Assembly (NCBI GenBank): GCA_002294185.1
Contig: DBFD01000079.1
Location: 1 to 52,697 of the forward strand
Length of the DNA: 52,697 bases
Source of the DNA: Paracoccus sp. UBA889
GTDB lineage: Bacteria; Pseudomonadota; Alphaproteobacteria; Rhodobacterales; Rhodobacteraceae
Reading direction: 5' to 3'
How positions within the stretch are numbered: position 1 is the stretch's first letter; each line of letters begins with the position of its first letter. Both the position numbers and the translations under genes were made by a program. Below the pieces are notes generated by a model, which ran no database searches, was not told the DNA's origin, and saw nothing but the letters and a program-made list of their open reading frames with translations. Shown piece by piece: positions 1-52,697 of this stretch.

Positions 1-2
1 AC

Positions 3-728
3 CTGGCGTTCATGAAAATCATCGACCGGCAGTTCCTGGAAACGCCCTGGTACGGCTCGCGGCAGATGGCCCGCCACATGCAGCGTGAGGGGCACAGATG
101 CGGGCGCCACCGGGTGCGGCGGCTGATGAGGCTCATGCGTCTGGTGCCGATCTGCCAGGAGCCGAAAACCAGCAGGAAGCATCCGGCGCACGAGATTTGT
201 CCGGACTTGCTCCGGGACCTGCCCATCACCCGGCCAGATCAGGTCTGGTGTGTCGACATCAGCGCCATCCCGATGCGCCGTGGGTTCCTGTACCTCGTGG
301 CGATCATGGACTGGTTCAGCCGAAAGGTGCTCAGCTGGCGGCTGTCAAACTCCATGGAGGCCGGGTTCTGCGTCGAGGCGCTGACGGAGGCTCTGGCCAG
401 ATATGGGGAGCCGGAGATTTTCAATTCGGATCAGGGCGCGCAGTTCACCAGCACCGATTTCACCGACGTGCTGCACGACGCCAAGGTGAAGATCTCGATG
501 GACGGACGCGGCCGCTGGATCGACAACCGGATGATAGAGCGGCTCTGGCGGTCGTTGAAATACGAATGCGTCTACCTGAACGCCTGCGGGACCGGCTCTG
601 AAGCCCGTAACGGGATCGGCACCTGGATCAGCTGCTACAACGAAAGACGCCCGCACTCATCGCATGGGCTGATGACGCCAGGCGAGGCCTATGATACGCC
701 GCCCAAGACCCTGAAAGCCGCCGCCTGA
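3..728 (+). mobile_element. IS3-family transposase OrfB (5' end cut by window)
   Basis: DDE integrase-type transposase that catalyses strand transfer of an IS3-family element. The retroviral integrase core is visible: first Asp in VWCVDISAIPM, second Asp in FNSDQGAQFT, Glu in MIERLWRSLKYE, and the family tail CYNERRPHSSHGLMTPGEAY. The N-terminal HTH_21 part (QFLETPWYGSRQMARHMQ) is present. The frame stays open to the first base of the window, and IS3 OrfB is normally made by frameshifting from OrfA, so OrfA and the left inverted repeat lie outside the window. The usual ADITYIPM is here VDISAIPM, but the acidic triad is complete, so the protein could be active. Position 12 is only an internal Met. 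Confidence 0.93.
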
Positions 729-968
729 AATGAAACCCATGCCATAGCTTACCCCGGCGGAATACTGGTCGAAAACGCAGGACCGCCTCTCTCCGATGAG
801 CAACTGGATGGCGCTTACGTACTGACCAAACAGTTCAGCGGGCAGGTAGCCTTGATCCACGGATTCAATGATGACTACGAGGTCTGCAATATCCTTCGCC
901 AGCGGCTCGAAACCGAGGGCGGAACCTATAGCTGCGTGCTGGAATCCAATATCGGAATTAATCCATAG
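729..968 (+). pseudogene. IS right end plus 3' remnant of an unrecognised gene
   Basis: After the transposase stop the same frame stays open for about 79 codons and ends at a TAG (966-968). The first 60-70 bases are probably the non-coding right end of the IS; the stretch GGACCGCCTCT near 780-790 looks like an IS terminus, but the inverted repeat cannot be proved without the left end. The remainder translates to a plausible protein tail (LDGAYVLTKQFSGQVALIHG, then EVCNILRQRLETEGGTYSC) with no start codon or ribosome binding site. Its base composition is visibly lower in GC than the chromosomal genes. I read it as the C-terminal part of an acquired gene cut by the insertion. Its function is unknown. 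Confidence 0.4.
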
Positions 969-1244
969 AGACCTAGCTCACGGAGGGAGGCCGGATTGGT
1001 CGACCGCTGACAGAACGGGGCCGGTGCAGCATCCCACTGCCTCCGGCCACTTGGTCCCCTGACACGGGGTCCGGTGGCTGCCCCCGCTGTAATCCGTGAC
1101 AACCTGCGCCGCGCCCCCCGGAAGTATCGGAAGGGGACCGCGCCGTGACGGGGTTATGGCTACCCAAAAGCCGGGCACTCACCGTCTAATCCCAGATGCT
1201 TCGCGGGAACAGAAATCCGCAGGGCGCATCCCGGCCCTATGCCG
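969..1244. other. Region without recognisable gene
   Basis: These 276 bases lie between the gene remnant and the portal pseudogene. Short open frames exist on both strands but none has family character. On the minus strand, directly after the ancestral portal stop, a possible start gives only 16 codons (MRPADFCSREASGIRR) before a stop; this could be the wreck of the next head gene. I see no terminator or attachment site here. Confidence 0.4.
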
Positions 1245-2323
1245 TCAGTCCTGCCAGTCGATGAACGACTCGGCATCCTTGATCGTCGCCACGTCCAGGC
1301 CTGCCGCCTTGGCCTCGGCCAGCGCGCCCAGCATCGTCGCGAAAGCCCGCGCCTTGCTGCCAGCGTCGAAAGCTGCATCGGCCTCACGCAGTCGATTTTT
1401 ACGGCCAGCCCGATTTTTTCGCTGGCTTCCTCGGCCAGCAGGTTGGCGATCGGTTGCAGGACAAGCTGCGCCAGGTGCCGCTGGGCCTCGCGCACCATCG
1501 GCCCGGTCGTCGCCGGGTTCATCAGGCCGGGCAGAATGCCGAAGGTGCCGTAGATCGCGCCCTTGGCATCGGCCAACAGCTTGTCGGCCAGGGTCTTGTC
1601 CAGATGCGGGGAAAGCTGATCGGGGTGCTGGCCGATCTGGGGGTTCATGCCAGCCGCCGTCGCCTGCGCCGTTCCCTCGATCACCAGAGCCGCGCCGCGC
1701 CGCCCGCGAAAGCCTGCCCGAAGTTGCTCCATATCGTCGGCGCTGCCCTCGGGGACGGGGACGATCTGGCTGCCGAGGGGCGCATTCTTGAACACGTCGC
1801 GCAGGGCCGTTTCCAGTTCATGCAGAAGCTGTGCCGAGAGTTGCGCCCGCCGCAGGGGTGCCGAGCCTGCCCACGGGGTCGATGCGTCACAGCCGATGCG
1901 GAAATGCAGAACCTCAGGGGCCAGCACGGTTTCCCGCCGCCCACCGCCGATCTCGGGGATGCCGAGTCGATAGGCGCGGGGAATGCCGTTGCGGGTCGAT
2001 ACGTCCCAATCGGTCGCCGGAATAAGCCGGTCGCGGACCAGGAAGACACATTCGCCACGCAAGGCCAGAGCGCGGGCGATGATCGCCATCGTGCGCCGGT
2101 CCAGCAGATCGGTGCCGGTCACATCGGCCAGAGAAAGGCCACTTTCCCAGAGGCTCACAGAGGTTTGCACCGCCGCCGTGAGTTCGGCCATGCCGGACGC
2201 GCCGCTGATCCACGCTTCCCGCGCCGCCATGATCGAAGCGGTGTAGCCGGTGCCGGATGAACGGGTTTCAACGGGTGGTTGCCCGCCCCTTGATCCACGC
2301 CGGAACAGATCCAGGACGCCCAT
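1245..2323 (-). pseudogene. HK97-family phage portal protein, frameshifted near its C-terminus
   Basis: Portal proteins form the dodecameric DNA entry vertex of the capsid. The ATG at 2321-2323 has a good GGAGG upstream and overlaps the protease stop (TGATG). Family signatures include ARALALRGECVFLVRD, a GTFGILPGLM segment and REAQRHLAQLVLQPIANLL. After VKIDCVRPMQ (near 1373) the frame changes: the other frame continues as AFDAGSKARAFATMLGALAE and ends ESFIDWQD at a stop at 1245-1247, as expected for the family. One G missing from CAG-GCT-TTC explains it. In the present frame translation runs to about 1160 through an Arg/Trp-rich nonsense tail. Restored length is about 359 residues, slightly short for the family. 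Confidence 0.8.
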
Positions 2324-2877
2324 CAGAGCCTCCACCGATTCAGATGATGAACAGCGCCACGATAGGGCTGCCGGTCCTGATGGGTTTCCCAAGCCCGCGC
2401 CTCGATCTGGGCCGAGGAATAGGCGGGGCGGGTGACTGCCGAGAGTTCAAACAACGCCGCCGGGCTGATGGTCCGCAGGACGCTGTTGCCGCGCCGCTCG
2501 ATGCGTTCGCCGCCCAGATCGACACGGAAGCCCGGCGACAGGCCCCGGATCAGCCCGCCCGCGTGAGCCGCCAGAAAGTCACGCGCCCAGGTCGTGCCAT
2601 CCGCAATCGTCGCCTCGATCACCAGCGCGTCGTCGCCATCGGCCAGGGTGAGGTTGCCCGCCGCCCGCGAGGCAAGGGGTTTGTTGTAATCGTGACCGGA
2701 CAGCAGGTGGATATCCTCGCCCGCCTCGATCCGATCCGAGAATGCCCGAGAGGCGATAACCTCGCGCCGCCCCGGTGCCAGTTCGGTTTCGGCTCCATAG
2801 GGGAACGTCGCCCGAAGGCGGGTTGCCCCGCCCTCGCTGCGCAGTTCCAGCGCCCCGAGATTGCCGCCCCACAGCAT
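2323..2877 (-). CDS. HK97-family prohead protease
   Basis: Serine protease that processes the capsid during head maturation. The 184-residue protein has the expected core: a LLSGHDYNKPLASR segment with the likely catalytic His, the GNLTLADGDDALVIEATI strand pair, the LIRGLSPGFRVD segment with the likely catalytic Ser, and the tail FELSAVTRPAYSSAQIEAR. The ATG at 2875-2877 overlaps the ancestral capsid stop (TGATG), and its own stop overlaps the portal start the same way. The frame is intact, in contrast to both neighbours. The final residues (HQDRQPYRGAVHHLNRWRL) are Arg/His-rich and may reflect drift. Confidence 0.88.
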   Translation of the reverse strand: MLWGGNLGALELRSEGGATRLRATFPYGAETELAPGRREVIASRAFSDRIEAGEDIHLLSGHDYNKPLASRAAGNLTLADGDDALVIEATIADGTTWARDFLAAHAGGLIRGLSPGFRVDLGGERIERRGNSVLRTISPAALFELSAVTRPAYSSAQIEARAWETHQDRQPYRGAVHHLNRWRL

Positions 2878-4029
2878 CAGGGTTCACCGATGCCGGTCAG
2901 GATGCGGGTTTGCAAACCGCGCGGGACAGTGAAGTCCGCGGTGACAAGCCCGGTCAGGACCCTGCACGTTGGCCGTCATGATCGCCGTTTCACCGGGGAT
3001 CACGTTGCTGATCGCCGGGGTTCCGACATGCTTGGTCAGGCGGTCCCATTCGCTCACAGCCGTGCCGCTGATCAACGCATCATCCAGAGCCGCCCAGATC
3101 GCCGGGTCAAAGCCCAGGTTCACTTGGCTGGCCGAGGTGATCGCGTTGGCCTGCATGAAGGCCACGACTTCGGCGCGGAATGCCGCCCAGGTTGCCGTCG
3201 CGCCAACGGCAGTCTCGGTGATGCCGTAGGTCGCCGCGCCGGGGATGAAGCCCAGAGGCTCGCCCGCCGCGCCGCTGCCGTTGATCACAACCCGATCAAA
3301 TTCGGTGCCGAGCACCGCGTTCAGATCGCGCCGGATTGCAGCCTCCAGACCTTCGCCTGCCTGCTTCAGAGCCTTGCGGCTGATCACCATCTGCGCGCCG
3401 CCGGTATGATCGGGGTTCAGGATGCGCTCGGCGGTCTGATATTCCGAAGCCGCGCCGACATTGGCGAGTTCATTGGTCTGCCAGCCGAAGATCGCGCCCG
3501 CCGTGGCGACGGGAAAGGCCAGTTCGCCCGAGGTGATGTTGATGCGCTGGACGCCCAACCGCTCGGCAACGCTGCCGGGAAAGATCCGGTCGATGATCGG
3601 GCGGATCGTCTTGGGGTTCGGCACATCAACCGCGACAGTCTCGCCCGCGCGAGTTTCAAGCGCGGCGAAAGGAACAGGGATGCCCTGATAGCCGCCCGCG
3701 TTGCGCAGTTCCTCGACGATCTCTTTCGTCGCCCCGTTCAGCGCCCGGCCTTCATCGAGGGCGAAAGCCACCTGACGCAGCTCGAAGCGCCCGACCAGAT
3801 CGGACCATTCCCGGTCCGAACGGGTTTCCAGATCGGCCCCGGCCTCGCGCCGTTCCTGATCCTCGGCAGTCAGGGCCGCACGATAACGGGTTTCGTTGGT
3901 CCGATATTCCTGATCCATGTCGCTCATGGACCGCGTTTCGTCCTCGGTCGGCTTGTCCTTGCCCACCAGTTCCGCCAGCGCCTGCCGGATTTCCGACTGG
4001 CGACGGGCGATTTTCACAGAATCCAGCAT
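2877..4029 (-). pseudogene. HK97-family major capsid protein with C-terminal deletion and frameshift
   Basis: The product begins with a charged helical scaffold-like delta domain (residues about 1-75), followed by the HK97 fold with ELANVGAASEYQTAERILNP, QAGEGLEAAIRRDLNAVLG, INGSGAAGEPLGF and a late PAISNVIPGETAIMTANVQ. Near 2958-2966 the frame breaks: the present frame ends at 2884 in a nonsense tail. The other frame continues as VLTGLVTADFTVPRGLQTRI and stops at 2877-2879, overlapping the protease start. Between the two halves the WG..D.I.DPY segment that HK97-type capsids usually carry here is absent. I therefore infer a deletion of roughly 90 bases or more that also shifted the frame, rather than a single-base error. 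Confidence 0.82.
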
Positions 4030-4038
4030 GTCATTACC

Positions 4039-4368
4039 TCATGTTGCCGGGTTGGGATTTGTCGCCAGTTCGGCAACAGCTTTGCCCCAGGCTTGACGCT
4101 CGGGGGTGATGATCGGCGCGGAATGCCCGCACTCGATCCGGGTCTTTTTCGTGTGGCAGGACGGGCAGCGGGTCGCACAATTGGCCGGGTCGAAGCCCAG
4201 ATCGGGGCGCGTCCGCACCGGCTGGATATGGTCGATTTCCAGCCTGCCGCGCGTCTGCCCGCAATCGACGCAGGCCCAGCCGTCGCGTTCCAGAACGACA
4301 TGCCGCAGAACCTGCCAGCGCCGGGTTGAGGTCACGCGCTTTGAATGCCGGTGATACTGACGCATCAT
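4039..4368 (-). CDS. HNH endonuclease of the packaging module
   Basis: Small nuclease that typically sits beside the terminase in cos-packaging phages and satellites and is needed for cos cleavage. It has a complete zinc-HNH core: CVDCG, LEIDHIQPVRTRPDLGFDPA with the catalytic His and the Asn that follows, and CPSCHTKKT. Three Met codons (4374, 4368, 4365) are possible starts. I chose 4368 because it forms an ATGA overlap with the terminase stop (4365-4367), the coupling used throughout this module. About 109 residues. The gene shows no damage. Confidence 0.9.
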   Translation of the reverse strand: MMRQYHRHSKRVTSTRRWQVLRHVVLERDGWACVDCGQTRGRLEIDHIQPVRTRPDLGFDPANCATRCPSCHTKKTRIECGHSAPIITPERQAWGKAVAELATNPNPAT

Positions 4369-5519
4369 GCCCATGCGACCCTCGCTTTCCGCGTCGGAGC
4401 CGCCTTCATGCGCTGCCCCTGCGCGACGGCCAGCAGCGTTGCCGCAGCAGCGTCGATGCGGCCGAGGGATCGCGCCTTCGCCAGCTTGGCGTTGTTGGCC
4501 GGGTCATGCAGGACGATGGCATCGGAGAAAGCCGAGCGCAGCAGCAGCGACGGGGAAACCTTCACCTCGCCGTCGAACAGCGCCCGCCGAAAGCGTTCCA
4601 CGTCCTCGCTGCCGTCCTTCCATCCGAAGCCGCGCCAGATGAACGGGACGCGGGACAACCCGGCTTTCTCCATCGCCTCGACAAATTCGGCATGGCGGAA
4701 CCGGTCGCCCACGACACAGGCCACCTCGGCCCCGTCCAGTTGCCGCACGATCTCGGCCAGCCAAGGGCCGGGCGGAACGGTCGCATCGCCCATCGTGATC
4801 AGTTCGCCACGCTCGGCCATCTCGACATAGCGCCCCGACACGCTGTCAGCCGCGCCGCGATCCGCAAGGCCGGGATTGCTGGGGAAGGTGCCCAAGGCTT
4901 CCAGACACCCGGTTTCGGGCCAGTAGAGCGCCGCCGCCGACATGGACCGGCTGCCGCCAGGATCCACGCCGAGGATACAAGTCGACTTGCCGTCAGCCGC
5001 GATACAGCGCGCCAGCCCGCCGCCATTGCCGGAATATTCGACTTCCAGCTTGGAGCCGCGCCGGATCAGGAATTGCTCTTGTTCATCCTCGGGCAGCCCT
5101 TCGATGAAACCGACCAGAAACTGAAACGCGGTCTTGGCCTGATCGCGGTTCCGCGCAGCGAACAGGATCTCGCGTTTCGGCTGATCGTCCCAGACGCCCT
5201 TGAGCGCGCCGAGCGCCAGCCCGGCAGACAGAGCGGTCTTGGCGTTTCCGCGTCCGATTGACAGGCAGGCCACCATCACGCCGTCGCCCAGAGAGCCGCA
5301 AACGAATTGGCGCTTAAATCCGGCCAGCTTGAGCGGTTGACCGGCCATTTTCCCCTCCGGAATTTTCAGGGTTTCCAGAAATGCAATCGCCTGATCGGCC
5401 ATGTTTGGGGCCGGAAGAGAGAGCGCAACACTTAGGCGCCGGTCCCCCGCCCCGACCGATTTCCGGGCATTGGGACCAGATCCAGCCCGCGCTTTTGCCT
5501 TGACCGCCGTCGCCGTCAT
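4365..5519 (-). CDS. Terminase large subunit with internal deletion (no Walker B)
   Basis: Packaging ATPase/nuclease. The N-terminal ATPase half has the adenine/Walker A region (SIGRGNAKTALSAGLALGAL, residues about 87-106) and ILFAARNRDQAKTAF. The nuclease half starts at GVDPGGSRSMSAAALYWPET, continues through GDRFRHAEFVEAMEKAG and IWRGFGWKDGSEDVERFRRA, and ends KLAKARSLGRIDAAAATLLAV. Between them AARCIAADGK-type sequence joins directly to STCILGVDPGG, so the expected hydrophobic-DE Walker B, motif III and linker are missing. At 384 residues it is well over 100 shorter than usual. The joint (about 4978-4989) is a 12-base palindrome, CAAGTCGACTTG. The frame is kept, but packaging activity is very unlikely. 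The start overlaps the preceding gene (ATGA). Confidence 0.85.
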   Translation of the reverse strand: MTATAVKAKARAGSGPNARKSVGAGDRRLSVALSLPAPNMADQAIAFLETLKIPEGKMAGQPLKLAGFKRQFVCGSLGDGVMVACLSIGRGNAKTALSAGLALGALKGVWDDQPKREILFAARNRDQAKTAFQFLVGFIEGLPEDEQEQFLIRRGSKLEVEYSGNGGGLARCIAADGKSTCILGVDPGGSRSMSAAALYWPETGCLEALGTFPSNPGLADRGAADSVSGRYVEMAERGELITMGDATVPPGPWLAEIVRQLDGAEVACVVGDRFRHAEFVEAMEKAGLSRVPFIWRGFGWKDGSEDVERFRRALFDGEVKVSPSLLLRSAFSDAIVLHDPANNAKLAKARSLGRIDAAAATLLAVAQGQRMKAAPTRKARVAWA

Positions 5520-5760
5520 GGGGTCGCCTCGGGCTGGCAGGCACGGACGCCGCGATACCGGGCCACGATACGGGCCGCAGCCAGAGACAGGCCCACGGTC
5601 CGCTCGGTCTCGCCGCCTCGGGCATCTGGGCTTTCAGGTTCTCGATTTCGTGGCGATCCGTCCGCGCGCCAGCGGGCAGTTCGGCCACCAACTCATGCAA
5701 CCCGACCCAATCGTCCTCGAGCGCCTCGCGGGTCAACTTCGATGCGTCCTTGCAAATCAT
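5516..5760 (-). pseudogene. Small gene before terminase large subunit (terminase small subunit position), frameshifted
   Basis: Starts MICKDASKLTREALEDDWVG with an ATGA overlap to the gene upstream. The present frame runs past the terminase start into Arg/Pro-rich nonsense (to about 5314). At about 5616 the other frame gives GGETERTVGLSLAAARIVAR and ends at a stop that overlaps the terminase ATG. One G lost from a GGG (GAGGGCGGC to GAGGCGGC) accounts for it. The restored protein would be about 81 residues, mostly helical. Position suggests a terminase small subunit or an accessory packaging protein, but no HTH domain is recognisable and I do not assign a function. Confidence 0.6.
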
Positions 5761-5999
5761 GCGTCACCCCGATCGATCAGATCGAAGTCGTCGCAGCCGT
5801 CGAAGTCGCCGCGATGCTGGTAAACCTCATTCACCATGCGGTTCATCAGGGCGTGTTGCTTTGGGCTGGGTTGCCAGTTGCGGCGCTTGGACTGCCGCAT
5901 GATCGACAGAGCGAAGCCCTTGGCCCAGTCGTTCGATGCCGCCTTGCAGACGGTCGGCCATGACCAGAGCAATTCGTCCACGGAAAGCTGCCTATTCAT
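5757..5999 (-). CDS. Small packaging-module protein, unknown function
   Basis: 80 residues: a Trp-rich helical N-terminal half (LLWSWPTVCKAASNDWAKGF), a basic middle (MRQSKRRNWQPSPKQHALMNRMV) and an acidic tail (FDGCDDFDLIDRGDA). The WxPSPKQ..LM..MV pattern recalls short phage proteins with a DNA-contacting helix, but I recognise no named family. It overlaps the micro-ORF upstream by 8 bases and its stop overlaps the next start (ATGA), so it is an integral member of the same transcript. The frame is intact. Confidence 0.6.
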   Translation of the reverse strand: MNRQLSVDELLWSWPTVCKAASNDWAKGFALSIMRQSKRRNWQPSPKQHALMNRMVNEVYQHRGDFDGCDDFDLIDRGDA

Positions 6000-6093
6000 C
6001 GCCAGCCCCCCAGATGATCAGGGCCAGCGTGGCGGCTGTAGCGCCCCGGATGCCGTAGAGGGTGCCGAGGCGGGATGCGCGAATGGTGTTCAT
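5992..6093 (-). CDS. 33-residue hydrophobic micro-ORF
   Basis: ATG at 6091-6093 forms an ATGA overlap with the stop of the upstream gene, and its stop lies inside the next gene. The product is [20 protein letters not shown] followed by ATLALIIWGAGDE. The second half (ATLALIIWGA) could be a short membrane helix. No family is recognised; the evidence is position, the coupling pattern and the open frame. Confidence 0.45.
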   Translation of the reverse strand: MNTIRASRLGTLYGIRGATAATLALIIWGAGDE

Positions 6094-6515
6094 GCCGCCG
6101 CCCTCCGGTCGAGATGCCCGAGGAAGGCGGCTTGGTCTCGACCGTTCATCGCCTCACAGGCGGCGAGGGCATAGGCTTTTAGCTCGGCGCGGGTGGCCCA
6201 AACCGCCCATTCCCGAGCCTCGGCCATGATCGGCCCGAAACCGGTGGTCGGCTGCCCGGCGCGCATCACGTCGATGAACCGTTCCATCAGGGGAACGCGG
6301 TCGCGAGCGTCACAGGCAAACACGGCTTGGAGCAAGCCCCTTGCCGCAGATTCGCGTTTCAGGTTATTGTCGATCCAGTCTAGCCAGACTTCGTTATCCG
6401 CCCCGGTTGCGCCTGCCAGCGCGCCGGGGCTTTCGTTTTCCGGTGGAACGTCGCCAGAACACCGCGTGTCAATGACGTGCCAATCGCAATCGCACGTTCC
6501 CGTCCCGTTCTGCAT
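6090..6515 (-). CDS. First gene of the packaging module, unknown function
   Basis: From the Met at 6515 the protein has 141 residues. Its N-terminus contains several Cys ([17 protein letters not shown]), followed by a helical region ([20 protein letters not shown], then [15 protein letters not shown]) and a C-terminus [20 protein letters not shown]. The frame is open further upstream to 6779, but that would run through the serC leader on the opposite strand, so 6515 is preferred. No domain recognised. It is the most upstream gene seen in the module; no integrase, primase or regulator precedes it in this window. Confidence 0.5.
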
Positions 6516-6569
6516 CGACGCGCGCGAAGCTGCATGATCGGTTTTGCAAGACTCTTTGGCTATTGCGTT

Positions 6570-6646
6570 TTTTTGGGGGTTCTCGTAGAGGCGTCCGTGG
6601 GACACCCCTCCCCAACGAGGGGCTTTTAGCTGGAAGGCTGAGTCAC
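6570..6646 (+). ncRNA. serC leader RNA motif (candidate)
   Basis: The 5' UTR of serC matches what I know of the alphaproteobacterial serC RNA motif: a stretch AGGCGTCCGTGGGACAC, then a hairpin CCCCTC-CCCAAC-GAGGGG at 6605-6622, then a conserved-looking tail CTTTTAGCTGGAAGGCTGA ending at the start codon. The GGAAGG in the tail is the serC ribosome binding site, so a structure here could gate translation. The ligand, if any, is unknown. Assignment is from memory of the motif plus the visible hairpin; a covariance-model search would settle it. Confidence 0.65.
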
Positions 6647-7792
6647 ATGACAGACCTGACGACTCCGGCCGCGCGGCCGGCGAATCCGCGCTTCTCCTCT
6701 GGCCCTTGCGCCAAGATCCCCCACTACAATCTGGACATGCTGTCGGACGCGCCGCTGGGGCGGTCGCATCGCGCGGCAATCGGCAAGGCCAGGCTGGCCG
6801 AGGCGATCGACCTGACCCGCACGATTCTGGGCGTGCCCGAAGATTACCGCATCGGCATCGTTCCGGCCTCTGATACCGGCGCGGTCGAGATGGCCATGTG
6901 GACCATGCTGGGCCAGCGCCCGGTCGAGATGCTGGCCTGGGAAAGCTTCGGCGAGGGCTGGGTGACGGATGCGGTCAAACAGCTGAAACTGGACGCGACC
7001 GTTCGCAAGGCCGATTACGGCCAGATCGTCGATTTCGGACAGGTCGATTTCGACAGGGATGTCGTCTTCACCTGGAACGGCACGACCAGCGGCGTGCGCG
7101 TGCCGAATGGCGATGCGATCCCCGCAGATCGCGAAGGGCTGACCATTTGCGACGCGACCTCGGCAGCCTTTGCCATGGACCTGCCCTGGGACAAGCTGGA
7201 TGTGGTCACCTTCAGCTGGCAGAAGGTTCTGGGCGGTGAAGCCGCGCATGGGATGCTGATCCTGTCGCCACGCGCGGTCGCGCGGCTGGAAAGCTTTACC
7301 CCCGACAGGCCCTTGCCCAAAATCTTCCGGCTGACCAAGGGCGGCAAGCTGAACGAGGGCATCTTCAAGGGCGAGACGATCAACACGCCCTCGATGCTGG
7401 CGGTCGAGGATTATCTCGTGTCTCTGAAATGGGCCGGGTCCATCGGCGGGCTGAAGGGGTTGATCGCGCGGGCCGAGGCGAATGCCGCGGCGGTGCGCGA
7501 TTTCATCGCCGGCAAGGACTGGATCGCCGATCTGGCCGAGGATCCGGCGACGGCCTCGACCACCAGCGTCTGCCTGAAATTCACCGATCCGGCGATCAGG
7601 GACGGCGCCGCCTTCGCCAAGGCCGTCGCCAGGCGGTTGGAGAAAGAGGGCGTGGCGTTGGATGCGGGGTCGTATCGCGACGCGCCGCCGGGGCTGCGAA
7701 TATGGTGCGGCTCGACCGTCGAGGCATCCGATGTGGCCGCGCTGATGCCCTGGATCGAACACGCCTATCGAGCCGAACTGGCCGCACAGTGA
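6647..7792 (+). CDS. serC: Phosphoserine aminotransferase
   Basis: PLP enzyme converting 3-phosphohydroxypyruvate and glutamate to phosphoserine and 2-oxoglutarate in serine synthesis (cytosol); the same enzyme type also serves pyridoxal phosphate synthesis. 381 residues. The Schiff-base Lys is K193 in [27 protein letters not shown] opens the fold and [16 protein letters not shown] closes it, as in the alphaproteobacterial SerC branch. The ATG at 6647 follows GGAAGG and the candidate serC RNA; the frame is open upstream but that region is the leader. serA follows on the same strand after a 121-base gap holding an intergenic repeat. Confidence 0.96.
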
Positions 7793-7804
7793 CATGCGTC
7801 CCGC

Positions 7805-7870
7805 GACGGCTGGGGGACTTTGCGTCCCCCAGACCCCCTGCAGGATATTTCCACAACGAAGATGATCGCA
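7805..7870 (+). repeat. Rhodobacteraceae-type intergenic palindrome, copy 1
   Basis: In the serC-serA gap a hairpin CTGGGGGA..TCCCCCAG (about 7814-7833) is followed by ACCCCCTGCAGGATATTTCC. The same layout, a G-run/C-run hairpin, a second C-run, then AGG-TATTT, recurs twice at 16845-17005. It may act as a partial terminator or an RNA processing site between serC and serA. Confidence 0.6.
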
Positions 7871-7913
7871 CCTGCGGGGCGCGGCCCCGGTGCGACACAT
7901 GAGGATGAATGAC

Positions 7914-9503
7914 ATGCCGAAGGTTCTTGTGTCCGACAAGCTGTCGGAAACCGCCGTCCAGATTTTCCGCGACCGCGGCGTCGCGGTGGATTACCTGCCC
8001 GATCTGGGCAAGGACAAGGAAAAGCTGGCCGAGGTGATTGGCGATTATGACGGGCTGGCGATCCGGTCCGCGACCAAGGTGACCGGCAAGCTGCTGGAGA
8101 AAGCGACCAGACTGAAGGTCGTCGGGCGCGCCGGAATCGGGGTCGACAATGTCGATATTCCTGCGGCCAGCAAGAAGGGCGTGATCGTGATGAACACGCC
8201 GTTCGGGAACTCGATCACCACGGCCGAACATGCGATCGCGATGATGTTCGCCGTCGCAAGGCAATTGCCCGAAGCCAGCGTCAGCACCCATGCCGGCAAA
8301 TGGGAAAAGAGCCGCTTCATGGGGGTGGAGCTGTTCAACAAGACCCTGGGCGTGATCGGCGCGGGCAATATCGGGTCCATCGTCATCGATCGCGCGCTTG
8401 GGCTGCACATGAAGGTGCTGGCCTATGACCCCTTTCTGTCCGAGGAACGCGCGACCGAGATCGGCGTGACCAAGGTCGATCTGGACGATCTTCTGGGCAG
8501 GTCGGATTTCATCACCTTTCACGTGCCACTGACCGACAAGACCAGGAACATCCTGTCGCGAGACGCCATCGGCAAGCTGAAGAAGGGCGTCCGGATCATC
8601 AATTGCGCGCGCGGCGGGCTGGTCGATGAAGAGGCGCTGGCCGAAGCGTTGAAGGACGGCCGCGTGGCCGGTGCGGCCTTCGACGTCTTCGCGGTCGAGC
8701 CCGCCACCGAAAGCCCGCTGTTCAACCTGCCCAATGTCGTCGTGACCCCGCATCTGGGTGCATCGACCACCGAGGCGCAGGAAAACGTGGCGCTGCAGGT
8801 GGCCGAACAGATGTCGGACTACCTGTTGACCGGGGCGGTGCAGAACGCGCTGAACATGCCTTCGGTCACCGCCGAGGAGGCCACCGTGATGGGCCCGTGG
8901 ATCAGGCTGGCCGCCCATCTGGGCGCCTTCGTGGGCCAGATGACGGATGAGCCGATCAAGGCGATCAACGTGCTTTATGACGGGGCGGTGGCCTCGATGA
9001 ACCTGAACGCGCTGAACGCCTCGGCTATCGCCGGGGTGATGAAGGCCACCAATCCGGACGTGAATCCGGTCTCGGCCCCGGTGATCGCGAAGGAGCGCGG
9101 CATCCGGGTCTCGACCACGCGGCAGGACAAGGGCGGCATTTTCGAGGGCTATGTCAAGCTGACCGTCGTCACCGAGCAGCGCGAGCGATCGATCGCAGGC
9201 ACCGTCTTCAGCGACGGAAAGCCGCGCTTCATCCAGATCCGCGGCATCAACATCGATGCCGAGATCGGCGAACACATGCTATATACCCGCAACAAGGACG
9301 TGCCGGGCGTCATCGGCGCGCTTGGCATGACGCTGGGCGATCTGGGGGTCAACATCGCCAATTTCACGCTGGGACGTTCGACCGGGGGCGAGGATGCGAT
9401 CGCGATCCTGTATCTGGACGAACCGATCAGCGACCAGGCCCTGGCGGCCCTGCATAAGACCGGCAAGTTCCTGCAGGCCCGCCGTTTGCATTTCGAGGTC
9501 TGA
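7914..9503 (+). CDS. serA: D-3-phosphoglycerate dehydrogenase
   Basis: First committed step of serine synthesis: NAD-dependent oxidation of 3-phosphoglycerate. The 529-residue protein is the long form: catalytic and NAD-binding domains (GVIGAGNIGSIVIDRAL near residue 148; INCARGGLVDEEAL with the catalytic Arg; TPHLGASTTEAQENVA with the catalytic His near 278), an intervening ASB domain (about 320-450) and a C-terminal ACT domain (DVPGVIGALGMTLGDLGVNI) that usually binds serine for feedback. Start ATG 7914 follows GAGGAT; two earlier in-frame Met codons lack spacing to it. Downstream of serC, it completes a serCA pair. Confidence 0.96.
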   Translation: MPKVLVSDKLSETAVQIFRDRGVAVDYLPDLGKDKEKLAEVIGDYDGLAIRSATKVTGKLLEKATRLKVVGRAGIGVDNVDIPAASKKGVIVMNTPFGNSITTAEHAIAMMFAVARQLPEASVSTHAGKWEKSRFMGVELFNKTLGVIGAGNIGSIVIDRALGLHMKVLAYDPFLSEERATEIGVTKVDLDDLLGRSDFITFHVPLTDKTRNILSRDAIGKLKKGVRIINCARGGLVDEEALAEALKDGRVAGAAFDVFAVEPATESPLFNLPNVVVTPHLGASTTEAQENVALQVAEQMSDYLLTGAVQNALNMPSVTAEEATVMGPWIRLAAHLGAFVGQMTDEPIKAINVLYDGAVASMNLNALNASAIAGVMKATNPDVNPVSAPVIAKERGIRVSTTRQDKGGIFEGYVKLTVVTEQRERSIAGTVFSDGKPRFIQIRGINIDAEIGEHMLYTRNKDVPGVIGALGMTLGDLGVNIANFTLGRSTGGEDAIAILYLDEPISDQALAALHKTGKFLQARRLHFEV

Positions 9504-9575
9504 ACCTTGCGCCGCGCGCCCTTGACGGGCGCGCGGCGATCTGACCGGATGCAGGAACAAGGAACGCCCGCCGCC

Positions 9576-10307
9576 ATGACCCTTTACGTCGTCGGAGACA
9601 TTCACGGCCACCCGGAGCTGCTGCGCGCCGCGCATGAACGGATTTTCAGCGATGGCGGCAAGCACGCGCTGATCGCCCATGTCGGCGACCTGGTCGATCG
9701 GGGCCCGGATTCGCGCGGCGCGGTGGAATATCTGATGCGGGGGCGCGACGCGGGACGCAACTGGGTGGTCACGCGCGGCAATCACGACCGCTTCCTGCCG
9801 ATCTTCCTGTCCGATCCCGCCTGGGTCGATCCGGGGCTGGCCTCGGGCCGGACCTGGATCGCGCATAGCGGGCTGGGCGCGGCCGCGACGCTGGCATCCT
9901 ATGGCGTCGATCCGACGCTTTCCGGCGACCGGTTGCTGACCGAGGCACGCCGCGCGGTGCCCGATGCGCACGCCCGATTCCTGTCCTCGCTGCCCTTGTG
10001 GTTCCTGCATCCCGAGGCACTGGTCGTCCATGCCGGCATCCGACCGGGCATCGATCTTCAGGATCAGGCCGAACAGGATCTGGTCTGGATCCGCAAGGAT
10101 TTTCTGGACAGCGACGCTGATCACGGGCCGTTGATCGTGCATGGCCATACCGCCATCGACACGGCAACCCATTACGGAAATCGCCTGAATATCGACGGCG
10201 GCGCGGCCTATGGTCGGCCGCTTTGCGCGGTCGCGATCGAGGCCGGGCAGGTGCATCTTCTGACCGACGACGGCCGGGTGCCGCTGCTGCCGCAGGCCGC
10301 GTCATGA
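9576..10307 (+). CDS. Calcineurin-like metallophosphoesterase (Ser/Thr phosphatase or ApaH-like)
   Basis: Di-metal phosphoesterase, 243 residues, with the motif set GDIHGH, GDLVDRG, RGNHD, a later VHAGI and IVHGHT. This places it with bacterial PPP-type phosphatases and diadenosine tetraphosphatases; the substrate cannot be told from sequence. There are alternative starts at 9507 and 9549; 9576 puts the first strand (LYVVGDIHG) at the N-terminus, as is usual. It follows serA by about 70 bases and its stop overlaps the next start (ATGA), so it is probably co-transcribed with the CreA-family gene. Confidence 0.85.
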   Translation: MTLYVVGDIHGHPELLRAAHERIFSDGGKHALIAHVGDLVDRGPDSRGAVEYLMRGRDAGRNWVVTRGNHDRFLPIFLSDPAWVDPGLASGRTWIAHSGLGAAATLASYGVDPTLSGDRLLTEARRAVPDAHARFLSSLPLWFLHPEALVVHAGIRPGIDLQDQAEQDLVWIRKDFLDSDADHGPLIVHGHTAIDTATHYGNRLNIDGGAAYGRPLCAVAIEAGQVHLLTDDGRVPLLPQAAS

Positions 10308-10774
10308 TCGCGCGCCTGCTTGCCCTGTCACTGCTGATCCCCGCGGCCACGGCCGCGGAGGAGATCGGCAAGATCGGCGTGGACTGGATCGGCAACGATA
10401 TCGTGATCGAGGCGATCCGCGATCCCGAGGTTGGCGGCGTCACCTGCCATCTGGCCTATTTCGACCGTTCGATGCTGGACCGGCTGAGCCAGGGCAACTG
10501 GTTCGAGGATCCCTCGAACAGCGCCATCGAATGCGCGCGGACAGGACCCATCGACCTGAGCGGGATCCGGCGCGGAAAGGGCGGCGAGGATGTGTTCCGC
10601 GAGGGCCGCTCGCTGGTTTTCAAGTCCTTGCGCGTCAAGCGGATCTATGACGAGGAGAACCGCGTGCTGATCTACCTGGCCCACGCCAATGAACTGACCG
10701 ATGGTTCGGCAAAAATGGCGATCTCGACCGTGCCGCTGCTGGACGAGGATCGGGATCCGTTGCCGCCGGAATAG
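10304..10774 (+). CDS. CreA-family periplasmic protein
   Basis: 156 residues with a short signal peptide (MIARLLALSLLIPAATAAEE, cleavage after ATA or AAE). The body matches CreA: GKIGVDWIGNDIVIEAIRDP, GVTCHLAYFDR, NSAIECARTGPID with two Cys likely forming a disulfide, then VKRIYDEENRVLIYLAHANE. The molecular role of CreA is unknown. The start overlaps the phosphatase stop by ATGA. Confidence 0.88.
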   Translation: MIARLLALSLLIPAATAAEEIGKIGVDWIGNDIVIEAIRDPEVGGVTCHLAYFDRSMLDRLSQGNWFEDPSNSAIECARTGPIDLSGIRRGKGGEDVFREGRSLVFKSLRVKRIYDEENRVLIYLAHANELTDGSAKMAISTVPLLDEDRDPLPPE

Positions 10775-10910
10775 GCAGGGCGCCGGCGTTTATGCCCGGT
10801 CTTGCCTTCGGATCATGCAAATGCTGCCGATCCGGTGGACAGAATCGCCCGACGGGATTAGAAGGCGCGACATCCGCTCTCTGCCGGCAGGAACATGGAA
10901 GGCGACAGCC

Positions 10911-11243
10911 ATGCAGTCATATCACCGCGTCGCGAAATTCGGTTTGGGCCAGGTTGTCCGCCATCGTCATCGTCCGTTTCGCGGCGTCATCTTCGACGTC
11001 GATCCCGAATTCGCCAATACGCAGGAATGGTATGATTCCATTCCCGAAGATGCGCGGCCGGCCAAGAACCAGCCCTTCTATCACCTTTATGCCGAAACCG
11101 AGGCAACCTATTACGTTGCCTATGTGTCCGAGCAGAACCTAGAGGCCGATGCCTCTGGCGAGCCGCTGGACCATCCCGATGTGATGGAGATGTTCAGCGA
11201 TTTCGCTGATGGCAGCTATCGCCTTGCCGCGCAACTGAACTGA
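10911..11243 (+). CDS. hspQ: Heat shock protein HspQ
   Basis: 110-residue HspQ (YccV-like, hemimethylated-DNA-binding domain) protein. In enterobacteria HspQ is an adaptor and specificity enhancer of Lon; the role here is inferred from the family. Signatures: KFGLGQVVRHRHRPFRGVIF, DVDPEFANTQEWYD, QPFYHLYAETEATYYVAYVS and EQNLE. The ATG at 10911 has GGAAGG upstream; the open frame extends further 5' but without family sequence. It is a single gene, about 135 bases after the CreA gene. Confidence 0.92.
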   Translation: MQSYHRVAKFGLGQVVRHRHRPFRGVIFDVDPEFANTQEWYDSIPEDARPAKNQPFYHLYAETEATYYVAYVSEQNLEADASGEPLDHPDVMEMFSDFADGSYRLAAQLN

Positions 11244-11311
11244 GGCCGCAGGGCGCCTTCTGCAGCGCTGGCGATCACGATCGCGCATTCCGCGGCCGGT
11301 CCGGCAATGGC

Positions 11312-11806
11312 TCAAACCTCGGCAAAGGGCACGCTGAAGGCCAGGAAATTTCGCTGCTGTTCGCGGTAATAGCAAAGAGCCTGTGTCAGATCCTGGATCA
11401 GATACCAGCCGAAGCCGCCCTCGGGCAGATCGGCGACATCGTTTCGCGGCAGGTCGCGCGGCAGCAGGCAATCGGCGGGAACGGAGATGCCGTTATCGGT
11501 GATCGCGCAGGCCAGCCCGGATTCGTGCCGGACGATGCAGAGATGGATCTGCGGCAAGGTTCTGCGAACCGTTCCCCCGGCGTCTGTCGCAGCATGTTCG
11601 GCGACATTGTTCATCACCTCGGCCAGAACCAGTTCCAGCCGGCCCAGCGTATCATCGCTGACCTCGCCGGCGAAGCGGCGGCGCACATCCATCAACGCGC
11701 CGCGCACGCTGTCGGGGCGGGCGGACAGCACCTGATGAAACATCGGTTGTGTCCGCACCCGGCCCCCTCCTTTCACTTCGGCGTTCTGCCGCTGGGTCGG
11801 GGTCAT
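11312..11806 (-). CDS. RsbW-like anti-sigma / GHKL serine kinase
   Basis: 164 residues with a GHKL ATPase fold: N-box ELVLAEVMNNVAEHA, G1 box AITDNGIS, G2 box GGFGWYLIQDL. In partner-switching systems such proteins bind a sigma factor or other target and phosphorylate a STAS protein. The start overlaps the stop of the STAS gene upstream (ATGA), so the two are made together. No sigma factor or phosphatase of the system lies in the window. The N-terminal extension before MFHQVLSARPDS is non-conserved, so a start at the internal Met is possible. Confidence 0.85.
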   Translation of the reverse strand: MTPTQRQNAEVKGGGRVRTQPMFHQVLSARPDSVRGALMDVRRRFAGEVSDDTLGRLELVLAEVMNNVAEHAATDAGGTVRRTLPQIHLCIVRHESGLACAITDNGISVPADCLLPRDLPRNDVADLPEGGFGWYLIQDLTQALCYYREQQRNFLAFSVPFAEV

Positions 11807-12132
11807 GTGGTCTCCGGTCCCTCCGTGGCGGCCGGCCGGATCTCGAAAACCGAATCCATCCGTGTCAGACGGAACACCCGTTCGACATTGGGCGTCAGCC
11901 CCTGAAGGATCAGCGGCAGGTTTTCGGGCATCGCCTTGCGCACCGCGATTACGGCACCAAGGCCCGAACTGTCCATGAAATCAACGGCACTCATATCCAT
12001 TACAACCGGCTTGCGGTTGCGCAGCGCGATCTCGCGCAGCTTGTCCTTGAACCTGGTGGCGATCGCGGCGTCGATGCGACTGCCGGTGACCCTGACCCTC
12101 ATTTCCCCACCATGGTCGACAGCGTCCAGCAT
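11803..12132 (-). CDS. STAS-domain anti-anti-sigma factor
   Basis: 109 residues, single STAS domain. The phospho-acceptor site is the Ser pair in DFMDSSGLGAVIAVR (near residue 55), preceded by the strand PVVMDMSAV. It would be phosphorylated by the GHKL kinase encoded directly downstream (ATGA overlap) and, when unphosphorylated, sequester it. It is divergent from the thiolase gene with about 95 bases between. Confidence 0.88.
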   Translation of the reverse strand: MLDAVDHGGEMRVRVTGSRIDAAIATRFKDKLREIALRNRKPVVMDMSAVDFMDSSGLGAVIAVRKAMPENLPLILQGLTPNVERVFRLTRMDSVFEIRPAATEGPETT

Positions 12133-12227
12133 GATCCCGATTCCCTCTTGTTTTCCCTCTCACGACTAGACGCAAATGGTTACGATCCGGTAAGCGGGAA
12201 CAGGTCGAGCCGGGAGAGATCGTGACA

Positions 12228-13388
12228 ATGCGAGACATTTTCGTTCTGGGATGCGCGCGCACGCCCATGGGAGGTCTGCAAGGCGCGCTGGCCGAGTCCA
12301 GCGCCCCCGAACTGGGCGGCGTCGCCATTCGCGCGGCGCTGAACCGGGCGGACCGCGCGGCCGGCGATCCCGATGCGCTGTTCATGGGCTGCGTGCTGCC
12401 CGCCGGTCAGGGACAGGCGCCGGCGCGTCAGGCCGGCTTCCTGGCGGGGCTGCCCGAATCGCTGCCTGCGACGACGCTGAACAAGATGTGTGGATCGGGA
12501 ATGCAGGCGGTGATGATGGCGATGGACGCGATTCGCGCCGGCAGCGCCGATCTGGTCGTCGCGGGCGGCATGGAAAGCATGTCCAACGCCCCCTATCTGC
12601 TGCCGCGGATGCGCAGCGGCGCGCGGCTGGGCCATGCGCAGGCGCTGGATCACATGTTTCTGGACGGGCTGGAGGACGCCTATGACAAGGGCCGTCTGAT
12701 GGGCACTTTTGCCGAGGATTGCGCCGCCGAATTCGGCTTTGGCCGCGAGGCACAGGACCGCTACGCGCTGGCCAGCCTGTCGCGCGCGGCGGACGCGATC
12801 GCCTCGGGCGCCTTCGCGGCCGAGATCGCGCCGGTCACGTTGACCGGCCGCCGGGGCGAGATTGTCGTCGATACCGACGAACAGCCCGGTAACGCCCGGC
12901 CCGAAAAAATCCCGCATCTGAAGCCGGCCTTCCGCAAGGACGGCACCGTGACGGCGGCCAATTCCAGCTCGATTTCGGACGGGGCGGCGGCGCTGGCGAT
13001 CGGCGCGGACGGGGATGGCGCATTGGCCCGGATCCTGGGTCATGCCAGCCACGCGCAACAGCCGGGACAATTTCCGACCGCGCCCGTTCCCGCCGCCCAG
13101 AAGCTGTTGGAGCGGATCGGCTGGTCCGCCGCCGATGTCGATCTGTGGGAGGTGAACGAGGCTTTCGCGGTCGTGCCGATGGCGTTCATGGCGCGGATGG
13201 GACTGGATCATGGCATCGTCAACGTCAATGGCGGGGCCTGCGCGCTTGGCCACCCAATCGGTGCCTCGGGCGCGCGGATCATCGTCACCCTGATCCATGC
13301 ACTCAGGTCTCGCGGCGGTCGGCGCGGTGTGGCGGCCATCTGCATCGGCGGCGGAGAAGGCACGGCAATCGCCGTTGAACTGGTTTAG
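12228..13388 (+). CDS. Thiolase (acetyl-CoA C-acyltransferase family)
   Basis: 386 residues. Condenses or cleaves acyl-CoA units. Catalytic residues are all visible: nucleophile C88 in [11 protein letters not shown], His in [12 protein letters not shown], and Cys/His in [16 protein letters not shown]. Degradative and biosynthetic thiolases cannot be separated with confidence; no phaB, hydratase or CoA transferase gene lies next to it. A GTG at 12222 is in frame, but ATG 12228 is better spaced from GGGAGAG. Divergent from the STAS gene. Confidence 0.93.
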
Positions 13389-13485
13389 CCCTGCCCAAAA
13401 CTTTGGCAGCCTGCCGCGCCGGGGGCATCCCGGACCGCGGAGGAGGCCGGCATTCGCGGAACTTTCGTGCATTTCCCGGCTTTCC

Positions 13486-13502
13486 CCTGTGGACTCCACA
13501 GG
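13486..13502. promoter_or_regulatory. Inverted repeat CCTGTGG-ACT-CCACAGG
   Basis: Perfect 7-base arms with a 3-base loop in the 181-base gap between the thiolase gene and the ATP-grasp gene. There is no T run, so an operator for the Anbu operon is as likely as a hairpin terminator. Function unproven. Confidence 0.3.
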
Positions 13503-13569
13503 ACCGGTCTCTGATCATCGGCAGCCTGAAAGGCCTGTGAAGGGCTGATGGTCCAACCCGGGGGGGATG

Positions 13570-14979
13570 ATGACATACTACAATGAAATGTATGAAGGAA
13601 AACGAGTCCGAGACCCCTATGCGCGCCTCAGCGACTGGGTGGACACGATGCCGGACGATTTCCGCCAGATGAAACAGGCAGAGGCCGAGGCGCTGTTCCG
13701 TCGCATCGGCATCACCTTCGCGGTCTATGGCGAGGGCGGCGATCCCGACCGGCTGATCCCCTTCGACATGATGCCGCGCGTCTTCGAACAGAACGAATGG
13801 CGCAAGCTGGAACGCGGCATCAAGCAGCGCGCCCGGGCCCTGAACGCCTTTCTGCGCGATGTCTATGGCCGGGGCGAGATCATTCGCGCCGGCCGCATCC
13901 CTGCCAAACTGGTCTATCAGAACGACGCCTATGAAAAGGCCGTGGTCGGCGTCATCCCTCCGCGCGGCGTCTATTCCCACATCATCGGCATCGACCTTGT
14001 CCGCACCGCCAAGGACGAATTCTTCGTGCTGGAAGACAATTGCCGCACGCCGTCAGGCGTCAGCTACATGCTGGAAAACCGCGAGATCATGATGCGGATG
14101 TTTCCGCAATTGTTTCGGGGTAACCGGATCGAGCCGGTGGACCAATATCCCGACCTGCTGCGTCGCACCCTGGAATCGGTGGCGCCCCAGAAATGCGAGG
14201 GGCGGCCGACCTGCGTGATCCTGACGCCGGGACATTTCAACAGCGCCTATTACGAACACAGCTTTCTGGCCAACCTGATGGGCGTCGAACTGGTCGAGGG
14301 TGCGGATCTCTTCGTCGATGGGGAATTCGTCTATGCCCGCACGACACAGGGGCCGAAGCGTATCGATGTCATCTATCGCCGGATCGACGATCCGTTTCTC
14401 GATCCGCTGTGTTTCCGGCCCGATTCCCTGCTGGGCGTTCCGGGGTTGATGGATGTCTATCGCTCGGGCGGGGTCTCGATCTGCTCGGCCCCTGGCGCGG
14501 GGGTTGCCGATGACAAGGCGATCTATACCTTCGTGCCCGAGATGGTCCGCTTCTACCTGGGCGAGGAGCCGATCCTGAACAACGTCCAGACCTGGACCCT
14601 GTGGAAGGATGACGACTACCGCTATGTGATGGAGAACCTGCCGGATCTGGTCGTGAAGGAGGTCCACGGATCGGGCGGATACGGAATGCTGGTGGGTCCG
14701 AAATCCACCAGCGACGAAATCGAGGCGTTCCGCGCCAAGATCGCCGCCGATCCGTCGAACTACATCGCCCAGCCAACGCTGTCATTGTCCACCTGCCCCA
14801 CCTTCGTCGAGGAAGGCATCGCGCCGCGCCATGTCGATCTGCGGCCCTATTGCCTGTGCGGCGACCGGATCGAACTGGTGCCGGGCGGGCTGACCCGCGT
14901 GGCCTTGCGCGAAGGCAGCCTTGTGGTGAACTCATCGCAGGGCGGCGGCGTCAAGGACACCTGGGTCCTGTCGGAATAA
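13570..14979 (+). CDS. Circularly permuted ATP-grasp protein of the Anbu locus
   Basis: 469 residues, circularly permuted ATP-grasp type 2 family (DUF404/DUF407). Landmarks: YEGKRVRDPYARLSDWVD at the N-terminus, RGIKQRARALNAFLRDVYG, VLEDNCRTPSGVSYMLENR (ligand region), VKEVHGSGGYGMLVGP (nucleotide-binding) and CPTFVEEGIAPRHVDLRPY. Such genes are regularly found with alpha-E, transglutaminase and Anbu peptidase genes, and are thought to ligate an amino acid or peptide tag, but the substrate is not established. Two ATGs in a row (13567, 13570) follow a run of G; the second has the better spacing. Alpha-E follows after 15 bases. Confidence 0.9.
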   Translation: MTYYNEMYEGKRVRDPYARLSDWVDTMPDDFRQMKQAEAEALFRRIGITFAVYGEGGDPDRLIPFDMMPRVFEQNEWRKLERGIKQRARALNAFLRDVYGRGEIIRAGRIPAKLVYQNDAYEKAVVGVIPPRGVYSHIIGIDLVRTAKDEFFVLEDNCRTPSGVSYMLENREIMMRMFPQLFRGNRIEPVDQYPDLLRRTLESVAPQKCEGRPTCVILTPGHFNSAYYEHSFLANLMGVELVEGADLFVDGEFVYARTTQGPKRIDVIYRRIDDPFLDPLCFRPDSLLGVPGLMDVYRSGGVSICSAPGAGVADDKAIYTFVPEMVRFYLGEEPILNNVQTWTLWKDDDYRYVMENLPDLVVKEVHGSGGYGMLVGPKSTSDEIEAFRAKIAADPSNYIAQPTLSLSTCPTFVEEGIAPRHVDLRPYCLCGDRIELVPGGLTRVALREGSLVVNSSQGGGVKDTWVLSE

Positions 14980-14994
14980 CAGAGGGGAACGACC

Positions 14995-15951
14995 ATGCTG
15001 TGCCGCACCGCCTCGAACCTGTTCTGGATGGGCCGCCATCTGGAACGCGCGGAAACCGCCGCCCGCCTGCTGGATGTGGGCCAGCGGATCACCCTGCTGC
15101 CCAATACCGAGGCGGGCTACCAGAACGAATGGAACTCGCTTCTGCAGGCTTCGGGCACCTCGGCCCTGTTCGCCGACAAATACGGCGAGATCACGCAGGA
15201 AAAGATCGAGGAATTCATCTTCTTCGACCGCGACAACCCGTCTTCGGTCGTGTCCTGCATCGAAAAGGCCCGCGAAGCCGGACGCATCGTGCGCACCGCG
15301 CTGACCAGCCAGGTCTGGGACGCGCTGAACGTCAGCTATCAGGAATTGCGCAAGATCGAGAAGACGCCGCGATCCCGCATCGACACGGCGAACCTGACGG
15401 ATTTCACCACCGGCCATACCTCGACCGTGCGCGGCGCGATCAATGCGACCCAGCTTCGCAACGATGGCTGGCATTTCATGAATCTGGGCTATGGCCTGGA
15501 ACGCGCGGATGCGACGGCGCGGCTGCTGGATGTGAAATATTTCGTCCTTCTTCCCCGGATCGAATTCGTGGGCTCCGGCCTTGACACCTATCAGTGGCAG
15601 GTGATCCTGAGGGCGCTGTCGGCGCATCGGGCCTATCATTGGGCCTATGGCGGCGACATCACCGCCGGTCGCGTCGCCGATTTCCTGATCCTGAACGGGG
15701 AAAGCCCGCGATCGCTGATCACCTCGCTTTACGAAGGCGTCTGGCACCTGGAGGGACTGGCCAAACGCTATGGCGACAAGGCACCGACCACCGCGCGCGA
15801 CAAGTCGCGTGAAGTGCTGGAAGCGTTGCAGGCGCGCGATATCGACGCGATCTTCGATGAGGGGCTGCACGAATTCCTGTCATGGTTCATCGCCGAGATC
15901 GGAGTCATCTCGATGCGTGTGCACGAAGATTACCTGCTGGGAGGCTCGTAG
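14995..15951 (+). CDS. Alpha-E domain protein
   Basis: 318 residues, all-helical alpha-E (DUF403) domain. It starts MLCRTASNLFWMGRHLERAE, the family's signature, followed by HFMNLGYGLERADATARLLD, a second ERAxxxARLLD repeat. Its biochemical role is unknown; it is always associated with the ATP-grasp partner. An AGAGGGGA ribosome site precedes the start. The last codons lead directly into the transglutaminase ribosome site (GGGAGG), so translation is coupled. Confidence 0.92.
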   Translation: MLCRTASNLFWMGRHLERAETAARLLDVGQRITLLPNTEAGYQNEWNSLLQASGTSALFADKYGEITQEKIEEFIFFDRDNPSSVVSCIEKAREAGRIVRTALTSQVWDALNVSYQELRKIEKTPRSRIDTANLTDFTTGHTSTVRGAINATQLRNDGWHFMNLGYGLERADATARLLDVKYFVLLPRIEFVGSGLDTYQWQVILRALSAHRAYHWAYGGDITAGRVADFLILNGESPRSLITSLYEGVWHLEGLAKRYGDKAPTTARDKSREVLEALQARDIDAIFDEGLHEFLSWFIAEIGVISMRVHEDYLLGGS

Positions 15952-15955
15952 GCGG

Positions 15956-16798
15956 ATGAAACTCGGAATCCTTCATGAAACCGTCTATCGCTATGACCAC
16001 CCGATCCGCAACTTCGTCCAGAGCCTGCGACTGACTCCCTCGGTCTTCGAGGGGCAGAAGGCCCATGACTGGCGCATCGAGGTAAGCGGCGGCGTCAAGG
16101 GGCCCAGCTTTCGCGACGGTGCCGGAGACTGGATCGAGGGCTGGGCCGTGCGCGGCCCCGCGCAGGAGGTGATCGTGAAGATCGCGGGCCGGGTCGAGAC
16201 CCGCGATACCGCCGGCGTGTTGCGCGGCCATCGCGAGATGATCCACCCGATGGCCTATCTGCGCGACACCGGAACGACACGGGCCGATGACCGCCTGCGG
16301 CAACTGGCCGACAGCGTGACCGAGGCCGCGGACAACCTGGATCTGGCGCACAGATTGTCGGCGGCGGTCGGCGAGGCCATCGCCTATCGTCCCGGCGTGA
16401 CCCGGACCCAGACAACGGCCGCCGAGGCGCTGAAGCTGGGGCAGGGCGTCTGCCAGGACCATACCCATGCCCTGATCGCGCTGGCGCGGATCCGCGGGTT
16501 GCCGGGGCGATATGTCTCGGGCTACCTGCACGTGACCGAGGACGGCCAATCCCAGGAAGCGGCCCATGCCTGGGCCGAAATCCATGTCGAGCGTTTGGGA
16601 TGGGTCGGCTTCGATGCGGCCAATGCCTGCTGCCCGGACGAACGCTATGTCCGGCTGGCCTCGGGCCTTGACGCGGCCGATGCGGCGCCGATCCGGGGCA
16701 TCGCCATCGGCCGGGGAGTCGAAAAGCTGGACGTCGCGGTCCGCGTCGAGGACATCGAGACACTGCAAGGCCAGAGCCAGAGCCAGACGCAAAGCTGA
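15956..16798 (+). CDS. Transglutaminase-like cysteine protease of the Anbu locus
   Basis: 280 residues. The N-terminal beta domain (LGILHETVYRYDHPIRNFVQ, the bacterial transglutaminase N-terminal signature) is followed by the papain-like core with catalytic Cys in LGQGVCQDHTHALIALAR, His in EAAHAWAEIHVE and Asp in WVGFDAANAC. Probably a peptidase or amidase acting on the product of the ATP-grasp ligase. The tail is a Q/S-rich repeat (QGQSQSQTQS). Starts 4 bases after the alpha-E stop. Confidence 0.92.
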   Translation: MKLGILHETVYRYDHPIRNFVQSLRLTPSVFEGQKAHDWRIEVSGGVKGPSFRDGAGDWIEGWAVRGPAQEVIVKIAGRVETRDTAGVLRGHREMIHPMAYLRDTGTTRADDRLRQLADSVTEAADNLDLAHRLSAAVGEAIAYRPGVTRTQTTAAEALKLGQGVCQDHTHALIALARIRGLPGRYVSGYLHVTEDGQSQEAAHAWAEIHVERLGWVGFDAANACCPDERYVRLASGLDAADAAPIRGIAIGRGVEKLDVAVRVEDIETLQGQSQSQTQS

Positions 16799-16844
16799 AA
16801 CACGCCTTGGCACTTCGGAAAACCGCAACGTCATGGCGCCTCGC

Positions 16845-17005
16845 GACGAAGGGGCCTCGCCGGCCCCCTCCTGGCCTGCGGCCAATTCACCCCCGCAGGT
16901 AATTGCAAAGAGCGCGAGAAGCCTGCGTCCACCCCTCGCGCTCTTTAAAAATACCTCGGGGGGAGTCGCGTCAGCGACCGGGGGGCCGCGCCCCCCGCCG
17001 CCGGA
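16845..17005. repeat. Two facing copies of the intergenic palindrome
   Basis: Convergent gap between the transglutaminase and cpdB genes. Copy A (plus orientation, about 16852-16918) has GGGGCC..GGCCCC, CCCCCGCAGGTAATTGC and ends AAAGAGCGCGAG. Copy B (minus orientation, about 17005-16935) has GGGGGGCGCGGCCCCCC, CCCCCCGAGGTATTTTT and ends with the same AAAGAGCGCGAG. The layout matches copy 1 in the serC-serA gap. The shared ends create the hairpin listed separately. Confidence 0.6.
16907..16946. terminator. Bidirectional terminator-like hairpin
   Basis: Perfect 12-base inverted repeat AAAGAGCGCGAG / CTCGCGCTCTTT with a 16-base loop, A-rich on one flank and T-rich on the other. It lies between the convergent transglutaminase and cpdB genes, as expected for a shared terminator. 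Confidence 0.55.
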
Positions 17006-17019
17006 TCGGACACCTGACC

Positions 17020-18990
17020 CTACAGCGTGATGCGATAGCGCGCGAAGCCGTTCTCGCCATCGCCCACCGCTTCTATGGCAACGCCTTTGATCTCGTCGAG
17101 GTAGCGCGCGGCTTCGGGGCCGGTATCGAACAGCACCGTCGCGCCCTCCAGCGGGGCGAAAGACCAGTTGCCGTCGGCCTCGGGGTCGATGGTGCCCTGC
17201 TCGACGATGTAGCGCACGATGATGTCGCGGTTCGTGTCCGGGCCCTCGAATACGATGGTCGAGCCGTCATTGCCGGGAAAATTTCCGCCGCCGCCGGCAC
17301 GGTAATTGTTCGTGGCGACGATGAATTCGGCCTGCGGGTCGATCGGCTGCCCCGCGAAGGCCAGATCGACTATGCGCGCCGCGCCCTCGTCGGCGATCTT
17401 TCCGTCACTGTCATATTTCGAGGGCTGCGACAGGTCGATGCGATAGGTCACGCCGTCGATCACGTCGAAATTGTAGCTGGGAAACTCGGGGTTCAGCAAC
17501 ATCTGGTCAGGCTGGCCGGGCCTGATCCGGTTGAACATGCCCGCGCTGCGTTCCAGCCAATCCCTGACCTGGGCGCCGGTCACCTGCACCGCCCGGATCG
17601 TGTTTGGATAGAGATAGAGATCGGCGACATTCCTGATCGCGATATCGCCGCTGGGCACGTCGGTGTAGTAATCCGGGCCGCCACGGCCGCCGGCCTTGAA
17701 GGGTGCGGCGGCGGACAGGATCGGCAGACCCTCATATTCGGTTCCCGCCATCATCTGCCGGATATACCATTCTTGCGCATTCGCGACGATCTGGACCGAG
17801 GGATCGTCCGCCACCAGCGCGAAATAGCTGTAAAGCGGGGCCGAGGTCTTGCCCACCGCACGGCGGACGTAGTCCAGCGTTGCCTGATGTTCGGCCGCGA
17901 CGCTGTCCTCGATCGCCGCCACGCTTTCGACCAGCGCCACGACTTTGCGATCCGTGTCGCGTTGATAGATGGGCCGCGCCTCGACACTGTGTTCGATCAC
18001 CGCCCAGCCGTCGCCCTGCCGTTCCAGCAGCAGATCGACCAGACCCATATGCGACCCCCAGAACCCCGCCATCACCCCGGGTTTGCCGGCGATGGTGCCG
18101 GCGGCGATGTCCACGCCTTCGGTGTCTTCGAAATCGGGGCCGGGAAAGACCAGGTGCTGATGGCCGGTCAGGATCACGTCGATGCCCTCGACGCCGGCCA
18201 GCGGAATGGCGGCGTTTTCCATCCCCGGCTCGTGCGTGGCCGCGCCGATGCCGGAATGGCACAGCGCGACGACCAGATCGACACCCTCGCCGCGCAGCTT
18301 CGGCACCCAGGCCCGCGCTGCCTCGACGATGTCGCGGGCGGTCACCCTGCCCTCCAGATGCTTGCGATCCCATTGCATGATCTGGGGCGGGACGAAGCCG
18401 ATGATGCCCAGCCGGATCGGATGCGGCTGCCCGGCGCCATCCGTCAGTTCGCGGTCCAGAACCACATAGGGCGGGACCAGGGTGTCATCGGCGGCGGGAT
18501 CCTCGTCCGCCCGGGTCGCGACATTGGCGCAGACGACGGGAAAGCCCGCCCCTGCCAGCGCGTTCTTCAGGAAATCGAGCCCGTAATTGAATTCGTGGTT
18601 GCCCAGCGTTCCCGCCTCGACGCCGACTTCGTTCATGGCGGTGATGATGGGATGCATCTCGTCGGGCTTCATCCCGCGTTCATAGGCGACATAATCGCCC
18701 ATCGGGTTGCCTTGCAGGATATCGCCGTTGTCCAGCAGCACCGAATTGCCCGCCTCGTCCCGCACTGCCCGGATCAACGCCGCCGTTCGCGCCGCGCCGA
18801 CGGTATCGACCGGCTTGTCGGCATAGTAGTCATAGGGCCAGACATGGACATGCAGATCGGTGGTCTCCATGATCCGCAGATGGGCCTGCCCGGCCGAAGC
18901 GCGGGCCGCGAAAGGATGCAGCATCGCCGCGCCGATCCCGGCGGTCGAGGCTTGCAGGAAGTGACGGCGGGTCAGGGCGAACAGGGACAT
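17020..18990 (-). CDS. cpdB: 2',3'-cyclic-nucleotide 2'-phosphodiesterase/3'-nucleotidase
   Basis: 656 residues, exported. A Tat-type signal ([20 protein letters not shown]) leads into a metallophosphoesterase domain: [58 protein letters not shown] and [14 protein letters not shown] 5'-nucleotidase C-terminal domain follows ([20 protein letters not shown], then [17 protein letters not shown]). It releases nucleosides and phosphate from cyclic nucleotides and RNA fragments in the periplasm. It lies opposite to, and between, the Anbu operon and the Anbu peptidase gene. Confidence 0.94.
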
Positions 18991-19172
18991 GACGGGCTCC
19001 GATCGGGTTGCACCAGGCGATCATGCGCGTTTTTGGCGCTGGATGCGAGCCATCGCCGCGACATGTCGTGCGGCTGTCATGCATCAGTGCCCGGACGCGG
19101 CGCGACGGGCGATTGCGGCCCCTGCCGGTCCCGCCTAGGATGCGGCCAGAAATTCCGGGGTAGCTGCTTCCC

Positions 19173-19898
19173 ATGACCTATTGTGTCGGTCTCAAACTCA
19201 ATGCCGGGCTGGTCCTGCTGTCGGACACGCGCACCAATGCCGGGCTGGACAACATCGCCTGCTATCGCAAGATGTTCTTCTTCGAGGAGCCGGGCGAGCG
19301 TGTCGTGGCGATCATGACCGCCGGATCGCTGTCGGTGACCCAGACGGCGTTGGCACGTCTGGACGAGGCGATCGAGGACGAGATGGCCGATGAGACGACC
19401 TCGATCCTGAAGGCGCCGACGATGTTGCAGGTCGCCACGATCATCGGCGACACGCTGGCGCGCACGCGGCGCGAGATCGCCGAACAATGCCGCGACCTGC
19501 GCCAGCAGGCCAGCGCCAGCATGATCGTCGCGGGCCAGCGCAAGGGCGGCGACATGCGGATGTTCCTGATCTATCCCGAGGGCAATTTCATCGAGGCGAC
19601 CGAAGACACGCCCTTCCTGCAAATCGGCGAACACAAATACGGCAAGCCGATCCTGGACCGCGTGGTGACGCCGGCGACCAGCCTGGGCGACGCGCAAAAG
19701 GCGGTGCTGCTGTCGATGGATTCGACGCTGCGCTCGAACCTGTCGGTCGGGATGCCGCTGGATCTGGCGATCATCGAAAAGGATGCCTGCACGATCTCGG
19801 CCAGACGCCGGATCCTGGAGGGCGATCAGGACTTCATGGAAATGAGCGCCGCCTGGTCCGCCGCCCTGCGCGACAGTTTCGTGAAGGTCTCGCTGTAA
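19173..19898 (+). CDS. Anbu (BPH-type) proteasome-like peptidase
   Basis: 241 residues, Ntn-hydrolase fold related to proteasome beta subunits. Met1 is followed by the presumed nucleophile Thr2 (MTYCVGLKLNAGLVLLSDTR), with Asp/Arg in SDTRTN and a Lys in YRKMFFFEEPGERVVAIMTA, at the positions expected for the catalytic set. GKPILDRVVTPATSLGDAQK and NLSVGMPLDLAIIEKDACTI are family segments. Anbu forms helical or ring assemblies; its substrates are unknown. Its usual partners (ATP-grasp, alpha-E, transglutaminase) lie upstream on the same strand but are separated by an opposing cpdB gene, so it needs its own promoter. Confidence 0.92.
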   Translation: MTYCVGLKLNAGLVLLSDTRTNAGLDNIACYRKMFFFEEPGERVVAIMTAGSLSVTQTALARLDEAIEDEMADETTSILKAPTMLQVATIIGDTLARTRREIAEQCRDLRQQASASMIVAGQRKGGDMRMFLIYPEGNFIEATEDTPFLQIGEHKYGKPILDRVVTPATSLGDAQKAVLLSMDSTLRSNLSVGMPLDLAIIEKDACTISARRRILEGDQDFMEMSAAWSAALRDSFVKVSL

Positions 19899-19937
19899 TT
19901 TTCGAGATTCGGAGACTTGGGACGCCCGATCCCGCCG

Positions 19938-20927
19938 TCACGACAGCACCGCCTGCCGCAGGCGGTGCAACGCATCGGGATCGAAACCGACCAGTTCCGA
20001 TACGTCTTCGGCCTCGGCCACGTCGCGCATCATGCCCTCCGCGACGCCATGATCTTGATGCAAGTCGATGCCGTGTGCCTTCCGAAGCCACGCGAATGTC
20101 TGACAATCCCGGTCGAGATATTGCGCGAATTCCGGTCGGAGTTTCGGGCGCGTATAGATTCCGGGGTTCGCCGCCTCTTCCCGAGCGATCGCATTCAACA
20201 GCCGATTAGTGTCATCGGTCGGCATATCGCCCCTTTCGGAATGATTTCTACGCCGATATGTTTGCAGAAGGATCATCCCTTCGGCCGAAATCGTCGTGTT
20301 TGCCTCTTTTTTACGGTGGCGCAGATTGGCCGTTTTTATATTATATCTCAAGCAGAAGTCAGACAAAATATCGCCTTCATGCAGCGCATCGCGTGAAAAC
20401 TTGCCAAGTTTCAGCGGAGCAATATCCGAAACCTCCTTGAGCCGTTTCAGGCGGCTATATCTGAAGATCGGCAATCGGTGATCCATCTTCAGCTTCTGTT
20501 GCGCCGCCGAGATATAATGTTGGGACGGGGTGCGAAGATAGGCCATCAGTTCGATCGCTGCTTCGCTTCCAAAGGCCGTTTGCAAATTTTCATAGAATTT
20601 TGGCAGATGTCTCAACCCCCAAATGAATTCGCTGGAAATTATGACGGTGCCAACGTCGTGCATGGCGGCCTCTTCGACGACACTCCTCCAGTAGATGCGA
20701 CCTCTTCTTCTCGCCTCCCGGATATCTGTTCCAACAAATCTCACCATGGAACGCTGAACCTCCTGCCTGAAAGGCAGAACCAGAGCGCCGTGGTTGATGG
20801 AAAAAAGTGGCGTCGGATACAGAATCCCCTGATCGAGGAGATGCTTTTGTCCTTTGAGAAGAGCAGCCTGCAAACTGGTCGTGCCGGTTTTCGGCTGCCC
20901 AATATGAACGATGATTTTCCTAGCCAA
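19938..20927 (-). CDS. Sulfotransferase-family protein
   Basis: 329 residues. The N-terminus IIVHIGQPKTGTTSLQAALL is the PAPS 5'-phosphosulfate loop (PKTGTTS). ELMAYLRTPSQHYISAAQQK fits the 3'-phosphate region (RxPxxxxxS). The C-terminal half is not conserved with families I know. The gene is clearly lower in GC than its neighbours (long A/T stretches around 20270-20360), which suggests recent acquisition. Substrate unknown; it stands alone between the Anbu gene (convergent) and maeB (divergent). Confidence 0.78.
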   Translation of the reverse strand: MARKIIVHIGQPKTGTTSLQAALLKGQKHLLDQGILYPTPLFSINHGALVLPFRQEVQRSMVRFVGTDIREARRRGRIYWRSVVEEAAMHDVGTVIISSEFIWGLRHLPKFYENLQTAFGSEAAIELMAYLRTPSQHYISAAQQKLKMDHRLPIFRYSRLKRLKEVSDIAPLKLGKFSRDALHEGDILSDFCLRYNIKTANLRHRKKEANTTISAEGMILLQTYRRRNHSERGDMPTDDTNRLLNAIAREEAANPGIYTRPKLRPEFAQYLDRDCQTFAWLRKAHGIDLHQDHGVAEGMMRDVAEAEDVSELVGFDPDALHRLRQAVLS

Positions 20928-20968
20928 GACTTGTCCCCGTCAGATACACCGCCCGACAATGGCGGGTC

Positions 20969-20983
20969 TTGACAGCGTGTCAA
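20969..20983. promoter_or_regulatory. Inverted repeat TTGACA-GCG-TGTCAA
   Basis: Perfect 6-base arms with a 3-base centre in the 140-base divergent gap between the sulfotransferase and maeB genes. It could be an operator; each arm also reads as a -35 hexamer, but no convincing -10 lies 17 bases away on either strand. Confidence 0.3.
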
Positions 20984-21067
20984 CACGATGGCGGGCCGTC
21001 CGAACAGATTGAGACGAGAGCCCGGCCGCTGTAATCAGGTTCGACGCCGCGACGGAAGGGGAACACC

Positions 21068-23344
21068 ATGAGCGACAAGACACGCCGCAGCCGGATCACG
21101 CCGGAAGAGGCGCTGGCCTATCACATGGAGCCTTATCCGGGCAAATACGACATCGTCGCCTCGACCCCGATGACGACGCAACGCGATCTGTCGCTGGCCT
21201 ATTCGCCCGGCGTCGCCGTGCCGGTGCAGGCCATCGCCGACCACCCCGAGACGGCCTATGACTACACCACCAAGGGCAACATGGTCGCCGTCATCTCGAA
21301 CGGGACGGCGATTTTGGGGATGGGAAACCTGGGTGCGCTGGCCAGCAAGCCGGTGATGGAGGGCAAGGCGGTGCTGTTCAAGCGCTTTGCCGACGTGAAT
21401 GCCATCGACATCGAACTGGATACCGAGGATCCGGACGAATTCATCAATGCCGTGCGGCTGATGGGACCGACCTTCGGCGGCATCAACCTGGAAGACATCA
21501 AGGCCCCGGAATGTTTCATCATCGAAAGCCGGCTGAAAGAGATCATGGACATCCCGGTCTTCCATGACGACCAGCACGGAACGGCGGTGATCTGCGCGGC
21601 GGGCCTGATCAACGCACTGGAATTGTCGGGCAAGCGGATCGAGGATGTGCGGATCGTGCTGAACGGCGCTGGCGCCGCCGGGATCGCCTGCCTGGAATTG
21701 CTGAAATCCATGGGCGCGCGGCACGAGAACTGCCTGATGTGCGACACCAAGGGGGTAATCTGGCAGGGCCGGACCGAGGGCATGAACCAGTGGAAATCGG
21801 CCCATGCGGTCCAGACCGAGGCGCGGAGCCTGGAGGATGCGATGAAGGGCGCGGACGTGTTTCTGGGCGTCAGCGCCAGGGGCGCGGTGACGCAGGACAT
21901 GGTCGCCGGCATGGCCGACAATCCGGTCATCTTCGCGATGGCCAATCCCGACCCCGAAATCACCCCCGAGGATGCCCGCGCCGTTCGCCCCGACGCCATC
22001 ATCGCCACCGGTCGCAGCGATTATCCCAACCAGGTCAACAACGTGCTGGGTTTCCCCTATCTGTTCCGCGGCGCGCTGGACATTCACGCCCGCGCGATCA
22101 ACGACGAGATGAAGATCGCCTGCGCCGAGGCGCTGGCGCGGCTGGCGCGCGAGGACGTGCCCGACGAGGTGGCCGTGGCCTATGGCCTCAAGCTGCAATT
22201 CGGCCGCGACTACATCATCCCGACGCCCTTCGATCCGCGCCTGATCCATGTGGTGCCGCCTGCCGTCGCCAAGGCCGGCATGGATACCGGCGTCGCGCGG
22301 CGCCCGATCATCGACATGGAGGGCTATATCCAGGCGCTGCAGGCCCGGATGGACCCGACTGCGGCGATCCTGCAGGGCATTCATGCCCGTGCCAGAAGGA
22401 AACAGGCGCGGATGATCTTTGCCGAGGGCGATGATCCCCGCGTGCTGCGCGCCGCCGTGGCCTGGCAGCGTGGCGGGATGGGTCAGGCGCTGGTCGTGGG
22501 CCGCGAGGCCGACGTGCGCGAAAAGCTGGAAGCCGCCGGCCTCGTCGATGCGGTGCGCGAGATCGCGGTCGTCAATGCCGGCAACACGCGCCACCTGGAT
22601 GCCTATCACGACTTCCTCTATGCGCGCCTGCAACGCAAGGGCGTGGACCGCGAGGACGTGCTGAAACTGGCCAATCGCGACCGCCACGTCTTTGCCGCGC
22701 TGATGCTGGCGCATGGCCACGGCGACGGGCTGGTGACCGGCGCCACGCGCAAGAACGCGCATGTCCTGGCCCAGATCGGGCAGGTCTTCGACCTGCGTCC
22801 GCAGGATGGCGCGGTGGGCATTACCGGCGTTCTGCACAAGGGTCGGGTGGTGCTGATCGGCGACACGCTGGTCCATGAATGGCCCGAGGCCGAGGACCTG
22901 GCCGATATCGCCACCCGCGGCGCGCATGTCGCGCGGGGGCTGGGCCTCGATCCGCGCGTGGCCTTCCTGTCCTTCTCGAATTTCGGCTATCCGATCAGCG
23001 AACGCGCGATCAAGATGGCCGAGGCGCCCGAGGTGCTGGACGCACGCGGCGTCGATTTCGAATACGAGGGCGAGATGACCGTGGACGTGGCGCTGAACAT
23101 GGATGCCGCCGCGCGCTATCCGTTCAGCCGCCTGACCGGACCCGCGAATGTGCTGGTCGTGCCGGCGCGGCATTCGGCCTCGATCAGCGTCAAGCTGATG
23201 CAGGAAATGGCGGGCGCGACGGTGATCGGGCCGATCCTGACAGGCGTGCCGAAGCCGATCCAGATCTGTTCCACCAACTCGACCGTGAACGACATCCTGA
23301 ACATGGCTGCCATCGCCGCCGGCGGGCTGGGCCAGACGCGCTGA
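21068..23344 (+). CDS. maeB: NADP-dependent malic enzyme (with phosphotransacetylase-like domain)
   Basis: 758 residues, the two-domain MaeB form. Residues about 1-430 are the malic enzyme: YSPGVAVPVQAIADHPETAY, FHDDQHGTAVICAAGLINAL (metal and substrate), LNGAGAAGIACLELLKSMGA (NADP fold) and NPDPEITPEDARAVRPDAII. Residues about 430-758 are a phosphotransacetylase-like domain (LVTGATRKNAHVLAQIGQVF, then GPILTGVPKPIQICSTNSTV) that in homologues is catalytically silent and binds acetyl-CoA as a regulator. It decarboxylates malate to pyruvate with NADPH formation. GGAAGGGGA precedes the ATG. Confidence 0.96.
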   Translation: MSDKTRRSRITPEEALAYHMEPYPGKYDIVASTPMTTQRDLSLAYSPGVAVPVQAIADHPETAYDYTTKGNMVAVISNGTAILGMGNLGALASKPVMEGKAVLFKRFADVNAIDIELDTEDPDEFINAVRLMGPTFGGINLEDIKAPECFIIESRLKEIMDIPVFHDDQHGTAVICAAGLINALELSGKRIEDVRIVLNGAGAAGIACLELLKSMGARHENCLMCDTKGVIWQGRTEGMNQWKSAHAVQTEARSLEDAMKGADVFLGVSARGAVTQDMVAGMADNPVIFAMANPDPEITPEDARAVRPDAIIATGRSDYPNQVNNVLGFPYLFRGALDIHARAINDEMKIACAEALARLAREDVPDEVAVAYGLKLQFGRDYIIPTPFDPRLIHVVPPAVAKAGMDTGVARRPIIDMEGYIQALQARMDPTAAILQGIHARARRKQARMIFAEGDDPRVLRAAVAWQRGGMGQALVVGREADVREKLEAAGLVDAVREIAVVNAGNTRHLDAYHDFLYARLQRKGVDREDVLKLANRDRHVFAALMLAHGHGDGLVTGATRKNAHVLAQIGQVFDLRPQDGAVGITGVLHKGRVVLIGDTLVHEWPEAEDLADIATRGAHVARGLGLDPRVAFLSFSNFGYPISERAIKMAEAPEVLDARGVDFEYEGEMTVDVALNMDAAARYPFSRLTGPANVLVVPARHSASISVKLMQEMAGATVIGPILTGVPKPIQICSTNSTVNDILNMAAIAAGGLGQTR

Positions 23345-23350
23345 GCCGCG

Positions 23351-23731
23351 CTATCGCCAGATCACGAAGCGGCGTGGACCGTTGGCCGCCAGGATCAGCA
23401 GCCCGCCCGCGATGGACCAGTTCTTGACCACGATCGTCACCTGCCAGGGATCGGCCCGCAACTGCCAGTGGAACCAGCTTGTCGCGATGCAATAGGCGGC
23501 AAGCAGCAGCGCCCACCAGGTCACCTTCGGCCCCAGCAACAGACCAAGGGCCGCGGCCAGATTCATCGCCGCCAGCGGCCAGACCAGAACGCCCGGCAAC
23601 CCCGCGAGATCCAGCAATTGCTGGACGGCCGCCGGATCGGTCAGTTTCTGGATCGCCCCGCCCGCGAAAAGGACCGCGATCAGCAACCGGCCCAGAAGAT
23701 CCAGAAGATCACCGATCGCGCGTTCCGACAT
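23351..23731 (-). CDS. DoxX-family membrane protein
   Basis: 126 residues with about four hydrophobic helices: LLGRLLIAVLFAGGAIQKLT, VLVWPLAAMNLAAALGLLLG, WWALLLAAYCIATSWFHW and WSIAGGLLILAAN. The helix-1 GGxxK and the overall size fit the DoxX/SURF4 group; function unknown. The upstream in-frame extension to 23797 is Arg/Thr-rich and unlike the family, so the Met at 23731 is preferred. Convergent with maeB, with only 6 bases between stops. Confidence 0.8.
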   Translation of the reverse strand: MSERAIGDLLDLLGRLLIAVLFAGGAIQKLTDPAAVQQLLDLAGLPGVLVWPLAAMNLAAALGLLLGPKVTWWALLLAAYCIATSWFHWQLRADPWQVTIVVKNWSIAGGLLILAANGPRRFVIWR

Positions 23732-23833
23732 CTCAGCGCCCTGCCCGCAGCGGGTCCGGGTCAACGATCCGGTCGTCCGCAATTCCCGGTATGCCAATGG
23801 CTGCCAGCGATTGCCGGAAAAGGGAACAGCGGC

Positions 23834-24724
23834 TCATCCCGCGTTCCTGTGGCGTGCCAGATCGAATTGCCGCTGGCGTTCGCGGAATCGCGCGCGGTCG
23901 GCGTCGTCATATTCATCCGCGCAGCGATGGCACGAGACGCCTTCCTCGTAGTCCGGCCTTGCGCGGTCGCCGGGCGCCAGCGGGCGGCGGCAGGCGTGGC
24001 ACAATCCGTATTGCCCCTGCTTCAGGCCGTGGCCCAGGCTGACGCGCCGGTCGAAGACGAAACATTCGCCGCGCCACAGGCTGTCAGGCTCGGGCACGTC
24101 TTCGAGATATTTCAGGATACCGCCCCTGAGGTGGAAGACATTCTCGACGCCCTGGGACAGCAGGTAATTCGTGGATTTCTCGCAGCGGATGCCGCCGGTG
24201 CAGAACATCGCGATCCGCTTGCCTTCGAAACGATGCGCATTGGCCTGCCACCACGCCGGAAAGTCGCGGAAAGAACGTGTTTGAGGATCCACGGCGCCCT
24301 CGAAGGTGCCGATGGCCGTCTCGTAATCGTTGCGGGTATCGATCACGACGACGTCGGATGCGGCGATCAGCGCGTTCCAGTCGCATGGCGCGACATAGCG
24401 CCCGACCGCCGAACCCGGATCCACCTCGGGCTGACCCATGGTCACGATCTCGCGCTTCAGGCGCACCTTCATGCGGCCAAAGGGCATGGCCCTGGCCCGG
24501 CTTTCCTTCCAGTCCAGCCCGGCGCAGCCCGGCAAGGCGCGGATATGGGTCTGCACCGTGTCGATGCCCTCGCGTTCGCCGGCGAGGGTGCCGTTGATCC
24601 CCTCGGGCGCCAGAAGCAGGGTGCCGCGAATACCCTGCGCCTCGCACAGGGCCAGCAACGGCGCACGCAACGCGGCTGGATCCGCGAGCCGGGTGAATTG
24701 ATAGAGGGCGGCGACAATCGGCAT
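23834..24724 (-). CDS. trhO: tRNA uridine(34) hydroxylase (rhodanese-related, TrhO)
   Basis: 296 residues. The N-terminal acylphosphatase-like domain (GTLLLAPEGINGTLAG) is followed by RMKVRLKREIVTMGQPEVDP and a rhodanese domain: VVVIDTRNDYETAIGTFEGA and the active loop MFCTGGIRCEKSTNYLLSQG. The C-terminus has a Cys-rich CHACRRPL..CHRC zinc-like motif. The family hydroxylates U34 of tRNAs (ho5U) in an oxygen-dependent reaction. Divergent from pncA, about 95 bases apart. Confidence 0.93.
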   Translation of the reverse strand: MPIVAALYQFTRLADPAALRAPLLALCEAQGIRGTLLLAPEGINGTLAGEREGIDTVQTHIRALPGCAGLDWKESRARAMPFGRMKVRLKREIVTMGQPEVDPGSAVGRYVAPCDWNALIAASDVVVIDTRNDYETAIGTFEGAVDPQTRSFRDFPAWWQANAHRFEGKRIAMFCTGGIRCEKSTNYLLSQGVENVFHLRGGILKYLEDVPEPDSLWRGECFVFDRRVSLGHGLKQGQYGLCHACRRPLAPGDRARPDYEEGVSCHRCADEYDDADRARFRERQRQFDLARHRNAG

Positions 24725-24819
24725 GGGCGCGGCATAAGCCAGGCGGAGCGGTCATGGCAAGCCATTGACGCAGGCGCCGCCGCTTTCTACCCATGGACGA
24801 ACCGCAAAGGAGGCCGCCG

Positions 24820-25416
24820 ATGCCGAAGGCCCTGATCGTCATCGATCTGCAAAACGACTTCTGCCCGGGCGGCGCGCTGGCGGTCGCCGGCGGCGATGAA
24901 CTTGCCCGGACGATCAACGCGATGATGGATGATTTCGACGCGGTGGTGCTGACCCAGGACTGGCATCCGGCCGGACATGCCAGCTTTGCCGACAACCATC
25001 CGGGGGCCGACCCTTTCAGTCTGGTCCAGATGCCCTATGGGCCGCAGGTCCTTTGGCCCAGGCACTGCGTCATCGGCGGCACCGGGGCGGATTTCGTGCC
25101 CGGCCTCGACGTGTCGCGGGCGGACATGATCATCCGCAAGGGGTTTCGCGCCAGCATCGACAGCTATTCGGCGTTTTTCGAGAACGACCACAAGACCCCG
25201 ACCGGGCTGGCCGGCTATCTGCGCGAACGCGGCCTGACGGAACTGACCTTCGTGGGCCTTGCCCATGATTTCTGCGTCGCCTGGAGCGCCATCGACGCCG
25301 CGAAGCTGGGCTTTGCCGCCCGCGTGATCGAATCCGCAACCCGCGCCATCGACCTGGACGGCAGCAAGGGCGCGGCCCAACAGGCCATGCGCGCGGCCGG
25401 CGTGACCCTGACCTGA
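24820..25416 (+). CDS. pncA: Nicotinamidase
   Basis: 198 residues, isochorismatase-like hydrolase. Catalytic Asp in VIDLQNDFCPGGALAV, metal site TQDWHPAGHASFADNH, Lys in IRKGFRASIDSYSAF, and Cys in FVGLAHDFCVAWSAIDA. It converts nicotinamide to nicotinate for NAD salvage. The start at 4820 + 20000 has a strong AAAGGAGG 7 bases upstream; an earlier Met (24793) lacks one. pncB follows on the same strand. Confidence 0.96.
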   Translation: MPKALIVIDLQNDFCPGGALAVAGGDELARTINAMMDDFDAVVLTQDWHPAGHASFADNHPGADPFSLVQMPYGPQVLWPRHCVIGGTGADFVPGLDVSRADMIIRKGFRASIDSYSAFFENDHKTPTGLAGYLRERGLTELTFVGLAHDFCVAWSAIDAAKLGFAARVIESATRAIDLDGSKGAAQQAMRAAGVTLT

Positions 25417-25556
25417 CCCCTCATCCTCCTGCCACCGCCGGCCCCAGGATGGGTTCAGACCGGCACGGGCCGGGGCGATGCCGTCTTTCCCGTTTCCCGG
25501 CCTTGCGGCGGCCGCGTCTTTCGGGGCACGAATGACATGCTACAGGGGGACTTGTC

Positions 25557-26849
25557 ATGGTCGATATCGCCTCGCGCGTCTATAACCACAAATGGAAGAT
25601 CGACCCGATTGTCCGGTCGCTGATCGACACCGATTTCTACAAGCTGCTGATGTGCCAGTCGATCTTTCGCAATCGGCCCGATACCAGCGTCACCTTCAGC
25701 CTGATCAACCGCACGAAGACCGTCCGCCTGGCCGAACTGATCGACGAGGGCGAATTGCGCGAGCAGCTGGACCATGTGCGCAGCCTCAGCCTGTCGCGCG
25801 GCGAAAGCACGTGGCTGCGTGGCAACACCTTCTACGGCAAGCGACAGATGTTTCGCCCCGATTTCATGGAATTCCTCGAAGGGCTGCGCCTGCCGCCCTA
25901 CCAGCTTGAAAAGCGCAAGGGCCAGTACGAGCTGACCTTTGAAGGCACCTGGCCGCAGGTCATGCTGTGGGAAATCCCCGCCCTTGCCATCCTGATGGAA
26001 CTTCGCTCGCGCGCCGTGCTGAAGGACATGGGGCGGTTCGAATTGCAGGTTCTCTATGCCCGCGCCATGACCCGGCTGTGGGAAAAGGTCCAGACCCTGC
26101 GCCAGTTGACCGATCTGCGCATCGCCGATTTCGGCACGCGGCGCAGGCACAGCTTCCTGTGGCAGGACTGGTGCGTGCAGGCGATGATCGAGGGCCTGGG
26201 CGAACGGTTCACCGGCACCTCGAACTGTCTCATCGCCATGCGGCGCGACATCGAGGCAATCGGCACCAATGCGCACGAATTGCCGATGATCTATGCCGCG
26301 CTGGCCGACAGCGACGCCGAGTTGCGGCAGGCCCCCTACGAGGTGCTGGCCGACTGGCATGAGGAACACGAGGGCAATCTGCGCATCATCCTGCCCGACA
26401 CCTATGGCACCGAGGGTTTTCTGAAACACGCGCCCGACTGGCTGGCGGGCTGGACCGGGATCCGCATCGACAGCGGCGCACCGGCCGAGGGCGCCGAGGC
26501 CGCGATCCGCTGGTGGCGGGACCGGGGCGAGGATCCTCGGCAGAAGCTGATCATCTTCTCGGATGGGCTGGATGTGGACAGGATCGTGGCGCTGCATCGA
26601 CAATTTCACGGCCGGGTCAAGGTCAGCTTTGGCTGGGGCACGTTGCTGACCAACGATTTTCGCGGCTTCGTGCCGGGCGACGGGCTGGCACCGTTCAGCC
26701 TGGTCTGCAAGGCGGTCGCTGCGGATGGACGGCCCACGGTCAAGCTGTCGGACAACCCTGCCAAGGCGATGGGCCCGGCGGCCGAGATCGAACGCTACAA
26801 GCGCGTCTTCGACGTCGGACATCAGGCGCTGCTGGACGTGGTCGTCTAG
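25557..26849 (+). CDS. pncB: Nicotinate phosphoribosyltransferase
   Basis: 430 residues. Uses nicotinate and PRPP to make nicotinate mononucleotide, the step after PncA. Landmarks: [16 protein letters not shown] near the N-terminus, [49 protein letters not shown] (containing the phosphoacceptor-site region), [20 protein letters not shown] and [19 protein letters not shown] lies 9 bases before the ATG. A gap of about 140 bases from pncA leaves room for a separate promoter. Confidence 0.95.
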
Positions 26850-26857
26850 CGGCCCTT

Positions 26858-28288
26858 TCAGCCCGGCGTCGCGGCAAGGATCAGCACGCAGGCCAGCCAG
26901 CCCATCAGCGCGGTCAGCGGCACCGTCACCAGCCAGGCGGTCGTGATCGTCGCGACGTGGCTGCGCCGGATCAGCCGGCGCCGCCGCGCCTCTTCCGCCG
27001 GCATGACCTCGCGCTGGCGCCTTTGCCGGCGGTCCAGCCATTCACGCGCGAAACCGACGCCGAAAATGCCGCCGACGGCGATATGGGTGGTCGAGACCGG
27101 CAGCCCTGCCCAGGATGCCGCCAGAACCGTCGCCGCCGTGGACAGCGAGACGCAGAAGGCACGGCCCGCGTTCAGCCGCGTGATGCCGCTGCCGACCATC
27201 CGCACCAGCCTGCGCCCGAAAAACAGCGTGCCCACCGCAATGGCAAAAGCGGCCAGAAGGATGGCGACCAGCGAAACCTGGCCCCCGGCCTCACCGCCGC
27301 GCGCGGTCACGATCACGGTCAGCGGCCCGGCGACATTGCCGACATCATTCGCACCATGCGCGAAGGCCAGCGGCACCACCGCAGCCAGCAGCGGCGGCCG
27401 GAACAGCCTTTTGCTGCTGGGCTTCTCGCCGCGCAGCACGAAGGCCGACCGCAGATGCCGCCGCATCAGGCGATCGGCCAGCAATCCGGCGATCAGCCCG
27501 GCCAGCAACATCCCGGTGGTCGCGATCGAGGCCAGCAGGCCAAGATACGTGACGAACAATCCGCTCATCACGCCGACCAGCGGCGGCAGCCAGATTTGCG
27601 CCGCCGCGACCCGATCCGCGGCCACCATCACCTTGATCCGCAGCAAGATCAATACCGCCGCCGCCAGCGCCCCCGAGACCACCGGCGCGATGATCCAGAC
27701 CAGCGCGATCATCGCCAGGGACGGCCAATCCAGCGACGACGCGCCAAGCGCGGCGATTCCTGCCCCGGCAAGGCCGCCAACGATGGAATGCGAGGTGCTG
27801 ACCGGCAGGCCGATGCCGGTCGCCAGCGTGATCCAGCAGGCCGCCCCGATCAGCGCCGCCAGCATCGCCATCTGCGCCCTCAGCCCGCTTTCCAGCATCC
27901 CCGGATCAAAGATGCCGCTGGCCAGCCTGTCGGTGACGGCACCGCCCGCCAGCGACGCCCCCGCGATCTGGGCCAGCGCAACGAGGACCAGGCCGGGCAG
28001 CAGGCCGATGGCACCGGCGCCGACGGCTGGACCCAGCGAATTCGCCACATCGTTCGAGCCGATGGCCAGCCCCAGCCAGCCCGCCACGACCAGTCCCGCG
28101 CCGAAGCCGACCGCCCCCGCATCGCGCCCGGTCAGCCCGATCGCCAGGATCAGCAGCGCAACCAGCGCCAACACCGCCAGCCCCAGTCGCCAGACGGGCC
28201 GAAAGGCGTAGAGCTGCGCCGTCTCGACATGGGTGATCCGGCCCAGATCCTTGTCCAATGTGTGAAAGGGGCGGCCGGGTCCGCTCAT
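26858..28288 (-). CDS. Inorganic phosphate transporter, PiT family
   Basis: 476 residues, about 11-12 hydrophobic segments. Both halves carry the PiT signature: GLAIGSNDVANSLGPAVGAG in the first and PLAFAHGANDVGNVAGPLTV in the second, each followed by a helix with GLPVSTTHxxxG or GLPVSTSHSIVGG. Low-affinity phosphate/proton symport at the inner membrane. The start at 28288 (MSGPGRPF) has GGAGA upstream. It is the last gene of a leftward arfB-Nudix-pit group; the high-affinity pst system lies at the other end of the window. Confidence 0.93.
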   Translation of the reverse strand: MSGPGRPFHTLDKDLGRITHVETAQLYAFRPVWRLGLAVLALVALLILAIGLTGRDAGAVGFGAGLVVAGWLGLAIGSNDVANSLGPAVGAGAIGLLPGLVLVALAQIAGASLAGGAVTDRLASGIFDPGMLESGLRAQMAMLAALIGAACWITLATGIGLPVSTSHSIVGGLAGAGIAALGASSLDWPSLAMIALVWIIAPVVSGALAAAVLILLRIKVMVAADRVAAAQIWLPPLVGVMSGLFVTYLGLLASIATTGMLLAGLIAGLLADRLMRRHLRSAFVLRGEKPSSKRLFRPPLLAAVVPLAFAHGANDVGNVAGPLTVIVTARGGEAGGQVSLVAILLAAFAIAVGTLFFGRRLVRMVGSGITRLNAGRAFCVSLSTAATVLAASWAGLPVSTTHIAVGGIFGVGFAREWLDRRQRRQREVMPAEEARRRRLIRRSHVATITTAWLVTVPLTALMGWLACVLILAATPG

Positions 28289-28321
28289 CTCGGCGTTCTC
28301 CACATGACACCGGCCACCGGA

Positions 28322-28813
28322 TCAGCGGCTCCCGCGCGGGCGCAAGACGGTATCCGTCTTCACATCGGCGCCCGCACCAAGACCCCGCAGAATCGCAGCG
28401 AGGCCCGGTTCGGCGACCAGTTGCGCGGCGCGCCCGGGCGCGAACCATTCCCGATGCCGCTGGCCGGATTCGGGATAGACATCACTCAGCCGATCGACAT
28501 GCAGCGGAAAGACATGGACCTCGACCGGCACGGCAAAGCCGCTGTCCTGCACCTTGTCATAGATGTAGCGCCCCAGTTCGCGATGGCCTGTCCGTCCCTC
28601 GGCGCCCGCTTCCTCCCAGGCTTCGCGACCGGCCGCGCCGGCCAGCGAATGCCCCGGCATGGGCCAGCCTTTGGGAATGATCCAGCGCCCGGTGCCGCGG
28701 CTGGTGATCATCAGCACCTTGCCGTCCCGCGGTCGAAGACACAGGGCGCCGACCTGCAAGGCGGGCGGGCGCTTGCCGACCAGCATCCGCAACGATTTCC
28801 CCAGCAGCGTCAC
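28322..28813 (-). CDS. Nudix hydrolase (diphosphoinositol/dinucleoside polyphosphate type)
   Basis: 163 residues. The Nudix box is GWPMPGHSLAGAAGREAWEEAGAEG; the REAWEEAG core is intact but the first Glu of the GX5E part is His here, as seen in relatives of this branch (GWPMKGRSL type). GRWIIPKGWPM precedes it. Likely hydrolyses a nucleoside or inositol polyphosphate; substrate unknown. The start overlaps the arfB stop by ATGA. Confidence 0.88.
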   Translation of the reverse strand: MTLLGKSLRMLVGKRPPALQVGALCLRPRDGKVLMITSRGTGRWIIPKGWPMPGHSLAGAAGREAWEEAGAEGRTGHRELGRYIYDKVQDSGFAVPVEVHVFPLHVDRLSDVYPESGQRHREWFAPGRAAQLVAEPGLAAILRGLGAGADVKTDTVLRPRGSR

Positions 28814-29232
28814 TCGTCCGTCTCCACCTTTCCCCGCATCGCCTTCACCTGCCCGCGACTGGCCTTGGCCTTCAGCCGCCTCCGCTGGCTGCCCAATGTC
28901 GGCCGGGTGGCGATGCGTCGCTTGGGCGCGACGCTGGCGCGCCGGATCAGATCCGCCATCCGGTCACGCGCGATCTCGCGGTTGCGCGCCTGCGAGCGGG
29001 TTTCCTGCACCAGGATCACCACTGCCCCGTCCTGCGTCCAGCGTCGTCCGGCAAGCCGTTGCAGCCGCCGCTTGACCGGATCGGCGAGGTTGGGAGATCG
29101 CTCCGCCTCGAACCGCAACTCGACCGCTGTCTCGACCTTGTTCACATTCTGCCCGCCCGGTCCCTGCGACCGGGTGAAGTTTTCCGAAAGCTCCCATTCC
29201 TCGATAGTTATCTTGTCTGTGATATAAAGCAT
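28810..29232 (-). CDS. arfB: Alternative ribosome-rescue factor ArfB
   Basis: 140 residues. Peptidyl-tRNA hydrolase that frees stalled ribosomes lacking a stop codon. The GGQ loop is in ENFTRSQGPGGQNVNKVET; the basic C-terminal tail that reaches into the mRNA channel is present (RRLKAKASRGQVKAMRGK). The protein is too short to be a full release factor, which supports ArfB. Met at 29232 (MLYITDKITI) gives the usual N-terminus; another Met lies 2 codons upstream. Confidence 0.93.
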   Translation of the reverse strand: MLYITDKITIEEWELSENFTRSQGPGGQNVNKVETAVELRFEAERSPNLADPVKRRLQRLAGRRWTQDGAVVILVQETRSQARNREIARDRMADLIRRASVAPKRRIATRPTLGSQRRRLKAKASRGQVKAMRGKVETDE

Positions 29233-29320
29233 GACCACAAGATATGGCTTGTGATGCCGCCATTTAAAGCAGTTTTCATTAACGCCTGGTAAATTCGCGC
29301 CCAGATGACGCGAAAAGGTC

Positions 29321-30175
29321 TCAGACGAGGCGCGATTTTTCCGATTCCGGCCAGTGGGCGAAAGGCAGGACCGCCCCGTCGGCGCGGCTTCTGGCGACGC
29401 GAGACAGATCGATCCGGGCCATTACCCAGCCGGGCTCATCCATCGCGCCTTCGGCGATGATGCCGGTTTCGGGCCAGAACCCATCCGGAGGGCCATAGAT
29501 CGCGGCGCGCCCGTGATTGACGTCTATCGCCGGGTTCCAGTCCACGTCGCCCACGGTCGGGGCGTGAACCACGACGCACTGGCATTCCAGGGCTCGTGCC
29601 ATCGCGCCGATGCGGACGCGGTGAAAACCCGCCACCGTGTCGGTACACGACGGCACCAGAAGCAATTCCATCCCCGCCTCGGCCAGCGGGCGGGCCAGCA
29701 GGGGAAATTCGCTGTCATAGCAGATCAGCACCCCGATCCGGCCAAGCGCTGTATCGAAAACCCGCAGGCCCGGAGCCCCGGCGACATCCCAGTCGTCGCG
29801 CTCGAACCGGGTCATGATCTGCTTGTCCTGATGTCCGATCCGTCCGCCCGGTCCATACAGCACTGCGCGATTCGTCGGCCGCCCACCCTCGAAAGCGGGG
29901 CCGGACGCCGCCAGGATATGGCAATCATACTCCGCCGTCAGGCGTTCATGCAGGGCCGCGACCGCATCGCCGTGCCGCGCCACCTCGTGCAGCGATGCCT
30001 CCAGATCGCCCGCCACGCTGCGCCCGCCGAGAGAGGCCAGTTCCATCGCCCCGTATTCTGGAAAGACCAGCAGATCCGCGCCCTCGGCATCGGCGACCCA
30101 GCGGGTCAACTTGGTCTCGTAGGCGTCGAAATCGTCAAGCCAGTCGATCGGATAGGCGGCGGCGGCAATCTTCAC
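29321..30175 (-). CDS. Carbon-nitrogen hydrolase (nitrilase superfamily)
   Basis: 284 residues with the complete catalytic triad: Glu in LLVFPEYGAMEL, Lys in IGHQDKQIMTRFE, and Cys in VLICYDSEFPLLARPL. Cleaves an amide or nitrile of unknown identity in the cytosol. Its start overlaps the GNAT stop by ATGA. A nitrilase domain fused to a GNAT domain is known in other bacteria, so the pair probably works in one pathway here too. Confidence 0.88.
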   Translation of the reverse strand: MKIAAAAYPIDWLDDFDAYETKLTRWVADAEGADLLVFPEYGAMELASLGGRSVAGDLEASLHEVARHGDAVAALHERLTAEYDCHILAASGPAFEGGRPTNRAVLYGPGGRIGHQDKQIMTRFERDDWDVAGAPGLRVFDTALGRIGVLICYDSEFPLLARPLAEAGMELLLVPSCTDTVAGFHRVRIGAMARALECQCVVVHAPTVGDVDWNPAIDVNHGRAAIYGPPDGFWPETGIIAEGAMDEPGWVMARIDLSRVARSRADGAVLPFAHWPESEKSRLV

Positions 30176-30756
30176 AATGGCCTCATCCAGAATTGCAGTT
30201 TCTTTTCGGTTTCGCGCGGCTGGCCCAGATCCTTCCAGGAAAACCGCGCGAACACGCCCTCGAGCGGAGCATAGCCGCGTTTGCGCCAGAAATCATCCAG
30301 CGGGCGATAGTCTGCGGGGCGGGCCGGATGATCGGCCGGCCGGATCACGCTGCAGAAGGCGGAAAAGTCGTGGCCCAGATCGCGGGCATGGGCCTCGCGC
30401 GCGTCGAAAAAGGCGTGTCCGATCCCGCGCCCGCGATAGGCGGGCAGCAGCACCGATTCGGCGCAATAGAAGATGCGCGACAGCTTTTCCGGGCGGTCCG
30501 CAAAGGCTGTCGCAAAATCCTCGGCATGGTCGGTCATCGGCGCGCCCGTCGCGGCACCGACGATGCGCGCACCGTCCATCGCCGCGACGACAACGGCGCC
30601 CGGCGACCGATAGGCACGCAGGTAATCGCGTTCGTAATCGGCATTCCCGTCATAGAGATAGGGCCAGTCGCGGAATACGGCGATGCGCAGGCGGGCCACA
30701 TCATCCAGCGCGGCGGCCAGCGATTCTCCGGTCAGGACGCGGGTGGTAACGCTCAT
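30172..30756 (-). CDS. GNAT-family N-acetyltransferase
   Basis: 194 residues from the Met that overlaps the stop of the preceding gene (ATGA). The acetyl-CoA loop is in SVLLPAYRGRGIGHAFFDAR (Q/RxxGxG/A). N-terminal part: LRIAVFRDWPYLYDGNADYE; C-terminal part: FWRKRGYAPLEGVFARFSWK, typical of the last GNAT strands. Acceptor substrate unknown. Tightly coupled to the nitrilase gene downstream. Confidence 0.88.
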   Translation of the reverse strand: MSVTTRVLTGESLAAALDDVARLRIAVFRDWPYLYDGNADYERDYLRAYRSPGAVVVAAMDGARIVGAATGAPMTDHAEDFATAFADRPEKLSRIFYCAESVLLPAYRGRGIGHAFFDAREAHARDLGHDFSAFCSVIRPADHPARPADYRPLDDFWRKRGYAPLEGVFARFSWKDLGQPRETEKKLQFWMRPL

Positions 30757-31154
30757 CGGCTGACCTGCTGCACCCAATCGGCGAGGTTGTAGTAGGTGGT
30801 CACCCGCGCGATCCTGCCATCGCGAATGGAAAAGAACGACCCTGCCGGCAGGCGATAGGTCTGACCTTTCGCCTCTGGCAGGCCCTCATCAGTCTTCAGA
30901 TAGGTGCCATTGACCATGAATTCGGCAGCGGCACGGTCGCCCGTCTCATTGGCGAAGATCACCATGTCGGTCAGGGTCTCGCGGTAGGAACGGCTCATGT
31001 GGCGGCCGAATTCCGCAAACAGCGCCTTGCCCTTGCGGATTCGGCCCTCATTGACGTGATGTTCGATGTCCTCATGCAGCAAATCCAGCATCCGGTCGGT
31101 CTGGCCGTCATTGAAGGCCTGAAAATAGGCGGAGATCAGAGATTTTGCATCCAT
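30753..31154 (-). CDS. Ketosteroid-isomerase-related (NTF2-like) protein
   Basis: 133 residues, NTF2/SnoaL-like fold: LISAYFQAFNDGQTDRMLDL, LHEDIEHHVNEG, AAEFMVNGTYL, LPAGSFFSIRDGRIARVTTY and YYNLADWVQQV. Such proteins are small isomerases, hydrolases or ligand binders; the function here is unknown. First gene of the trio with GNAT and nitrilase (ATGA overlap with GNAT). Divergent from the phosphohexomutase gene. Confidence 0.85.
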   Translation of the reverse strand: MDAKSLISAYFQAFNDGQTDRMLDLLHEDIEHHVNEGRIRKGKALFAEFGRHMSRSYRETLTDMVIFANETGDRAAAEFMVNGTYLKTDEGLPEAKGQTYRLPAGSFFSIRDGRIARVTTYYNLADWVQQVSR

Positions 31155-31295
31155 TTGAGCCTCATATGCGTTTCGCCCTCTCTAAAGCCGTTCGCGGTCC
31201 GCGTCACCCGATGCCAAGGGACCAGCCGCAGACTTGAATTCTGATGCCAAGCTGCTAGCGCTATGAATGACCCTGCGCAGGGAGGAGGGGAACCG

Positions 31296-32684
31296 ATGAC
31301 CGACAAATCCAATCTGGGCAAGCGAGAGATCACCTGTTTCAAGGCCTATGACGTGCGCGGCGAACTGGGCAAGAACCTGGACGCCGATGTCGCCTACAGG
31401 ATCGGCCGGGCTTTCGCCGAGGCGCGTCGGGCCAGGTGCGTCGTGGTCGGCCGCGACAGTCGCGAAAGCTCGCCGGAACTGGCGGCGGCTCTGATCGACG
31501 GGCTGACAGATGGCGGCGCCGATGTGCTGGATCTGGGACTGGCGGGGACGGAGGAGGTCTATTTCCACACCGGCTTTCAAGACACGGATGGCGGTATCGA
31601 GGTGACCGCGTCGCATAATCCGATCAACTACAACGGGATGAAGATCGTCGGGCGCGGTTCGGCGCCGCTGGATCCGGCAACGGAACTGCCGCCGATCGTC
31701 GATCTGGCGACGTCGGGCCGTTTTGCCGCGGCGAAAAAGGGCAGCGTCACCGATTTCAGCCATGCCCGCGCGGAATATGCCAGGGCGATGGCGGATTTCG
31801 TGGACATTTCGGCGCTGCGGCCGATGAAGATCGTCGTCAATGCGGGCAACGGCACCGCCGGACCCACCTTCGATGCGATCGCCAGCGAACTGGAACGCCG
31901 CGGCGCGCCACTGACGTTCGTGCGGATGCACCATGACGTGGACAGCAGCTTTCCCAACGGCATCCCGAATCCGCTGCTGCCCGAGAACCAGCCGCCGACC
32001 GTCGAGAAGATGAAACAGGAAAAGGCCGATCTGGGCGTGGCCTGGGACGGCGATTTCGACCGCTGCTTCTTTTTCGACGAGAACGGCCGATTCATTCCCG
32101 GCGAATATATCGTGGGCCTGCTGGGCGCGGCCTTCCTGGAAAAGTCGCCCGGCGAGAAGATCGTCCACGATCCCCGCGTCATCATGAACACCCGCGCGAT
32201 GATCGAGGAGGCGGGCGGCGAGGCCGTGGTCAGCAAGACCGGTCATGCCTTCATCAAGCGCAAGATGCGTGATGTCGGCGCGATCTATGGCGGCGAGATG
32301 TCGGCGCATCATTATTTCCGCGACTTCTATTATTGCGACAGCGGCATGATTCCGTGGCTGCTGATGATCGAACTTCTGTCGCGCAAGGGACAGACGCTGG
32401 CCGAACTGCTGTCGGAACGGATGCGGCTTTATCCATCCTCGGGCGAGACGAATTATCACATCGACGATCCCGACGCCGCGATCGCCCGGCTGATCGGGCG
32501 CTACGAGGACAAGGCCGACAGCCGCGACGATCTTGACGGCGTGTCGCTGGATTTCGGCACCTGGCGCTTCAATCTGCGCAAGTCGAACACCGAGCCGGTG
32601 GTGCGACTGAACCTCGAATCCGATGGCGATGCGGAGCTGGTGCGGGAAAAACAGGCGGAACTGGCGGCGATCCTGAAAGGATAG
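31296..32684 (+). CDS. Phosphomannomutase/phosphoglucomutase
   Basis: 462 residues, alpha-D-phosphohexomutase family, interconverting hexose 1- and 6-phosphates for nucleotide-sugar supply. Motifs in order: FKAYDVRGELG, the catalytic phosphoserine loop EVTASHNPINYNGMKIV, the metal loop VAWDGDFDRCFFFDENG, the sugar loop YGGEMSAHHYFRDFYYCDSG and the phosphate loop RKSNTEPVVRLNLES. The ATG at 31296 follows a strong GGAGGAGG; 31263 is an alternative without one. Close in sequence to AlgC/ManB. Probably feeds the adjacent polysaccharide genes through glucose-1-phosphate (GalU) or mannose-1-phosphate. Confidence 0.93.
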   Translation: MTDKSNLGKREITCFKAYDVRGELGKNLDADVAYRIGRAFAEARRARCVVVGRDSRESSPELAAALIDGLTDGGADVLDLGLAGTEEVYFHTGFQDTDGGIEVTASHNPINYNGMKIVGRGSAPLDPATELPPIVDLATSGRFAAAKKGSVTDFSHARAEYARAMADFVDISALRPMKIVVNAGNGTAGPTFDAIASELERRGAPLTFVRMHHDVDSSFPNGIPNPLLPENQPPTVEKMKQEKADLGVAWDGDFDRCFFFDENGRFIPGEYIVGLLGAAFLEKSPGEKIVHDPRVIMNTRAMIEEAGGEAVVSKTGHAFIKRKMRDVGAIYGGEMSAHHYFRDFYYCDSGMIPWLLMIELLSRKGQTLAELLSERMRLYPSSGETNYHIDDPDAAIARLIGRYEDKADSRDDLDGVSLDFGTWRFNLRKSNTEPVVRLNLESDGDAELVREKQAELAAILKG

Positions 32685-32724
32685 CGGCGTCGCGCAGGGT
32701 CATCCGCCGGGGCGGCGGTTCCGG

Positions 32725-34116
32725 TTATGCCGGTTCGGCAAAGCCGAAGGTCGCGTAGTCGCGCAGATAGGCGGCATGCGCGGCCCGTTCCAGCGCCGGG
32801 TCATCCAGGAATGCGGGCCAGTCCTCGGCCCGGGGGCAGGTTGCCGCCACGATACCGGCGGTGTCGGCCAGATGGGCCAGATCGGTTGCCATCCGATCCT
32901 CGCGGATCACCATGTCGGGCGCGGCGAAATGGGCGAAACCGGCCACGACCTCGGACTGGCTGGCCCAGTTCGGATGCGTGGGCAGCGTCGTCTGCCCGTT
33001 CAGGTTGCGCTTCAGAAACCCGAGGAAATCCGCAAAAAGCGCGGCGAGGCGGTCATCCGTCAGGTCCATCAGGGCATCGTCCCTTGGCAGCGGCACGCGA
33101 TGAACCTCGCGCATCACCTGCCGCAAGGGCGGCGGCGCGTCACCCAGAAGCTGCATGAAGGCGTCCCAGGCTCGGTGCAGCGGATGGCGCAGCACGGTGA
33201 AGCTGCGATGGCCGGGATGGCCCCGTTTCCATTGCCGCAGAGTCGTCTGGGTAAAATCGCGCGTCAACGGTCCCAGCGAAGCCATCCAGTCCTGCACGGG
33301 TCCGGTGGGGCCGCCCCTGACCGGCATGCAGATCAGGCCACGGCCTGCCTCGACCGCGATCAGGCTGGGGACGGCAGGGCCTCGACGCGGCTCGAAATTC
33401 GGGATCTTGCGCAGCAGGAACGGGTCCAGGCTGGCCAGATCGGCCTGCATCGCATCGAAATTCGTGACCTTGCCGGCCAGTTCGCGGGGGTTCTGCGGCA
33501 CCTGATCGCGGGCCGGTTCGACCCGGTCCAGATCGGTCCGCCCCAGCCAGTGCAGAAGGCCGGTCATCACGCCGCTGTCGCGCAGATCGTCGTAGCCCAG
33601 CCAGAATGCCGTCTGGCCGCTGGTCTGCAACCGATTCTGAACACGAAGCTGGAAATCCTCGATCGCCGACAGCGTTTCGCGAAATTCGGCCCCGTCATAG
33701 GTGATCGTGGCGGGGATCGGCGTCTCTGTCTCGTTCAATTTCCACTGGTTCGTGGCCCAGGCCAGCCGGGTCGAGACATAGCTGTCCAGCGGGTTGCGGG
33801 TCAGCACGATCTTGGCGCAGCGCGGATCGTCCATGATCGCGTCGAAGACGCGCGGATCATGGTCATGAAAATAGCGGAAGCCCGGCAGATGCCCCGGCCG
33901 GTCCAACAGCCTTTTCAGCAGCGCCATCGGATCGGCCTCGCGCTGGTCGCGGGTGACGCCTTGCAACTCGTCCCTGTCGGGCCAGCCCATCATGTAGGGG
34001 TTGAACGCCTCGCCGAAGCAGGTCACCTTCTTTACCGCGTTCAGCGTCGCCTCGAGCAGGTTCGAGCCGGTGCGCATCTCGGCGAAGATCACGAAGCTGC
34101 GGAAGGGTTCGGTCAT
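32725..34116 (-). CDS. Sulfotransferase, NodH-like, apparently two-domain
   Basis: 463 residues. The N-terminal half is a Stf0/NodH-like sulfotransferase: PAPS 5' loop in FAEMRTGSNLLEATLNA, 3'-phosphate motif KIVLTRNPLDSYVSTRLAW. The C-terminal half has a second motif like that of family-2 sulfotransferases (HRSFTVLRHPLHRAWDAFMQ) after a degenerate possible loop (GRGLICMPVRGG). It could be a duplication with one inactive domain. It would transfer sulfate from PAPS to a sugar hydroxyl. Last gene of the galU-galE-GT operon; its ATG overlaps the GT14 stop (ATGA). Confidence 0.8.
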   Translation of the reverse strand: MTEPFRSFVIFAEMRTGSNLLEATLNAVKKVTCFGEAFNPYMMGWPDRDELQGVTRDQREADPMALLKRLLDRPGHLPGFRYFHDHDPRVFDAIMDDPRCAKIVLTRNPLDSYVSTRLAWATNQWKLNETETPIPATITYDGAEFRETLSAIEDFQLRVQNRLQTSGQTAFWLGYDDLRDSGVMTGLLHWLGRTDLDRVEPARDQVPQNPRELAGKVTNFDAMQADLASLDPFLLRKIPNFEPRRGPAVPSLIAVEAGRGLICMPVRGGPTGPVQDWMASLGPLTRDFTQTTLRQWKRGHPGHRSFTVLRHPLHRAWDAFMQLLGDAPPPLRQVMREVHRVPLPRDDALMDLTDDRLAALFADFLGFLKRNLNGQTTLPTHPNWASQSEVVAGFAHFAAPDMVIREDRMATDLAHLADTAGIVAATCPRAEDWPAFLDDPALERAAHAAYLRDYATFGFAEPA

Positions 34117-35813
34117 TCGGCTGCGTTCCTTTCGCCGGTGGCGACCTCGTTTTGCGGCAGGGCCTCGCCGGCAAGCCGGGGGCGCAGGCCGGAATTGCGC
34201 AGCCGGCGCAACAGCGCAGGCAGCCCGGTCGTGTCGCGGACAGGCGGCAGATCGCCCGCCGGAAGACCCCGGTGCTGCGGATCGACCTGGCGCAGCGCAT
34301 CGTCCAGGATTGCCCGCGGACGGGCCAGAAAGTCGGTCAGGTCATGAACCTGCACCCGTGCCTTCACCCAGACCGAATTCAGCACGTTCAACTGCGCCAG
34401 CTCGACCTTTTGCAAATGGGCGCTGATCCGGCGAACATCGTCGAACGGCATGGCGCTATCGATCAGCGGCATCATCCAGGCCCCGGTCACCACGAACAGA
34501 CAAGCGTTGGGATCGGTGGCCATGAACCAGTTCAGCGCCTGATTGTCGCGCGGGCCGAATTGGAAAATCTGCATCCGCGGCGCGATCCGGATCAGCGCTG
34601 TCAGGAAGCCCTGCGGATCGCGGTCTCGCACCGCGACATGCGACGATATGGCGCCTGGCCCGATGCCGGGACGACCGCGGAATTCGACCGTTTCTGGTCC
34701 CAGCAGATGGCCGTGGACATCGGCCGCCACCTGATCCTGAAGCCAGGATTCGAAATTCGGGAAAATGTCGCTGAAACCCTGAAATACGGCATAAGGAGCC
34801 GAGGTCTTGCCGTTCTCGGCATCCTTGCGCGGAAAGCGGCTCTGCATGTAGAGGCCGGGCCGGCCCAGGACCCGGCGCTGGACGGTGCGGGTGATCATCC
34901 GCTCGAACCGGGCGGGCCGGGGCGGGCTGACATCGGGCGCGCCCTCGCCCCGGCGCGGAAAGCGCGCCAGAAGCCCCGCCGAGCCAGACCACAGCTTGCG
35001 CGCCACGAAACAGTTCGATTCCTCGAGCATCTGGCCATGATCATCATAAAGCTGGAACGGGCGACCCTCATGATCGAACTTGGCCAGCGTCAGCGACCGG
35101 CTTTCGATCTGGACCGAATGGCGGCGGGCCAGCGTCTGGAAATAGCTTTCATCCGGGATCCAGCTATAGCGGAAAAAGCGGTCGTGCCGGGGCCGGTCGG
35201 GATCATCCAGGATCGCCCGCAGCGTCGTCGCCGTCAGGCACCACCATTGCGAACCCAGATGCGGCGACAGGCCGGGGGGCAATCTGCGGTGGATCCCCCG
35301 CCGCCGCTGCCATGCCACGCAGCGATCGAAAAGCCAGCGCCGGCGGCGCCAGTCGAACGGGAAATACAGGGTGAAACGTTCCTCGTTCAACCCGCCAACG
35401 GTCCAGCCGACATCCCAGGCGCTGACGCTTTCGATATGGTCGCGCTCCGGATCGGCCGCCAGAAAGGCGATCAGATCGCGGACCGGTCGCAGTGGCAGAC
35501 AGGCCCCCGAGGCCAGATAAACATGGGTCAGGTCGGGATGATCGGCCAGCAATTGCGCCGCCGTGTCCTGCGTCGCGCGAACCAGGCTGAAGGCCCCCCA
35601 CTTGCAGCGATGTCGCCGGGCGGAAAAGGCGACGCGCTTCAGATCGGCCAGCGCGACGCGCATCAACTCGACATGCCGATCTCGGACATTGGCGTCGATA
35701 TGGATGCAGACCTGCGCGCCGCCTTCGGCCCAGATCCGGGCCATCCGCGCGGCGATGTCCAGATCGGCATGGCACAGCAGCAGCACCCCCAGCCTGACCG
35801 ATCCCGGCATCAT
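34113..35813 (-). CDS. GT14-like glycosyltransferase with DUF5928-type C-terminus
   Basis: 566 residues. Residues about 1-290 are a core-2/I-branching beta-1,6-GlcNAc-transferase or xylosyltransferase-like fold: LGVLLLCHADLDIAARMARI, CIHIDANV, VYLASGACLPLRPVRDLIAF, LGSQWWCLTATTLRAIL and WIPDESYFQTLARR (acidic catalytic region). The C-terminal half (about 330-540: YAVFQGFSDIFPNFESWLQD, GPETVEFRGRPGIGPGAIS) matches my memory of a domain restricted to Rhodobacterales (DUF5928). It would act on a cell-surface glycan at the cytosolic face. Two adjacent ATGs; 35813 gives the ATGA overlap with the gene upstream. Confidence 0.82.
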   Translation of the reverse strand: MMPGSVRLGVLLLCHADLDIAARMARIWAEGGAQVCIHIDANVRDRHVELMRVALADLKRVAFSARRHRCKWGAFSLVRATQDTAAQLLADHPDLTHVYLASGACLPLRPVRDLIAFLAADPERDHIESVSAWDVGWTVGGLNEERFTLYFPFDWRRRRWLFDRCVAWQRRRGIHRRLPPGLSPHLGSQWWCLTATTLRAILDDPDRPRHDRFFRYSWIPDESYFQTLARRHSVQIESRSLTLAKFDHEGRPFQLYDDHGQMLEESNCFVARKLWSGSAGLLARFPRRGEGAPDVSPPRPARFERMITRTVQRRVLGRPGLYMQSRFPRKDAENGKTSAPYAVFQGFSDIFPNFESWLQDQVAADVHGHLLGPETVEFRGRPGIGPGAISSHVAVRDRDPQGFLTALIRIAPRMQIFQFGPRDNQALNWFMATDPNACLFVVTGAWMMPLIDSAMPFDDVRRISAHLQKVELAQLNVLNSVWVKARVQVHDLTDFLARPRAILDDALRQVDPQHRGLPAGDLPPVRDTTGLPALLRRLRNSGLRPRLAGEALPQNEVATGERNAAE

Positions 35814-36838
35814 GCCCAGTTTCCCCGGCTGATCAGGCCCAGATCTTCGAGCTGGCGCCAATCGCCGTATTCGCGCGATTCCTCGCACCACAGGCGAAGC
35901 CCCCGTTCGATCCCGGCATTATAGGCGCGATACTCCTGGGAATTGGCGTAATGCTGGTGGCGGTCAAGCTCTTCGGCAGATTTTTCGACCAATGTGGACA
36001 GGAACTTGGCATGCAGCAGCACGCCCGATTCCATCTCGCCGCCCTCCTCGTCGAAAACCTGGTTCAGGCGGCGCGGCAGCAGCATGTGGGTCGAACTGAC
36101 ATAGGCATAGCGCCAATACCATCTGACCAGCGGAATCTTGTTCAGCGCCGGTCCTGCCAGCGGGTTCTGCGGAAAGAAGGCGCGCATCCGCGGACCGCCC
36201 TGGATCCAGAGATTGCCGAAATAGTCGTTCTTGCTGATGGCATAATTCGCCGGATCGAAGAAACGGGCGATCTCGAACGGGTTCTGTCCTTCTCGATACG
36301 GCTGATCCTCGATTCCGCCGGACGGATACATGTCCAGCAGCATCGCCGGGAATGCGCGGCGCCCGATCGAATCCAGCCAGCTTGTCAGCGCCGAAAGAGG
36401 CCGCGTGTCGCAATGCGGATAGACAAGAAACTCGTCGGGATCGACGGTCAGGCACCAATGGCCGTTGCCGTATCGCATCAGCAGCCAGCCCAGCCAGTCC
36501 ATTCCGAACCGGGCTTTCTTGTAGCCGGCATTGGTGCGCCACAACGACACGTCATCCTGACGGCGCAGGTAGTCGGCACTGCCATCCGAACTGCCATTGT
36601 CCACCATCAGGAAATGCTGGACCCCCAGGTCGCGATAATAATCCAGGAAATAGGGCAGCCGCACCCGTTCGTTGCGCAGGGTGACGAAGGCCAGGATATC
36701 GTGCCTGTTGATCAGCGGCGTCCGGTCGGCATCGACCCGCAGCACGCGGCGCCGGCCAAAAGCCCGTGCGATCAGCAATTGCCGCTCGGCCCTGCGGCGC
36801 AGGCGGTCCGGAATCGGCAGGCGGCTGATCGATTTCAT
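35810..36838 (-). CDS. Glycosyltransferase family 2/GT92-like (second of tandem pair)
   Basis: 342 residues. Catalytic region: ILAFVTLRNERVRLPYFLDY, HFLMVDNGSSDGSADYL and the metal motif CLTVDPDEFLVYP; then IGRRAFPAMLLDMYPSGGIE, LNKIPLVRWYWRYAYVSSTH and ESGVLLHAKFL. It is clearly paralogous to the product of the next gene upstream over its whole length (same order of motifs, same tail GDWRQLEDLGLISRGNW). The Met at 36838 overlaps the upstream stop (ATGA). Confidence 0.88.
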   Translation of the reverse strand: MKSISRLPIPDRLRRRAERQLLIARAFGRRRVLRVDADRTPLINRHDILAFVTLRNERVRLPYFLDYYRDLGVQHFLMVDNGSSDGSADYLRRQDDVSLWRTNAGYKKARFGMDWLGWLLMRYGNGHWCLTVDPDEFLVYPHCDTRPLSALTSWLDSIGRRAFPAMLLDMYPSGGIEDQPYREGQNPFEIARFFDPANYAISKNDYFGNLWIQGGPRMRAFFPQNPLAGPALNKIPLVRWYWRYAYVSSTHMLLPRRLNQVFDEEGGEMESGVLLHAKFLSTLVEKSAEELDRHQHYANSQEYRAYNAGIERGLRLWCEESREYGDWRQLEDLGLISRGNWA

Positions 36839-37974
36839 TGCTGGTTCGGGCGGCCCGGTTGTCTGGTGTTGATGTCTGTTATTGCTTGCAATGATGCCTC
36901 GGACCGCGTTTGACAAGGCCGTTCACCACCCGACAGCCATTCGCCCGCGCCCATCAGGCCCAGATCCAGCAATTGCCGCCATCCGGCAAAGCGGCGGGAT
37001 CCTTCGTGCCAGAGGACCGGAGCCTCGGTGATGGCCCGGTGATAGGCCGCATAGGCATGGGGATCGCGGAAATGCTGGCGGCGGGTCAGTTCCTCGGCCG
37101 AGCGCGCGAGGATATCGGGCAAAAACTTGCCGTGCAGCAACACGCCCGACAGGCGTGGATCGCCCGGCCCGTCCCAGGCGTCGTTCAGCCGCGGCGGCAA
37201 CATGGAATGGGTCGAGTTCACATAGACCCGCCCCGCCCGCCAGCGCACCAGCGGCAGCTTGTTCAGGGTCGGGCTGCGGGCGGGATCGGTCGCGAAAAAG
37301 GCCCGCTCGCGCGCGCCGCCCTGCACCCAGCGGTTGCGGCGGGGCTGGATCGTCCGGCAGCGATAGGGACCGCCATCGAAATAGGGCAGACGCAGCCACA
37401 ATGGCGCATCCTCGGGCGCGTCGGCCCGGCCCAGGGCGCCCTGCGGATACAGATCCAGCATCAGCGCGCCCATCGCCTCGATGCCGCTCGCGTCCAGATG
37501 CGCGGTCAGCGCATGCAGATCGCGTTCTTCCCAATCGGGATAGATCAGGAATTCGTCGGCGTCGGCGGTCACGCACCAATGGCCGCGGCCGTGGCGAAAC
37601 AGCAACGCATTCACCCAGTCCAGCCCGAAGCGCGCCTCGCGATAGCTGCCGCGCGCGCGCCACAGAGAGACATCGCCCTGAATGCGCAGGAATTCGGCCG
37701 AGCCGTCGTCACTGTCATTGTCCACGATCAGGAAATGCGCGACCCCAAGCCCGCGGTAATGGGCCAGAAACCGGGGCAGGCGCGCGGCCTCGTTGCGGAT
37801 CGTGGCCAGACACAGGATATCGCCGCGCCGGATCCCGGCGCTGCGGTCGGCCACCGGGCTCAGCCGCCGACCGGCCCGGATCGCACGCCACAACAATTCC
37901 CGTCTTTTCCAGCGAAGCCGATAGCGCAGCCAAAGCTGCCACACCCGCCCGTCATGTCGGGCCGCCTTCGCCAT
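36835..37974 (-). CDS. Glycosyltransferase family 2/GT92-like (first of tandem pair)
   Basis: 379 residues. ILCLATIRNEAARLPRFLAH, HFLIVDNDSDDGSAEFLRIQ, metal motif CVTADADEFLIYP, then MGALMLDLYPQGALG, LNKLPLVRWRAGRVYVNSTH, LSGVLLHGKFLPDIL and WRQLLDLGLMGAGEWLSG. It shares the motif order with its downstream neighbour, with a C-terminal extension of about 35 residues. The start at 37974 overlaps the galE stop (TGATG); the open frame continues upstream through galE in the wrong frame. Confidence 0.88.
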   Translation of the reverse strand: MAKAARHDGRVWQLWLRYRLRWKRRELLWRAIRAGRRLSPVADRSAGIRRGDILCLATIRNEAARLPRFLAHYRGLGVAHFLIVDNDSDDGSAEFLRIQGDVSLWRARGSYREARFGLDWVNALLFRHGRGHWCVTADADEFLIYPDWEERDLHALTAHLDASGIEAMGALMLDLYPQGALGRADAPEDAPLWLRLPYFDGGPYRCRTIQPRRNRWVQGGARERAFFATDPARSPTLNKLPLVRWRAGRVYVNSTHSMLPPRLNDAWDGPGDPRLSGVLLHGKFLPDILARSAEELTRRQHFRDPHAYAAYHRAITEAPVLWHEGSRRFAGWRQLLDLGLMGAGEWLSGGERPCQTRSEASLQAITDINTRQPGRPNQQ

Positions 37975-38960
37975 CAACCCTCGTAGCGGCCGTTCTGGTG
38001 CCAGCGCCAGGCATCGCCGATCATCTGCTTCATCGTCGAGCGGTCGGGCCTCCAGCCCAATTCGTCCCGCGCGCGCTGGCTGCCGCAGACCAGCTTGACG
38101 GCGTCGCCGCCCCGGCGCGGTCCGTGCTGCATCGGCACGGCGCGGTTGGTGACATGCCCGGTCGCATCGACCACCTCGCGGACGGAAAAGCCCGCGCCCG
38201 TTCCCAGGCAGAAGACCCGGCTGCCCCGGCCTGCCCGCAACCATTCCAGTCCGGCCAGATGGGCATCGACCAGGTCCATGACATGGACGTAATCGCGGAT
38301 GCAGGTTCCGTCATCGGTCGGATAATCGGTGCCGTGGATGGTCAGCGCGGCGCGCCGTCCGTCCACAGCGTCGAGGATCAGCGGGATCAGATGCGTCTCG
38401 GGGCGGTGAAACTCGCCGACTTCGGCATCGGGGTCAGCACCGGCGACGTTGAAATAGCGGAAGATCACCGACCGCAGCCCGTGGGCCGCACCGAAATCGG
38501 CCAACATGTCCTCGATCGCGCGCTTGCTGGCGCCATAGGCATTCAGTGGCGCCTGCGGCGTCTCTTCGTCCAGAATTTCGCCGTCGCGGTCGCCATAGGT
38601 CGCGCAGGTCGAGCTAAAGACGAAATCCAGGCATTCCGCCGCGACCGCCGCCTCGATCAGGTTCAGCGAACCGGCAACATTGTTTCGCCAGTATCTGCCG
38701 GGTTCGCTCATCGCCTCGCCCACTTGGCTCAGCGCCGCGAAATGCATGACCGCGACCGGGCGATACTCGGCGAAGGCCGCGTCCAGGGCCGCGCGGTCCA
38801 TCAGATCGGCCTGGACCAGCGGGCCGAACTTCACCGCGTCACGCCAGCCGGTCGAAAGGTTGTCCAACGCGACCGGACGATATCCGGCGGTGGCCAGCGC
38901 CTTGCAGGCATGCGAGCCGATGTAACCGGCACCGCCGGTCACGAGAACCGTTTCAGGCAT
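37974..38960 (-). CDS. galE: UDP-glucose 4-epimerase
   Basis: 328 residues, extended SDR. NAD loop VLVTGGAGYIGSHACKAL, HFAALSQVGEAMSEPGRYW, catalytic YGASKRAIED (YxxxK), DYPTDDGTCIRDYVHVMDLV and ELGWRPDRS. It interconverts UDP-glucose and UDP-galactose, here next to galU, which makes UDP-glucose. Three bases separate it from galU and its stop overlaps the first GT gene, so the sugar supply and the transferases share one transcript. Confidence 0.94.
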   Translation of the reverse strand: MPETVLVTGGAGYIGSHACKALATAGYRPVALDNLSTGWRDAVKFGPLVQADLMDRAALDAAFAEYRPVAVMHFAALSQVGEAMSEPGRYWRNNVAGSLNLIEAAVAAECLDFVFSSTCATYGDRDGEILDEETPQAPLNAYGASKRAIEDMLADFGAAHGLRSVIFRYFNVAGADPDAEVGEFHRPETHLIPLILDAVDGRRAALTIHGTDYPTDDGTCIRDYVHVMDLVDAHLAGLEWLRAGRGSRVFCLGTGAGFSVREVVDATGHVTNRAVPMQHGPRRGGDAVKLVCGSQRARDELGWRPDRSTMKQMIGDAWRWHQNGRYEG

Positions 38961-38963
38961 CGG

Positions 38964-39866
38964 TCACTCCGCCGCGCGGCGCATCGACATGACGTCGTGC
39001 AGATATTCCGCGAATTCCTCTTTCAGCTCATCCCGGTCCAGACCGAAGGCGACGGTGGCCTGCAGGAAGCCCGCTTTCGAGCCGCAATCGAACCGCTGGC
39101 CGCGGAATCGCAAACCGTAGACGCCGCGCCCGGCTTCGATTTCATCAGCGATGGCGTCGGTCAGCTGGATCTCGCCGCCGGAACCGGCCTTCAGCTTGTT
39201 GAGGTTCTGCATCACCGTCGGCGCAAGGATATAGCGCCCGATGACCGCAAGGTTCGATGGCGCGGTCTCCGGGGTCGGCTTTTCGACCATGCCGCGCACC
39301 TTGACGATGGCGCCCATGTCCTCGCTGACATCAAGCACGCCGTAGGACGCGGCTTTTTCGGGCGCGACCTCCATCGTGGCGACCATGCTGCCGCCGGTCT
39401 CGCCATAGGCCTCGATCATCTGCTGCAGGCAGGGCGGTTCGCCCATGATGACGTCGTCGGTCAGGATCACCGCGAAGGGTTCATCATCGGCCAGAAGGCG
39501 GCGTGCGCACCAGACCGCGTGGCCGAGGCCAAGCGCCTTGTGCTGACGGATATAGGCGATGGCGCCCGATTCCATGTTGGTCGTGCGCAGAAGGTCCAGA
39601 AGATGATTCTTGCCCGCCTTCTTCAGGCTCGATTCCAGTTCGTGGGCATGATCGAAATAATCTTCCAGCGCGCCCTTCCCGCGAGAGGTCACGAAGATGA
39701 ATTCGGTAATGCCCGCGGCCCGAGCCTCGTCGATCGCGTACTGGATCAACGGCCGGTCCACCAGGGTCATGATTTCCTTGGGGATGCTCTTGGTTGCCGG
39801 CAAGAAGCGCGTTCCCAGCCCCGCCACCGGGAAAATCGCCTTGGTCACCTTACGCTTCATCGCCAT
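38964..39866 (-). CDS. galU: UTP-glucose-1-phosphate uridylyltransferase
   Basis: 300 residues. The nucleotidyltransferase loop AIFPVAGLGTRFLPATKSIP is followed by KEIMTLVDRPLIQYAIDEA, FAVILTDDVIMGEPPC, GVLDVSEDMGAIVKVRGMVE and DCGSKAGFLQATVAFGLD. Makes UDP-glucose, an entry point for surface glycans. The Met at 39866 (MAMKRKVTK) has AAGGAAAAGG upstream. First gene of the leftward operon through the sulfotransferase. Confidence 0.95.
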   Translation of the reverse strand: MAMKRKVTKAIFPVAGLGTRFLPATKSIPKEIMTLVDRPLIQYAIDEARAAGITEFIFVTSRGKGALEDYFDHAHELESSLKKAGKNHLLDLLRTTNMESGAIAYIRQHKALGLGHAVWCARRLLADDEPFAVILTDDVIMGEPPCLQQMIEAYGETGGSMVATMEVAPEKAASYGVLDVSEDMGAIVKVRGMVEKPTPETAPSNLAVIGRYILAPTVMQNLNKLKAGSGGEIQLTDAIADEIEAGRGVYGLRFRGQRFDCGSKAGFLQATVAFGLDRDELKEEFAEYLHDVMSMRRAAE

Positions 39867-40021
39867 CGCACCTTTTCCTTCAGACTGTGCCGGACATCGC
39901 GCCGACCTGAGCAGCACCTGACAACTTCACCGGGGAATCACAAGCATCAACACCTGCCATCCTAGCAACCCGGGCAAGGGCTCGCCAAGACATCGGTGCG
40001 CATTCGACGCATTTCCGCCAC

Positions 40022-40048
40022 TTGCCGGGTTCCCGGGCCCGAACCGGC
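40022..40048 (-). terminator. Possible hairpin terminator after the kdsB-like gene
   Basis: Inverted repeat GCCGG(G)TTC...GAACCGGC with one bulged base, just downstream of the kdsB-like stop and upstream of galU in the same direction. There is no T run, so this is weak. It would separate the cysQ-kdsB transcript from the galU operon. Confidence 0.3.
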
Positions 40049-40057
40049 GGACCCGGC

Positions 40058-40858
40058 CTAGTCGATCTTCATATCGGACATCATCCGTTCCAACCGCGAA
40101 ACGTCCTGGGGGTTGTTGAGTTCCCAGAATTGCCGGCCGCGCGCCTGCACCTCGACGCACAGGATCTGTCTGCCGCGTTCCAGAAAACGCAACTGCTCCA
40201 GCCCTTCCAGCTTTTCCAGCCGACCCTCGTCCCATCCGGGATAGGCTGCCAGCGCGCCGGGGCGATAGGCGTAGACGCCGACATGATGAAAGACCGGACT
40301 GGGTGCGTCGGGCCCGACATCATCCGACGCGAAAGGAATGACCTCTTTCGAGAAATACAGCGCCTGCATGTCGTGCCCGAAGACGGCGGTGGTGCCGCCG
40401 ACGCGACCGGCATGGCGATCGGCGATCAGTTCGGCCCGCATCCGCCCCGAACAGCGCAGCACCGGCGTCGCGACATCGGATCGCGGGGCCGCGCGCAGGC
40501 CCGCGACCAGTTCCTCGACAAACCAGGCGGGGGTCAGCGGCGCGTCGCCCTGCAGGTTGACGACGATCTCGGGCGAGATGCCCATCGTCGCGACCGCCTC
40601 GGCGCAGCGTTCGGTGCCGTTGCGACAGGCCGGGGCGGTCATCACCACCTCGGCGCCGAAGCCCTCCGCATGGACCCGTATGCGGTCGTCATCGGTGGCG
40701 ACAACCACGCGGTCGATGCCGCCGACGGCGCGGGCGGCATCCCAACTGCGCCGGATCAGGCTGCGCGCGCGGCCCGAAGCACCGGTCAGTTCGGCCAACG
40801 GCTTGCCCGGATAGCGGGTCGAGGCGAAGCGGGCCGGGATGACGATGACGACCGACAT
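40058..40858 (-). CDS. CMP-Kdo synthetase-like cytidylyltransferase (KdsB/KpsU type)
   Basis: 266 residues. N-terminus VVIVIPARFASTRYPGKPLA, DRVVVATDDDRI, VVNLQGDAPLTPAWFVE, HHVGVYAYRPGALAAYPGWD and LEKLEGLEQLRFLERG are KdsB-like. Two family spots differ: the usual SGTDR region reads CRNGTERCAEAV, and the C-terminal VDTPEDL region reads WELNNPQDVSRL. It may therefore be a capsule-type CMP-Kdo synthetase (KpsU-like) or act on another octulosonate or sugar acid. The start follows the cysQ stop after one base. Confidence 0.8.
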   Translation of the reverse strand: MSVVIVIPARFASTRYPGKPLAELTGASGRARSLIRRSWDAARAVGGIDRVVVATDDDRIRVHAEGFGAEVVMTAPACRNGTERCAEAVATMGISPEIVVNLQGDAPLTPAWFVEELVAGLRAAPRSDVATPVLRCSGRMRAELIADRHAGRVGGTTAVFGHDMQALYFSKEVIPFASDDVGPDAPSPVFHHVGVYAYRPGALAAYPGWDEGRLEKLEGLEQLRFLERGRQILCVEVQARGRQFWELNNPQDVSRLERMMSDMKID

Positions 40859-40859
40859 C

Positions 40860-41657
40860 TCAGTCCTTGACCAGCAGCACGCCGGGCGCGAAGGCGACGA
40901 AGAACGGATTTTCAAAACCGGGTTTGCCATAGACCAGCGGCGTGTGATCGTCGAAACGCACCACCTCGCCGCCGGCGCCGCGCAGCACCGCGTCGCCCGC
41001 CGCCGTGTCCCATTCCATCGTCCGACCCAGCCGCGGATAGAGATCCGCCTCGCCTGTCGCCACGAGACAGAATTTCAGCGACGATCCGGCGCTGGTCATG
41101 TCGCGCAGCGCGTATCGGGCGATGTAATTGTCCGTTGCCGCGTCGCGATGCGATTTCGAGGCCACCACCATCAGACCGCGATTGTCCGGCGTCGGGTTGA
41201 CGCCGACTGGCTCGGTCGCGCCGGGACTTTCGCCGAAGGGCCCGCGTTCCTCGACAGACCGGCCGTCGCCGGTGGTGTAGAACAGACGCCCCTTGGCGGG
41301 GGCATAGACGACCCCGCGCACCGGAATGCCGTCCTGGACATAGGCGATATTGACGGTGAAATCGCCGCGCCGTTGCACGAATTCCTTGGTCCCGTCCAGG
41401 GGATCGACGATCAGGAAGCTCGGCGCCGTCTGTTCATGGGTGGCGGCCTGTTCCTCGGTCACGACCGGGATGTCCGGAAACGCCCTGCGCAGACCGGCCG
41501 AGATCAGCGCATCCGCGGCCTCGTCGGCCTCGGTCACGGGTGAATCGTCCGATTTCGAGCGCACGGCGAAATTCTCGGCTTCGTAGATTTCCATGATCTT
41601 CGCCCCGGCCTGCAAGGCGAGACGGCGCATTTCGCTGGTCAACAGATCAAATTGCAT
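40860..41657 (-). CDS. cysQ: 3'(2'),5'-bisphosphate nucleotidase CysQ
   Basis: 265 residues, inositol monophosphatase-like. Metal sites: VVTEEQAA (Glu), FLIVDPLDGTKEFVQRRGDF (DPxDGT) and GRTMEWDTAAGDAVLRGAGG (WDxxAG). It dephosphorylates PAP, the by-product of sulfotransferases and PAPS reductase. No cys genes are nearby; instead there are polysaccharide genes and a sulfotransferase operon, which suggests it serves PAPS-dependent sulfation. The Met at 41657 matches the family N-terminus; the frame upstream is not conserved. Confidence 0.93.
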   Translation of the reverse strand: MQFDLLTSEMRRLALQAGAKIMEIYEAENFAVRSKSDDSPVTEADEAADALISAGLRRAFPDIPVVTEEQAATHEQTAPSFLIVDPLDGTKEFVQRRGDFTVNIAYVQDGIPVRGVVYAPAKGRLFYTTGDGRSVEERGPFGESPGATEPVGVNPTPDNRGLMVVASKSHRDAATDNYIARYALRDMTSAGSSLKFCLVATGEADLYPRLGRTMEWDTAAGDAVLRGAGGEVVRFDDHTPLVYGKPGFENPFFVAFAPGVLLVKD

Positions 41658-41788
41658 CCAGATTCCCTTCGAAAGCGGGCCTTTCGACCGGTCATGCCGA
41701 TTGCCCGGACCTGCCTGACTTCTTATGATCGCGCAAACCCGGCAGGGCAAGCGCCTGTCGGCGAAACTGTCCGCGCGCCGCGCCCCTC

Positions 41789-42625
41789 ATGACGGAGCAT
41801 GACCCGAAGGTGTTCGTTCAGCGACAGAACCGCAACATGCTTCAGGCCGCCGGCGGCACGCTGGCGCTGATCTATCACCAGACGGTCTACAATCTGCGCA
41901 ACGAACAGCGCAACGCCGTCATCGGCCTGCTGATGACCATCGTCCAGGCCATTGTCTTCATGGCGGCCTTCGTGCTGATCTTCCTGGTCGTCGGTGTCCG
42001 CACCTCGCCCCTTCGCGGCGATTTCATGCTTTATCTGATGTCGGGAATCTTCCTGTTCATGACCCATGTCCGGGCGGTCAACGCCGTCTCCACGGCAGGC
42101 GGGGCAGGCGCATTGCTGAAACACGAGCCCTTGAACCAGGCGGTGCTGATCGCGGCGGCCGCTCTGGCGGTGCTGTATCGCCAGATCATCAGCATCATCA
42201 CCATCTTGTGGTTCTATCACGTGCTGTTGTCCCCGATCGAGATCGAGCGTCCGGTCGGCGCGCTGGCCATGCTTCTGGTGGCCTGGATGTCGGGCGGCGC
42301 GGTCGGCCTGGTGTTCCTGTCGATCAAGCCGTGGCTGCCCCGATTCGCGGGCGTCGCATCGACCCTGTATCAGCGCGTCAACATGTTCGCCTCGGGCAAG
42401 ATGTTCGTGGCCAACGTGCTGCCGAATTTCATGCTGCCCTACTTCTGGTGGAACCCGCTTTTTCACGCCATCGACCAGGAACGCGGATATGTCTTCATCA
42501 ACTACACGCCGATGAAGACCAGCCAGACCTACGCGCTGTGGTTCACGCTGGCGGTCTTCATGATCGGCCTGCTGATCAACTTTACCACGCGCAAGTATCA
42601 ATCGGCCAGCTGGACGCTGGGCTAG
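41789..42625 (+). CDS. ABC-2 type polysaccharide export permease (KpsM-like)
   Basis: 278 residues with about six membrane helices: AVIGLLMTIVQAIVFMAAFV, FMLYLMSGIFLFMTHV, AVLIAAAALAVLYRQIISII, ALAMLLVAWMSGGAVGLVFL, NVLPNFMLPYFWWNPLFHAI and FTLAVFMIGLLINF. FWWNPLFHAIDQER is a typical ABC-2 export segment. It would export a lipid-linked or Kdo-linked polysaccharide. The partner ATPase (KpsT-like) and periplasmic components are not in the window. Divergent from cysQ; no clear ribosome site at the chosen ATG. Confidence 0.82.
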   Translation: MTEHDPKVFVQRQNRNMLQAAGGTLALIYHQTVYNLRNEQRNAVIGLLMTIVQAIVFMAAFVLIFLVVGVRTSPLRGDFMLYLMSGIFLFMTHVRAVNAVSTAGGAGALLKHEPLNQAVLIAAAALAVLYRQIISIITILWFYHVLLSPIEIERPVGALAMLLVAWMSGGAVGLVFLSIKPWLPRFAGVASTLYQRVNMFASGKMFVANVLPNFMLPYFWWNPLFHAIDQERGYVFINYTPMKTSQTYALWFTLAVFMIGLLINFTTRKYQSASWTLG

Positions 42626-42671
42626 CGGCCGGAACCGGTCGAATTCCCGTGCAAATTGCGTGTCGCGGATG

Positions 42672-42700
42672 CTTGCGGGCCGGAAAAGCAACCCTATATA
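42672..42700 (+). promoter_or_regulatory. RpoH (sigma-32) type promoter of dnaK
   Basis: CTTGCG at 42672-42677 and CCCTATATA at 42692-42700, 14 bases apart, fit the alphaproteobacterial heat-shock promoter (CTTG, about 13-17 bases, CCTATAT). The dnaK ATG lies 114 bases downstream. Confidence 0.65.
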
Positions 42701-42813
42701 CAGCCCCGAAGCACCCGGCTGCGGCCGGTTGCCGCAACGAAACGGGATCGGGCCGCGGGGGCCATAACGGACCCGAGGCTCACGGATATCGCCGCAAGAG
42801 AGGTTAGAAACAC

Positions 42814-44727
<1,914 letters not shown>

Positions 44728-44746
44728 TCCGGGGCCGCCTCCCTGA

Positions 44747-44772
44747 TCCGGCCCGCGTTCGCGCGGGCCGGA
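44747..44772 (+). terminator. dnaK-dnaJ intergenic hairpin with UUCG loop
   Basis: Perfect 11-base stem TCCGGCCCGCG / CGCGGGCCGGA closed by a TTCG tetraloop in the 79-base dnaK-dnaJ gap. It is followed by ACTTGTGTTTC, not a clean T run, so it is more likely an attenuator or RNA-stability element than a full terminator. Confidence 0.5.
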
Positions 44773-44806
44773 CTTGTGTTTCAGGGATCAGGAGACAGGA
44801 CGAGAT

Positions 44807-45982
44807 ATGGCGAAGCGTTGCTTTTACGAGGTTCTGGGGGTCACGCGCGGGGCCTCGGATGAAGAAATCAAGAAGGCTTATCGCCGCAAGGCGAAAGAGC
44901 TGCACCCCGACCGCAACAAGAATGACGGTCAGGCCGAAGCGCGCTTCAAGGAGGTGAACGAGGCCTATGATTGCCTGAAGGACGGCCAGAAAAAGGCCGC
45001 CTATGACCGGTTCGGTCATCAGGCCTTCGAAAATGGCGGTTTTGGCGGTCGCGGCGGTGGCGGGGGCGGCGCTCATCCCGGCGATTTCGGCTCGGCCTTC
45101 GCAGATGTGTTCGAGGATCTTTTCGGCGACATGATGGGTCGCCGCGGCGGCGGTGGCGCCGGCAGTGGCCGGTCGCGGGCGCAGCGCGGACAGGATCTGC
45201 GCTACAACCTGCGCGTCGCGCTGGAAGAAGCCTATCGCGGCCTGCAGAAGACGATCACCGTTCCCGGCTCGGTCGCCTGCGACGAATGTGAGGGAACGGG
45301 CGCCGAAGGGGCGACACAGCCCGCCGCCTGCCCGACCTGTTCGGGCATGGGCCGCGTGCGCGCCCAGCAGGGCTTTTTCACCGTCGAACGAACCTGCCCG
45401 ACCTGCGGCGGTCAGGGCCAGATCGTCAAGAATCCCTGCAAGGCCTGTCATGGCGCGGGCCGGATCGAAAAGGACCGGACGCTGTCGGTGAATATCCCGG
45501 CCGGGGTCGAAACCGGCACCCGGATCCGCCTTGCGGGCGAGGGCGAGGCCGGAATGCGCGGCGGCCCCGCGGGCGATCTGTATATCTTCATCGAGGTGAA
45601 GGAACACGACATCTTCGTCCGCGATGGCAAGATGCTGGCCTGTCAGGTTCCGGTCAGCATGGTCGTCGCGGCGCTTGGCGGCGAAGTCGAGGTGCCGACC
45701 ATCGATGGCGGCCGTGCGCGGGTCAAGGTGCCCGCGGGCAGTCAGACCGGCCGCCAGATGCGCCTGCGCGGCAAGGGGATGCCGCCGCTGCGCCACGGCG
45801 CGGGCGCGGGCGGCGAGGCCGGCGACATGCTGATCGAACTGACGGTCGAAACGCCGGTCAACCTGACCTCGAGACAGCGGGACCTGCTGCGCGACTTCCA
45901 ATCTGAAAAAGCCGACAACAGCCCGCAATCGTCGAGCTTCTTCAACAAGGTGAAAGGCTTCTGGGACGACATGACCAGTTGA
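44807..45982 (+). CDS. dnaJ: Chaperone DnaJ (Hsp40)
   Basis: 391 residues. J domain with [10 protein letters not shown] (HPD), Gly-rich linker ([16 protein letters not shown]), then the zinc domain with four CxxCxGxG-type repeats: [32 protein letters not shown]. The C-terminal substrate domains include [17 protein letters not shown]. Stimulates DnaK. The ATG at 44807 follows GGAGACAGGA. Confidence 0.97.
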
Positions 45983-46033
45983 TCAGGCCGGCGGTTAACC
46001 CTTTTTTCACCGGCTTCGATCCATTCTGCCGGC

Positions 46034-46813
46034 ATGGATTCGAATCGCGCCTTTGGTGAAATGCCGCTGCCTCTGTTTTCGCCCGCCGCCGACGATGTGG
46101 CGGGGCCGGTCGCGGAGTTGCGTCAAAAGGACGGCCCGCCGCCCTCTTACCTGGCCGATCACCGCGCCCGCCTGCGCGACCGCTTCCGGCAGGGCGGCGC
46201 GGCCGCGATGCCGGATTACGAATTGCTGGAACTGGTGCTGTTCCGCGCCATCCCGCGGCAGGATGTGAAACCTCTTGCTCGTCGACTGATCGAGGTTTTC
46301 AAGGATTTCAATGGGGTACTGACCGCCGAACCGGCGCGTTTGCACCAGGTCGAGGGTGTCGGACCGGCCGTGGTCACCGAACTGAAGATCGTCGAGGCGG
46401 CGGCGCAGCGCATGGCCCGTGCCAGGATCATGCACCGGCCTGTCCTGTCTGGCTGGGACGCGCTGCTGGATTATTGCCACACCGCAATGGCCCATCGTCC
46501 GACCGAGCAATTTCGAGTCCTCTATCTGGACCGCAGGAACGTCCTGATTGCCGACGAGGAACAGGCGCGCGGCACGGTCGATCATGTTCCGGTCTATCCG
46601 CGAGAGATCATCCGCCGCGCGCTGGAACTGAACGCTTCGGCGCTGATCCTCGTCCACAATCATCCCTCTGGCGATCCGACGCCCTCGGATTCGGATATCA
46701 CGATGACGGCCCGCGTGGTTCAGGCCGCCGATTCCATGGGCATCACGGTCCACGATCACCTGATCATCGGACGCTCGCGCGAGATCAGCTTTCGGGCGCA
46801 GGGGCTGCTGTGA
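46034..46813 (+). CDS. radC: RadC-family JAMM protein
   Basis: 259 residues. A helix-hairpin-helix-like N-terminal half (LHQVEGVGPAVVTELKIVEA) is followed by the JAB/MPN+ domain with the metal motif LVHNHPSGDPTPSDSDITMT and HDHLIIGR. EQFRVLYLDRRNVLIADEEQ is the usual entry to the domain. The name comes from a radiation phenotype that proved wrong in E. coli; the real role is unclear. Single gene between dnaJ and petA. Confidence 0.95.
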   Translation: MDSNRAFGEMPLPLFSPAADDVAGPVAELRQKDGPPPSYLADHRARLRDRFRQGGAAAMPDYELLELVLFRAIPRQDVKPLARRLIEVFKDFNGVLTAEPARLHQVEGVGPAVVTELKIVEAAAQRMARARIMHRPVLSGWDALLDYCHTAMAHRPTEQFRVLYLDRRNVLIADEEQARGTVDHVPVYPREIIRRALELNASALILVHNHPSGDPTPSDSDITMTARVVQAADSMGITVHDHLIIGRSREISFRAQGLL

Positions 46814-47056
46814 TCGACTGCCCCGACCGGCTGAGACCCCGGCCGGAGGCGCGGCTGCCTGTCGCCGCGGGGCGCCAAGCCTTCGGTCGCGCGCGGCAAA
46901 ATTCCAACAGATGCGGCGATATGCGCGCTTTTGCGCGGGCTTGACGGCTGGACTGACGCGGAATTGAAGGCTAGAACCGCCCCGCAGAGGCTGCGATCAG
47001 ACGCGGCCCGGAATGTCGTATCGGCCGGGGTTCCGGCCTGAATTGGAGAATGACCC

Positions 47057-47620
47057 GTGTCCCACGCAGATGACCACGTCGGCACCCGGAGGGATTTCCT
47101 CTATTACGCCACGGCCGGCGCAGGCACGGTGGCCGCCGGTGCCGCCACCTGGACGCTTGTGAACCAGATGAACCCCTCGGCCGATGTCCAGGCCCTGTCC
47201 TCGATCCAGGTCGATGTCAGCGGCGTCGAGACCGGCACCCAGTTGACGGTCAAGTTTCGCGGCAAGCCCATCTTCATCCGCCGCCGGACCGAAAAGGAAA
47301 TCCAGGAAGGCCGCGCGGTCGCGTTGAGCGAACTGATCGATCAGACCGCGCAGAACCCCAATCTTGGCGGCGTCGAACCCGCGACCGACCAGAACCGCAC
47401 AATGGACGAAGCCGGCGAATGGCTGGTCATGATCGGCGTCTGCACCCATCTGGGCTGCGTGCCGATCGGCAACAACGCGGGCGATTACGACGGTTGGTTC
47501 TGCCCCTGCCACGGCTCGCATTACGACACCGCCGGGCGTATCCGCAAAGGCCCCGCGCCCGAGAACCTGTGGATCCCGATCGCCGAATTCATCAACGAAA
47601 CCACCGTCAAGCTGGGCTGA
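47057..47620 (+). CDS. petA: Ubiquinol-cytochrome c reductase, Rieske iron-sulfur subunit
   Basis: 187 residues. The start is GTG at 47057, set by GGAGA 8 bases upstream. A Tat-type N-terminus ([20 protein letters not shown]) also forms the membrane anchor. The [2Fe-2S] ligands are in [11 protein letters not shown] and [20 protein letters not shown]. Periplasmic head of the cytochrome bc1 complex, passing electrons to cytochrome c1. First gene of the fbcFBC operon, 12 bases before petB. Confidence 0.97.
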
Positions 47621-47632
47621 GGAGGGCAACAC

Positions 47633-48955
47633 ATGGCCGGTATCCCGCACGATCCTTACGAGCCCAGAACGGGCTTCGAGCGCTGGCTGCACCGCCGACT
47701 TCCGGTGGCAAGCATCCTCTATGACACGCTGATGATCCCCACGCCCCGGAACCTGAACTGGATGTGGATCTGGGGTGTCGTGCTGACCTTCTGCCTTGCG
47801 CTGCAGATCATCACCGGCATCGTGCTGGCGATGCACTACACCCCGCAGGTGGATCTGGCCTTTGCCAGCGTCGAAAAGATCATGCGCAACGTGAATGGCG
47901 GCTATATGCTGCGCTATCTGCATTCCAACGGCGCGTCGCTGTTCTTCCTGGCGGTCTATCTGCACATCTTCCGCGGCCTGTATTACGGCAGCTACAAGGC
48001 TCCGCGCGAGGTGACGTGGATCATCGGGATGCTGATCTATCTGTCCATGATGGCCACCGCCTTCATGGGCTACGTGCTGCCCTGGGGGCAGATGTCGTTC
48101 TGGGGCGCCACGGTGATCACCGGCCTGTTCGGCGCCATTCCCGGCATCGGGCCGACGATCCAGACCTGGCTGCTGGGCGGGCCGGCGGTGGACAATGCCA
48201 CGCTGAACCGCTTCTTCTCGCTGCATTACCTGCTGCCCTTCATCATCGCGGCGCTTGTGGTCGTCCATATCTGGGCCTTCCACACGACCGGCAACAACAA
48301 CCCCACCGGGATCGAGGTGCGGCGGTCAAGCAAGCAGGAGGCGGAAAAGGATACCCTGCCCTTCTGGCCCTATTTCGTGATGAAGGATCTGTTCGCGCTT
48401 GGCGTCGTGCTGATCGTGTTCTTCGCGATCGTCGGCTTCATGCCGAACTACCTGGGCCATCCCGACAACTATATCGAGGCGAATCCGCTGGTGACGCCAC
48501 CCGAGATCGTTCCGGAATGGTACTTCCTGCCCTTCTACGCCATCCTGCGGGCCTTTACCTCGGATGTCTGGGTGGTGCAGCTGGTCAACTTCCTGTCCTT
48601 CCGCATCATCGACGCCAAGTTCTTCGGCGTGCTGGCGATGTTCGGATCGATTCTGGTCCTGGCGCTGGTGCCGTGGCTGGACACCAGCAGGGTGCGTTCG
48701 GGCCGGTACCGGCCGCAGTTCAAGTGGTGGTTCTGGATGCTGGCCGCCGACTTTGTCATCCTGACCTGGGTCGGCGCCCGTCCGACCGAGGGGATCTATC
48801 CGCTCATCGCGCTGGCCGGTGCAGCCTATTGGTTCGCCTATTTCCTGATCATCCTGCCGCTTCTGGGCGTGATCGAGAAGCCCGACCCGATGCCGGCCAC
48901 GATCGAGGAAGACTTTCTCGCGCATCACGAATCACCCACGCGCATGGCCGAGTAA
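47633..48955 (+). CDS. petB: Cytochrome b of the bc1 complex
   Basis: 440 residues, eight membrane helices, full-length cytochrome b rather than the split b6/IV form. Heme-ligand helices: [20 protein letters not shown] and [20 protein letters not shown]. The Qo-site PEWY motif is in [20 protein letters not shown]. Oxidises ubiquinol in the inner membrane. Between petA and petC with short gaps (12 bases each). Confidence 0.98.
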
Positions 48956-48967
48956 GGAGAGCCACGA

Positions 48968-50068
48968 ATGACCATGAGAACCAGGACGCTCACGGCCGTT
49001 GCGGCCCTGACGATCTCTGCGGCCGGCTTCGCGCTGGCGCAGGACGGCTCGACCACCCGGACGGTGCCGATGAACCAGCCCGAGTCGGCCCAGCCCGCGC
49101 CCCAGGGCGGCACCACCTTCGTGGCCACCCCGGAGAAGGGTACGGCCGCGGATGCGGGTGCGACGGCCGCGGACCAGCCCGCGACCCCGCAGGCTGCTGC
49201 TCAGCAGCAGGCCAACGGCGGAACCGATGCCGGCACGCCGGCCGGGACGGAATCGGCGGCAGCACCGGCAGCGGCTGATGAAAATGTGGTGCAGGCCAGC
49301 GAACCGATCGCCGGAAACGAGGACAATCAGGAAGCCCTGTCCGAGGGCGGCAAGATCGAGGACATCGCCTTCAGCTTCGAGGGGCCGTTCGGCTCGTTCG
49401 ACCAGTTTCAACTGCAGCGAGGGCTTCAGGTCTATACCGAGGTCTGTTCGGCCTGCCACGGCCTGAAACTCGTCCCGATCCGCACGCTGTCTGACCCGGG
49501 CGGTCCCGGGCTGCCCGAGGACCAGGTCCGCGCCTATGCCGCCAATCTGACCGAAATCACCGAGCCCGACACGGGCGAGTTGCGGACGCGATTGCCCACG
49601 GACAATTTCCCCACCGTCACCGGCGATGGAATGGGGCCGGATCTGTCGCTTATGGCCAAGGCGCGCGCAGGTTTTCACGGACCCTATGGCACCGGGATCA
49701 AACAATTGTTCAAGGGCGCCGGCGGACCGGAATATATCCACGCGCTTCTGACCGGGTATACCGGCGAGACCAAGGAAGAGGCCGGCAGCACCTTCTATCA
49801 GAACAAGGCGTTCTCGACTGGCTGGGTCAGGATGCCGCCGCCGCTTTCGGACGATGTCGTGACCTACGAGGACGGCACACCCGCGACCGCGGACCAGATG
49901 GCCCGCGACGTCTCGGCCTTTCTGATGTGGACCGCAGAGCCAAAGATGATGGACCGCAAGGCGGTTGGCCTGGTCTCGGTCCTGTTCCTGATCGTGCTGA
50001 CGGCACTGCTGTATCTGACCAACAAGCGACTTTGGGCGCGCCACAAGGGCAAGCATCAGCCCGGCTGA
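48968..50068 (+). CDS. petC: Cytochrome c1 with Ala/Pro/acidic insert
   Basis: 366 residues. Signal peptide ([20 protein letters not shown]), then about 100 residues rich in Ala, Pro, Gly, Thr, Glu and Asp with few structured features, then the c1 core from [20 protein letters not shown]. Heme c is attached at C160/C163 with H164 (VCSACHGL); the Met ligand is probably in [11 protein letters not shown]. The C-terminal anchor is [20 protein letters not shown]. The disordered insert resembles, but is shorter than, the acidic domain of Paracoccus denitrificans cytochrome c1, which is thought to aid docking of cytochrome c. Confidence 0.97.
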
Positions 50069-50097
50069 TCGGCCCGGTCCTTTCGACTCCGAAGAAG

Positions 50098-50122
50098 CGC
50101 GCCCCGACCGGGCGCGTTTTTT
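50098..50122 (+). terminator. Rho-independent terminator of petABC
   Basis: Stem CGCGCCC / GGGCGCG with a 5-base loop followed by TTTTTT, 30 bases after the petC stop. A textbook intrinsic terminator. Confidence 0.85.
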
Positions 50123-50178
50123 CGTTACTGGACAGGCCGCGGCACGCCGGCAAGACTTGTCATCACGGAGGATACGAC

Positions 50179-51084
50179 ATGGCGATCTGGAATCTGGGCT
50201 CGATCAATATCGACCACGTCTACCGACTGGACCGCTTGCCCGGGCCGGGCGAGACCCTGGCATCGACCGGGCATTCGCTTGGCCTTGGCGGCAAGGGCGC
50301 GAACCAGTCGATCGCGGCGGCGCGGGCGGGGGCGATGACACATCATCTGGGCGCGATCGGGGCCGGCGACGACTGGGTGATCGAACGGCTGCGGCATGCC
50401 GGCGTCTGTCCTGCGGCGATCCGGCAGCTGGACGCCGAGGTGACGGGCCATGCGATCATCCTGCTGGATGCCCGGGCCGAGAACATGATCGTCATCCATC
50501 CGGGCGCCAACACGGCGCTGAAGGCGGCCGATATCGCCGCCGCTCTGACCGGGATCGGGCCGCGTGACACATTGCTGATCCAGAACGAGACGAACGGCCA
50601 GACGGATGCCGCCCGCATTGCCCGGCGGGCCGGCGCAAGGGTCATCTATTCCGCCGCGCCCTTCGCGGTCGAGGCGGTGCGCGCGGTGATGGAGCATGTG
50701 TCGATCCTGGCCATGAACGAGGGCGAGGCGCGGCAGCTTTTCGACGCCATTCCCGGAGATCTGCCGGTCGAAGGCCTGCTGATCACGCGCGGATCGAAGG
50801 GCGCGGAATATCGCGATATGAAAGCCGGAACGACCATAGTGCAAGAGGCTTTTCCGGTGGCCCCGGTGGACACAACCGCCGCGGGCGACACTTTCGCGGG
50901 CTACGTCGCGGCGGCGCTGGATCGCGGCGACGGCATGGCCGAGGCGCTGCGCCTGGCCTCGGCCGCCGCGGCGTTGAAGGTCACCCGGCCGGGCGCGGGC
51001 GACGCAATTCCCCAGCTTGCGGAGGTTCTGGATTTTCTCGGCGACGGCGGACGGGCCTTTGCCGGGTCTCAGCCCAGGGCATAG
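50179..51084 (+). CDS. PfkB-family carbohydrate kinase (ribokinase-like)
   Basis: 301 residues. N-terminal LGSINIDHVYRLDRLPGPGE and SLGLGGKGANQSIAAARAGA are the substrate site (GGKGANQ). The C-terminal signature APVDTTAAGDTFAGYVAAAL contains the catalytic Asp and anion hole (TAAGDTF). ILAMNEGEARQLFDAI is the NEGE-type loop. Most like ribokinase, but no ribose transport or catabolic genes adjoin, so the sugar is uncertain. The ATG at 50179 follows CGGAGGA. Its 3' end overlaps the converging phoB by 16 bases. Confidence 0.88.
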   Translation: MAIWNLGSINIDHVYRLDRLPGPGETLASTGHSLGLGGKGANQSIAAARAGAMTHHLGAIGAGDDWVIERLRHAGVCPAAIRQLDAEVTGHAIILLDARAENMIVIHPGANTALKAADIAAALTGIGPRDTLLIQNETNGQTDAARIARRAGARVIYSAAPFAVEAVRAVMEHVSILAMNEGEARQLFDAIPGDLPVEGLLITRGSKGAEYRDMKAGTTIVQEAFPVAPVDTTAAGDTFAGYVAAALDRGDGMAEALRLASAAAALKVTRPGAGDAIPQLAEVLDFLGDGGRAFAGSQPRA

Positions 51085-51758
51085 CCCGTGCCGCGCACCG
51101 TCCGGACCGGATTGTCGCCGCCATTGACCATCAGCGCCTTGCGCAGGCGGCCGACATGAACGTCGATGGTGCGGGTATCGACGTAGATGTCGCGCCCCCA
51201 GACCCGGTCCAGAAGCTGTTCGCGCGTCCAGACGCGGCCCGGCTTTTCCATCAGCGTGGACAGCAGCCGGAATTCGGTCGGACCCAGATGCAGCGGCTGG
51301 CCGGCGCGAAAAACCCGGTGTTCGCCCGCATCGAGGATGATATCGGCAAAGCTCAGCCTTTCTCCCATCGTCGCCGGACGGGTGCGGCGCAGCTGGGTGC
51401 GCAGGCGCGCCATCAGTTCCACCACCGAGTAGGGCTTGACGACGTAATCATCCGCCCCGGTCTCCAATCCCCGGACGCGGTCGGTTTCCTCGCCGCGGGC
51501 CGACAACATGATGATCGGGATGGACCGGGTGCCCGGATCGGCCTTGACCTGACGGCAGACCTCGATGCCCGACACCCTGGGCAACATCCAGTCCAGCACC
51601 ATCAGATCGGGCTGTTCCTCCTGCACCAGCAACAGCGCGTCCTCGCCATTATCGGCGACGACCACGTCGAATCCCTCGGCTTCGAGGTTGTATTGCAGAA
51701 CCTCGCGCTGCGCGCCTTCATCCTCGACCACCAGAACACAGGGGGTTTGTCGGCTCAT
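51069..51758 (-). CDS. phoB: Phosphate regulon response regulator PhoB
   Basis: 229 residues. The receiver domain has VLVVEDEGAQREVLQYNL (acidic pocket), LMVLDWMLPRVSGIEVC (phospho-Asp) and DDYVVKPYSVVELMARLR (Lys switch). The winged-helix output domain ends TREQLLDRVWGRDIYVDTRT, IDVHVGRLRKAL and VRTVRGTGYALG. Together with its place after phoU and pstB this makes PhoB rather than another OmpR-type regulator. Activates pst and other phosphate-starvation genes. The Met at 51758 (MSRQTPCVL) lies 4 bases after phoU. Confidence 0.93.
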   Translation of the reverse strand: MSRQTPCVLVVEDEGAQREVLQYNLEAEGFDVVVADNGEDALLLVQEEQPDLMVLDWMLPRVSGIEVCRQVKADPGTRSIPIIMLSARGEETDRVRGLETGADDYVVKPYSVVELMARLRTQLRRTRPATMGERLSFADIILDAGEHRVFRAGQPLHLGPTEFRLLSTLMEKPGRVWTREQLLDRVWGRDIYVDTRTIDVHVGRLRKALMVNGGDNPVRTVRGTGYALG

Positions 51759-51762
51759 CGGC

Positions 51763-52488
51763 TCAACCTCCGCTGGTCGCGCCGGCCTGGGCCGGAACGC
51801 TGCTGGATTTCGGCCGCGCCTCATCGGGCAATTGCCCGGTCACGAGATAGATCACCTGTTCGGCGATGGAGGTCGCGTGATCGCCCATCCGCTCGGTGTT
51901 CTTGGCGATGAAATGCAGGTGCATGCAGGCCGTGATGTTGCGCGGATCCTCCATCATGTGGGTCAGGAATTCGCGAAACAGCGCGTTATACATCTGATCC
52001 ACCTCCAGATCGCGCTGACGCACATCCTCGGCCAGGTCGGCATCGCGGCGGATATAGCTGTCCAGCGCATCCTGGACCAGCGAATCCACGGCCTGCGCCA
52101 TCCGCCGCAGGGCCAAGCCCGCGCCGTCGATGGCCGGCATCTGGGACAGGACATGGGTGCGCTTTGCCATGTTCTTGGCATAATCGCCGACCCGTTCCAG
52201 CGACGCGCTGATCTTGATGACCGCCAGCACCATGCGCAGATCGGTCGCCGTCGGCGCGCGCAGGGCGATCAGCCGGGCCGCGTCCTCGTTGATCTGTGCT
52301 TCCAGCGCGTCGATCGCCTTGTCACGGGCGCGAACCTGTTCGGCCAGTTCCTCGTCGCGGCTTTCCAGCGCGGTGGCGGCGTCGGCGATGGCGCTTTCGA
52401 CCATCCCGCCCATCTTCACCAGCTGCGCCTGGATCGCTTCGAGATCGCGGTCGAAGGCCGATGAGATATGTCTTTCGCGGTCGATCAT
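51763..52488 (-). CDS. phoU: Phosphate signalling protein PhoU
   Basis: 241 residues, two three-helix repeats. Family segments: RDLEAIQAQLVKMGGMVESA, VLAVIKISASLERVGDYAKN with the metal-binding ExxGDxAxN pattern, and the second copy MHLHFIAKNTERMGDHATSI. It restrains the PhoR-PhoB system through the Pst transporter when phosphate is plentiful. GGAGGATC precedes the ATG. Between pstB and phoB. Confidence 0.96.
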   Translation of the reverse strand: MIDRERHISSAFDRDLEAIQAQLVKMGGMVESAIADAATALESRDEELAEQVRARDKAIDALEAQINEDAARLIALRAPTATDLRMVLAVIKISASLERVGDYAKNMAKRTHVLSQMPAIDGAGLALRRMAQAVDSLVQDALDSYIRRDADLAEDVRQRDLEVDQMYNALFREFLTHMMEDPRNITACMHLHFIAKNTERMGDHATSIAEQVIYLVTGQLPDEARPKSSSVPAQAGATSGG

Positions 52489-52505
52489 GGGATCCTCCTG
52501 GGGCG

Positions 52506-52697
52506 TCAGCCGATGCGACCCGAGATATAGGCCTCGGTCCGCGAATCCTGCGGTTTGGTGAAGATGTCGTCGGTATCGCCATATTCCACCAGATTGCCGA
52601 GGTGGAAGAAGGCGGTCTTCTGGCTGACGCGCGCGGCTTGCTGCATCGAATGGGTGACGATCACGACCGAGAATTCCTGCCGCAGCTGGTCGATCAG
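52506..52697 (-). CDS. pstB: Phosphate ABC transporter ATPase PstB (C-terminal part)
   Basis: The last 63 codons of a leftward gene that enters from the right edge. The H-loop [20 protein letters not shown] and the PstB-typical end [20 protein letters not shown] with final YISGRIG are visible. ATPase of the high-affinity phosphate importer. The stop is 18 bases before phoU, supporting the pstSCAB-phoU-phoB order. Confidence 0.93.

Follow-up and report, generated by a model that had tools for sequence, protein, structure and literature searches.

The window analyzed here is a stretch of 52,697 nt of Paracoccus sp. UBA889 (contig DBFD01000079.1), and near its left end it carries a block of head and packaging genes which, with a probability of about 0.88, represents the packaging end of an integrated capsid-forming (cfPICI-like) phage satellite that has decayed. 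This reading is supported by the gene order, by the borders and gene content of the islands in which intact relatives reside, by the lack of a near relative among cultured phages, and by a pattern of decay shared with a metagenome contig.

The packaging block

All the genes of the block are on the minus strand. In the direction of transcription, they encode the large terminase subunit TerL (4365–5519; phrog_9, 1.8e-31), an intact HNH endonuclease (4039–4374; PF01844, 3.2e-9), the major capsid protein (2877–4029, with an open frame at 4029–2884; PF05065, 3.7e-11), an intact prohead protease of the S78 family (2323–2877; PF04586, 2.2e-21), and an HK97-type portal (1245–2392; PF04860, 1e-7, which is under the curated cut-off of that family). 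These versions of the five genes are 80–93% identical to their relatives, and the capsid is present in a single copy in its own genome. Small genes had been noted upstream of TerL, and two were indeed found that are conserved in satellite relatives: s8 (5757–5999, minus strand; 77% identity to L026) and s7 (6090–6437, minus strand; 66–69% identity to L077, L078, and L091). The preliminary description also held that nearly all start and stop codons overlap. This is the case for TerL/HNH and protease/portal, and for capsid/protease in the frame used by the relatives, but not for HNH and capsid.

Decay and borders of the window copy

The element in the window is dead, as its TerL is without part of the ATPase/nuclease region, and the capsid, portal, and connector are damaged. 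TerL has lost an internal stretch of about 158 residues without a change of frame: it measures 384 aa in the window, whereas the eight intact relatives aligned with it have 526–578 aa, and 158 columns of that alignment are missing from it. Both the capsid and the portal are interrupted by a frame break toward the 3′ end: the final 27 residues of the capsid match relatives in another frame (intact capsids measure 403–415 aa in full-length relatives), while the portal is 81% identical to L075 over 2392–1373, with the remainder in another frame (the stop was located by eye). All but the final 29 residues of a head–tail connector, whose relatives are phrog_442, are missing (5540–5626, minus strand). 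A metagenome contig of 3713 bp (L021) aligns to window positions 2623–6335 with nine mismatches and no gap (99.76% identity). Because the same damage is found in L021, that of TerL and the capsid is genuine and not an assembly error; L021 ends short of the portal, and its corroboration covers these two genes.

On its left side, the window stops where its contig (C5) ends, next to an IS3-type transposase (3–728, plus strand; rve and HTH_21) that marks the break beyond which the element was either lost or not assembled. The preliminary description had suggested a look left of the window for the remaining satellite genes. Neither an integrase nor a helicase is present on the contig, and no att repeats were found in the window. 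When window positions 1–1060 were compared with the rest of the genome, only weaker transposase-like places were detected. Because the left edge is a contig end, the missing tail genes in the window alone prove nothing. The right end of the relic (6438–6594, with no strand assigned) is beside the host gene serC, the leader of which (RF00517) is at 6595–6646. In four relatives without the relic, matching begins only at 6593–6599, and in the related genome G124 the sequence from 6172 onward is kept at the same place.

Intact relatives are small islands in tRNA genes

The intact relatives of the block are islands of 10–11.4 kb in a tRNA gene. In 16 of the 25 loci tested, direct repeats of 15–55 bp delimit elements of 9,970–11,364 bp, and in all 16 the repeat overlaps a tRNA gene; the block is thus not always housed in full prophages, the finding that would have spoken against a satellite. 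Precise element borders are hereby given for a self-capsid satellite family. Sizes in IMG/VR are similar, with 34 of the 54 capsid-bearing contigs measuring 9.0–12.8 kb. All five packaging genes are on the capsid strand in 73 of 80 genome loci (TerL was found in 78 and HNH in 77), and the order TerL–HNH–capsid–protease–portal, proposed in the preliminary description and borne out in the window by open reading frames and family matches, is the same in 73 of the 73 complete loci. An integrase was found in 52 of the 80 loci; the 28 with neither of the two integrase types searched include some cut contigs. No repeat was found at six integrase-bearing loci, three of which stop at the integrase. Capsid relatives were detected in 32 of 125 Paracoccus genomes (the laboratory strain Paracoccus denitrificans DSM 413, locus L172, has an intact copy of the element), and on plasmid records of Pseudorhodobacter turbinis (a megaplasmid, 61% identity) and Acinetobacter (26%). 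Self-capsid satellites are therefore frequent in Paracoccus and extend to other Alphaproteobacteria.

An intact element carries an integrase, regulators, a helicase/primase-like replication protein, the connector, TerL, HNH, capsid, protease, and portal, followed by a head-completion protein in some cases. Next come a structured RNA and small genes that vary between elements, with the integrase after them in many cases. The connector families phrog_442 and PF05135 and the head-completion family PF05521 were seen in relatives. Among 126 non-core ORFs, AAA_25 with helicase/primase PHROGs was recognized in five to six, and Prim-Pol in two. Some relatives gave matches to the regulators MerR_1 or HTH_17, which were MerR-type or weak. 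The neighbors anticipated for the block were therefore found as far as the integrase, the primase-like protein, and a regulator are concerned, but no AlpA family was among the matches listed in these scans. Likewise, no TerS family was recognized in them for the small terminase subunit, and small uncharacterized genes remain.

The absence of tail and lysis genes, first remarked for the block, extends to the relatives: for the 126 non-core ORFs of 13 repeat-bounded elements, no tail or lysis family was among the 20 Pfam families matched or among the 25 listed of the 57 matched PHROG families. The search for a tape measure in the 80 loci used a single reference protein. An ordinary prophage, defective through loss of its tail module and never a satellite, is a very unlikely source of the block. 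The window copy does show damage and runs into the end of its contig, and its TerL is about 31% identical to those of HK97-group phages (over 82% of the query), as a prophage origin would have it; however, the intact repeat-bounded relatives are equally tailless and of the same size, and neither the capsid nor the portal has a close phage relative. In the search against phage records that the preliminary description had proposed, the capsid had no match at E ≤ 1e-5 among 50,697 records, with 12 matches at E ≤ 0.01 that were all at most 27% identical, and the portal had no match.

Gene transfer agents are known in Alphaproteobacteria, the class to which the hosts belong, and the block could for that reason be a domesticated head cluster of this kind. 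This is extremely improbable, given the patchy spread of the capsid among the Paracoccus genomes, the integrase, the tRNA borders, the circular forms described below, and the scattering of the block over different tRNA genes. The order of RcGTA (terminase, portal, protease, capsid) is also unlike that observed here.

For the capsid-forming satellite that we favor, the lack of tail genes suggests, from gene content, that tails are borrowed from a helper. In the most probable mechanism, a helper phage would trigger excision and replication of the satellite, whose TerL and HNH would package its DNA into heads built from its own capsid, protease, and portal. Satellite connectors would then close the heads, which would take helper tails and leave the cell by helper lysis. 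The gene content and order, the island borders, and the lack of recognized tail and lysis families are observed, and induction, packaging, and tail borrowing are inferred from them.

Circular forms without an integrase

Four circular contigs of 9,970–10,340 bp, from Paracoccus (P. binzhouensis), Gemmobacter (G. serpentinus), and two metagenomes, carry the block without an integrase. A replication initiator was clear in one of them only (L032; phrog_391, 3.1e-13) and weak in another (L029), and none was recognized in L170 and L239. Their structure suggests that these circles are satellite-plasmids and points to a single satellite family that exists both as islands and as plasmids. The relic in the window might accordingly derive from a captured circle of this type instead of an integrated island, and the two integrase contigs of its own genome (C16 and C37) gave no match to satellite integrases, which is in line with such an ancestor. 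We nevertheless regard it as unlikely, since the relic adjoins serC, with the G124 match at the same place, and the lost half could carry an integrase.

A conserved RNA downstream from the head genes

Three nucleotides past the portal stop codon begins the window copy of a conserved RNA of about 175 nt with two pseudoknots and strong covariation (1064–1241, minus strand; R1, 157.1 bits). In many copies, the start of the RNA coincides with the stop codon of the final head gene. The same RNA was also found after unrelated packaging modules, and some of the elements that bear it additionally hold tail-tube and tape-measure genes. Rfam had no match for window positions 1064–1241, and single-sequence folding of 980–1250 showed no unusual stability (z of 0.23 and −0.26 on the two strands); covariation alone makes the case for this RNA. 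With RNAalifold, the 5′ hairpin was paired differently, while the second pseudoknot helix and two 3′ hairpins agreed with the proposed structure. Helix 6 of that structure is weak, with 52–58% of cells paired and one pair that is mostly A-C. The sequences of alignment A2 were chosen by a pattern that fixes the second pseudoknot on its 3′ side, where invariance is thus partly built in, and alignment A6 was built from a model without pseudoknots. At paired positions, G-U outnumbers A-C (195 vs. 87, or 143 vs. 45 without the two extreme pairs), which fits an RNA of the capsid strand; for the same reason, a cos or pac DNA site is not favored for this stretch.

We lean slightly toward the view that this is a new class of structured RNA serving tailless phage satellites and their kin, which directly adjoins the stop codon of the final morphogenesis gene and is kept while the packaging module beside it is exchanged, whether this is an HK97-type head block, a phrog_15-type TerL, or a tail-tube/tape-measure module. 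Its first helix would lie under a ribosome terminating at that codon, and the RNA may therefore link late translation with a subsequent event, be it the fate of the mRNA, the release of a small RNA, or packaging. Should it act in trans, or take part in packaging, this would be a satellite function without a described counterpart in Rfam or in the structured-RNA and satellite literature searched. The conserved RNA is a concrete new component open to experiment.

Comparison with known systems

In HK97-type phages, the order is usually terminase, portal, protease, and capsid. The Paracoccus family shares the HK97-type capsid and protease families with HK97-group phages (HK022 and kin), in addition to the similarity in TerL noted above, but has the reversed head order and no tail/lysis module. 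In the open-licence literature, no paper was found on Paracoccus satellites with capsids or on Rhodobacterales cfPICIs.

Own head and packaging genes are also described for the MulchRoom and MiniFlayer satellites of Streptomyces, which differ from the Paracoccus family in keeping a scaffold and terminal repeats and in using virulent helpers (PMC10690885). The cf-PISP satellite-plasmids have a capsid-forming block on an integrase-less circle of 10–16 kb, and the study describing them found them only in Vibrio (PMC13230959). The four circles observed here also pair such a block with a missing integrase, but come from Paracoccus, Gemmobacter, and metagenomes.

The closest likeness is to the cfPICIs which, as far as the published descriptions consulted go, are small and tailless and carry their own capsid, protease, portal, connectors, TerL, HNH, integrase, and replication protein (PMC10690885, PMC10448857, PMC13230959). 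By that description, the Paracoccus family is similarly small and without recognized tail genes, and it has its own capsid, prohead protease, portal, connectors, TerL, HNH, integrase, and a candidate replication protein. It differs in that AlpA and the small terminase were not recognized in it, its replication protein is AAA_25/primase-like, its hosts are alphaproteobacterial, and it has a conserved 3′ RNA.

Decay of the packaging block in the window

The packaging block in the window is a dead relic of a head-building satellite whose family is still living. On the minus strand, it comprises the genes for the terminase large subunit (TerL; 5519–4365), HNH (4374–4039), the capsid (4029–2884), the protease (2877–2323), and the portal (2392 to a stop codon at 1245–1247). 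These coordinates and gene names, checked by ORFs and family matches, agree with the preliminary description. Matches to relatives also place in the element two small upstream genes of the same strand, s8 (5999–5757) and s7 (6437–6090). The source genome is a 3.24-Mb draft in 79 contigs, has one capsid copy, and the window begins at base 1 of its contig.

The window TerL has 384 aa vs. 526–578 aa in eight intact TerL proteins, with 158 alignment columns missing in frame. At their ends, the capsid and portal genes align to relatives in a different frame, and the connector gene (head–tail connector) is reduced to its last 29 residues. Because the metagenome contig L021 aligned to window 2623–6335 with nine mismatches and no gaps, a sequencing error does not explain the damage to TerL and capsid.

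On its right side, the relic adjoins serC and the serC leader RNA (RF00517, 6595–6646, plus strand), and in four relatives (G112, G076, G001, and G041) the match to the window starts only at 6593–6599. Another genome, G124, matches from 6172 onward and therefore retains part of the same remnant; as this satellite fragment (L273) is kept beside serC in a related genome, the insertion may be old. On the left are an IS3-type transposase and then the contig end.

Intact relatives and their relation to known satellites

The capsid was present in 32 of the 125 Paracoccus genomes and in 54 IMG/VR contigs (34 of 9.0–12.8 kb, 17 shorter, and three of 20.5–21.1 kb). A capsid alignment search of GTDB genomes matched 205 stretches, whose hosts include many Paracoccus, other Rhodobacterales, Hyphomicrobiales (e.g., Chelatococcus, Hansschlegelia, and Aurantimonas), and one record each of Hyphomonas, Ponticaulis, and Sphingobium. 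A capsid and a protease were detected in every one of the best 80 of these 205 loci, a TerL in 78, an HNH in 77, and a portal in 76; all five were on one strand in 73, and in each of the 73 loci with all five genes the order was TerL–HNH–capsid–protease–portal. An integrase of one of two types was found in 52 of the 80 loci, and neither type in the other 28.

Borders were searched in 25 loci as exact repeats beside the integrase and across the element. Repeats of 15–55 bp, enclosing 9,970–11,364 bp, were found in 16, and in all 16 the coordinates of the repeat overlap those of a tRNA gene (ARAGORN). No repeat was found in L076, L077, and L081, where no integrase was called on either side, in L040, L042, and L054, which are cut at the integrase, or in L075, L085, and L087, despite an integrase. 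In 13 repeat-bounded elements, a script based on codon-position GC, rather than a trained gene finder, called 198 ORFs, and the 126 non-core ORFs of at least 50 aa were scanned. Their 20 Pfam families include AAA_25, Arc, Phage_connect_1, Prim-Pol, Phage_HCP, Phage_attach, MerR, HTH, and toxin–antitoxin families; no tail or lysis family is among all 20, nor among 25 listed of the 57 PHROG families.

As described in PMC10690885, capsid-forming phage-inducible chromosomal islands (cfPICIs) are satellites that encode their own head proteins and packaging enzymes and rely on a helper for tails; their signature genes are set out in PMC10448857. Judged by such published descriptions, the cfPICI model fits the family. 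The proposal that window 1245–6515 is the remnant of a capsid-forming satellite, with capsid–protease–portal order, is supported, and fits the observed gene content, order, and borders of the relatives. By the same model, we infer induction, packaging, and tail borrowing, in which the satellite would supply heads and packaging enzymes and a helper phage would supply the tails. Since no small terminase or AlpA was identified in the family, we call it "cfPICI-like".

Searched against 50,697 phage records, the window capsid had no match at 1e-5, and an intact relative (E ≤ 0.01) had 12, at 24–27% identity, among the matches listed. The portal had no match, and TerL matched 229 records, the best (HK97-group phages) about 31% identical. 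Judged by these searches, the satellite family is no near relative of known phages. Three compact blocks (L158, L159, and L160), with capsids 27–32% identical and satellite-like integrase or connector genes, are possibly a sister satellite group.

A structured RNA anchored at stop codons

Adjoining the packaging block, at 1064–1241 (minus strand), is an RNA with two covarying pseudoknots. The stretch lies directly 3′ of the portal or connector gene and is conserved without obvious coding. Across 22 aligned sequences, a structure of 42 pairs that includes both pseudoknots had 87.4% of cells paired vs. 36.7%–45.3% in slid controls, which preserve relatedness, and 73 double changes vs. 23.4 in shuffles, which are open to inflation by relatedness. 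A search model built without the pseudoknots (R1) gave 77 matches, 69 distinct, in 96 chosen sources. In the resulting alignment, the two pseudoknot helices alone had 94.0% of cells paired (27.1%–46.7% slid) and 51 double changes vs. 11.2 shuffled, a value reached in none of 500 shuffles; the two weaker measures were reached in one and seven of 500. The full structure had 89.8% of cells paired and 324 double changes vs. 87.6. No Rfam family overlapped the RNA in the window (E ≤ 5), or in six and 12 further loci (E ≤ 1), and it may be new in itself.

One search recovered the RNA from 33 of 75 sources and another from 35 of 80 genome loci; it lies on the capsid strand in all 32 loci checked apart from the window and in all 35 found among the 80. 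It occurs in 23 of 394 genomes of the family sample and in 50 of the 125 Paracoccus genomes: 24 of 32 with the capsid vs. 26 of 93 others (Fisher p = 5e-6), and is therefore tied to the capsid satellite yet wider than it. G041 has six copies (L125–L129) and no capsid match of the satellite family.

A coding-like ORF ends near the RNA start in 42 of the 69 distinct copies, and in 30 of these 42 the stop codon is at one of two offsets 8 bases apart, either 3 bases before the RNA or inside its first bases. The upstream gene may be a portal (e.g., L250, L253, L254, and L257), a capsid of a different family (L139 and L261), a phrog_15 TerL (L259), a neck protein (L141), or a small tail-chaperone-like gene following a tape measure (L132); none was seen at L251, L252, L256, and L260, among others. 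This modular, stop-codon-anchored position is the main novelty here; the function proposed for the RNA is a guess.

Related elements with tail genes

The genome G017 has an element of at least 16.6 kb with an integrase, relatives of s7 and of the helicase (81%), portal, protease–capsid, HNH, two major-tail-protein relatives, a tail terminator, TerL, a tape measure, and a chaperone, followed by the RNA. Possible readings are a prophage, a helper, or a larger satellite. The elements L145/L132 (G017), L147/L142 (G084), L133, and L131 have s7/helicase or the RNA in common with the satellites, together with tail-tube and tape-measure genes and a different TerL.

Circular forms

Direct terminal repeats of 56–144 bp close four contigs into circles of 9,970–10,340 bp: the metagenome contigs L029 and L032, L170 from P. 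binzhouensis, and L239 from Gemmobacter serpentinus (contig name cov_941). All four carry the satellite packaging block, and they occupy three places in a tree of 112 capsids. Against the two integrase profiles, no ORF of the four gave a match at E ≤ 10, and each of nine integrated control loci gave one at 1e-100 or better. The circles are possibly satellite-plasmids and resemble the capsid-forming satellite-plasmids (cf-PISPs) of Vibrio as outlined in PMC13230959, but may instead be excised islands using another recombinase, or virion DNA. A clear replication initiator (phrog_391) was found in L032, and weak candidates at most in the other three.
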